41,306 nt of DNA from an uncultured Anaeromyxobacter sp. (GTDB lineage: Bacteria; Myxococcota; Myxococcia; Myxococcales; Anaeromyxobacteraceae). The notes under the pieces are model-generated. The model worked only from the letters and a program-made list of their open reading frames with translations. It did not search any database and was not told where the DNA came from. A program made the translations under genes and the position numbers. The stretch covers positions 1 through 41,306 of the forward strand of contig CAIOAK010000125.1 of assembly GCA_903855945.1 (NCBI GenBank). The letters run 5' to 3'. Positions 1-41,306 of the stretch are shown here, piece after piece; the stretch's first letter is position 1, and each line of letters starts with the position of its first letter.

Positions 1-737
1 GACCAGGTCTGGGCGAGGCACTCCAGCTCCACGTCGGTGGGGGACGCGCCCAGCCCGGCGCCCCGGCGGGCCGGATCGGCGCCGGCCGCCCGGTAGTGGT
101 CGCGCAGGGTGCGCATCTCGTCGATGGAGAGCGCCAGCAGCCGTTCCCGCGACAGGGCGGCGAGCCCCTCGTCGGGGAGCTCCAGGCTCACCGTCTCCAC
201 CGGACGGGGGGCGTGCTCGACCACGCGGGGGACGGAGAGATCCGGCGGAGATGACTTCCACTGCGAGTACGACTGCACGCCCACCCGCTCGATGACCTCG
301 TTGGCGAGCAGCGCCCGCGCGATCCGTCCGGCCTCGGCCTCGGAAACCCCGTCGAGCAGGTAGAGGCGGGAGGTGTAGACGTGGGCCCCCTCCCCCAGCG
401 GACGACCGAGCAGATCCTCGATGGCGACCCGGGCGCTCTTCGCCACCGGATCGGTCACCCCCGGCTTGTAGCCGACCGATACGGCCACCCCGAAGGGGCC
501 GTCGTCGATCCGCCCCACCGCCCCCTGCCGGACCACGGGGCCGGCGAACTCGCGGGCCACCGCCTCGGCCTCGGCGGGCGAGAGATCGGCATCCACCAGG
601 AAGACGTCGCGGGTGCGGATGCTCCCCGGCGACAGCCCGAGGTGCTCGCGCACCCTCCGGGCCACGGACGCCCCGAGGCTGTCCGTGAAACCCGGCCGGG
701 TTCCGACCTCGATTCGGGCGACCCGGCTCGAGGTCAC
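1..737 (-). CDS. purL: Phosphoribosylformylglycinamidine synthase, PurS-PurS-PurL fusion (5' part only)
   Basis: FGAM synthase turns FGAR, glutamine and ATP into FGAM, the fourth step of purine synthesis, in the cytoplasm. The gene runs out of the window, so only the first 245 residues are visible. They hold two tandem PurS-like modules (about residues 8-75 and 82-150; the second has the PurS signature YKPGVTDP). The start of the synthetase part follows, ending in PTDVELECLAQTW, where the family continues with SEHCKHK. I know this arrangement from Geobacter-type enzymes of about 1,000 residues. The GTG start overlaps the stop of the upstream lipoprotein gene (GTGA), so translation is probably coupled. 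A degenerate copy of the CACTnnnAGTG palindrome lies inside it at 256-272. The family call is firm; the exact start is an inference. Confidence 0.88.
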   Translation of the reverse strand, partial: MTSSRVARIEVGTRPGFTDSLGASVARRVREHLGLSPGSIRTRDVFLVDADLSPAEAEAVAREFAGPVVRQGAVGRIDDGPFGVAVSVGYKPGVTDPVAKSARVAIEDLLGRPLGEGAHVYTSRLYLLDGVSEAEAGRIARALLANEVIERVGVQSYSQWKSSPPDLSVPRVVEHAPRPVETVSLELPDEGLAALSRERLLALSIDEMRTLRDHYRAAGADPARRGAGLGASPTDVELECLAQTW

Positions 738-1249
738 TTCGCCTTGTCCTCGCCCTGCGCGATGCGGGCCGCCGCCGCCGGGTCCACCCGGGACAGCAGG
801 GCCAGTTCCATGTCGTAGTCCCGGTAGCTGCGTCCCACCGAGTTGATCAGGTCGTCGAGGATGCTGAAGTACTGCACGTAGCATCCGTCCGTTCCGGCAG
901 GCCTGCCCTGGACCATGTAGCGCTGGTCCTTGTCGTTGGCGTCGCTCACCGATTCGTAGACCCCGCGATCGTCCCGGGTGGTGGCGTGGCCGGGGTTCAG
1001 GAACCCGGGGATGGCGCCCTGCCGGTCCTGGCCCGCCAGCTGCCGGTCGGTACCCGCCAGCCCGTAACCCTTGGCGGCGATGACGGCCAGCGCATTGCCC
1101 CAGAGGGCGTCGCAGGCCTTCGGGAATCGGTAGTTCTCCATGGCGTCCCGGACGTAGGTGGGCCGGGCGCCGCCGCCGGCCACGGTGCTGCACCCCACGG
1201 TCGCGAGCATGGCCGCAACGCCCCACACACACAGGTTCCGGTTCTTCAC
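734..1249 (-). CDS. Predicted lipoprotein of unknown function
   Basis: A 171-residue protein with a lipoprotein signal: a short basic N-terminus (MKNRN), a hydrophobic stretch, then a lipobox ending TVGC near residue 20. It should be lipidated and held in the envelope. The mature part (CDALWGNALAVIAAKGYGLAG, then YMVQGRP and CYVQYFSILDD) looks like a small alpha/beta domain with two further cysteines. I do not recognise the family; DUF2242-type lipoproteins are a guess I cannot confirm. The GTG start is chosen because GGAGG sits 8 bases upstream. It ends by overlapping purL (GTGA), an odd partner for a lipoprotein. It diverges from the M16 protease gene across a 126-bp gap. Confidence 0.8.
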   Translation of the reverse strand: MKNRNLCVWGVAAMLATVGCSTVAGGGARPTYVRDAMENYRFPKACDALWGNALAVIAAKGYGLAGTDRQLAGQDRQGAIPGFLNPGHATTRDDRGVYESVSDANDKDQRYMVQGRPAGTDGCYVQYFSILDDLINSVGRSYRDYDMELALLSRVDPAAAARIAQGEDKAK

Positions 1250-1259
1250 GAGTACGCCT

Positions 1260-1304
1260 CCAGCATCGGTTCGGGGAGGCGAAAGTCTACTCCGAAGATG
1301 CTGG
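1260..1304. promoter_or_regulatory. Imperfect inverted repeat between divergent genes
   Basis: CCAGCATC (1260-1267) pairs with GATGCTGG (1297-1304). Inside it TTCGG pairs with CCGAA after a two-base bulge, giving about 13 paired bases around a loop of some 16 bases. It lies in the gap between the lipoprotein gene and the M16 protease gene. It could be an operator shared by both or a leader hairpin of either transcript. There is no T run to make it a terminator. Function is not known. Confidence 0.45.
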
Positions 1305-1375
1305 GAAGGGAGCCTGGATTCGGACTATGGTCGCGCACCGGTCCGTGCCGGACTCGAACCCCCCGGAGCCCTCCC

Positions 1376-4099
1376 ATGAACCTCGTCGCACTCGCCACCG
1401 CCCTCGCGCTCGCCGCGCCGCCGGCGCCCCGGACGATAGACACCCCCAGGATCCCCTTCCAGCGCTTCGTGCTCTCGAACGGACTCGTCCTCATCGTCCA
1501 CGAGGACCACAAGGCCCCGATCGCGGCCGTGAACGTCTGGTACCACGTGGGCTCGAAGAACGAGCGCCCCGGCAAGACCGGCTTCGCCCACCTGTTCGAG
1601 CACCTGATGTTCAACGGGAGCGAGCACTTCAACGACGACTGGTTCAAGGTGCTCGAGCGCATCGGCGGCACCGACCTGAACGGGACGACGAACCGGGACC
1701 GGACCAACTACTTCCAGAACGTCCCCACGCCGGCCCTCGACACGGTCCTCTGGATGGAATCGGACCGCATGGGGCACCTGCTCGGGGCCATCGACCAGGC
1801 CCGCCTCGACGAGCAGCGGGGCGTGGTGAAGAACGAGAAGCGGCAGGGGGAGAACCAGCCCTACGGGCGAGCCTGGGAGGCCCTGTCGGCGGGGTCCTAC
1901 CCGGCCGGCCACCCCTACTCCTGGACCACCATCGGCTCGATGACCGACCTCGACGCAGCCACCCTGCAGGACGTGAAGGACTGGTTCAAGGACTGGTACG
2001 GCGCCGCGAACGCCGTGATCGTGGTCGCGGGCGACGTGAAGGCCGACGAGGTGAAGGCCAAGGTCGAGAAGTACTTCGGCAACATCCCCTCCGGCCCCCC
2101 GCTCACCCGGCAGGAGGCCTGGGTCGCGAAGCGCACCGGCGAGCACAGGCAGGCCATGGCCGACCGCGTCCCGCAGCCCCGCGTCTACCTGAGCTGGAAC
2201 ACCCCGCAGGCGGGCAGCTCCGAGACGGAAGACCTCGAGCTGGCGGCCCGCATCCTCTCCTCCGGCAAGTCGAGCCGCCTCTACAAGCGGCTGGTCTACG
2301 ACGGCCAGATCGCCACCGACACCTCCGCCTCCCAGATGCCGAGCGAGATCGGCGGGCAGTTCATGATCACGGCCACCGCGCGCCCAGGCGGCGAGCTCGC
2401 CCCCGTCGAGAAGGCGGCCCGCGAGGAGCTGACCCGGTTCCTGGACAAGGGGCCCACCGCCCAGGAGGTGGAGCGCGCCCGCACCGAGATGCTCGCCCAG
2501 TTCACCCGCGGCGCGGAGCGCATCGGCGGCTTCGGGGGCAAGTCGGACGTGCTCGCCCAGGGCGAGGTCTTCGGCGGCCGACCCGACTTCTACGAGCAGC
2601 GGCTCGCGCGCATCCGCAGCGCCACACCGGCGCGGCTCCAGGAGACGGCCCGACGCTGGCTCTCCGACGGGGTCTTCGTCCTCGAGGTCACGCCGTACAA
2701 GGAAGGAAAGGTGTCCGGCACGGATGCCGACCGCGCCAAGATGCCCGAGGCCGGCAAGCCCCCCGCGCCGCGCTTCCCGGACGTGGACAAGGCCGTGCTC
2801 GGGAACGGCCTGCGGGTCGTCGTGGTGAACCGCCCCACGGTACCGGTGGTGAACCTCTATCTCGTCCTCGACGCGGGCTACTCCTCCGATCCCAGGGGGG
2901 GCGCCGGCACCGCCCGGCTCGCCGCCACGCTCCTCACCGACGGGACGACGACCCGGAACGCGCTGCAGATCTCCGACGAGCTGCGCGACCTGGGCGCCAC
3001 CCTGTCGGGCGGCTCCTCGCTCGACTCCACCTACCTCTCCATGTCGGCGCTGCGCGCGCGGCTCGACCCCTCGCTCCAGCTCTTCGCCGACGTGGCGCTC
3101 CACCCCTCCTTCCCCGAGGCGGAGCTCGACCGGCAGCGGAAGCAGCTCCTCGCGGCGATCGACCGGGAGCGCACCGAGCCGTCGTCCATGGCGGCCCGCG
3201 TCCTGCCCCGCCTCGTCTACGGGGACGGGCATCCCTACGCCAATCCCGCCAGCGGCTCGGGCACCAAGGCTTCGGTCGCGGCCATCACGCGCGCCGACGT
3301 CGAGGGCTGGTACCGGTCCCGATTCCAGCCGGGCGACGCCGTGCTCGTGGTGGTGGGCGACGTATCCCTGAAGGACGTCCTCCCCCGCCTCGAGAAGCTC
3401 TTCGGCGGATGGGCCCCCGGGCGCCCCCCGGCGAAGAACCTGGCGCTCGCCGACGGCCACGCACCCTCCCGCGTCTACCTCGTCGATCGCCCGGGCTCCA
3501 TCCAGTCGGTGATCATGGCCGGCTTCGCGGCGCCGCCTCGGGCCAACCCGGACGAGATCGCGCAGGGCGTCGTGAACCGGGTCCTGGGCGGGAACTTCAC
3601 CTCCCGCATCAACATGAACCTGCGAGAGGACAAGCACTGGACCTACGGCGCGCGAACCTCTCTCGCCGACGCCCGAGGCAACCGCCTCTTCTTCGTCTCC
3701 GCCCCGGTCCAGGCCGACAAGACCAAGGAGTCGATGCAGGAGATCCAGAAGGAGCTCTCCGGCATCGTGGGTTCCCGTCCGGTCACCGCCGACGAGCTGG
3801 CTGCTGCGAAGGGGTCGCTCACCCTCGCCCTGCCGGGCCGGTGGGAGACGAACGGCTCGGTCGCGAGTTCCATCGTGGAGGTCGAGACCCTCGGCCTCGG
3901 CGCGGGCTACCACGACGCCTACGCCGGGAAGGTGGCCGAACTCTCCGCCGAGCAGGTCGCCCAGGCGGCGAAGTTCATCCGTCCCGGCGAGGTGATCTGG
4001 GTCGTGGTCGGTGATCGCGCCAAGATCGAGAAGGGGATCGCCGAGCTCGGGATGGGCGCCCCGGTCCTGCTCGACGCGGACGGGAACGCGGCGAAGTAG
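1376..4099 (+). CDS. Secreted M16 family zinc metalloprotease (pitrilysin-type, two-domain)
   Basis: A 907-residue M16 peptidase. The first 15 residues form a hydrophobic export signal, so it probably acts in the periplasm or envelope on peptides. The inverted zinc motif HLFEH is at residues 72-76, and the third ligand is the Glu of VVKNEKRQ (about 154). A second M16 domain (about residues 460-895) lacks the HxxEH motif, as usual for the inactive half. Both halves carry the peptidase_M16_C pattern (WFKDWYGAANAVIVVAGDV and WYRSRFQPGDAVLVVVGDV). The start is the ATG at 1376 with GGAG just upstream; a longer frame to 986 runs antisense through the lipoprotein gene and is rejected. Its 3' end is overlapped by the convergent gene at 3975-5597. 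Confidence 0.93.
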   Translation: MNLVALATALALAAPPAPRTIDTPRIPFQRFVLSNGLVLIVHEDHKAPIAAVNVWYHVGSKNERPGKTGFAHLFEHLMFNGSEHFNDDWFKVLERIGGTDLNGTTNRDRTNYFQNVPTPALDTVLWMESDRMGHLLGAIDQARLDEQRGVVKNEKRQGENQPYGRAWEALSAGSYPAGHPYSWTTIGSMTDLDAATLQDVKDWFKDWYGAANAVIVVAGDVKADEVKAKVEKYFGNIPSGPPLTRQEAWVAKRTGEHRQAMADRVPQPRVYLSWNTPQAGSSETEDLELAARILSSGKSSRLYKRLVYDGQIATDTSASQMPSEIGGQFMITATARPGGELAPVEKAAREELTRFLDKGPTAQEVERARTEMLAQFTRGAERIGGFGGKSDVLAQGEVFGGRPDFYEQRLARIRSATPARLQETARRWLSDGVFVLEVTPYKEGKVSGTDADRAKMPEAGKPPAPRFPDVDKAVLGNGLRVVVVNRPTVPVVNLYLVLDAGYSSDPRGGAGTARLAATLLTDGTTTRNALQISDELRDLGATLSGGSSLDSTYLSMSALRARLDPSLQLFADVALHPSFPEAELDRQRKQLLAAIDRERTEPSSMAARVLPRLVYGDGHPYANPASGSGTKASVAAITRADVEGWYRSRFQPGDAVLVVVGDVSLKDVLPRLEKLFGGWAPGRPPAKNLALADGHAPSRVYLVDRPGSIQSVIMAGFAAPPRANPDEIAQGVVNRVLGGNFTSRINMNLREDKHWTYGARTSLADARGNRLFFVSAPVQADKTKESMQEIQKELSGIVGSRPVTADELAAAKGSLTLALPGRWETNGSVASSIVEVETLGLGAGYHDAYAGKVAELSAEQVAQAAKFIRPGEVIWVVVGDRAKIEKGIAELGMGAPVLLDADGNAAK

Positions 4100-5597
4100 G
4101 CCGGCGCCACTCGCGCGGCACCGCGGCCAGGGAGGCGCGCCGGTCGAGGTCGTTCAAGGCCTCGTCGGCACGCCTCTCCTCCAGGCGTGCCCCCTCGACG
4201 TCGCCGTCGAGTTGCTGCTCGAGCGCGTACTGGAAGTTGCCGTGGGCCGCGTCCCGCTGCGCCTGGAGGTCGATGCGCCGCTGCTTCGCCTGGGCGAGGC
4301 GCGCGTTGGCCTCCCGGAAAGCCTGGCGCCAGCCCACCTCGCTGGCGGCCGCCTCCTCGGCCGCGGAGGCCGCGGCCAGCGCCTCCTCCGGTGGGGGCGG
4401 CGGATGGGGCGGCGGCGCCGTGGTTCCCTGCTGGACGAGCTGCGCGACCGGGAACGGGACCGGCGCCAGGGGGTCGGTGTCCGGGATGGCGAGCGTGGCT
4501 CCCCTGGCAACCCGGGAGAGGTCGCAGTCGAGCCGGGCCAGGCCGGACCCGATCCAGACCGAGCCGCCCGACGGCGGGGGCTCCATTCGTGTCAGGCTCG
4601 CGGCAACCTCGGCCGGGACCGGCAGCCCGTCCAGGGCCCGTGGTCCGACCCGCCACTCGACGATCCGGCCGCTGGGGTTGCAGTCGCGCGCGACGGGGTC
4701 CACCGCGAGCCGGACCGTCTCGCTGGGCGGACGGCCGGCCGAGGCCCGGGCCACGACCAGCGCGAGGCCATCCGGCCCGGGGGTCGCCGAGAGGAGAACC
4801 GTCCGTTCGTGGAGCCGGTTCCAGAGTTCGCCGAGCGAGCGACGGTCCTCGTCCGCGGCCCGTCCCGCGGCCGCCTTCCAGGCGGGCGCCACTTCGGTCC
4901 CCGGCGAGGACGGAAAGGCCTCCATCGGGACCGCGAGCCAGGGATGCTCGGGGTCGGGCGGCGTGGCGGGCACGACCGCCACGACCCTGCCCTGCGCGTC
5001 GGCGACCGGTCCGGCGATGGGCCGGGCGCCCCCCTCGAGGCGGAGCAGCGGGAGACCGGCCCGGTACGCGAACCCGCGCGCCGTGACCTCTCCCAGGGTG
5101 CCGATGCCTGCACCCTCGATCCCCACGAGCAGGGGCGACCCGTCCTGGAGCGCGCTCGCCTCGCCGATCGGGACGGATCGCGCCGCGGCGCCGGGGATCT
5201 CGATCCACGCGGTCCCCGGGGGGGCGCCGGGCAGCACCCGTGCGAGCAGGTCGCGACCGTCGGAGAACCGGACCTGCCCCTGGGATGCCGCGCACGGGAT
5301 GGTGGTCACGGCCCGGTCGGGAGCGAGGAAGACGGCCTCGCCCGCCTGTTCACTACAAGTGAATATGGCGCGGGCCGCCACCAGCCGCGCGCGCGCCTCC
5401 GGGGAGGGGGACGACTCCACGGGCGAAGGCGGCGCCCCGGGCGGCTCGGGCGCGGTCGGCCCGCCGACCGTCGGGTCCGCAGGCGTCCTGCGCAACGCGA
5501 ACCCCACCCCGCCTGCCGTGACGGCCGCGACGAGGAGGGCCAGGAGCGCGCTCCCCCATCGCCCATCCGTCAGCCGGTTCTGCCGGGAGAAGGGCAC
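3975..5597 (-). CDS. Membrane-anchored trypsin-like fold protein lacking the catalytic triad, with C-terminal coiled coil
   Basis: A 540-residue protein with one N-terminal membrane segment (SALLALLVAAVTAGGVGFAL, about 16-35), a Pro-rich linker, and a region (about 75-230) shaped like an HtrA/trypsin domain. The positions for the triad are all changed: TTIPCA replaces the xxAHx His motif, TAWIEI replaces the Asp strand, and ARPIAGPV replaces GNSGGPV. It is therefore predicted to be proteolytically dead. A second beta-rich region follows, then a Pro/Ala hinge and a charged coiled coil (about 400-495). The last ~41 residues (after PREWRR) are Arg/Ser/Pro-rich and are read from the antisense strand of the M16 gene. 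Either the native stop was lost or the overlap is real. The GTG start is the first after an in-frame TAA and has no visible ribosome site. Confidence 0.75.
   Translation of the reverse strand: MPFSRQNRLTDGRWGSALLALLVAAVTAGGVGFALRRTPADPTVGGPTAPEPPGAPPSPVESSPSPEARARLVAARAIFTCSEQAGEAVFLAPDRAVTTIPCAASQGQVRFSDGRDLLARVLPGAPPGTAWIEIPGAAARSVPIGEASALQDGSPLLVGIEGAGIGTLGEVTARGFAYRAGLPLLRLEGGARPIAGPVADAQGRVVAVVPATPPDPEHPWLAVPMEAFPSSPGTEVAPAWKAAAGRAADEDRRSLGELWNRLHERTVLLSATPGPDGLALVVARASAGRPPSETVRLAVDPVARDCNPSGRIVEWRVGPRALDGLPVPAEVAASLTRMEPPPSGGSVWIGSGLARLDCDLSRVARGATLAIPDTDPLAPVPFPVAQLVQQGTTAPPPHPPPPPEEALAAASAAEEAAASEVGWRQAFREANARLAQAKQRRIDLQAQRDAAHGNFQYALEQQLDGDVEGARLEERRADEALNDLDRRASLAAVPREWRRPTSPRSRPRRAGPGRPSRARRSPSRSWRDHRPRPRSPRRDG
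5349..5363. repeat. Interspersed palindrome, copy 1
   Basis: A perfect TTCACT-ACA-AGTGAA inverted repeat (6-3-6) inside the pseudo-trypsin gene. It forces the codon run ATA TTC ACT TGT AGT GAA in a gene otherwise almost free of A/T-ending codons. Its flank on the coding strand (GCCATATTCACTTGTAGTGA) differs from copy 3 at a single base. Confidence 0.7.
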
Positions 5598-5650
5598 GAA
5601 GGGAGGTTAGCCGGAGCGGGGCTCCGGCGCGACCCTCACCCCGAGAGCGG

Positions 5651-5716
5651 AAGGTGATATTCCATTCCTTGCCCAAGACCTCGACCGGCAAGATCCGGAA
5701 GCACGTTGCGCGCCAA
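5651..5716 (+). pseudogene. Relic of an acyl-CoA synthetase C-terminus
   Basis: In the frame starting at 5651 the sequence reads KVIFHSLPKTSTGKIRKHVA and on to RQ. That closely matches the conserved A10 end of AMP-dependent acyl-CoA synthetases (..VxFGPLPKTSTGKIQKFVLR). No other part of such an enzyme precedes it, because within about 50 bases the opposite-strand gene begins. Downstream the frame runs without conserved content into the hydratase gene. It is best read as the tail of a deleted synthetase gene that once stood upstream of the hydratase. The motif is clear; the deletion history is inference. Confidence 0.72.
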
Positions 5717-5759
5717 CGGACCGGTCGGCCGAGACGATCGAGCGAGGAAGGCGGAGAGC

Positions 5760-6566
5760 GTGAGCGAAAATGCGGCGTCGAACGTCGAGGCACCCCTGGT
5801 CGCGCGGCGGGACGAGGCAGGCGTCGTCACGCTGACCCTGAATCGTGGCGACCGGTTCAACCCTCTTTCCGCGGCCATGATCGCGGCGCTGGAGGCCCGG
5901 CTCGACGAGGTGGCGGCCGACCGCTCCGCGCGCGTCGTGGTGCTGGCCGCGTCCGGTCGCGGGTTCTGCGCCGGCCACGACCTGAAGGAGATGCGCGCCC
6001 GCTCGGAGGACAAGGCCTGGCAGCAGAAGCTCTTCACCGACTGCAGCCGGATGATGGTCAAGATCACCGAGATCCCGCAGCCGGTCATCGCCCGCGTGCA
6101 CGGGATCGCGACCGCGGCCGGCTGCCAGCTGGTCTCCGCATGCGACCTCGCGGTGGCGTCCAGCGACGCACGCTTTGCCCTGCCCGGGGTGAACGTCGGG
6201 GTCTTCTGTTCCACCCCTGCCGTGGGCGTGGCCCGGAACATCGGGCGCAAGCGCGCGATGGAGATGCTCCTCACCGGGGAACTCTTCGACGCACCCACCG
6301 CGCTCTCCTGGGGGCTCGTGAACCGGGTGGTTCCCTTGGCCGAGCTCGATGCCGAGATCGCGAAGTTCACCGGGATCATCGTCGCCCGGAGCGGCAAGGT
6401 CGTCGCCACCGGAAAACGGGCGTTCTACAAGCAGATCGAGCAGCCGGTCGTGGGAGCCTACGCGCTGACCGCGGAGGCCATGGCCTGCAGCTTGCTCGAG
6501 CCGGAGGCCGCCGAGGGCATCGACGCCTTCGTGGGAAAGCGCCCGGCCAGGTGGCCGGCGCCCTGA
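5760..6566 (+). CDS. Enoyl-CoA hydratase/isomerase family protein, ECHDC3-like
   Basis: A 268-residue crotonase-fold protein. It has the oxyanion-hole segments GRGFCAGHDLKEM (about 70) and HGIATAAGCQLVSACDLAVA (about 112). It then shows the GVNVGVFCSTPAVGVARNIG and KRAFYKQ stretches that mark the ECHDC3 subgroup rather than classic FadB/PaaF hydratases. The Glu pair used by true hydratases is not obvious (GCQL/CDLA), so the reaction is uncertain; a role in acyl-CoA metabolism is likely. The GTG at 5760 (MSENAASNVE) is preferred over a TTG at 5706 because a GGAG lies just upstream and the extra residues are unlike the family. The gene sits directly after the relic of an acyl-CoA synthetase. 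Confidence 0.85.
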   Translation: MSENAASNVEAPLVARRDEAGVVTLTLNRGDRFNPLSAAMIAALEARLDEVAADRSARVVVLAASGRGFCAGHDLKEMRARSEDKAWQQKLFTDCSRMMVKITEIPQPVIARVHGIATAAGCQLVSACDLAVASSDARFALPGVNVGVFCSTPAVGVARNIGRKRAMEMLLTGELFDAPTALSWGLVNRVVPLAELDAEIAKFTGIIVARSGKVVATGKRAFYKQIEQPVVGAYALTAEAMACSLLEPEAAEGIDAFVGKRPARWPAP

Positions 6567-6582
6567 CGCCACCCGGAATCGG

Positions 6583-6779
6583 TCAGTTGTAGGTCGCCGA
6601 GACCTTCGCGCCGAATCCGGCCCGCGAGGAGGTAGGTGACGTCGAGGCCCATCCCGCCGCTGGCGCTGCCCACCGACGAGCCTCCGGCCGGGGCGAGGAG
6701 CCCCGTGTAGCCGATGCCGGCGTCGAGCCGCAGGGCGAAGCCCAGGTGGCGGTGGACGTTCTCTGGCTTCGGCGGTGCC
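6583..6779 (-). pseudogene. Relic of an outer-membrane beta-barrel protein
   Basis: Reading minus from about 6779, one frame gives [18 protein letters not shown] and then [18 protein letters not shown]. This resembles the first strands of a small outer-membrane barrel. After a change of frame near 6628 the sequence reads GFGAKVSATYN and stops at 6585-6583, a barrel-like C-terminus. There is no start codon with a signal peptide, and the middle of the barrel is missing. I take it as an internally deleted, frameshifted remnant. If no homolog aligns to both parts, this stretch is simply noncoding. Confidence 0.5.
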
Positions 6780-6783
6780 TTCG

Positions 6784-7875
6784 CTACGCCTTCACGCCCG
6801 CCCTCTTCGCGGACTCGGGACCGGTCCGGCGGGCCGCCGCCGGGGACAGCCCCGTCCACCCGCGGAAGGCGCGGCTGAAGCTCTTCACGTTGCGATACCC
6901 CACGGCGGCGGCCACCTGCTTCACCGGCCGGTCGCCCCGGGCGAGCAGGTCGAGCGCCAGGTCGCGACGGGCCTCGTCCTTGAGCGCCTGGAGCGAGGAG
7001 CCCTCCCCGCGGAGCTGCCGGTGCAGGGATCGCACGGAGACGTGGAGGAGCCGCGAGGCATCCCAGGCGGTGCGGACCTCGTCGGCGCGCCTGCGCAGGA
7101 GGTCGCGGACCCGGGGAACGAGCAGCCGGTCCCTCCGGTAGTGGAAGACGGTGAAGGCGAGCGCCCGCTGCAGCATGGCGCGCATGTCCCGCTCGTCCCG
7201 GAGGAGCGGGAGGGCGAGGTACCCCGCGTCGAAGGAGAGCCCAGCACGCGCCGCCCCGAACACGACCGGGCCCGGGAAGACGTGGGCGTAGGCGGAAGCG
7301 TGAGGGGGCGGATCGAACGGGAGCGCCAGCGCGAGCGGTGGGATGCGCGAATCGACCGCCCAGCAGGCGAATCCGTGGGCGTAGCGGAGCAGCGTCACGA
7401 GGCAGAGCTCCCTCGCCGAACCCAGCCGCCGCTCCTCCACGATCGAGAGGGTCGCCACCGCGCCCTCGACATCGAGAAGGAGCTCCACGTCCCCCGTGAG
7501 GAGCCGGTGGTGCCGGCACCAGCGCCGGAGGGCCACGCCGAGGTTGGGTGCGGTGAGGGATGCGCGGCAGAGCATGCCGTAGGTGCCCCACGGCAGGGGG
7601 CGCGAGAACCACCCGAGCGCCTCGTCGTCGAGCTCCTGCATGGCGTGTCCGGAGAGCAGTTCCATCTGGCGAGCGGTGATCCGCGCACCCGGGTCCCGGA
7701 CGCTCGATGGCGCGATCCGTGCCGCCTGGAGCGCCGCCCGGGGGTCGGTGCCGCGCCGCGCGTAGGCACGGACGATGGCCCGCGCGAAGGGCATTGGCGT
7801 GTGCGCGGACTCGACCGGCGGCTCTGCCGGAGGGCGGGCGGGGCGCGGGGGCCTGGGCACATCCCGAGTATCCAT
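6784..7875 (-). CDS. AraC family transcriptional regulator (arabinose-binding-like N-terminal domain)
   Basis: A 363-residue cytoplasmic regulator. Residues about 30-215 fit the N-terminal ligand-sensing domain of the OruR/ArgR-like AraC subgroup ([20 protein letters not shown], then [11 protein letters not shown]). The last ~95 residues form the double helix-turn-helix. Its first helix pair is around [20 protein letters not shown] and the second is around [20 protein letters not shown]. It diverges from the isovaleryl-CoA dehydrogenase gene with 81 bp between start codons. Control of the leucine genes is therefore likely (inference from context). The ATG at 7875 lacks a clear ribosome site; the ATG at 7794 (MPFARAIVR), where homology begins, is a credible alternative. 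Confidence 0.87.
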
Positions 7876-7941
7876 TCATTGGCACGATTTGCAACCATCC
7901 GGCCCCACCCGGTCCCCGGCGGCCGGGGTAGCCTTCCCTCC

Positions 7942-7947
7942 AGGAGG
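7942..7947 (+). promoter_or_regulatory. Strong ribosome binding site of the isovaleryl-CoA dehydrogenase gene
   Basis: A full AGGAGG lies 9 bases before the ATG at 7957. It is one of the few consensus Shine-Dalgarno sites in the window and fixes this start. Confidence 0.85.
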
Positions 7948-7956
7948 AAGCACGCC

Positions 7957-9120
7957 ATGGAATGGAAGGGACTGGATTTCGAACTCGGAGAGACCGCCGA
8001 CGCCCTGCGGGAGATGGTCCGGCAGTTCGCACGGGAGGAGATCGCCCCGCGCGCCGCCGACATCGACCGCGAGAACCACTTCCCCATGGACCTGTGGCGC
8101 AAGATGGGGGACCTCGGGCTCCTCGGGGTCACCGTCGATCCCGAGTACGGCGGCGCCGGGATGACCTACCTCGAGCACGTGGTGGCCATGGAGGAGATCA
8201 GCCGGGCCTCGGCCTCGGTGGGGCTCGCCTACGGCGCCCACTCCAACCTCTGCGTGAACCAGATCCACCGCAACGGGAACGCCGAGCAGAAGCGGCGCTA
8301 CCTCCCGCGCCTCGTCTCCGGCGAGCACGTGGGCGCGCTGGCCATGAGCGAGCCGGGGGCCGGCTCCGACGTGGTCAGCATGAAGATGCGCGCCGACCGG
8401 GACGGGGACCACTACGTGCTGAACGGCACCAAGATGTGGATCACGAACGGCCCCCACGCCGACGTGGTGCTCGTGTACGCCAAGACCGACCTGGCGGCGG
8501 GGCCGCGCGGCATCACCGCCTTCATCGTCGAGAAGGGCACGCCCGGCTTCAGCACGGCGCAGAAGCTCGACAAGCTGGGCATGCGCGGCTCCGACACCTG
8601 CGAGCTCATCTTCGAGGACTGCCGCATCCCCGCGGAAAGCGTCGTCGGCGAGGTGGGACGCGGAGTGAACGTGCTCATGAGCGGGCTCGACTACGAGCGA
8701 ACCGTGCTCGCGGCGGGTCCGCTGGGGATCATGCAGGCCTGCCTGGACGTGGTGGTGCCCTACGTCCACGAGCGGCAGCAGTTCGGCCAGCCCATCGGCC
8801 AGTTCCAGCTCATCCAGGGCAAGCTCGCCGACATGTACTCCACCCTCTCGGCCTGCCGGGCCTACGTCTACGCGGTGGCCCGCGCCTGCAGCGCCGGGAA
8901 GACCGCCCGCAAGGACGCCGCCGGGGCCATCCTGTACGTCTCCGAGCGGGCCACCGAGGCGGCCCTGGACGCCATCCAGATCCTGGGCGGGAACGGCTAC
9001 ATCAACGAGTTCCCCACCGGCCGGCTCCTGCGCGACGCCAAGCTCTACGAGATCGGCGCGGGCACGAGCGAGATCCGGCGGATGCTCATCGGCCGCGAGC
9101 TCTTCCAGGAGACGGCGTGA
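7957..9120 (+). CDS. ivd: Isovaleryl-CoA dehydrogenase
   Basis: A 387-residue FAD acyl-CoA dehydrogenase that oxidises isovaleryl-CoA to 3-methylcrotonyl-CoA in leucine breakdown, passing electrons to ETF. The acyl-CoA dehydrogenase motifs are in order: [10 protein letters not shown] (about 129), WITNG (about 161), and the C-terminal FAD/substrate loop [12 protein letters not shown]. The catalytic Glu is at about residue 247 in [13 protein letters not shown]. That position, early in the chain, is typical of isovaleryl-CoA dehydrogenase; other members carry it later. It begins the ivd-mccB-mccA operon and overlaps mccB by GTGA. Acyl-CoA dehydrogenase is certain; the isovaleryl specificity rests on the Glu position and the carboxylase neighbours. 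Confidence 0.93.
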
Positions 9121-10724
9121 GCGTCCTCGACACCACCCTCGACCCCCAGTCGGCCGACTTCCGGCGCAACGCGGAGGCCATGCGCAGGCTGGTCTCCGAC
9201 CTGCGCGCCCAGGTCGCCACCGTGGAGCTCGGCGGGGGCGAGCGGGCCCGCGCCCGCCACACCGAGCGCGGCAAGCTCCTGCCCCGGGAGCGGGTCCGGC
9301 AGCTGCTCGACGTGGGGACGCCCTTCCTGGAGCTGTCGCAGCTCGCCGCCCACGGGATGTACGGCGGGGACGTCGCCGCGGCGGGCGTCGTCACCGGGAT
9401 CGGGCGGGTGAGCGGGCGCGAGTGCGTGGTGGTGGCGAACGACGCCACGGTGAAGGGCGGCTCCTACTTTCCACTCACAGTGAAAAAACACCTGCGGGCC
9501 CAGGAGATCGCGGCGCAGAACCGGCTCCCCTGCATCTACCTGGTGGACTCGGGCGGCGCGAACCTCCCCACCCAGGACGAGGTCTTCCCGGACCGGGAGC
9601 ACTTCGGGCGCATCTTCTTCCACCAGGCCAACCTCTCGGCGGCCGGGATCCCGCAGATCGCGGTGGTGATGGGCTCCTGCACCGCCGGCGGCGCCTACGT
9701 CCCGGCCATGTCGGACGAGAGCATCATCGTCCGGAAGCAGGGCACCATCTTCCTGGGCGGTCCTCCCCTCGTGAAGGCGGCCACCGGCGAGGTGGTCTCG
9801 GCGGAGGACCTGGGCGGCGCCGACGTCCACAGCCGCACCTCCGGCGTCACCGACCACTACGCCACCGACGACGCCCACGCGCTGCGCATCGCCCGGCGCA
9901 TCGTGTCCAACCTGAATCACGTGAAGCGCCCGCAGGTGGAGATTCGCCAGCCGGCCGAGCCGCTCCTCGACCCGTCGGAGATCCACGGCGTGGTCCCGGC
10001 CGACCCCCGCAAGCCCTACGACGTGCGCGAGGTCATCGCGCGGGTGGTGGACGGCTCCGATCTCGACGAGTTCAAGCGGCTCTACGGCACCACGCTCGTG
10101 TGCGGCTTCGCCCACGTCCACGGCTACCCGGTGGGGATCGTCGCCAACAACGGCATCCTCTTCTCCGAGTCGGCGCTCAAGGGGGCCCACTTCATCCAGC
10201 TCTGCGCCCAGCGCGGGATCCCGCTGGTCTTCCTGCAGAACATCACCGGCTTCATGGTGGGCTCGAAGTACGAGGCGGGCGGCATCGCCAAGGACGGGGC
10301 CAAGATGGTGACCGCCGTGGCCTGCGCCCGGGTCCCCAAGTTCACCTTCATCATCGGCGGCAGCTTCGGCGCCGGGAACTACGGCATGTGCGGGCGGGCC
10401 TACTCGCCCCGATTCCTGTGGATGTGGCCCAACGCGCGCATCTCGGTCATGGGCGGCGAGCAGGCCGCCAGCGTGCTCGCCCAGGTGAAGCGGGACGCCA
10501 TGGAGGCGCGCGGGGAGACCTGGCCGCGCGAGGAGGAGGAGCGCTTCAAGGCCCCGATCCGAGGGCAGTACGAGACCCAGGGCCACCCGTACTACGCGAG
10601 CGCCCGGCTCTGGGACGACGGGATCATCGACCCCGCCGAGACGCGGACCGTGCTCGGCCTGGGGCTCTCGGCGGCGCTCAACGCGCCCATCGAGCCCACC
10701 ACCTTCGGCGTCTTCCGGATGTAG
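9117..10724 (+). CDS. mccB: Methylcrotonyl-CoA carboxylase beta subunit (carboxyltransferase)
   Basis: A 535-residue carboxyltransferase subunit. It moves CO2 from carboxybiotin to 3-methylcrotonyl-CoA, giving 3-methylglutaconyl-CoA. The crotonase-like N half carries the acyl-CoA oxyanion region ([16 protein letters not shown], about 187) and the C half carries the biotin-side glycines ([20 protein letters not shown], about 417). The phrases [18 protein letters not shown] and [20 protein letters not shown] separate it from propionyl-CoA carboxylase beta chains. The GTG start overlaps the ivd stop (GTGA), and mccA follows 8 bp after the stop. A palindrome copy at 9468-9488 forces the unusual codons TTT CCA CTC ACA GTG AAA AAA. 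Confidence 0.95.
9468..9488. repeat. Interspersed palindrome, copy 2
   Basis: CACT-CAC-AGTG at 9472-9482, flanked by TTTC on the left and AAAAAA on the right, inside mccB. The core inverted repeat is perfect for four bases per arm. The run of A/T-rich codons is unlike anything else in this gene. Confidence 0.65.
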
Positions 10725-10732
10725 GGGTGTCC

Positions 10733-12739
10733 ATGTTCGACAAGATCCTGGTGGCGAACCGCGGCGAGATCGCCTGCCGCGTGATCCGGACGGCGCAGCG
10801 CATGGGGATCCGCACCGTGGCGGTCTTCTCCGATGCCGACGAGGGGGCGCGCCACGTCGCGATGGCCGACGAGGCCTACCGCATCGGGCCCGCCCCGGCC
10901 CGGGAGAGCTACCTCCGGGCCGACGTCATCGTCGAGGCCGCGGTGCGCAGCGGCTCCCAGGCCGTCCACCCCGGCTACGGCTTCCTCTCGGAGAACGCCG
11001 GGTTCGCCGAGGCCTGCGCCGCGGCCGGCATCACCTTCATCGGCCCCCCACCCTCCGCCATCCGCGCCATGGGCTCGAAGAGCGCCGCCAAGCGGATCAT
11101 GGAGGAGGCGGGCGTCCCGCTCGTCCCCGGGTACCACGGGGAGGACCAGTCCCCGGACCGGCTCCTGCGCGAGGCGGAGCGCATCGGCTGGCCCGTGCTC
11201 GTGAAGGCCACCGCCGGTGGCGGGGGCAAGGGCATGCGGGCGGTGCTCGACGCGCCCTCCTTCCCCGGTGCGCTCGCCGGCGCGAAGCGGGAGTCGCTCG
11301 CCTCCTTCGGCGACGACCGCGTGCTGCTCGAGCGCTACCTGGCCCGGCCGCGCCACGTCGAGGTCCAGGTCTTCGCCGACACGCTGGGCGGCGCCGTGCA
11401 CCTCTTCGAGCGCGACTGCTCCATCCAGCGGCGCCACCAGAAGGTCCTCGAGGAGGCGCCGGCACCTGGGCTCGCCGCGGAGACCCGGATGGCCATGGGG
11501 CGGGCCGCGGTGGCCGCCGCCCGGGCCATCGGGTACGTGGGGGCCGGCACGGTCGAGTTCCTCCTCGACGAGGACGGCAGCTTCTCCTTCATGGAGATGA
11601 ACACCCGGCTCCAGGTGGAGCACCCGGTCACCGAGATGATCACCGGGCAGGACCTGGTGGAGTGGCAGCTTCGCGTCGCCGCCGGCGAGCCCCTCCCGGC
11701 CGCGCAGGAAGCGCTCTCCATCACCGGCCACGCCATCGAGGCCCGCGTCTACGCCGAGGACCCGACGCGCGACTTCCTCCCCTCCATCGGCCGGCTCGAC
11801 CACCTCCGCCCGCCGCGCGAGTCGGCCCACGTGCGCATCGACACCGGCGTCCGCGAGGGGGATTCGGTCACCATCCACTACGACCCGATGATCGCGAAGC
11901 TGGTGGTCTGGGACACGAGCCGCGCCGGAGCCGTGCGCCGGCTCCGCGCCGCGCTCTCCGAGTACCAGGTGGTGGGGGTCACCACCAACCTCGCCTTCCT
12001 CGGCGCGGTCGCGGCCCATCCCGCCTACCGGGCCGCCGACCTCGACACCCGCTTCATCGACCGCCACAGGGCCGACCTGATCGGGGAGCCGGGGCCGGCC
12101 AGCGACACCGTGCTCGCGGTGGCCTGCCTGGACGAGATCCTGCGCCGCGCCACCGACGCCGAGCGGGCCGCGCGTGCCTCCGCCGACCCGCACTCGCCCT
12201 GGAACCGGACCCACGGCTGGCGCCTCAACGCCGACTACCACCACATCTTCACCTTCGTGGACGACGGCAAGTTCGTCCGGGTGGTGACCCAGTACCGCCC
12301 GGGCTCGGTGCTGCTCGAGCTCCCCGGCGGCCAGGTGGAGGTGCGCGGATCGCGCCACGGACTCGACGAGGTGGTGGCCGACGTGGGCGGCGCGCGCGTG
12401 CGCGCCACCGTGGTCCGCAGCGGCGCCGACCGGGTGGTCATGATCAACGGGCGTGGGCACCGGCTGGCCCTCTTCGATCCCGACGCCGCCGAGGAGCGGG
12501 ACGTGGGCGGGGGCAGCCTCGTCGCCCCGATGCCCGGCAAGGTGGTGGCGGTGATGGTGGAGGCCGGCACCGAGGTGAAGAAGGGGGCCCCGCTGCTCGT
12601 GCTCGAGGCCATGAAGATGGAGCACACCGTGGTCTCCCCGCGCGACGGGAAGGTGGCGGCGGTGCACTACACCCCGGGCTCGATCGTGGCCGACGGCGCC
12701 CAGCTCGTGACGCTCGAGCCGGTGCCCGAGGAGGGGTAG
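10733..12739 (+). CDS. mccA: Methylcrotonyl-CoA carboxylase alpha subunit (biotin carboxylase plus biotin carrier)
   Basis: A 668-residue biotin-dependent subunit that partners MccB. The biotin carboxylase N-domain starts at FDKILVANRGEIACRVIRTA and runs to about residue 110. The ATP-grasp domain (about 115-325) has the glycine loop KATAGGGGKGMR and the catalytic EMNTRLQVEHPVTE. The C-domain extends to about 450. A linker (about 460-590) follows, then a biotinyl domain with EAMKMEH, whose Lys at about residue 628 is the biotin site. The ATG at 10733 has AGGGG 7 bases upstream; the GTG at 10727 is possible. The methylglutaconyl-CoA hydratase and HMG-CoA lyase genes expected in a full leucine operon do not follow. 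Instead an unrelated gene converges 13 bp away. Confidence 0.95.
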   Translation: MFDKILVANRGEIACRVIRTAQRMGIRTVAVFSDADEGARHVAMADEAYRIGPAPARESYLRADVIVEAAVRSGSQAVHPGYGFLSENAGFAEACAAAGITFIGPPPSAIRAMGSKSAAKRIMEEAGVPLVPGYHGEDQSPDRLLREAERIGWPVLVKATAGGGGKGMRAVLDAPSFPGALAGAKRESLASFGDDRVLLERYLARPRHVEVQVFADTLGGAVHLFERDCSIQRRHQKVLEEAPAPGLAAETRMAMGRAAVAAARAIGYVGAGTVEFLLDEDGSFSFMEMNTRLQVEHPVTEMITGQDLVEWQLRVAAGEPLPAAQEALSITGHAIEARVYAEDPTRDFLPSIGRLDHLRPPRESAHVRIDTGVREGDSVTIHYDPMIAKLVVWDTSRAGAVRRLRAALSEYQVVGVTTNLAFLGAVAAHPAYRAADLDTRFIDRHRADLIGEPGPASDTVLAVACLDEILRRATDAERAARASADPHSPWNRTHGWRLNADYHHIFTFVDDGKFVRVVTQYRPGSVLLELPGGQVEVRGSRHGLDEVVADVGGARVRATVVRSGADRVVMINGRGHRLALFDPDAAEERDVGGGSLVAPMPGKVVAVMVEAGTEVKKGAPLLVLEAMKMEHTVVSPRDGKVAAVHYTPGSIVADGAQLVTLEPVPEEG

Positions 12740-12752
12740 GCAGCCACGGACG

Positions 12753-14417
12753 CTACTGGATCACGAGCACCAGGGTGACCCCGGCTGGAACCACCACCCC
12801 GCTGCGGGCATACGTCGTTCGCCCGGCCGCGACGGTGTCGAACTGGTAGGTGTGCGTCGTGGCGGCGAAGGTCGCCCCGAGTGAGGTGGCAGTCGCGGGA
12901 CGGTTGCTTGCGTAGCCCGAGAGATCGACGGCCGCCAGGGTGAGCCCGCTGGTGCTGATCCTCGGGAATCCATACCCCCCCGGCGTCCCCGCGACGGGGA
13001 GAAGCCCGTACAGGGTCGCTCCGAGTCGCGCGTACTCGTCGTCGAGCCCTGCGCCGCCCCGTTCCCGGATCAGGGCATCCACACAGGCATAGCCACTCAG
13101 GGTCGGTGCGCAGTCCACCATGCTGGAGTAGATGGCCAGACCGTATCGGCGGTTGAGGAAGGCGCCGAGAGAGCCGCCCGCAGCGTAGGAGGCGTTGCCC
13201 AGGTTGACCCAGTGGATGAGGCTGACGGCCCCGCCGCTGGCGATGAGCGGCTTGATCCGGTTGTCCGGGATCTTGGCGTAATGGTCCGGCGTGACGGAAG
13301 GGGTGATGGCGTCCTCCGTCATCATCGCCGCCATCTCCGTCAGCCAGGTATCGTAGGGGGCGTTGTGCTTCACCGTCCGCTGGTAGAAGTCGGTCATGTG
13401 CGTGAGTTCGTGCAGCAACGTGGAGCTGTAGTAACCCCGGTTCGATTTCACGCCCGGTGCATTGATGAAGAATGCCAGGGACTCGTTGGAATGGTCGAAC
13501 GACGTGCCGTCCACGGACGTGTAACCGTGCAGGAAGTTGTTGTAGCTGGTGAAGTAGCCGCCCCATCCCGTCGAGGAGGGCACGTTCAGGAACACGATGT
13601 TGACATCCTGGAGGGCGCTCCCCGAATCCTGGATGAGCACCGTCGGCCAGTTCGCCGCATACCCTCCCCACACGTCGCCACGAAGGTCCGTGACGAGGTC
13701 ATATCCGGCGGACGTCCCGCAGAAGGTCGTCTGGAAGTAGGCGAGGTCCGCTTCCGTCACGTTCCCGGCCGACGTCGCATCGGGGTCCACCCAGAAGATG
13801 GCCTTGCGCCCCGTGGGAAGCGAGCAGACCTTCCTGGCCACGGTCGAATAGAGCACCGGCGACGCAAGGCTCTCGAAGACGTCGTTCCAGGTTCGATGCG
13901 CTCCGACGTCCGGGGTCGCCCTTGGAGATGGAACGGCTCCGTCGCGTGATGGCAGCAGGCGAAGGCCGTTCGCCAGATCTCGCTCCCGTTCCAGGTGAAC
14001 CGCGTGAGCCTGGTCGCGAGCGTGTTCGGACCGTTCCTCGTCGAGGGGCATGGCGGGAGCGGGTGCACTCGAGGCCACCGAGGCGATGGCTCCCGCGGAT
14101 GGCAACGTCGCGGACGATTCCTGACCGTTCGAGAACAGGAGGATCGCGCTCTTTCCCCCCGTCACACCGCTGATCGAGATGTGTGTGGTGGTCGAGGAAC
14201 CCGAGTCGTTCCTGTAGCGCCAGATGCCCACGCCCGAGCCGGAATAGGTGGAGCCGCTCGTCGCACCGCACGACTCACCGGAGCAGGCGACCTCCAGGCT
14301 GGTGGTTGCGGCCGCCACCGTCAGCGTCGAGGACGCCGTCGAGTTCCCTCCGCACGCCAGGACGGCCGTACTCGCCAGGGCGGCGACGAAGAGCGGGAGC
14401 CTGCCGAAGGGGTGCAT
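12753..14417 (-). CDS. M30-like zinc metalloprotease lipoprotein
   Basis: A 554-residue secreted protein. It has a lipoprotein signal with Cys22 after VLA. A Ser/Thr-rich beta domain follows (about 25-110), then a charged linker and a metalloprotease domain. The motif HELTHM has zinc ligands His336 and His340 and catalytic Glu337. Glu361 in DTWLTEMAAMM fits the third ligand, in the spacing of hyicolysin-type (M30) peptidases. A beta-sandwich-like tail (about 480-554) may bind substrate. It probably degrades extracellular protein, which would suit a predatory or scavenging bacterium (inference). Codon choice is visibly less GC3-biased than in the neighbours, suggesting transfer or relaxed selection. 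No good ribosome site precedes the ATG. The charged stretch around residues 125-175 is continuous in frame, not a frameshift. Confidence 0.82.
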   Translation of the reverse strand: MHPFGRLPLFVAALASTAVLACGGNSTASSTLTVAAATTSLEVACSGESCGATSGSTYSGSGVGIWRYRNDSGSSTTTHISISGVTGGKSAILLFSNGQESSATLPSAGAIASVASSAPAPAMPLDEERSEHARDQAHAVHLERERDLANGLRLLPSRDGAVPSPRATPDVGAHRTWNDVFESLASPVLYSTVARKVCSLPTGRKAIFWVDPDATSAGNVTEADLAYFQTTFCGTSAGYDLVTDLRGDVWGGYAANWPTVLIQDSGSALQDVNIVFLNVPSSTGWGGYFTSYNNFLHGYTSVDGTSFDHSNESLAFFINAPGVKSNRGYYSSTLLHELTHMTDFYQRTVKHNAPYDTWLTEMAAMMTEDAITPSVTPDHYAKIPDNRIKPLIASGGAVSLIHWVNLGNASYAAGGSLGAFLNRRYGLAIYSSMVDCAPTLSGYACVDALIRERGGAGLDDEYARLGATLYGLLPVAGTPGGYGFPRISTSGLTLAAVDLSGYASNRPATATSLGATFAATTHTYQFDTVAAGRTTYARSGVVVPAGVTLVLVIQ

Positions 14418-14546
14418 GGCTACATTGACGACCCCTATCGCCTTTTGTGACAGTCACATGAAGCGGGTACTCGCTGGCGGATGTGAGTGTCGAGCCTACG
14501 CCGGAGACCGATGTGGGAAGGGGCACTCGGGTCCCAGAAAAGAGAA

Positions 14547-14567
14547 AGGCCCCCGAGTAGGGGGCCT
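14547..14567 (-). terminator. Rho-independent terminator after tRNA-Ala
   Basis: On the minus strand the stem AGGCCCCC / GGGGGCCT (8 bp, loop TACTC) is followed by TTTCTCTTTTCT. It lies 14 bases beyond the tRNA 3' end and closes the rsmB-coiled coil-tRNA unit. Confidence 0.85.
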
Positions 14568-14581
14568 GAGCTCTTGCTATT

Positions 14582-14657
14582 TGGTGGACCCGACCGGGAT
14601 CGAACCGGTGACCTCCTGAATGCCATTCAGGCGCGCTCCCAGCTGCGCCACGGGCCC
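14582..14657 (-). tRNA. tRNA-Ala, anticodon GGC
   Basis: A 76-base cloverleaf with a genome-encoded CCA end. The acceptor stem GGGCCCG pairs with CGGGTCC and contains the G3:U70 wobble pair that identifies alanine tRNAs. The anticodon arm is CCTGA-ATGGCAT-TCAGG, with GGC at 34-36 reading codon GCC. The T arm is ACCGG-TTCGATC-CCGGT. GCC is expected to be among the commonest codons in such a GC-rich genome. It lies 15 bases after the stop of the 89-residue gene on the same strand and may be processed from a longer transcript. Confidence 0.97.
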
Positions 14658-14672
14658 GTCTATGTCTGCGGC

Positions 14673-14942
14673 CTAGGCCGCCTCTTCCTCCAGGCGCCGG
14701 AGCTGCTCCCGGAGCGCCTGCAACTGCTTGGCGAGGGTGTCCACCTCCGCGAGGAGGTTCCGGAGATCGTCCGGCACACCCGCCACACCCTCTCGAGCCA
14801 GGGTGTAGTACCGCTCGCCCAGGTCCTGCAAGCGCTGATCGAGCTCCCTGCGGGCGAAGGCGGCGTCGAGCTTCTGCTTGCCGGCCTGCGAGCGCCGCAC
14901 GATGCGGTCCCGGATTCCGACGAAAAAGTTGCTCAGCGCCAC
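14673..14942 (-). CDS. Small coiled-coil protein of unknown function (89 residues)
   Basis: An 89-residue soluble protein. It has a short amphipathic N-terminus (MALSNFFVGIRDRIVRRSQ), a basic helix, and a C-terminal heptad pattern (LLAEVDTLAKQLQALREQLR) ending in acidic residues. It is likely a homodimeric coiled coil. I do not recognise a named family. The GTG start is supported by AGGGAGG 6 bases upstream. The gene sits between the rsmB-like gene (54 bp upstream) and tRNA-Ala (15 bp downstream) on the same strand, so it is probably co-transcribed with both. A link to translation or ribosomes is only suggested by that context. Confidence 0.78.
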   Translation of the reverse strand: MALSNFFVGIRDRIVRRSQAGKQKLDAAFARRELDQRLQDLGERYYTLAREGVAGVPDDLRNLLAEVDTLAKQLQALREQLRRLEEEAA

Positions 14943-14996
14943 GTCACCCTCCCTGCGCGGGCGAATCCCTGCATACCCCCGACGGGAGGGCGCTTT

Positions 14997-16304
14997 CTAA
15001 CGCGCCCCCCGGTTCCCCGTCAAGCGGCTTCGCCGGCCCGAACCGCTCTTCCGGCGCGTCATCCTGGCCAGGTAGAAACCCGCTCCCTCGTCCCGGTGGG
15101 GCCAGCGCCGCTCCTCGATGGAGAGCCGGAATTCGGGGTTCCCGGCCAGGAACGGGTGCACGACGTCCTCCCCCTCCTCCCGGAAGAGCGAGCAGGTGGC
15201 GTAGACCAGCGCGCCCCCGGGTCGGACCCGCGCGGCTGCGCCACGGAGCACCCCCAGCTGCAGTTCGTGGAAACGGTCGATCGCCCCGTCGTCGATGCGC
15301 CACCGGGCGTCGGGCTCCCGGGCCAGCGCCCCCGAGCCGCTGCAGGGTGCGTCCACCAGCACGCCGTCGAACTCCCCCGAGGGCTCCTCGCGCGACACCT
15401 CGACGACCGCCCCGGCGCGGTGGGCCCGGCGCGGCAGCTCGGCGAGGCGGCGCGCGCTCGAATCCCACGCCGTCACCCGGGCCCCGAGCGCGGCGAGCGC
15501 CAGCGACTTGCCCCCGCTCCCCGCGCACAGGTCGAGCCACCCCACCCCTTCGGCCGGGGCGCAGACCTCCACCACCCGCTGGCTCGACTCGTCCTGCATC
15601 TCGGCCATCCCGTTCCGCAAGGGCGGCGCGTCGAAGAGCCCGGCCCGGTCCTCCACCCGGAGCGACCAGGGACCGTCACCCGGGCGGGAGGCGATCCCGG
15701 CCGCGGCGAGCGCCCGCATCGCCCCCTCGCGGGAGCCCCGGGCCATATTCACTCGTAGTGATATGCGCGCATCCCGGTTGAGCGCACCCATGCAGGCCTT
15801 CGCCTCGGCCGGCCCCAGGTCGCGCAGCAACTTCCGGGCGAAGTCGTCGGGGACGCTGGAGGACAGGCCGAGCGCCACCACCGGATCCGACGGGGGCGCG
15901 AGGGCTCGCCCCTGCGCATCGACCGCGAGGGGCCCCTCCGGGCCTGGGCGCGGCAGCCCGCGGGCCACCCGGAGGACCTCGGCGCCGGAGATGGCCCGGG
16001 GGCGGCGAGGGCCGGGGAGCCGGAGGTCGTGGGCCGCCGCGTCGGGAAGGTCCCCGAGCACGGCCACGCGCCAGGCGAGGTAGCGGAGGAGCGACCGGTC
16101 GGCGGGGATGCATCGGGGGGCACCGGCGCGGATGAGCGCGGCGTCCACGACCCGGAGCCAGCGCGCCACCGCACGCGCGGCCGCGGCAGCGTGACGCCGC
16201 TCCTTGGGACCGATGCCGGGGTGCTCCGCGAGGGACCGGGCGAGCGCGAGACGCAGCGGACGCCCCTCCCCCAGCCCGTCCACGGCCGCCAGCGCCGCCG
16301 CCAC
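14997..16304 (-). CDS. rsmB: RsmB/NOP-type rRNA (cytosine-5) methyltransferase
   Basis: A 435-residue SAM-dependent RNA m5C methyltransferase, probably acting on 16S rRNA. The N-terminal ~130 residues are a NusB-like helical domain with a decayed sequence. The Rossmann methyltransferase domain has the SAM loop WLDLCAGSGGKSLALAALGA. It also carries both family cysteines, in VDAPCSGSGALAREPDARWR (motif IV) and YATCSLFREEGED (motif VI, nucleophile). The frame is open far upstream, but through the 35-residue gene. The GTG at 16304 (MAAALAAVDGLGEG) begins where NusB-like homology starts. No clear ribosome site is visible, so the start is uncertain. A palindrome copy at 15745-15764 forces the codons ATA TCA CTA CGA GTG AAT ATG. 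Confidence 0.86.
   Translation of the reverse strand: MAAALAAVDGLGEGRPLRLALARSLAEHPGIGPKERRHAAAAARAVARWLRVVDAALIRAGAPRCIPADRSLLRYLAWRVAVLGDLPDAAAHDLRLPGPRRPRAISGAEVLRVARGLPRPGPEGPLAVDAQGRALAPPSDPVVALGLSSSVPDDFARKLLRDLGPAEAKACMGALNRDARISLRVNMARGSREGAMRALAAAGIASRPGDGPWSLRVEDRAGLFDAPPLRNGMAEMQDESSQRVVEVCAPAEGVGWLDLCAGSGGKSLALAALGARVTAWDSSARRLAELPRRAHRAGAVVEVSREEPSGEFDGVLVDAPCSGSGALAREPDARWRIDDGAIDRFHELQLGVLRGAAARVRPGGALVYATCSLFREEGEDVVHPFLAGNPEFRLSIEERRWPHRDEGAGFYLARMTRRKSGSGRRSRLTGNRGAR
15745..15764. repeat. Interspersed palindrome, copy 3
   Basis: ATATTCACT-CGT-AGTGATAT inside the rsmB-like gene, nearly a full 20-base palindrome. With GCC before it, the plus strand GCCATATTCACTCGTAGTGA differs at one base from the coding-strand context of copy 1, in an unrelated gene 10 kb away. 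Confidence 0.7.
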
Positions 16305-16342
16305 TGCGCGGCGGGAGCGAAGCTCGCGGGAGCGGGGACGAC

Positions 16343-16450
16343 CTACTTCTTGGTGGTCTTCTTGGCCGCCTTCTGACGCTTGCGGCGGGCCTTCCACGCC
16401 TGCTTCTTCCTGGACTTCTGGCGGATGTGCTTGCTCTTGGAACGCGCCAT
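16343..16450 (-). CDS. Lys/Arg-rich microprotein (35 residues)
   Basis: A 35-residue open frame that begins MARSKSKHIRQKSRKKQAW and continues with KARRKRQKAAKKTTKK. About half of its residues are Lys or Arg, with no hydrophobic core beyond one Ile and one Trp. The ATG has AGGAG 7 bases upstream (GACGAGGAGATCCCG), better than most starts here. It lies 38 bp before the rsmB-like start on the same strand. Such composition fits an RNA- or ribosome-binding peptide like the very small accessory ribosomal proteins. I recall similar unnamed MxRSKSKH peptides in related genomes, but cannot verify that. Function is unknown; the translation context is suggestive. Confidence 0.75.
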   Translation of the reverse strand: MARSKSKHIRQKSRKKQAWKARRKRQKAAKKTTKK

Positions 16451-16516
16451 CGGGATCTCCTCGTCGATTCGGGCCGGAAAGCGGCACATCCATAGCACGT
16501 TCGCGGCGGCGCGCCA

Positions 16517-17041
16517 CTATCCCTGGGCGACGCGCGTGGTGCTCGCGCCCGGGGGCGCGGGGGACATCGGGAAGGCATGGGTGGCCACCACCTCGACCTT
16601 GGTCACCACCTTGGCGTCCACCACCTGCGTGTCGGCGAAGATGTCGCCGATGCGGATGCCGAGCCGATCGGTCCAGACCATCCAGGCCTCGAAGGCGATG
16701 ACCGGCAGCCCCACGAGCAGGAGCAGGATCCAGCCCAGCGGCATCACGTAGAAGAGCGCCACCAGCGCGAAGTCGGCGTTGCGGAGGAACGACTCCTTGT
16801 AGGAGACCGGGGCCTTCCCCGGAATGTGCATGGCCCGGACGCCGAAGATCCGCTTCCCGGGCGACTGGCCGTGCAGGAGCCCATCGGCGACGAGCAGGTA
16901 GATGACGGCCAGGACCGCACCGAGCTCGTGGCCGAGCGTGGCGAGCCCGAAGGCGACGAGGAAGTCCACCCCGCGCGCGAGCCCCCGGAGCCAGAGGTCG
17001 GCCTTGGGATAGGGCGAGCCATCGGGTCGCGCGTCGCGCAT
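16517..17041 (-). CDS. RDD family membrane protein
   Basis: A 174-residue inner-membrane protein. The RDD domain begins at LWLRGLARGVDFLVAFGLA (about 16-34; the usual R-D-D positions are R19, R23 and D27). Two more hydrophobic segments are AVLAVIYLLVADGLL (about 43-58) and ALVALFYVMPLGWILLLLVG (about 94-113). The conserved GQSPGKRIFGVRA loop lies between them, and DRLGIRIGDIFADTQVVD follows. RDD proteins are small membrane proteins, some linked to ion transport; the substrate here is unknown. The ATG overlaps the stop of the upstream DUF4177-like gene (TGATG), so the two are translationally coupled. Confidence 0.85.
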   Translation of the reverse strand: MRDARPDGSPYPKADLWLRGLARGVDFLVAFGLATLGHELGAVLAVIYLLVADGLLHGQSPGKRIFGVRAMHIPGKAPVSYKESFLRNADFALVALFYVMPLGWILLLLVGLPVIAFEAWMVWTDRLGIRIGDIFADTQVVDAKVVTKVEVVATHAFPMSPAPPGASTTRVAQG

Positions 17042-17223
17042 CAGTTCCTCGTGAAGAAGAGGTACGCCATGGCCGGTCGGTGCGAGCCGTCTCGCATGAC
17101 GAAGTGGATCGACTGGAAGTTCCACCCCTGGGCGGTGCGGTCGTTGAGCGCCCGGGCGAGCGTCTCCTCGGTGACCGGCGCCACCTCCACGACCTCGTAT
17201 CGGATGGAGCCGTCCCCCGTCAC
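17041..17223 (-). CDS. Small DUF4177-like protein (60 residues)
   Basis: A 60-residue single-domain protein. A beta strand (IRYEVVEV), a helix ([17 protein letters not shown]), then two strands ([11 protein letters not shown] and [12 protein letters not shown]). The helix-then-GW pattern followed by strands is typical of the DUF4177 family, whose function is not known. It begins with a GTG overlapping the hemB stop (GTGA) and ends overlapping the RDD gene start (TGATG). It is thus locked between two coupled neighbours. A similar-sized strand-helix-strand-strand protein occurs at 34968-35156. Confidence 0.8.
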
Positions 17224-18245
17224 CGGCGCGCCCCCGAGAGGAGCCTGGCCGCGTCCTTGGCGGCGTAGGTGAGGATGAAGTCGGCGCCGGCGCGGCGGAT
17301 GCAGAGCAGCGTCTCGAGCGTCACCCGCTCCTCGTCGATCCAGCCGGCCATGGCGGCCGCCTTGATCATCGCGTACTCGCCGCTCACGTGGTACGCGGCC
17401 ACCGGCACGTTGACGCGGTCGCGCACGAGCCGCACGATGTCGAGGTAGGGCACGGCCGGCTTCACCATGACCATGTCGGCGCCCTCGGCGAGGTCGAGCT
17501 CCACCTCGCGGAGCGCCTCCCTCCCGTTGGCCGGATCCATCTGGTAGGCCTTGCGATCCTTCGGGACCCCGGGGCCGAGCACCGGCGCGCTCTCGGCGGC
17601 GTCGCGGAACGGACCGTAGAAGGCGCCCGCGAACTTGGCGGCGTAGGAGAGGATGGGCACCTCGTCGAACCCGGCCTCGTCGAGCCCTTTGCGGATGGCT
17701 GCGACCCGCCCGTCCATCATGTCGGAGGGCGCCACGATGTCGGCGCCGGCCCGGGCGTGGGCCACCGCCTCCCGGGCGAGGATCGGGAGGGTGAGGTCGT
17801 TGTCCACCGTGAGGTCCTGGCCGGGACCGCCGGCCCGGGGCGGCTTCAGGATGCCGCAGTGGCCGTGGTCGGTGTACTCGCAGAGGCAGACGTCGGTGGC
17901 CACCACCAGGCCCGGCAGCGCCTTCTTGAGCGCCCGGACCGCGCGGGCCACCTCCCCCTCCTCGTCGTAGGCCCCGGACCCCACCGCGTCCTTCTTCGAG
18001 GGGACGCCGAAGAGGATCACCGACCGGACGCCCGCCTCCCAGCCCGACTGGGCCTCGGCGACGAGCTCGTCCACGGAGAGCTGGAACACGCCGGGCATGC
18101 TCTTCACCGGGTTCCTGATCTTGTGCCCGGGGACCACGAAGAGGGGCCACATCAGGTCGTCGGGGGAGAGGACGGTCTCGCGGACGAGCGCGCGGAGCGC
18201 CTCGGTTCGACGCATGCGACGGGGGCGATCGAGGGGGAACGGCAT
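17220..18245 (-). CDS. hemB: Delta-aminolevulinic acid dehydratase (porphobilinogen synthase)
   Basis: A 341-residue cytoplasmic enzyme that condenses two 5-aminolevulinates to porphobilinogen. Zinc ligands are seen in [14 protein letters not shown] (Cys-x-Cys ... Cys, about 120). The two Schiff-base lysines lie in [16 protein letters not shown] (about 200) and [13 protein letters not shown] (about 255). Length and order fit the zinc-dependent class. It is separated from the rest of the haem cluster (36522-40403) by 18 kb and instead follows a DUF1015 gene after 56 bp. No clear ribosome site precedes the ATG at 18245; a second in-frame Met 10 codons later is the alternative. It ends in a GTGA overlap with the 60-residue gene. 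Confidence 0.96.
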
Positions 18246-18301
18246 GCGCGTGGCATAGCGCAATCCGGTCCGAGGGGAAAGGGGAGCGGGGCGCCGGCGC
18301 G

Positions 18302-19633
18302 CTACGGAGGGCCGTTGGGATCGACGGGGCGGAGCACGAGCCCGCTCGGCAGCTTCGGGTGGAACCAGGTGCTCTTCTGCGGCATGGCGAGCCCGGCGTC
18401 GGCCACCGCCTGCACCTGCCACATCGGCGTGGGGTTGAGGAGGAAGGCCGCCTCGTACTCCCCCCCCAGGGTTCGGTTGATGGCGTCCCCGGCGTCTCGC
18501 ACGAAGGCCAGCGCGTCGCGCGCGCCGGCCGGCACCCCGAGGAGCCCCTCCAGGACCACGCCGTGGAGCACGGCGGCGTCGAGCGCACGCAGCGTCTCGT
18601 TCGTCGGCAGCGGCAGTCCCGACAGGTCGGCCCCGTCCCGGAGCGTGAGCAGGCGGACCTTCTTGTCGGCGGCGGTGACGAGCAGGAAGGCGCTCGACTT
18701 CCCCAGGTGCTCGGAGAGCTTCGCGAAGGCCCAGGCCCGACCGGTGGGGCGACGCACGTCCTCCTCGACGTCGCGGACCTCGAAGATCGGCGTGAGCCTC
18801 CGGACCAGGTCGGCGGGCGTGAGCCCCCCCAGGCTCCGGAGGAGCCGGTGGCTCGGGTAGAGGATGAGCCCCGGATCGCTCTTCGCGAGCAGGCACATGA
18901 GCGTGTAGCGGTGCCCCCCGTCGGCGGGGAGGCCGGGCTTCACGCGGTCGAGCTCGTCGCGGTAGGCGATCGCCGCCGCGTACCGGTGGTGTCCGTCGGC
19001 GATGAGCACCTGCCGATCGGCGAGCACACGCTGGACGGCGGCGATGACGCTCGGCTCCTCGATCCGCCAGAGCCGCTGCCCGGTCCCGTCGTCGGTGGAG
19101 GCCTGGGCCACCGGGTCCCGTCCGAACGATCCGGCCAGGGCTGCGGCCACCTCCCCGCGCGGGTCGTCGTGCAGGCCGAAGACCGGCGAGAGGTCGGTGC
19201 GAACGTTGCGGAGCAGCGTCAGCCGTTCGTCCACCGACGAGGGGATGGTGCCCTCGTGGGCCCGGATCACCCCCTCGCGAAGGTCGTGCAGCCGGACCGC
19301 GGCCATCACCCCCCGCCGGGTCTTCTCCCGGCCGTCCGGCCCCACGAACGACTGCTCCAGCCCGTAGAGTGCCGGCCTGGGGTCGCGGCGCAGCACGCCC
19401 GAGAGGGTCCAGTCGCGCAGCCGCTCGGAGGCGCGGGAGTAGCGGTCGCTCCCGTCGTGGTCGCCGGGCTGCTCCCGGTCGAGGATGACGTGGACGATGC
19501 CGAGGGGGTCCCGCGCGGCGAGCCGGTCTCGCTCCGCGGCGCCGATGACGTCGTACGGAGGTGCCAGGCGGGCCGAGAGCGCGCGGCCGGAGACGGCGTA
19601 GCGGAGCCCCTGGAATGGCGCGATCGACGGCAC
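18302..19633 (-). CDS. DUF1015 family protein
   Basis: A 443-residue cytoplasmic protein of the DUF1015 family. The family N-terminus IAPFQGLRY and APPYDVI are followed by [16 protein letters not shown] (about 120). The strongly conserved [18 protein letters not shown] (about 212) and [13 protein letters not shown] (about 385) follow. The family is widespread, often near SerA-like or methyltransferase genes, and has no established reaction. The DGHHRY motif suggests a nucleotide or metal site. The GTG at 19633 (MPSIAPFQ) fits the usual start although no ribosome site is evident. The open frame continues upstream into the end of tsaC, with which it is surely co-transcribed. Confidence 0.9.
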
Positions 19634-19650
19634 GGGCGCGGGACCGTAGA

Positions 19651-20277
19651 TCAGCCACCGCAAGAGGGCAAGGGGAGCCGGAGCGCAGCCTCGACGTCGT
19701 CGAGCGACACCGCTCCGACCCGCAGGAGGCGCACCCTGCCCTCCTCCACCGCGATCACCGTGCTGGGGAGCCCCCCGGGAGTCGTTCCCCCGTCCAGCAC
19801 CAGGTCGATCCGGTCGAGGAGCCCGGGGTCGAGCGCCCCGGCCGAGGTGGGCGGCGGCCCCCCGGCCGGATTGGCGGAGGTGGAGACCAGCGCGCCGCCG
19901 GCGAGGCGGCAGAGGCCCCGGGCCAGTTCCGACCCGGGGACCCGGACCGCCACCGTTCCACCCAGGGTGATCGGGGCCGGCAGCCCCTCGGCAGCGGCAA
20001 CGACCAGCGTGAGCGGCCCGGGCCAGAAGGCGTGGGCGAGGAGCACCGCCTCGGCAGGCACCTCCCGCCACAGGGCGAAGGCCGCCGCGGCGTCGGCCGC
20101 GACGAGCGGGAGGGGCTTCCCCTCGGGGCGCAGCTTGGCCGTCCCGAGCCGCTCCACCGCCCCGGCGAGCCCCGCCAGCGCCCCCAGGCCGTAGAAGGTC
20201 TCGGTGGGATAGGCGACGATGGCGCCGCGCCGGAGCGCGTCGGCGGCCACCGCGACGTCCCGCGTGAACGAGGCCAT
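19651..20277 (-). CDS. tsaC: L-threonylcarbamoyladenylate synthase (Sua5/YrdC/TsaC)
   Basis: A 208-residue cytoplasmic enzyme making threonylcarbamoyl-AMP from threonine, bicarbonate and ATP, for the t6A37 modification of tRNAs reading ANN codons. The family signatures are [19 protein letters not shown] (about 14), the KxRP..KPL loop in [13 protein letters not shown] (about 47) and the STSAN motif (about 131). The length fits the single-domain TsaC/YrdC form. The C-terminal [16 protein letters not shown] stretch is typical. The ATG lies 5 bp after the lptG stop. It is placed in an envelope/purine operon rather than next to other tRNA-modification genes. Confidence 0.94.
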
Positions 20278-20282
20278 GCCCG

Positions 20283-21359
20283 TCACCCCCAGCGGCGCAT
20301 CGCCCAGAGCCCGGCCGCGGCCAGGACCAGGTCCGGAGCCCAGGCCGCCGCGCCCGGGGGCAGGTGGCCCGAGCGGGCCAGCGACCAGGCCATCCCCTGC
20401 ATACCATACACTGCGAGTGAAACCCCCACCGCCTCCATGAGCGAGGCGGTCACGAACCCCTTGCGCCCGCGCCGCAGCGCCAGCGCGAGCGCCAGCAGCG
20501 CCGCCGGCACGGCCGCGAAGGGATAGGCGAGCTTCCGGTGCCACTCGATGGCGTACTCGGCGACGGGCAGCCCGAGCCGGGAGCGCACCGCCACCTGCTC
20601 GGCCAGGACCTCGCGCCGCATCTGGGCCGGCCACCCGGGGCGCACCGAGAAGGCGAGCGGGTCCTCGTCGAACCGGTAGGCGCGTCGCGCGGCCCGTTCG
20701 ATCGCCATCCGGCCGTCCTCGCCGAAGCGGCGCTCCTCCACCTCCTCCAGGACCCAGTCGCCCTGCGCCCCGGGCGCCATCCGGGCCGCGTCGATCCGCC
20801 GCTCGAGCCGGAAGGTGGGACCCATTTCCAGGATGGTGACCCGCTCGAACGAGCCGTCGGGGCCGGCGCCCCGCAGCTCGTAGATGCGCTTGCCGTCGCG
20901 CCCCCGGAACCAGGTCTTCCTCTCCTGCCACCGGCTCCAGGCGTTCACGGCCGCGCCGCGCGAGGCCTTGATCTCGTCGGCCTTGGCGGAGGCCCCCGCG
21001 GCCAGCCAGTCGTCGAAGAGCACCATCCCGCCGGCGACCCCGGCCGCCACCACCAGGACCGGCACGGCCACCCGCCAGGGGCCGAGCCCGAGCGCCCGCA
21101 TCGCGTCGTACTCCCGGGTGCGCCGGATCCCGGTCGCGGTGAGGGAGGCGGCGAGCAGCATGGCCGCGGGGGCGGTCTGCCAGGCCACCGCCGCGGCCCG
21201 GTACAGGTAGACCCGCAGCGCGTCCTGGAACGCGCCGGGACCCTGGAAGAGGGCCGCTCCCTCGGCGGCCTCCACCGCCACGAAGAGCACCACCACGGCG
21301 AAGAGCGCTCCCAGGAAGGTGACGAGCGCACGCCGGGCCAGGTGGAGGAAGAAGGTCAC
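20283..21359 (-). CDS. lptG: LptF/LptG family lipopolysaccharide export permease (second copy)
   Basis: A 358-residue inner-membrane permease of the YjgP/YjgQ family. With its twin and LptB it extracts LPS from the inner membrane. Membrane helices lie at about 10-32, 60-80, 100-125 and, after a large periplasmic beta-jellyroll domain (about 140-270), at 275-295, 305-325 and 335-355. The family cytoplasmic loop RRTREYDAMRALGLGPWRV is at about 80-98. The GTG start overlaps the lptF stop (GTGA). Naming F versus G rests on gene order. A palindrome copy at 20407-20422 falls in the penultimate helix and forces codons GTT TCA CTC GCA GTG TAT GGT. Confidence 0.88.
   Translation of the reverse strand: MTFFLHLARRALVTFLGALFAVVVLFVAVEAAEGAALFQGPGAFQDALRVYLYRAAAVAWQTAPAAMLLAASLTATGIRRTREYDAMRALGLGPWRVAVPVLVVAAGVAGGMVLFDDWLAAGASAKADEIKASRGAAVNAWSRWQERKTWFRGRDGKRIYELRGAGPDGSFERVTILEMGPTFRLERRIDAARMAPGAQGDWVLEEVEERRFGEDGRMAIERAARRAYRFDEDPLAFSVRPGWPAQMRREVLAEQVAVRSRLGLPVAEYAIEWHRKLAYPFAAVPAALLALALALRRGRKGFVTASLMEAVGVSLAVYGMQGMAWSLARSGHLPPGAAAWAPDLVLAAAGLWAMRRWG
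20407..20422. repeat. Interspersed palindrome, copy 4
   Basis: TACACT-GCG-AGTGAAA inside lptG (perfect CACT/AGTG core at 20409-20419). It lies in an A/T-ending codon cluster within a gene of otherwise extreme GC3. Confidence 0.62.
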
Positions 21360-22462
21360 CGCACGGCCCCCGTCCCGCGCCGTGCGAGCACGCCGAGCAG
21401 CACCCCGGCGAGCGCCACGACCGCGAGGTTGGCCACGTTGGCGGCGAGCCACGGGGGAAGCACGCCGTCGTGGCCGAGCCCCTCCCCCACCCTCAGGAGC
21501 GCGTAGTAGCCCACCACCGAGAGCAGGGAGACCGCGTATCCGAAGGCCCGTCCGCCGCGCCGGAACGAGGCGATGGGGACCGCGAGCAGCCCGAACGCCA
21601 GGATCCCGAGTGGTACGGCGATGCGCCGCCAGAGGAAGGTCTTCCAGTAGCGCCGGTTCTCGTCGTCGCCCGACTCCGATTCGCGGAGGATCTGACCGGG
21701 ACTCATCTCGAAGGTGGAGGACGAGGTCGCGATCTGGTTGCGGCTGTCGAGCGCCGCCCCGAGTCCCAGATCGGCCCGGGCGCGGGCGAAGCGGGCCACC
21801 ACGTAGTCCTGGACACCGGGTTCCTCCCGGTGGACCTCGCCGTCCTGGAGCACGAGCACGAGTCCGCCGTCCGTGCCCGCCTCGATCCGGCCGGAGCGGG
21901 CGAAGGTGACGAGGGAGGCGGACGGGTTGGTCCGGTCGGCGATGAGGAGGTCGTGGAAACCGTCCGGCCCGGTGCGTGCCGCGTAGAGCGTCATCCCCGG
22001 GATCTCGTCGTAGAAGACGCCGGCGCGCACCTCGCCCTGCAGGTTTCGCCGGATGAGGTCGTCCACCCGGCGGCGGGCGTCGTGCAGCCCGGCCGGGGCC
22101 ACGACGAGCGCGATGAACAGGGCCACGGCCGAGACCGCCGCGCCGAGCAGGAGCGGCACCCGGACGAGGGCGGCGGGGGAGATCCCGAGCGAGGAGAGCG
22201 CCACCACCTCCCGGTCCTCGGTGAGCCGCCCCACGCCGAGGACCGCCCCGAGCAGGAAGGCCACCGGGAGCACGTACTCGAGCAGGTGGGGAACGAGGTC
22301 GGCCAGGATGCGGAGGAAGTCGAGCGGGGAGACCCCGGCGCCGAAGAGGACGTCGGCCTGCGCGAGCATCTGCGACGCGAGGAGCAGCTGGGTGAGGAAG
22401 ACGAGCGCCGCCGCGAACGGCAGCAGCATCTCGCGGGCGAGGTAGCGGTCGAGCCGCGTCAC
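21356..22462 (-). CDS. lptF: LptF/LptG family lipopolysaccharide export permease (first copy)
   Basis: A 368-residue inner-membrane permease and partner of the next gene. It opens MTRLDRYLAREMLLPFAAAL, the usual LptF start. Helices lie at about 12-32, 58-78 and 98-122. A periplasmic domain follows (about 130-265), then helices at 277-297, 305-325 and 335-357. The signature LTEDREVVALSSLGISP is at about 80. The GTG start overlaps the purE stop (GTGA), and its own stop overlaps the lptG start. LPS export subunits are thus translationally chained to purine biosynthesis genes. Confidence 0.9.
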   Translation of the reverse strand: MTRLDRYLAREMLLPFAAALVFLTQLLLASQMLAQADVLFGAGVSPLDFLRILADLVPHLLEYVLPVAFLLGAVLGVGRLTEDREVVALSSLGISPAALVRVPLLLGAAVSAVALFIALVVAPAGLHDARRRVDDLIRRNLQGEVRAGVFYDEIPGMTLYAARTGPDGFHDLLIADRTNPSASLVTFARSGRIEAGTDGGLVLVLQDGEVHREEPGVQDYVVARFARARADLGLGAALDSRNQIATSSSTFEMSPGQILRESESGDDENRRYWKTFLWRRIAVPLGILAFGLLAVPIASFRRGGRAFGYAVSLLSVVGYYALLRVGEGLGHDGVLPPWLAANVANLAVVALAGVLLGVLARRGTGAVR

Positions 22463-22974
22463 GCCTTCTTGTCGGCCAGCAGCCGGATCTGGAGCGCCGC
22501 GTCCTTCGCCTCCACCTCGCGGGCCATGGTCACCCGCTGCTCGCGGACCCGGGCGGCGAGCTCCGGGTCGTTGAGTGCCAGGATGCGGGCTGCGAGCAGG
22601 CCGGCGTTGCGAGCCCCGGCCTTCCCGATGGCCATGGTGGCGACCGGGACTCCACCCGGCATCTGGGCGATGGCGAGGAGCGCGTCGATCCCGCCCAGGT
22701 CGGTGGCGGCGAGCGGCACGCCCAGCACCGGGAGCTCGGTCTCGGCGGCGACCACGCCGGCGAGGTGGGCCGCAGCACCGGCGCCGCAGATCACCACCTG
22801 GATGCCCCGGCCAGCCGCCTCGCGGGCCAGCGCGCTCGTGCGCGCCGGGGTCCGGTGGGCCGAGGAGACGTGCACCTCGATCTCGACCCCCATGTCGAGC
22901 AGCGCCTTGCGCGACTCGTTCATGACCTCCCAGTCGGAGTCGGATCCCATCAGGATGAGGACCTTCGGATTCAC
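22459..22974 (-). CDS. purE: N5-carboxyaminoimidazole ribonucleotide mutase (class I PurE)
   Basis: A 171-residue enzyme that moves the carboxyl group of N5-CAIR to C4, giving CAIR. The class I motifs are plain: VLILMGSDSDWEVM (about 5), VSSAHRTP with the catalytic His (about 36), and ICGAGAAAHLAGVVAA (about 62). LPVLGVPL and DALLAIAQMPGGVPVATMAI follow. The length fits a stand-alone PurE. No purK is seen in the window. The GTG start overlaps the purD stop (GTGA) and its stop overlaps lptF. Confidence 0.96.
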   Translation of the reverse strand: MNPKVLILMGSDSDWEVMNESRKALLDMGVEIEVHVSSAHRTPARTSALAREAAGRGIQVVICGAGAAAHLAGVVAAETELPVLGVPLAATDLGGIDALLAIAQMPGGVPVATMAIGKAGARNAGLLAARILALNDPELAARVREQRVTMAREVEAKDAALQIRLLADKKA

Positions 22975-24248
22975 GTTCCCTCCCCCGGGCCGGCTCGCCC
23001 GATGTCTCGGCGGTACTGGGCTCCGCGGAACCGCACCGATGTCAGCGCCTGGTACGCCCGGGACGCGGCGTCGGCCCGGTCGGCCCCCAGCGCACAGACG
23101 GTGAGGACCCGTCCGCCGGAGGTGACGGTCCTCCCGTCGGGTCCGGCCTTCGTCCCGGCGTGGAAGACCTGCACACCGGGCGGGAACGGGCCGTCGGCTC
23201 CCTCGATGACGTCACCCACGGTGACCTTCCCGGGGTAACCCTCGGCGGCCATCACCACCCCCACGGCGGCGCGCGGATCGACCTCCAGGCCGACGCCCGA
23301 GAGGTCCCCGCGTGCGGCGGCGAGGAGCGCCGGGACGAGGTCGCCCGGCAGCCGCATCAGGATGGGCTGGGTCTCCGGGTCGCCGAATCGGGCGTTGAAC
23401 TCGAGAACCCGCGGGCCGTCGGGCGTCAGCATGAGCCCGGCGTAGAGCGCGCCGCGGAAGGGGGTCCCGCGCCGGGCCATCTCCCGCACGGTGGGGAGCA
23501 GCACGCTGCGTTCCACCTCGGAGATGAGGGCGTCGTCCACGCTGGGCGTGGGGCTGAAGGCACCCATGCCCCCGGTGTTGGGACCGCGATCCCCGTCGGA
23601 GATCCGCTTGTGGTCCTGCGCCGGCGGCAGCACCCGCACCCGCTCGCCGTCGGAGAGGGCGATGATCGAGGCCTCCGGGCCGGTGAGCCGCTCCTCGACC
23701 ACCACCCGCGCCCCGGCGTTGCCGTGGATCCGGTCCACCAGGATGGAGCGGAGGGCGGCCTCGGCCTCGGCCATGTCGCCGCAGACCACGACCCCCTTGC
23801 CCGCGGCGAGGCCGTCGGCCTTCACCACCACCCTGCCCGCGGCGGCCCGGGCGTGGGCCAGCGCCGGCTCGAGGGACTCGAAGGCGCCGTAGGCGGCGGT
23901 GGGGATGCCCGCGGCTGCCATGACCTCCTTGGAGAAGGCCTTGGAACCCTCGAGCTGCGCCGCGGCGGCCGACGGTCCGAAGACCGGAGTCCCGGCGGCG
24001 GCGAGACGGTCGGCGAGCCCGAGGACGAGCGGCGCCTCCGGCCCCACCACGACGAGATCGATGCGGTTGTCGGCCGTCCAGCGCGCGAGCGCCTCGACGT
24101 CGTCGGCCGCGATGGCGACGTTCTCCGCCACGCGCGCCGTGCCGGGGTTGCCGGGGGCGCAGAACACCCGCGAGACGAGCGGGCTCTGCCGGATCTTCCA
24201 GGCGAGGGCGTGCTCCCTGCCGCCCCCCCCGACGACGAGGATGCGCAT
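22971..24248 (-). CDS. purD: Phosphoribosylamine-glycine ligase (GAR synthetase)
   Basis: A 425-residue ATP-grasp ligase joining phosphoribosylamine and glycine, the second purine step. It begins MRILVVGGGGREHALAWKI, the family N-terminus. It then has GPEAPLVLGLADRLAAAG (about 68), the ATP-grasp loop VVKADGLAAGKGVVV (about 138) and DHKRISDGDRGPNTGGMGAF (about 218). The metal/phosphate site EFNARFGDPETQ is at about 285. The full length is present. It follows purH by 22 bp and overlaps purE by GTGA. Confidence 0.97.
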   Translation of the reverse strand: MRILVVGGGGREHALAWKIRQSPLVSRVFCAPGNPGTARVAENVAIAADDVEALARWTADNRIDLVVVGPEAPLVLGLADRLAAAGTPVFGPSAAAAQLEGSKAFSKEVMAAAGIPTAAYGAFESLEPALAHARAAAGRVVVKADGLAAGKGVVVCGDMAEAEAALRSILVDRIHGNAGARVVVEERLTGPEASIIALSDGERVRVLPPAQDHKRISDGDRGPNTGGMGAFSPTPSVDDALISEVERSVLLPTVREMARRGTPFRGALYAGLMLTPDGPRVLEFNARFGDPETQPILMRLPGDLVPALLAAARGDLSGVGLEVDPRAAVGVVMAAEGYPGKVTVGDVIEGADGPFPPGVQVFHAGTKAGPDGRTVTSGGRVLTVCALGADRADAASRAYQALTSVRFRGAQYRRDIGRAGPGEGT

Positions 24249-24270
24249 TCCTGGGCGGTATACCACGCGG

Positions 24271-25848
24271 CTAATGCCGGAAGTGGCGCATCCCGGTGGC
24301 CACCATGGCGATGCCGGCAGCATCGGCGACCGCCACCACCTCGGCGTCCCGCACCGAGCCACCGGGCTGGATGATGGCGGTGGCGCCGGCGGCGATGATC
24401 TCCTCGACGCCGTCGGGGAACGGGAAGAAGGCGTCGGATCCCACGGCGCTGCCGGCCAGCGGGAATCGGGCCTTCATCCGGGCGATCTTCACCGACTCGA
24501 CCCGGCTGGTCTGACCGCCGCCGATGGCGAGCGTCCGGTCTCCCGCCGCGAAGACGATGGCGTTCGACTTCACGTGCTTCACGACCTTCCAGGCGAAGAG
24601 CAGGTCCTGCCACTCCTTCTCGGTGGGCGCCCGCCGCGTCATCACCTTGCAGTCCTCGCGCCGCACCCGCCCCAGGTCGCGGTCCATCACGAGCACGCCG
24701 CCCGTGATGGAGCGCAGCTCGCGGGACTCCTCGGGGCGGCGCTTCCAGGTGGCGCGGGGGTCGGCGAGGCGCGGGCTCTCGAGCAGGCGGAGGTTCTTCT
24801 TCGCGCCGAGGAGCTCCCGGGCCTCCGGCGCGTAGGCCGGGGCGATGACGCACTCCAGGAAGAGGCTGGCCAGCTCCTTCGCCGCCGCGGCGTCCACGGG
24901 ACGGTTGAGCGCCACGATGCCGCCGAAGGCCGAGACCGGGTCGCAGTCCCGGGAGAGCGCGAAGGCCTCGGCCGGGGTGGCGGCCACGGCCACGCCGCTC
25001 GGCGTGTTGTGCTTGATGACCACGCAGGCGGTGGCGTCGTACTCCTTCACCGCCGCGAGCGCCGCCTCCAGATCGAGCAGGTTGTTGTAGGAGAGCTCCT
25101 TGCCCTGCAGCACCCGCGCGAAGGCCACCGTGGGCTCCTCGGGCTCGCGGGGGGCGCGGTAGAACGCGCCGGCCTGGTGCGGGTTCTCGCCGTAGCGGAG
25201 GTCCTGGACCTTGTTCCAGGTCGCGGCGAGCGTCCCGGGGAACCGGGCCGGGGCGGCGTCCGGGACGGGGCGGGAGGAGAGGTACTCGGCGATGGCCGCG
25301 TCGTAGGCGGCGGTGTGGGCGAAGGCCTTCTTCATGAGATCGAACCGGGTGGCGTCGGAGAGCGTTCCGGCGCCCTCGATCTCGGAGGCGACCCGCTCGT
25401 AGTCGGCCGGGTCCACCACCACGCCCACGTGGGCCGAGTTCTTGGCCGAGCTGCGCACCATGGCCGGCCCGCCGATGTCGATCTCCTCGACCACGTCGTC
25501 GAAGGGCTTGCCGGCCGCGACCGCCTCGCGGAACGGGTAGAGGTTCACCACCACGAGGTCGATGGGGGGGATGTCCCGGCCCTTCACGTCGGCCTCGTCG
25601 GAGGCCAGGCCGCGCCGGTAGAGGATGCCGCCGTGCACGCGGGGGTGGAGGGTCTTGACGCGACCTCCGAGGATCTCCGGGGCGGCCGTGTACTCGCCCA
25701 CCGGGACGACGCGAAGCCCGGCCTCGGCGAGCGCCTTCTGGGTGCCGCCGGTGGAGAGGAGCTCGACACCCTTCGCGGCGAGGCGGCGGGCGAACGGGAC
25801 GAGCCCGGTCTTGTCGGAGACGGACAGGAGCGCGCGGCGGACGGGCAA
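24271..25848 (-). CDS. purH: Bifunctional AICAR transformylase / IMP cyclohydrolase
   Basis: A 525-residue bifunctional enzyme for the last two steps to IMP. The N-terminal IMP cyclohydrolase (about 1-195) begins [19 protein letters not shown] and contains [21 protein letters not shown] and [10 protein letters not shown]. The AICAR transformylase (about 200-525) has LRYGENPHQ, the catalytic [12 protein letters not shown] and [13 protein letters not shown], ending GMRHFRH. The start is a TTG at 25848. GGAGGTGT lies directly upstream, and a longer in-frame Met adds 18 residues with no homology. It is the first gene of the long minus-strand operon. Confidence 0.96.
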
Positions 25849-25912
25849 GGGACACCTCCGGAAGGGGGCGTCCGTTCTAGCCCCGCGGCGCGGGGACATC
25901 AAGCGGGCCGGC

Positions 25913-25932
25913 GGGGCGCCGCGGTGCGCCCC
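25913..25932 (-). terminator. GC-rich hairpin downstream of the sigma-like gene
   Basis: GGGGCGC (25913-25919) pairs with GCGCCCC (25926-25932) around CGCGGT. It lies between the stop of the sigma-like gene (25955) and purH. There is no T run, so it would be a weak intrinsic terminator at best. A smaller CCCCGC/GCGGGG hairpin lies just beyond. Confidence 0.35.
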
Positions 25933-25954
25933 GTCCCGGCCTCGCCGACGTACC

Positions 25955-26508
<554 letters not shown>

Positions 26509-26512
<4 letters not shown>

Positions 26513-27024
26513 CCCGCCGCCTCCCGTCCCCGTTCGAACTGCTGAACCGTCGCCACTCTTCCACCCACCCGCTCGATCCGTCGCAGCGCCTGCCGCACCT
26601 CGCGCTCGGCCTGGTCGAGCTCGCCTTCCATCTCCCGGCGGTGGGGGTGCCCCCGCGCCTTGCGGGAGAGCTCGGCGAGCAGCGTGGAGAACCCGCTCTC
26701 GACGTCGGAGAGCTGGTTCTTCAACCCCACGAAGCTGCCCCGTATCTGCTCGAGGGTCATGCCCTCGGCCATCATCCGCTTGATGAGGTTGATGCGGCGG
26801 ACGACCTCGACCGGGTAGAGGCCGGTCGAGCCGGTGTGCTTCCCCTTGCGCCCCACCCGGCGGCTGCGGGGCAGGAGCCCGACCTGCACGTACTTCCGGA
26901 AGGTGGACTCGGAGAGGCGCGCGCCGCGCGACTCGAAGATCCGGACCACCTCGCGGCTGGTGATGCCTCCGGCCCGCTCGCGCTCGAGCCGGCCGATCTC
27001 GGAGGGTGGAAGCAGAAAATCCAT
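26509..27024 (-). CDS. MerR-like transcriptional regulator
   Basis: A 171-residue regulator. The winged helix lies at about residues 22-85: [20 protein letters not shown], then the recognition segment [13 protein letters not shown] and [20 protein letters not shown] long antiparallel coiled coil for dimerisation (about 95-165) follows. There is no effector domain beyond the coil. The ATG at 27024 ([10 protein letters not shown]) is preferred; a TTG six codons upstream is possible. It is coupled to the sigma-like gene by ATGA. The AT-rich region upstream holds direct and inverted repeats suited to autoregulation. Confidence 0.82.
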
Positions 27025-27075
27025 TGAGAATTCGGTAATCAAAATCTGGCAACAACGGTAATCTATTCAATGGAT
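27019..27075 (-). promoter_or_regulatory. AT-rich promoter/operator region of the MerR gene with nested repeats
   Basis: A perfect 9-base inverted repeat, ATCCATTGA (27019-27027) and TCAATGGAT (27067-27075), encloses two direct copies of CGGTAATC (27033-27040 and 27056-27063). The copies start 23 bases apart, a little over two helical turns. The left arm includes the MerR start codon. This is the most AT-rich stretch of its length in the window. It is consistent with an autoregulatory MerR site; the binding is inference. Confidence 0.5.
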
Positions 27076-27134
27076 CCCGTCAACGCCCATGGACGGGCAG
27101 GTGATTTCAGGAGCGGGGTACGGGGGAAGCCGGG

Positions 27135-28727
27135 CTACGGACCGAGCGGGACCTCGACGCGCAGCCGTTCTCCGGCGCGCACCTCGGCCTCCCGCTCCAC
27201 GGTCCCCCGGGACGGGTGCACGAGCTTCAGGCGGTGGTGCCCGGCGGCGAGACGCATCTCGCGCGGGGTGAACCCCTCCGCCTTTCCGTCCAGCTGGATC
27301 TCGGCCCAGGGCATCGCGTTGACGAAGAGGATCCCCTCCCCGCTCGAGACGGGCGGAAGTTCCAGCCCCTCGAGCGCGTCGGCCGAGGCGAGGACGCCGG
27401 GCCGGGGCGCGGCAGGAGCCGGGCGCGAGGCGCGTCGGACAGGGGCCGCCTTCGTTGCGACGGGCGGGGCCGGGATGGACGGGGTCGGGTCGGGCTCGAT
27501 CGTCACTGTGAGTGCTGGGGTCTCGGCGACCGGCGCGGCGGCGGGCTGGGCTGCTGCCTGCGGAGGAACCGGAGACGGCTCCGCGGCCGCGGCGACCGGT
27601 TCCGGGGCCCGGGCCGGCGTGGGCGTCCGCCGACCGGACCGCCAGAAGGCACCCGCCCCGGCGGCCGCGAGGAGCAGCAGCGCCACCACGAGGAGGAGCG
27701 CCGTCCGGCGCCGCCCCGGACGCGGGAGGGTCACCGTCACCGGCTCCTCCGGCAGCGCCGCGGAAGGAGCGCCCCCGGCGGCCGGGGGAGCCGGCGTCGG
27801 GCGGGACGGGACCTCGTCCGGCCAGAGCTTCCGCATGAGGGGACGCAGGTCGCGATCCTCGGGTGCGCGGGAGAGCGCCAGCTCGATCTCCGCGAGACGC
27901 GCCGCCATCTCGCCGGCGCTGGCCGTCCGCCGGGCGGGGTCCCGCTCCAGCGCGCCCATGACGATCGCGTCGAGCTCGGGGGGGACGCCCTCGTTCCAGG
28001 AGGAGGGGCGGTCGACCGGCTCGTCGCCGGTGAGCGCGCGCAGCGTCGCCACCTCGGTATCGCGCGAGAAGAGCGGATGCCCGGTGCAGGTCTCCCAGAG
28101 CACCACGCCCAGCGCGAAGATGTCGGCCCGGACGTCCACCGGAGCATCGCTCGCCTGCTCGGGCGCCATGTAGCCGAGCTTGCCCTTCAGGAGCCCCGGG
28201 CCCGTGAGGCTCCCGGAGCCCGGCACCCGCGCGATGCCGAAGTCGGTGAGCTTCACCTCCCCCTCGTGGGAGACGAGGATGTTGTGCGGGGAGACGTCCC
28301 GGTGGACGAGCCCGGCCACGCCCCCCTCGGCGGTGGGCCGGTGTGCGTAGGCGAGCGCGCGGGCCACCTGCTCGGCCACCCGCACCGCGCGCGGCAGGCC
28401 GAAGCGCACGTTCATCCCCCGGCACCGGTCGAGCACCGTGCGGAGGCTCTGGCCGTGCACCAGTTCCATCGCGATGACGTACTGCCCCTCGACCATCTCG
28501 AGATCGAAGACGTGGACGATGTTGGCGTGATGGAGGCACGAGGCGAGGCGGGCCTCCTGCAAGAACATCCGGACCATCTCGGGGTCGTCGCCCCGGTCCG
28601 CCCGGACCAGCTTCACCGCCACCTGCTTCACGAAGCCCGCCGGCCCCGTCACCTCCGCGCGCCACACCTCGGCCATGCCGCCCGAGGCGATCCGTTCGAT
28701 GAGGAGGTACTTTCCGAGGCGGCGCAC
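27135..28727 (-). CDS. Membrane Ser/Thr protein kinase with C-terminal PEGA domain
   Basis: A 530-residue Hanks-type kinase. The kinase domain spans about 5-275: glycine loop IASGGMAEVW, ATP Lys in VAVKLV, and catalytic loop HRDVSPHNIL. Ser stands where most kinases have Lys, a common myxobacterial variant. DFGIAR and YMAPEQ follow. A Pro/Ala linker precedes one membrane helix (TALLLVVALLLLAAAGAGAF, about 342-361). Next come a low-complexity Pro/Ala stretch and a PEGA domain (AEIQLDGKAEGFTPREMRLA, about 475-530) on the far side of the membrane. Its signal and target are unknown. The GTG is the first start after an in-frame TAG; no ribosome site is evident. A palindrome copy lies at 27502-27516. 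Confidence 0.93.
   Translation of the reverse strand: MRRLGKYLLIERIASGGMAEVWRAEVTGPAGFVKQVAVKLVRADRGDDPEMVRMFLQEARLASCLHHANIVHVFDLEMVEGQYVIAMELVHGQSLRTVLDRCRGMNVRFGLPRAVRVAEQVARALAYAHRPTAEGGVAGLVHRDVSPHNILVSHEGEVKLTDFGIARVPGSGSLTGPGLLKGKLGYMAPEQASDAPVDVRADIFALGVVLWETCTGHPLFSRDTEVATLRALTGDEPVDRPSSWNEGVPPELDAIVMGALERDPARRTASAGEMAARLAEIELALSRAPEDRDLRPLMRKLWPDEVPSRPTPAPPAAGGAPSAALPEEPVTVTLPRPGRRRTALLLVVALLLLAAAGAGAFWRSGRRTPTPARAPEPVAAAAEPSPVPPQAAAQPAAAPVAETPALTVTIEPDPTPSIPAPPVATKAAPVRRASRPAPAAPRPGVLASADALEGLELPPVSSGEGILFVNAMPWAEIQLDGKAEGFTPREMRLAAGHHRLKLVHPSRGTVEREAEVRAGERLRVEVPLGP
27502..27516. repeat. Interspersed palindrome, copy 5
   Basis: GTCACT-GTG-AGTGCT with a perfect CACT/AGTG core, inside the low-complexity linker of the kinase gene. 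It is read on the coding strand as CCA GCA CTC ACA GTG ACG. The ten bases CTCACAGTGA here also occur in copy 2. Confidence 0.5.
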
Positions 28728-28771
28728 CGGGGGGCGATTCTAGGCGACCGCACCGCGCGTGCGAAGCGCCG

Positions 28772-29695
28772 TCAACGCCCCCCGGCCAGCGCCCGGAGGA
28801 CCGGGGCGATACCGGTCAGGTCGGACACCCGGTCCACGAGCTCCGCTGCACGGCCAAATCCGAGGACGGGGACCGGGTTTCGCGTGTGGTTGCGCGTCCC
28901 CAGGTCCTCCAGGTTTCCGTGGTCGCTCGCGACGAGGAGCGAGTCCCCCGGCCCGAGCCCCTCGACGACTGCGCGGGCCAGCCGGTCTACCCGGTGGAGC
29001 GCGTCCAGGCCCCTCTCCATGGACCGGGCGTGCCCCGCCTCGTCGGTCTCGAAGTGCTCGAAGAGGGTGAGATCGTGCTCCCGCGCGAGGGAGAGCAGGA
29101 TGTGGGCCGCCTCCTCCGGGGTGCGCGGGGGGATGCCCGCCCCGTAGCCGTTCGCCCGGGAGCCGGTGACGTCGTGGGTGAGCGCCCTCCCCTCCCGCGC
29201 CTCCTGCCAGGTCCGGAATCGCCCCCCGCCCGCGGCGAAGGCCACGGTCGTGGCCGAGGCGCGCGCCCTTCGTCGGACGATCTCCATCGGCAACTCCGGC
29301 TCCCCCTCCGCCTCGAGCCCGAGTGCGTGGAGGTGGGCCACCGGGTAGGCGTTCGCGAAGGCGGAACTGCGCCCCTCCGTGGCGAGGGCCCGGAAGATCG
29401 ACCGGGGCTCGAGCCAGGCGCGCAGCCGCGCGTTCGGGAAGCCGAGCAGGTGCGCACCCAGCGCGCCCGGAGCATTCTCCCCGCTCAAGATCGTGCTCTG
29501 CCCCGTCGCCGACTGGGGGCGACCGGCCACGCCCAGGCAGGCGTCGGCGAGCACCGCCCGACCGCCTCGCGGGAGCGGAGCCCCGCTGCCGTCCTCGAAC
29601 CGGGAGAGCAGGAAGTCTCCCCGGGCGAGCGGGTTCACCTCCGGATCGCGCCGTCCGGCCCCCACGCCGTCCACGAAGAGGAAGATCGCCGCCAC
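28772..29695 (-). CDS. Alkaline phosphatase superfamily metalloenzyme (phosphoglycerate mutase/phosphopentomutase-like)
   Basis: A 307-residue metalloenzyme-domain protein. It starts AAIFLFVDGVGAG (first metal Asp). It has the nucleophile segment SATGQSTILSGENAPG (about 70), metal ligands in HFETDEAGH (about 225), and SDHGNLEDLGTRNHTRNPVP (about 265), the signature shared with cofactor-independent phosphoglycerate mutases. At half the length of iPGM it lacks the transferase domain, so the substrate is unknown; these short forms are common in this group. The GTG at 29695 fits the domain start; an ATG at 29758 would add 21 residues. It lies 44 bp upstream of the kinase gene. Confidence 0.82.
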   Translation of the reverse strand: MAAIFLFVDGVGAGRRDPEVNPLARGDFLLSRFEDGSGAPLPRGGRAVLADACLGVAGRPQSATGQSTILSGENAPGALGAHLLGFPNARLRAWLEPRSIFRALATEGRSSAFANAYPVAHLHALGLEAEGEPELPMEIVRRRARASATTVAFAAGGGRFRTWQEAREGRALTHDVTGSRANGYGAGIPPRTPEEAAHILLSLAREHDLTLFEHFETDEAGHARSMERGLDALHRVDRLARAVVEGLGPGDSLLVASDHGNLEDLGTRNHTRNPVPVLGFGRAAELVDRVSDLTGIAPVLRALAGGR

Positions 29696-29786
29696 GCGCT
29701 GCTCATAACCGGCCGGGCGCCACGGCACCGCGACACCCCGCGTCCCCCCTTTTCCCATCCCCACGCCCGGGAGCGGGCTATCCTCG

Positions 29787-31085
29787 ATGGGCCCGCCCAT
29801 GGCGCGTCTCCCCGACCCCCGCTTCGCGACCGACTGCACCGTCCACCTCGACGGCCGGGCCGTTCCGGCACGCACGGGGGAGAGCGTGGCCTCCGCGCTC
29901 CTCGCCGCCGGGGAGCGGGTGCTCTCCCGCAGCGCCAAGTACCACCGGCCGCGCGGCCCCTTCTGCCTCTCCGGAAGCTGTGGTTCCTGCCTCGTGCGCA
30001 TCGACGGGGAGCCGAACCGCCGGGCCTGCCGGACGCCCTGCCGGGACGGGATGCGGGTGGAGACGCAGAACGGCTGGCCCGACGCCGTCCACGACCTCCT
30101 CGGCGTCATCGACCGGCTGACCCCGGGGGGGCTCGACGTCCACCACATGCTCACCCGCCCCCGGCTGGCGAACGAGGCGCTCGTGGCCTTCACCCGGAGG
30201 CTGGCCGGCTCCGGCCGGATGCCCGACCGTGCCTCCCCGCGGGGTCCGGCCGCATCCCACGAGACCTTCGACGCGCTCGTGCTGGGGGCTGGCCCCGCCG
30301 GCCTCTCCGCGGCCGAGGTGCTCGCCGGCGCCGGTGTCCGGCTGCTCCTCGTGGAACGGGACCGGATCCCCGGAGGGCGGCTGCGGGCCGGGCTCGAGCC
30401 GGATGCCGCCCCCGACGGCTGGCCCGCGGAGGTGGCCCGGGCGGTCCTGTCATCGGGGGGCGAGGTCGCGCTCGCCACCTCGGCCACGAGCCTGTGGCAC
30501 GACGGCGGCGCACCGGTCTGCCTCCTCGTCGGCGAGGAGCCCCGGCGAACGCGGGTGGTGCGGGCCCCCCGGATCCTCGTCTGCACCGGCGGCCACGCCC
30601 GGCCGCCCACCTTCGAGGGAAACGACCTCCCCGGCATCCACTCCGGGCGCGCCTTGGCGCTGGCCCTCGCGGAGCACGGGGTCCTGCCCGGGCGGAGGGT
30701 CGCCGTGCTCGGCACGGGGCCGGAACCGGAAGCGCTCCTGGCCCGATTCGCCGCCGCCGGGCTGCAGGCCACCGCGGTGACCACCCCGGTGGCGCGGGCG
30801 CGCGGCCGGGGCGCGGTCCGGTCGCTCGATCTCGCCGACGGCGGCCGGGTGCCCTGCGACGTGGTGGCGCAGGGAGCGCCCCCGACCCCCGCCCCCGACC
30901 TGCTCCGGGCGCTGGGCGTCGGGGTCGACTGGGACCCCGCCCTGGAGGCATTCACTCCCCGTGTACTTCGCGACGGGGCCACCGGCATCGCCGGGCTCTA
31001 CGCGGCCGGCGAGGTGGCCCGACCCGGGACCGCCGCCGAGGCCGTATCCTGGGGGCGACGCGCCGGGGAGGCCGCCCGTGGGTAA
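29787..31085 (+). CDS. [2Fe-2S]/FAD oxidoreductase alpha subunit (sarcosine oxidase alpha / HcnAB-like)
   Basis: A 432-residue protein fusing two modules. Residues about 12-105 form a Fer2_4 [2Fe-2S] domain with ligands in GPFCLSGSCGSC and RACRTPC. Residues about 155-430 form an FAD/NAD-linked oxidoreductase starting FDALVLGAGPAGLSAAEVLA, with a second dinucleotide fold at RRVAVLGTGPEPEA. The C-terminal BFD-like iron-sulphur domain usual in the HcnB/OoxA family is missing; it sits on the next protein instead. It probably passes electrons from the DAO-fold partner to a quinone or other carrier. ATGs at 29787 and 29799 are both possible. It overlaps the beta gene by 8 bp. A degenerate palindrome lies at 30951-30965. 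Confidence 0.85.
   Translation: MGPPMARLPDPRFATDCTVHLDGRAVPARTGESVASALLAAGERVLSRSAKYHRPRGPFCLSGSCGSCLVRIDGEPNRRACRTPCRDGMRVETQNGWPDAVHDLLGVIDRLTPGGLDVHHMLTRPRLANEALVAFTRRLAGSGRMPDRASPRGPAASHETFDALVLGAGPAGLSAAEVLAGAGVRLLLVERDRIPGGRLRAGLEPDAAPDGWPAEVARAVLSSGGEVALATSATSLWHDGGAPVCLLVGEEPRRTRVVRAPRILVCTGGHARPPTFEGNDLPGIHSGRALALALAEHGVLPGRRVAVLGTGPEPEALLARFAAAGLQATAVTTPVARARGRGAVRSLDLADGGRVPCDVVAQGAPPTPAPDLLRALGVGVDWDPALEAFTPRVLRDGATGIAGLYAAGEVARPGTAAEAVSWGRRAGEAARG
30951..30965. repeat. Interspersed palindrome, degenerate copy 6
   Basis: TTCACT-CCC-CGTGTA inside the alpha-subunit gene (one mismatch in the CACT/AGTG core). It sits in the codon run GCA TTC ACT CCC CGT GTA CTT, again out of character for the gene. 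Confidence 0.4.
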
Positions 31086-32556
31086 GACCATCCTCTGCGC
31101 CTGCGAGGACGTCACCCTCTCGGAGGTGCGCCGCGCCTTCGCCCGCGGCCACCGCGACCTGGAATCGGTGAAGCGCTACACCGGCTTCGGCACCGGGCCG
31201 TGCCAGGGGAAGAGCTGCCTCGCCGCCGTGGTCCAGGAGCTCCTCCGGCTGGGGGCCACACCCGCCGAGATCAACCCCTTCACGCCCCGTCCGCCGGCCC
31301 AGCCGGTGGACTTCGGGACGCTCGCGGGAATCGATCCGGACACCCTGCCCCTCGACGAGGGGGTGCCCGTGCCCCCCACGCCCCGTCCGCCTGTGCCCGC
31401 CTCCTCGGGCCCGGTTCCGGAGCGGGCCTCGGTGGTGATCGTGGGAGGCGGCATCCTGGGCCTGTCGCTCGCCCACCAGCTCGCCCTGCGCGGCGTGACC
31501 GACGTGCTGGTGCTGGAGCGGAGCTACCTGAACGCCGGCGCCTCGGGACGGAACGGGGGCGGCGTCCGCGCCCAGTGGTCCACCCCCACGATGGTGCGGC
31601 TCGGGCTCCGCTCGCTCCAGCTCTTCCGCTCCTTCGCCGGCGAGACCGGCGTGAACGTCTGGTTCCGGCGCGGCGGATACCTCTTCCTGGCGCCGGACGG
31701 CGCGCAGGTGGAGCGGCTCGAGCGGAACCATGCGGTGCAGCGGCAGCAGGGGATGCGCACCCGGATCGTCTCGCCGGACGAGGCGTGCACCATCGTGCCC
31801 GAGCTCGACCGGAGCCGCTTCGTGGCGGCCTCCTGGAACCCGGATGATGGGGTGGTGTTTCCGTGGCCCTTCCTCTGGGGCTACGCCGCGGCCGCCCAGG
31901 CGCGCGGGGTGACCGTGCGGACCTTCACCCCGGTCTCCGGCATCGAGGTGTCCGGGGGTCTGGTGCGCTCCGTGCTCACGCCGCACGGCCGCGTCCGGTG
32001 CGACACCCTCGTGAACGCGTGCGGGGCCTGGAGCCCGGAGGTGGCGCGTCTCGCCGGCGTCGCGCTTCCCAACCGCCCCACCCGCCACGAGATCCTGGTC
32101 TCCGGACCGCTCAAGCCCTGGCTGGGGCCGCTCGTCTCCAACCTGGGAAACGGCCTCTACTTCTCCCAGTCCCAGCGGGGCGAGATCGTGGGGGGCATGG
32201 GCGACCCCACCGAGCCGGCCGGGATCTCCCACGGCTCGACCCTGCGCTTCCTGTCCCGCTTCTCCCGGGCCATCACGGAGCTCGTCCCCGGGACCGCCGG
32301 GGTTCCGGTGATGCGCCAGTGGGCCGGCAACTACGACGTGACCCCGGACAACAACCCGATCCTCGGCCCGGCCGGCCCGGCCAACTTCTTCCAGCTCTCC
32401 GGCTTCGTGGGGCACGGATTCATGATGGCGCCGGCGGTGACGGAGATCGTGGCCGACGCCCTGACCGGCCGCGCCCGGGACGAGATCCTCGACCGGTTCT
32501 CCCTCGATCGCTTCGAACGCGGCCCGGCCGTGCGCGAGGACTTCATCATCGGCTAG
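31078..32556 (+). CDS. BFD-domain/FAD amine or imino-acid dehydrogenase beta subunit (SoxB/HcnC-like)
   Basis: A 492-residue fusion. Residues 1-75 are a bacterioferredoxin-associated (BFD)-like [2Fe-2S] domain (ILCACEDVTLSEVRRAF and GTGPCQGKSC; four Cys as C-x-C and C-x4-C). A Pro-rich linker (75-115) follows. The rest is a DAO-fold flavoprotein of the sarcosine oxidase beta group. It has VVIVGGGILGLSLAHQLA (FAD), ASGRNGGGVRAQWS, WAGNYDVTPDNNPILG and FVGHGFMMAP. It should oxidise a secondary amine such as sarcosine, proline or an opine and hand electrons to the alpha subunit. The substrate cannot be read from the sequence; proC next door makes a cyclic imino acid attractive. The GTG start has GGGAGG upstream. 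Confidence 0.87.
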   Translation: MGKTILCACEDVTLSEVRRAFARGHRDLESVKRYTGFGTGPCQGKSCLAAVVQELLRLGATPAEINPFTPRPPAQPVDFGTLAGIDPDTLPLDEGVPVPPTPRPPVPASSGPVPERASVVIVGGGILGLSLAHQLALRGVTDVLVLERSYLNAGASGRNGGGVRAQWSTPTMVRLGLRSLQLFRSFAGETGVNVWFRRGGYLFLAPDGAQVERLERNHAVQRQQGMRTRIVSPDEACTIVPELDRSRFVAASWNPDDGVVFPWPFLWGYAAAAQARGVTVRTFTPVSGIEVSGGLVRSVLTPHGRVRCDTLVNACGAWSPEVARLAGVALPNRPTRHEILVSGPLKPWLGPLVSNLGNGLYFSQSQRGEIVGGMGDPTEPAGISHGSTLRFLSRFSRAITELVPGTAGVPVMRQWAGNYDVTPDNNPILGPAGPANFFQLSGFVGHGFMMAPAVTEIVADALTGRARDEILDRFSLDRFERGPAVREDFIIG

Positions 32557-32566
32557 AGTGGCGCCC

Positions 32567-33409
32567 ATGCCCCTGGGAAAGACCATCGCCTTCCTCGGCG
32601 CCGGGAACATGGCCGAGGCCCTCGTGAAGGGATTGCTCCGCGCCGGCGTCGCCGCGCCGGGCGAGCTCCTCCTCACCGACCGTCGCAAGGACCGGCTCGC
32701 CGACCTGGCCGCGCGCTACGGCGTGCGAACCGGGACCGACAACCTGGCCGCCGTTCGAGAGGCCGCCATCATCGTACTCTCGGTGAAACCGCAGGTGATG
32801 AACAAGGTCCTCGCCGAGGTGGCACCGGCGCTCGACGCCTCGAAGCTCGTCATCTCCATCGCGGCCGGCGTGCCGCTCGCCGCCGTGGAGCGCAAGGTGG
32901 GGCACGGGGTGCGCATCATCCGGACCATGCCCAACACGCCGGCGCTCGTCGGTGCCGGGGCCACCGCCATCTCGGCCGGCGAGCACGCCACCCCGGAGGA
33001 CATGGAGCAGGCCAGGGCCCTCTTCGACGCGGTGGGGAAGACCGTGGTGGTGGACGAGACCCTCCTCGACGCCGTCACCGGCCTCTCCGGTTCCGGACCC
33101 GCCTACGTCTTCCTCATCATCGAGGCCCTCTCGGACGCGGGAGTGAAGATGGGGATCGACCGGCGCAACGCCCAGGACCTGGCCGCCCAGACCGTCCTCG
33201 GCTCGGCCCAGCTCCTCATCGAGACCGGCGAGCACCCCGGCCGGCTGAAGGACCAGGTGACGAGCCCGGGCGGCACCGCCATCGCCGGGCTCCACACGCT
33301 CGAGGCGGGAGGGCTCCGGACCACGCTCATGAACGCGGTCGAGTCGGCCACGCAGCGCGCGCACGAGCTGGGTCGCCGGTTCCTCGAGGCGAAGGAGGAG
33401 GAGGACTAG
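32567..33409 (+). CDS. proC: Pyrroline-5-carboxylate reductase
   Basis: A 280-residue NAD(P)H enzyme reducing pyrroline-5-carboxylate to proline. The Rossmann start is IAFLGAGNMAEALVKGLL. It is followed by LSVKPQVM, RTMPNTPALVGAGATAI and the family signature TGLSGSGPAYVFLIIEAL. The C-terminal domain contains LKDQVTSPGGTAIAGLHTLE. The ATG at 32567 is favoured; a GTG three codons upstream is possible. It follows the flavoenzyme beta gene by 10 bp, and the next gene starts on the last base of its stop (TAGTG). An amine dehydrogenase and ProC in one operon suggest proline/P5C interconversion. Confidence 0.95.
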   Translation: MPLGKTIAFLGAGNMAEALVKGLLRAGVAAPGELLLTDRRKDRLADLAARYGVRTGTDNLAAVREAAIIVLSVKPQVMNKVLAEVAPALDASKLVISIAAGVPLAAVERKVGHGVRIIRTMPNTPALVGAGATAISAGEHATPEDMEQARALFDAVGKTVVVDETLLDAVTGLSGSGPAYVFLIIEALSDAGVKMGIDRRNAQDLAAQTVLGSAQLLIETGEHPGRLKDQVTSPGGTAIAGLHTLEAGGLRTTLMNAVESATQRAHELGRRFLEAKEEED

Positions 33410-34116
33410 TGGCTCGCCTGGCCGCCTCGCTGGCCCTGGCCCTGCTCGCTTCCTGCGCTCCCCTCTCCCCGCTGCCGGCCGACGGGAGGGAGACGGTGGT
33501 GAAGGCGATGGCCCGCCAGCCCCGTCACCTCCGGGTGGCGGTCTACGTCGGACCCTTCTTCGGGGACGGCTCGCGGGTGCTCCTCTCCGACCGTCCGGTC
33601 TCCGAGCTCCGTGTGCTCGAGACCCCCGACGGGAGCCCCATCGTCCCGCCACCGCCGACCCGCGTGCTGCCGCCCGGCACGCCGGTCTTCGTGGACGGTG
33701 TGCAGTTCCCCACCGGCTCCATCCCCTGGAACCGTCCGCTCACCACCCCGCGCTACAACCCCTGGCTGCTCGCGACGGTCGAGGGGGTCGAGAAGCCGGC
33801 GGTCCTCGTGCTCTCGGCCAGCGCCTCGCGCCCCGAGGACGTGCTCGCCGAGGTGGGCCGGGTTCTCACCGTGGACGACCCCGCCGCCGTCTACGGAGCG
33901 CTGCCGGAGAACGTCCGGGACGCCATCCGGCAGAAGGAGCTCGTCGAGGGCATGACGCGCGACTCGGTGGCCATGGCCTGGGGTTATCCGGACCGGATCG
34001 TGATGGACCGGCCCGCACGCACCGAGGAATGGCACTGGAACGGCGGGAGCCGGAAGGCGAGCTTCCTCGACGACCGGCTCGTCCGGCAGGAGGGCGGGCG
34101 CTACCGGCGCCCGTGA
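33409..34116 (+). CDS. Predicted lipoprotein with SmpA/BamE-like C-terminal segment
   Basis: A 235-residue lipoprotein. The signal is MARLAASLALALLASC with a lipobox LASC at Cys16. Residues about 35-160 are beta-rich and Pro-rich (RVAVYVGPFFGDGSRVLLSD, PPGTPVFVDGVQFPTGSIPW). The last ~55 residues (LVEGMTRDSVAMAWGYPDRI then EEWHWNGG) resemble the small SmpA/OmlA/BamE fold, which begins with a G-x-T-x-x-x-V pattern. An envelope role is likely but unproven. The GTG start shares a base with the proC stop. The end overlaps the convergent PHP gene by 16 bp. Confidence 0.78.
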   Translation: MARLAASLALALLASCAPLSPLPADGRETVVKAMARQPRHLRVAVYVGPFFGDGSRVLLSDRPVSELRVLETPDGSPIVPPPPTRVLPPGTPVFVDGVQFPTGSIPWNRPLTTPRYNPWLLATVEGVEKPAVLVLSASASRPEDVLAEVGRVLTVDDPAAVYGALPENVRDAIRQKELVEGMTRDSVAMAWGYPDRIVMDRPARTEEWHWNGGSRKASFLDDRLVRQEGGRYRRP

Positions 34117-34793
34117 CGATCCGGACCCCGGCCTCGCGGTCGCTCGTCGCGCCGGCCGCCCGGCGTCACGCCGATGGCGACGGCGTGGACCGTTCCCGAC
34201 CGGATCTGCGCCACGAGATCGGCCTCGGAGCGGACCACGTCCCGGAAGAGCGTGGCCGCCTTCCCGATCTCGGCGAGCGAATCCTTGGCACCGGAGGCGC
34301 CCACGCAGGGGAGCCCCATGTGGTCGGCAGCCTCCACCGCCAGGTCGTTCACCGCCGGCCGGCGCCGCGACTCCAGCCCTTCGATCGCCGACAGGCCGTC
34401 GAGGGTGAAGACGATGTCGCCACCGGGGCGCTCGACCGTCCGGTCGTAGGGGTGGGCCGCCACGACCACGCCGCCGAGCGAGGCCACCTTGGCGATCACC
34501 TCCCCGACCGGCCAGGGGGGCGTCCCGAAAACCTGGGGGAGCGCCGGAACCTTCTCCGGCTCGGGGAAGTAGGCGAGGTAGTGCCCCCGGTCGGTCGCGA
34601 TCTCCATTCCGCAGAGGGCCAGGAAGCCCTCCGCGCGCGCCACCTCCCGGATCTCCGGGAGCCCCTCCATGTGGTTCATGTCGGTGAAGACCACGCCGTC
34701 GAGGCCGGCGGCGCGCGCGCGTCGCACGACGTCCAGCGGGGCGAGCGCGCAGCCCGGCGTGTGGCGGCTGTGGACGTGCAGGTCGATGAGCAT
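34101..34793 (-). CDS. PHP-domain phosphoesterase
   Basis: A 230-residue protein of the PHP family, metal-dependent phosphoesterases related to the DNA polymerase III exonuclease domain and histidinol phosphatase. Metal-binding motifs are MLIDLHVHSRHTPGC (1-15), VVFTDMNH (about 34), the conserved Glu in CGMEIATDRGHYLAYFPE (about 63) and VVVAAHPYDR (about 110). A late GASGAKD (about 160) follows. The tail (GGRRDERPRGRGPDRHGRR) is basic and overlaps the end of the convergent lipoprotein gene. The ATG at 34793 begins exactly at the domain; the frame is open further upstream without homology. The substrate is unknown. Confidence 0.86.
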   Translation of the reverse strand: MLIDLHVHSRHTPGCALAPLDVVRRARAAGLDGVVFTDMNHMEGLPEIREVARAEGFLALCGMEIATDRGHYLAYFPEPEKVPALPQVFGTPPWPVGEVIAKVASLGGVVVAAHPYDRTVERPGGDIVFTLDGLSAIEGLESRRRPAVNDLAVEAADHMGLPCVGASGAKDSLAEIGKAATLFRDVVRSEADLVAQIRSGTVHAVAIGVTPGGRRDERPRGRGPDRHGRR

Positions 34794-34881
34794 GGCGGCC
34801 GGCAGTCGAATACCACGCGCCAGCCGCCGGGCCAACGAGGGGATTTCGGCCGCGATATCGACGGGTTGCAAGACCAAGGGT

Positions 34882-34911
34882 TTGACACCCCGTCCGGGTT
34901 GATGCGAGGAT
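34882..34911 (+). promoter_or_regulatory. Candidate sigma-70 promoter upstream of the 62-residue gene
   Basis: A full consensus -35 TTGACA at 34882-34887 is followed 18 bases later by GAGGAT (34906-34911), a poor -10 matching half of TATAAT. It lies in the 174-bp gap between the PHP gene and the small gene. It would drive the small gene and truD. Confidence 0.45.
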
Positions 34912-34967
34912 GCCGGGGTTCTGGACACGCGCTACTGGCGGTGCGGGGTTTCTGGGAGGTGCGCGCG

Positions 34968-35156
34968 ATGCAGTTCACCGGCGTGAAGGTCTTCTCGGCG
35001 ACGAAGGCCAAGGACCGCGAGGAACTGGGCGAGGCCGTGACCCGCTGGCTCCAGGCCAACTCCGATCTCGACATCGTCGATCGCGTCGTGTCCCAGTCCA
35101 GCGACAACGAGTTCCACTGCCTCACCATCGTCCTCTTCTACCGACAGGCGAAGTAG
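34968..35156 (+). CDS. Small conserved-looking protein of unknown function (62 residues)
   Basis: A 62-residue soluble protein: strand (FTGVKVFSAT), helix (DREELGEAVTRWLQANSDL), then two strands (DIVDRVVSQSSD and FHCLTIVLFYRQ). The layout is like DUF4177-type small proteins, though the sequence differs from the 60-residue gene at 17041-17223. I recall similar unnamed proteins in Geobacter but assign no function. The start is firm: GGGAGGTG lies 8 bases before the ATG. It precedes truD by 30 bp on the same strand. Confidence 0.8.
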   Translation: MQFTGVKVFSATKAKDREELGEAVTRWLQANSDLDIVDRVVSQSSDNEFHCLTIVLFYRQAK

Positions 35157-35186
35157 GGCATCCCCTCCGGGGACGCACCTCCCTCC

Positions 35187-36506
35187 ATGAAGATCAAGCA
35201 GCTCCCCGAGGACTTCTCGGTCACCGAGTCCTGGCGGTTCGACCCCGATCCGCGCGGGGAGTGGTTCGTCTACCTGATGGACAAGCAGAAGCTCTCCACG
35301 TTCGAGGCGGTGGAGCGGCTGCGGGGCGCCTCCGGCGTGGCGGCCGCCGACGTGAGCTACTGCGGCCTGAAGGACAAGCAGGGGCGGACCACCCAGCTCA
35401 TCGCGGTTCGCGGGGTGCAGGTGGAGATGCAGGAGCCCGATCTGCGGCTGAAGCCGCTCGGCCGCACCGCCACTCCCCTCTCCGCCGCCAACACCACCTC
35501 CAACCGCTTCGCCGTGACGGTGCGCGACCTCTCCGAGGAGGACGTGGCGCGCCTCGCCGCCTCGGTGGCCGAGGTGCGGCGCATCGGCGTGGTGGACTAC
35601 TTCGACTCGCAGCGCTTCGGCTCGCTGAAGCACGGCCAGGGATTCCTGGTGAAGGACCTGATGCGCGGCGAGCACGAGCTCGCGCTGAAGAACTTCCTGG
35701 CCCGGCCGAGCGAGCTCGACCGCACGACCGACGCGAAGGTGAAGCAGTTCTGGAAGGAGAACTGGGGCCACTGGGAGCTGCGCAACCCCCACGCGGGCGC
35801 GGAGCGCTACGACCTCGTGGTGCGCTGGCTGCGCAAGCACCCCGAGGACTTCCTGGGCGCCTTCCTGCGCACCGAGCCCCGCTGGCGGGCGCTGCAGGTC
35901 TTCGCCTACCAGAGCTGGCTCTGGAACGAGGGGGTGAAGCAGTACCTCCGGGACGTGGTCGGGGTGGCCCGCCTCGTCTCCATCCGCTACCAGGCCGGCA
36001 CCCTCCTCTTCCCGCGGGAGCTCGACGGGGCGCTGGCGCGCGACCTGCGCGAGAAGACCTTCCCGCTGCTCGCTCCCTCGAGCCGCTTCGACGACCCGCG
36101 CGTGGAGCGGGCCGCGCTCTCGGTGCTGGAGCGGGAGAAGCAGACCCTCGCCGACCTGCGCGTGCCCGGCGCGACCCAGATCCACTTCGATCCGGAGGAG
36201 CGCCCCCTCCTCGTCCAGCCCGGCAAGCTGGTGGTGGGCGAGTCCCGCCAGGACGATCTGAACCGGGGTCGCCAGCGGGTGAACCTGGCCTTCACGCTCC
36301 CGCCCGGCGCCTACGCTACACTGGTGGTGAAGCGGCTCTTCTGGTGGACGCTGCAGCCCGGCGCCCGGCGCACGCCGGAGCGCAAGCCCCTCCCCCCGCC
36401 GCCGCCCCCCCGCCCCGAGCAGGTGGTCGAGGAGCGGCGCCGCACCGGCTTCCTGGCCGCCAAGCGGGCGCGCCGCGCGGCTCGGAAGGTCGGGAAGAAG
36501 CGGTAG
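35187..36506 (+). CDS. truD: tRNA pseudouridine synthase D
   Basis: A 439-residue enzyme that isomerises U13 of tRNAs to pseudouridine. The catalytic Asp is at about residue 63 in YCGLKDKQGRTTQ. The family segments RFAVTVRDL, VVDYFDSQRFGS and ALQVFAYQSWLWNEGVKQYL follow. The TRUD insertion domain is present, and QIHFDPEERPLLV then PPGAYATLVVKRLF close the fold. It ends with an unusual tail: seven prolines, then a Lys/Arg-rich segment (FLAAKRARRAARKVGKKR) likely to bind RNA. The ATG lacks a good ribosome site, so it may depend on the upstream small gene. A weak palindrome copy (CACT-GGT-GGTG) lies at 36319-36329. Confidence 0.93.
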   Translation: MKIKQLPEDFSVTESWRFDPDPRGEWFVYLMDKQKLSTFEAVERLRGASGVAAADVSYCGLKDKQGRTTQLIAVRGVQVEMQEPDLRLKPLGRTATPLSAANTTSNRFAVTVRDLSEEDVARLAASVAEVRRIGVVDYFDSQRFGSLKHGQGFLVKDLMRGEHELALKNFLARPSELDRTTDAKVKQFWKENWGHWELRNPHAGAERYDLVVRWLRKHPEDFLGAFLRTEPRWRALQVFAYQSWLWNEGVKQYLRDVVGVARLVSIRYQAGTLLFPRELDGALARDLREKTFPLLAPSSRFDDPRVERAALSVLEREKQTLADLRVPGATQIHFDPEERPLLVQPGKLVVGESRQDDLNRGRQRVNLAFTLPPGAYATLVVKRLFWWTLQPGARRTPERKPLPPPPPPRPEQVVEERRRTGFLAAKRARRAARKVGKKR

Positions 36507-36521
36507 CCTCGGCGTCCGCTT

Positions 36522-37307
36522 TCAGCGCCGGGGACCCAGGTGCGCCGCGATGGCGTCGGCCAGCGCGACGGCGCTCGCCTCGCCGGGGGTCACCGCCACC
36601 CGCAGGCCGCACTCCCGAACGGCCGCGGCGGTGGTGGGTCCGATGGCCGCGATCGCGCAGCGCTCGAGCAACGCGGCGCGAGCCCCCAGCGCCGCGACCA
36701 CGCTGCGAACCGCCGACGGCGAGGCGAAGGCCACGGCGTCCACCCCTCCGGCCGCGAGGGCATCGCCGAGGAGGGACACCTCCGCGGGAGCGGCCGGGAG
36801 CGTCCTGTAGCAGGGAACGGCCCGGACGAGCGCTCCGGCCGCCGCGAGACCGTCCACGAGTTCCGGGCGCCCTCCCTCCGCCCGGGGAACGAGGACGCGC
36901 CGCCCGCGCGCGTGGGGAGCGAGTGCGGCGGCCAGACCCTCGCCCGTCGCCTGGCCGGGCACGAGATCGGGGGGGCGCAGCCGCTCCGCCAGGCGCCCCG
37001 CGGTGGCCTGACCCACCGCGGCGAGGCGCGTCTCCGGCCCCGGCGGCGGAAGGGAGAGCGCGGCGATCCGGTCGAGGCACATGTCCACGGCCGTGGCGCT
37101 CGCGAAGACGATCCACTCGAACCGCCCGAGCTCGCGCAGGGCCTGATCGAGCTCGCTCCAGGAGGAGGGCGGCGCCACCGAGATGGCCGGCGCCGGGATG
37201 ACCTCGGCGCCGAGCTCCCGCAGGCGTGCCGCGAGCGGGTCGTCCCCGCCCTTTCCCCGGGTCACCGCCACGCGGCGGCCGTCGAGCCTGGGGGGCCTCT
37301 CGCTCAC
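36522..37307 (-). CDS. hemD: Uroporphyrinogen-III synthase
   Basis: A 261-residue cytoplasmic enzyme closing hydroxymethylbilane to uroporphyrinogen III. The two-lobed HemD pattern is visible: RRVAVTRGKGGDDPLAARLR (about 11), FEWIVFASATAVDMCLDRI (about 63) and LAAVGQATAGRLAERL. VLVPRAEGGRPELVDGL, VDAVAFASPSAVRSV and IAAIGPTTAAAVRECGL follow. The family is poorly conserved, but these phrases and the position after hemC are convincing. The GTG start overlaps the hemC stop (GTGA). It converges with truD, 15 bp apart. Confidence 0.93.
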   Translation of the reverse strand: MSERPPRLDGRRVAVTRGKGGDDPLAARLRELGAEVIPAPAISVAPPSSWSELDQALRELGRFEWIVFASATAVDMCLDRIAALSLPPPGPETRLAAVGQATAGRLAERLRPPDLVPGQATGEGLAAALAPHARGRRVLVPRAEGGRPELVDGLAAAGALVRAVPCYRTLPAAPAEVSLLGDALAAGGVDAVAFASPSAVRSVVAALGARAALLERCAIAAIGPTTAAAVRECGLRVAVTPGEASAVALADAIAAHLGPRR

Positions 37308-38242
37308 CGCTTCGGCGCCGCGAGGCCGGGGCCCTTCTCGATGCTGGCCAGGATCTCCCCCGCGCCGCGCGCGAAGAGCTCGTCGGCGAGCGCCTCTCCC
37401 ACCTGGGCCGCCTCACCCACCGGGCCGGTCCGCTCGCCCCGGATGATGACCGTTCCATCGAGGTTGGCGACGAGCCCACGCAGCCTCACCTCCGCACCTC
37501 GCACCTCGGCGTGGCCGGCGATGGGAACCTGGCAGCCGCCCTGGAGCCGGCGCAGGAAGCCGCGTTCGGCCTCGACCTGGATCCGGGTCTCCCGGTCCTC
37601 GAGCGGCGCGAGCCGGCGCAGGGTCTCGGCGTCGTCCTGCCGCGCCTCGATGGCGAGGGCTCCCTGGGCCACCGCCGGGAGCATCTCCTCGGTGGAGAAG
37701 ACCTGCACGACCCGGTCGGTGAGGCCGAGCCGCTTCAGCCCCGCGTAGGCCAGGACGACCGCGTCGAACCCCTCGTCGATCTTGCGCAGCCGGGTGGCCA
37801 CGTTCCCGCGGATGGTCTCGATGCGGAGGTCGGGGCGGATGGCGTGGAGCTGGGCCGATCGGCGCAGGCTCGCGGTGCCCACCCGGGCTCCGGCGGGCAA
37901 CTCGGAGAGCTTCCGACCCGCGGAGCAGAGGGCGTCCCGCGGATCCTCGCGGACCGGCACCGCGGCGATCACGAGGCCGGGCGGCTCGACCGCGGGCAGG
38001 TCCTTCATGGAGTGGACGGCGACCTGGGCGTCGCCGCGAAGGAGCGCGTCCTCGATCTCCTTCACGAAGAGCCCCTTGCCGCCGACCTCGGCGAGCGGGA
38101 CGTCCAGGATCCGGTCGCCCCGGGTCATGAGCTCGAGGAGCTGCACCTCGAGTCCGGGCTCCCGGGCGACGAGGAGGTCCGACACGTGGTTCGCCTGCCA
38201 CTTGGCGAGGGCGCTGCGGCGGGTGGCGATCCGGAGGGTCAT
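37304..38242 (-). CDS. hemC: Porphobilinogen deaminase (hydroxymethylbilane synthase)
   Basis: A 312-residue enzyme polymerising four porphobilinogens. It has [18 protein letters not shown] at the start and [15 protein letters not shown]. The catalytic Asp is at about 81 in HSMKDLP, and [11 protein letters not shown] follows. The dipyrromethane cofactor Cys is at about 237 in [13 protein letters not shown]. The ATG overlaps the hemA stop (ATGA), and its own stop overlaps hemD. Confidence 0.97.
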
Positions 38243-39564
38243 CGCAAAGGCTCCGTCGGTGCGGCGGCGTCGGCCGGGCTCGTGGGTGGGGTGCGCGGGC
38301 GCGGGGGCTCCTGCCCCTCCACGCCGAACAGCGCGGCGGCGGCTCCCGGGAGGTCGCTGTCGCCCGAGGCGGCCGCCTCCTTCAGGCGGGCGGTGGGGCC
38401 GTGGAGCAGCTTGTTCACGATGGCCTGGGCCATGGCCTCGACGCTCCGCCGCCCCTTCTCGTCGAGCTTCTCCCCCAGGTGCGCGAGCGTGCGCTCGGCC
38501 TCGGTGCGGGCGATCTGCTCGGCCTTGCGGCGCAGCTCGGCGAGAACCGGGAGTGCGGCGCGCGCCTCCCGCTCCCGGGCGAAGGCCATGACCTCCGCCT
38601 CGACGATCGCCTCGGCACGGATGGCCTCCTCGGCCCGTGCGGCGTGGGTCTGGTGGACCACCTTCTGCAGGTCGTCGATGTCGTAGGCGTAGACGTTGTC
38701 CATCTGCCCGCAGGCCGGGTCCACGTTGCGGGGCACCGCCAGATCGATGAAGCAGATGGAGCGACCGCGCCGGGCCTTCATCACCTGCCCGGCCAGCTCC
38801 CGGGTGATCACGTAGGTGGGGGCGCCGGTGGAGACGATGACCACGTCGGCGACCGCGAGCAGGCTCGTGAGCCCCTCCCAGGGCTCGGCCGTGGCCCCGA
38901 TGTCCCTGGCCAGGGAGCGGGCCCGCTCCGGGGAGCGGTTCGTCACCAGGATGCGGTCGGCGCCCAGGTCGCGCAGCGCCTTGGCCGAGAGCGCCCCCAT
39001 CTTGCCGGCGCCCACGAGGAGCACGGAGCGCCCCTTCAGATCGCCGAAGATCTTCTCCACCAGCTCCACGGCCACCTGGCTCACGCTGCCGGCGCCGCGC
39101 GCGATCTCGGTCTCGTTGCGCACCCGCTTGGCGGTGGCGAAGGCCTTGTTGCAGAGGCGCGACACGAAGGTGCCGGCCGTCTGGACCGACGCGGCGAGGC
39201 CGTAGGCCTCCTTCACCTGCCCCAGGATCTGCGGCTCTCCCACCACCATGGAGTCGAGGCTGGCGGCGACGCGGAAGAGGTGGCGGACCGCCTCCGGCCC
39301 GCTGTGGGCGTAGAGGTGCCCCTCGGCCTCGATGGTGCGGGACAGGAAGAAGTGGCGCGCCTCGTCGAGCGACTCGCCGTAGACGTAGCACTCCACCCGG
39401 TTGCAGGTGGAGACCACCATCGCCTCCCCGACGCCGGAGCGCGCGACCAGGGAGGAGAGCGCGGCCTTGAGGTCGTCGGTCGTGAGCGCGACCTTCTCCC
39501 GCACCGCCACCGGGGCGCTCTTGTGGGAGAGCCCGACGAGGTGGAGATCGCGTCCTCCCTTCAC
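38239..39564 (-). CDS. hemA: Glutamyl-tRNA reductase
   Basis: A 441-residue NADPH enzyme that reduces glutamyl-tRNA to glutamate-1-semialdehyde and commits carbon to haem. The catalytic Cys is at about 54 in [11 protein letters not shown]. The NADP-binding domain has [20 protein letters not shown] (about 185). The dimerisation helix covers about 320-410, including [15 protein letters not shown]. The last ~50 residues are a Pro/Ala-rich extension. The GTG start overlaps the ccsA/hemX stop (GTGA). This is the C5 route, so no ALA synthase is expected. Confidence 0.97.
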
Positions 39565-40403
39565 TTGCGCGTGCCCGAGAAGTCGCCGGCGTGCCGGGTC
39601 ACGCCGGGAAGGAAGTTGAGGGTGGCGATCGACCCGACCACGAGGACGAAGGCTCCGATGGTCAGCATGGCGAAGCGGCGCCCGTGCCAGCCGGTGTGAC
39701 GGAGCTGGACCATGGTCCCGTAGATCATCCAGATGACGAGCGAGCTCACCTGCTGGGGGTCCCACTGCCAGGCGCTCTTCCAGACCACCTTGGCCATGCC
39801 CGAGCCGCTCAGGAGCGCGATCGTGTAGACCACGAAGCCCAGCCGGACGAGCCGCTGGTTCAGGAGATCGAGGGTGTGGAGGGAGGGCAGCCGCAGGAAG
39901 AGCGCCCCGAACCGCTTCCCCTTCACCTCCCGCTCCTGGAGCAGGTACATCACCGCCACCAGGGAGGCGATGGCGAAGAGCGCGACCCCGAGCAGCGCCG
40001 TCACCACGTGGATGGTGAGCATCGGGCGACGGACCGCCTCGGGCAGCACCTCCGGGAAGTCGGGCTTCACGAGGAAGAGCGTGGGCAGGAGCACCACCAG
40101 GATGAGCGGCGCGACGAAGGCGCCGATGGCCGGGACCCGGTAGAGCCGCTGCAGGATGAGGAGCGCCCCGGCGGCGAGCCAGGTCATGAAGACGAGGCCG
40201 CCCCGCAGTCCGAAGAACTCGGCCCCGCCGTACTCCTTGCAGCCGAGCCCGATGGCCGCCGCGTGGACCAGGAACGCCGCGGCGAGCAGCCACTGCCCCA
40301 CCGTCGCGAGCGCCGTGTGACGGGGGCGGGCGAAGAAGAGGACGTAGGCTGTGGCCGTCCCTGCGTAGAAGAGGGCGGCGAATCGGAGCACTTGGAGGCT
40401 CAT
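39561..40403 (-). CDS. Cytochrome c assembly membrane protein (CcsA/HemX family)
   Basis: A 280-residue inner-membrane protein with about eight helices (for example [17 protein letters not shown] at 8 and [20 protein letters not shown] at 130). The Trp-rich haem signature [20 protein letters not shown] lies near 208. That is the CcsA/CcmC/HemX family, which handles haem for cytochrome c or modulates HemA levels. Next to hemA the name HemX is usual, but the function cannot be separated from CcsA by sequence alone. It leads the ccsA/hemX-hemA-hemC-hemD chain and overlaps hemA by GTGA. The ribosome site before the ATG is weak. Confidence 0.9.
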
Positions 40404-40451
40404 CGGGGGTCTCGTTCGGGACGCCGGATCCGGCGGACGGTGATGCGGCCG

Positions 40452-40856
40452 TCAGGAAAGATTGTCAAGGAGGAACCGGGCGAGGGCCTCGGCCTCGTTC
40501 CGACGCTCCTCCAGTTGGGGGGGGAGCACCCGGCGCACTTCCTGGACGGCCGGGACAGGACCCGGGTTGCTCGGGAGGGACGGTGCGGCCGGGGGAGAAC
40601 CTGCGAGGTATCCCGCCTCCACGTCGTAGCTGGCCGCGCCCACCACCACCGACGCACCCCGGGGCTCACCGCCGAGATCGCGGACCTGCGCGAGGCTCAC
40701 CGCCCGGCCGAGCAAACCCAGCGCATCGACGCCCGCGACGATGCGGAGGAACCGCACCGCGGGGACGAGCCCCTGCCGGAGGACCGCTCCCCGATCGGGG
40801 ATGCGGGTCCGGGGGACGAAGGCGACGGGCGCGACGGCGGGGAGATCGCTTTTCAT
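40452..40856 (-). CDS. Hypothetical protein (134 residues)
   Basis: A 134-residue soluble protein I do not recognise. The N half has alternating hydrophobic and basic segments ([49 protein letters not shown]). A Pro/Ser linker follows, then a charged amphipathic C-terminal helix ([19 protein letters not shown]). It stands 48 bp upstream of the ccsA/hemX gene on the same strand, so it may be the first gene of the haem operon. The gap carries a 14-bp perfect palindrome around GGATCC (40422-40435). It diverges from trxA. The ATG is chosen from position; the frame is open far upstream through trxA. Coding status is likely but not certain. Confidence 0.58.
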
Positions 40857-40947
40857 TCCGGGATGTTGCGTGGAACAGTGGGCGAGGAACGTAGCATGTC
40901 CTCCAACCCGCTTGCCAGCGATCGGCGGGAAGGTTAGGACAGCGCCC

Positions 40948-41277
40948 ATGGCATCGAACGACGTCGTGAACCTCGAGGACGGCACCTTCGACAACGAAGT
41001 GCTGAAGAGTGAGATCCCGGTCCTGGTGGACTTCTGGGCCGTCTGGTGCGGGCCCTGCAAGGCCATCGCGCCGGTGGTGGAGCAGATCGCCACCGACTTC
41101 AAGGGCAAGGTGAAGGTCGCCAAGATGGACATCGACAAGCACCAGGCCGTGGCCCAGCGCTACAACATCCGGTCGATCCCGACGCTGCTCGTCTTCAAGG
41201 GCGGGAAGGTGATCGACACGGTGATCGGGGCGGACCCCACGAGGATCAAGGAGAGTGTGAAAAAAGCAGCGGTCTGA
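40948..41277 (+). CDS. trxA: Thioredoxin
   Basis: A 109-residue cytoplasmic thioredoxin. The active site is FWAVWCGPCKAIAP (Cys34 and Cys37) after VLVDF. VAKMDIDKHQAVAQRYNIRS leads to the cis-Pro in SIPTLLVFKGG. Length and motifs are those of a classic reducing thioredoxin. The ATG has AGGA 9 bases upstream. It diverges from the 134-residue gene across 91 bp. Its last codons include GTG AAA AAA GCA, unusually A-rich, because they also form the tail of a hairpin on the other strand. Confidence 0.97.
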   Translation: MASNDVVNLEDGTFDNEVLKSEIPVLVDFWAVWCGPCKAIAPVVEQIATDFKGKVKVAKMDIDKHQAVAQRYNIRSIPTLLVFKGGKVIDTVIGADPTRIKESVKKAAV

Positions 41278-41293
41278 ACGAAGTTCAGACCGC
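41269..41293 (-). terminator. Rho-independent terminator for a minus-strand gene beyond the window, embedded in the trxA 3' end
   Basis: GCGGTCTGAAC (41269-41279) and GTTCAGACCGC (41283-41293) form a perfect 11-bp stem with a three-base loop. Read on the minus strand the stem is followed by TGCTTTTTT, a proper U-tract that lies in the last codons of trxA. On the plus strand no T run follows. It should therefore mainly stop transcription entering from the right, although the hairpin may also stabilise the trxA mRNA end. Confidence 0.8.
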
Positions 41294-41306
41294 AAGAGCG
41301 GGATCA

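Follow-up and report, generated by a model that had tools for sequence, protein, structure and literature searches.

A conserved single-copy family of basic 35-residue proteins in Myxococcota as a candidate for a small ribosomal protein

Overlooked ribosomal proteins and the locus in the window

Bacterial ribosomes are taken to be well characterised in their composition, but bS22, bL37 and bL38 came to light only when structures were solved. In actinobacteria bS22 is a very basic helix of 33 amino acids that lies deep in the 30S subunit between helices h27, h44 and h45 of the 16S rRNA, and bL37 occupies a pocket near the tip of the 5S rRNA (PMC10085706). In the Borrelia ribosome bS22 and bL38 were found though they were unannotated (PMC10618245). 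Here we describe a gene from the experimentally tractable myxobacteria that provides a concrete, sequence-defined candidate for another overlooked protein of this kind. It is located on a contig of an uncultured Anaeromyxobacter sp. (assembly GCA_903855945.1, contig CAIOAK010000125.1), of which the whole analysed stretch of 41,306 nucleotides is referred to as the window. Based on its promoter and its predicted shape, we consider the 35-residue product to be a candidate for a small lineage-specific ribosomal protein or a constitutively ribosome-bound protein, with a probability of about 0.58. If true, this would bear on how ribosomes acquire lineage-specific proteins as well as on ribosome-targeting antibiotics in and from myxobacteria.

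The gene is the first of five elements on the minus strand of the window, followed by an RsmB-like open reading frame (ORF), an ORF for an 89-residue protein, a tRNA-Ala(GGC) and a terminator (Table 1). This arrangement, including a clear terminator at its end, is as the first-pass annotation of the window had described it. Just past the terminator and on the same strand lies a gene for a peptidase M30-family protein (12753-14417; PF10460, 1.9e-41) with a signal-peptide-like start. The spacings of 38, 54, 15 and 14 nucleotides that had been given between the five elements are correct for an RsmB start at GTG 16304, but the 38-nt gap rests on a start codon that is not conserved. At this position L044 and L045, two sister species, have ATC and L047 has GTC, and the frame of RsmB continues upstream without a stop through the gene of the 35-residue protein, which makes GTG 16304 a doubtful start. 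The next in-frame start upstream, GTG 16397 (ATG in L044), is situated within the latter gene. Translation of RsmB may actually begin within the 3′ end of this gene, in which case the two genes would overlap in different frames.

Table 1. Features of the locus on the minus strand of the window, and related loci outside it.
Feature	Position	Strand	Basis
-10-like promoter element TGCTATGGAT of the 35-residue protein gene	16488-16497	-	direct reading; recurs upstream of relatives
GC-rich discriminator GTGCCGC, downstream of the -10-like element	16481-16487	-	direct reading
Shine-Dalgarno site AGGAG of the 35-residue protein gene	16457-16461	-	site of at least 4 nt in 57/58 family members
35-residue protein MARSKSKHIRQKSRKKQAWKARRKRQKAAKKTTKK, candidate small ribosomal protein	16343-16450 (including stop codon)	-	conserved single-copy family; predicted helix
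RsmB/F-family 5-methylcytosine RNA methyltransferase, start codon uncertain	14997-16304	-	PF01189; motifs
89-residue two-helix coiled-coil protein, order-level family, GTG start	14673-14942	-	homologues; structure model
tRNA-Ala, anticodon GGC	14582-14657	-	
Intrinsic terminator hairpin, then TTCTCTTTTC (T-rich tail)	14547-14567	-	
MANSKSKQ-type loci	L066:7989-8102; L067:7983-8096; L069:6215-6325; L072:8001-8117		

The assignment of the second element as an RsmB-like enzyme holds at the level of the RsmB/F family. Its translation matches PF01189 (4.4e-32) and contains both catalytic cysteine motifs, DAPCSGSG and ATCSLF, while the scores stayed below the NCBIfam RsmB equivalog cut-offs (149.6 bits vs 269 for TIGR00563 and 185.7 vs 540 for PRK14901). 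The modification made by RsmB itself, 16S m5C967, is a possible product of this enzyme. The 89-residue protein belongs to an order-level family with the conserved core RDxVVxRSQIGKxKLDxxxxRR. Distant relatives occur outside the window's family in families f6 and f9, of which f6 does not have the gene for the 35-residue protein. The structure model shows helices at residues 2-50 and 58-88 (pLDDT 93), and a scan of viral contigs with this protein gave no match.

Conservation of the 35-residue protein

Conservation in relatives shows the 35-residue frame to be a real gene, present in one copy in its own genome. Used as a single query, the protein found relatives at E-values of about 1e-10 within the genus and mostly 1e-4 to 1e-9 within the family, and the family profile reached about 1e-6 to 1e-18 across the order, values which exclude chance. 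Full-length matches in relatives begin at the same methionine. Thus both the sequence and its start, on whose conservation the first-pass annotation had made its reading depend, are conserved.

Profile searches detected the gene in 134 to 139 of 195 Myxococcota genomes. Within the order of the window it was present, as a single copy, in 126 of 145 genomes; 12 of the 19 genomes without it are assemblies of at least 200 contigs, and the remaining seven constitute the whole of families f3 and f6. In these two families and in most genomes outside the order the profile search did not find the gene. The matches within Myxococcota but outside the order numbered 13, about 12 of them clear and one (G067) marginal. 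A second phylum was reached via contig L085, which had been matched in a nucleotide contig scan, and was told apart from the phylum of the window by its genome count (82 vs 195) and by match coordinates. Twenty of its 82 genomes match at E <1e-3 and 25 at E 0.1, and the loci read there are clear members, for example MARSKSKQRRMRMKRRQKRKARAKRRKAALK. The contig scan, performed for MA[RN]SKSK[HQ], yielded 155 nucleotide matches, of which 5 were confirmed with the first query sequence used. By a rough estimate about 34 matches are expected by chance in 257 Gb, and the remaining ones are probably mostly from Myxococcota.

The members share the start pattern M-A-[RN]-S-K-S-K-[HQ]-x-R. Order-level members begin with MA[RN]SKSKHxR, members from other classes with MANSKSKQKRVRMQRKIKAKARNKRKKA and similar sequences, and across both phyla the positions M1, A2, S4, K5, S6, K7 and R10 are nearly invariant. 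Differences in the first ten codons within the window's family amount to 49, 49 and 118 at codon positions 1, 2 and 3, respectively, a pattern of purifying selection at the N-terminus, and a pN/pS of about 0.4 was obtained within the genus. The Shine-Dalgarno sequence of the gene in the window ends 6 nt upstream of the ATG. As previously stated in the first-pass annotation, about half of the protein is lysine or arginine (18 of 35 residues), and the Lys/Arg share of the members is about 40-50%. Long Lys/Pro/Ala/Glu-rich C-terminal tails were identified at L056:8001-8210 (70 residues in total) and L059:8001-8288 (96 residues in total), the latter with repeats of the KAEKAEKPEK type, but most members of the family have no such tail.

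The protein of the window gave no meaningful Pfam or NCBIfam match. Likewise, 0 of 28 and 0 of 36 aligned members matched Pfam, nothing meaningful was obtained from NCBIfam, and the family profiles had no match among PDB sequences up to E = 10. The members form a genuine protein family for which none of the searched libraries has a model. In PMC papers the string MARSKSKH was not found, and text matches to SKSKH looked irrelevant. AlphaFold2 predicted a single helix for residues 5-34 (mean pLDDT 89); such an isolated helix gives few hints of its partners.

Gene neighbourhood and promoter

The usual gene order upstream of the peptide gene across the order is hemB, an RDD protein, an ATP-grasp protein and a peptidase S58, whose frame ends about 30-150 nt before the peptide gene. 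Comparison of positions 16517-17125 of the window with L046, L050, L061 and others revealed that the ATP-grasp and S58 genes are absent from this place in the window's genus, where the RDD gene adjoins the peptide gene. Downstream genes vary by family and include an AI-2E transporter, a HAD hydrolase and others. Outside the order, Myxococcota members of the MANSKSKQ type (Table 1) share a different neighbourhood, with acyl carrier protein and glyA genes downstream of them. The second phylum has yet other, unrelated neighbours; in two genomes there, a tRNA-Gly(CCC) (L108:5879-5952 and L109:5876-5949) precedes the peptide gene on the same strand, the latter starting about 50 nt after it.

The two small proteins had been described as locked into a translation-themed unit, which applies to the window's genus, but elsewhere the neighbours differ and are mostly genes without a role in translation. 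The MARSKSKH start, for which a survey next to rsmB in other Myxococcota had been suggested, is conserved in the form M-A-[RN]-S-K-S-K-[HQ], but among the loci examined RsmB directly follows the peptide only in the window's genus and in L047. A conserved operon with rsmB is thus unsupported beyond these loci. In the window's family a tRNA-Ala(GGC) was found 0.1-2.4 kb downstream of the peptide in 9 of 9 loci examined, often accompanied by the gene for the 89-residue protein, and only in this family does the latter occur near both the peptide and the tRNA-Ala. Because the neighbours change, the peptide is independent of them, and the unit is a local arrangement and no conserved module.

Upstream regions of the peptide gene in the order often contain a TGnTAnnnT-like -10 element, after which come a GC-rich discriminator and a leader of the CTTT type. 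In E. coli, growth-controlled promoters are associated with GC-rich discriminators. The same promoter design was found in ten of these genomes for rpsT (S20) and rpmB (L28). We scored the upstream regions with a matrix of 20 nt that was built only from 20 rpsT/rpmB sites, with 17,492 windows as background. The 95th background percentile was exceeded by 17 of 33 peptide upstream regions and the 99th by 9 of 33, compared to 7% and 2% of upstream regions of neighbouring genes and 9% and 2% of shuffled peptide upstream regions; as these counts come from related genomes and are not independent, we take them as support and not as a formal test. The likeness to rpsT/rpmB is enriched in the peptide set but not universal, and the 20-nt promoter stretch of the window itself, with a score of 4.1, falls between the 90th and 95th background percentile. 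When the rpsT/rpmB promoter was written as a strict regular expression, 11 of 33 peptide upstream regions fitted it vs 1.5% of background windows; the result used here is that of the matrix. Taken together, the promoter sequences point to a ribosomal-protein-like regulation of the peptide.

Candidate functions and comparison with known ribosomal proteins

Several lines of evidence support the reading as a ribosomal protein. The gene is single-copy, its start stays the same in two phyla although its neighbours are unrelated, and the invariant residues S4, K5, S6, K7 and R10 go beyond general charge. Further support comes from purifying selection on the N-terminal codons together with the near-universal Shine-Dalgarno site, from the rpsT/rpmB-like upstream regions and the predicted single helix, and from the precedents of bS22, bL37 and bL38 (PMC10085706, PMC10618245). 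The sequence-level traits expected of a small lineage-specific ribosomal protein were found, in that the protein is conserved, single-copy, small, basic and, by sequence evidence, translated. Counting against this reading are the histone-H1-like Lys/Pro/Ala-rich tails in some members and the absence of the gene from two families of the order and from the majority of genomes outside it. Searches of Pfam, NCBIfam, PDB sequences and the bS22/mS38 profile found no homology of the family to ribosomal proteins at accepted thresholds.

The sequence evidence would be identical for a ribosome-visiting factor, i.e. a small basic protein for assembly, hibernation or rescue that binds rRNA transiently and is not structural, and some bacterial ribosome-visiting factors are indeed small and basic. 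However, the promoter resembles those of rpsT and rpmB rather than that of a stress gene, even if this match is statistical only, and the gene is near-constant in the order; we regard such a factor as unlikely. A slightly lower probability is given to a nucleoid-associated or histone-H1-like peptide that binds DNA via its general charge. The high Lys/Arg content would agree with it and the tails in L056, L059 and others keep it alive, but what is conserved is a specific N-terminal motif and not the charged tail, which most members do not possess, and the promoter is ribosomal-protein-like. These two are the main rivals of a ribosomal protein.

Two further possibilities carry far less weight. 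bS22 corresponds to PF08213, the AURKAIP1/COX24 domain, with mS38 in mitochondria and eL41 as structural analogue. A diverged bS22 of this COX24_C family would agree in length, charge and single helix, and PF08213 exceeded its cut-off in 0 of 41 relatives searched, so that the bS22 pocket may be free in these genomes. Yet no member of the 35-residue family matches Pfam, and in the comparison with the bS22/mS38 profile 51 of 200 column shuffles reached the observed score. Given the empty PF08213 search and a profile comparison no better than shuffles, homology to bS22/mS38 was rejected, and this origin is considered highly improbable. The least probable reading is that of a peptide acting as leader or translational coupler of the gene downstream. 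It could draw on the rsmB frame that is open through the peptide gene in the window's genus, with a start that may overlap, but the protein is conserved beside many different downstream genes and across two phyla. These changing downstream genes largely refute a leader peptide, which we rejected.

As a ribosomal protein, the peptide would lose its initial methionine and could then dock with the stretch A-[RN]-S-K-S-K-[HQ]-x-R in a specific rRNA pocket, while its basic helix would run along the rRNA and neutralise phosphate charge, as with bS22/eL41 and bL37. The gene would be transcribed from its own growth-type promoter, and in the window's lineage the transcript could continue through rsmB, the coiled-coil gene and the tRNA-Ala to the terminator.

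Among the known systems, bS22 shares with the family a length of 30-40 residues of which about half are Lys/Arg, a single helix, a clade-restricted occurrence and the fact that it was missed by annotation. The conserved residues are nevertheless different. bL37 and bL38 are similarly small, clade-restricted and were overlooked until structures or mass spectrometry became available, but did not match the family in the PDB sequence search. bS20 (rpsT, PF01649) differs in its length of about 90 residues vs about 35-40, shows no match past residue 12, and each genome checked also has a normal rpsT. Profiles of bS20 (PF01649, TIGR00029) hit no aligned member at E 0.1, with one member at E 0.33 to TIGR00029, and the hhalign probability was only 6%. 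On the other hand, the promoter architecture is similar and the first 10-12 residues align suggestively in register (MAN[ST]KSxxKRxR vs MA[RN]SKSK[HQ]xR), as displayed by the alignment of the starts, MANTKSAEKRNR. In post hoc comparisons, 0 of 500 shuffles with the initial MA fixed reached the score of the N-terminus against bS20 of the same genomes, and in a set of 49 E. coli proteins, almost all of them ribosomal, bS20 ranked first, its score being reached by 4 of 300 shuffles. We take this in-register likeness as a hint in favour of rRNA binding and not as homology. Tentatively, and with less confidence than in the candidate as such, the family might represent an undescribed ribosomal protein, stoichiometric in the ribosome across most of one Myxococcota order and a second phylum, which would not descend from bS22, bL37 or bL38 and whose N-terminus would perhaps be derived from, or convergent on, that of bS20.
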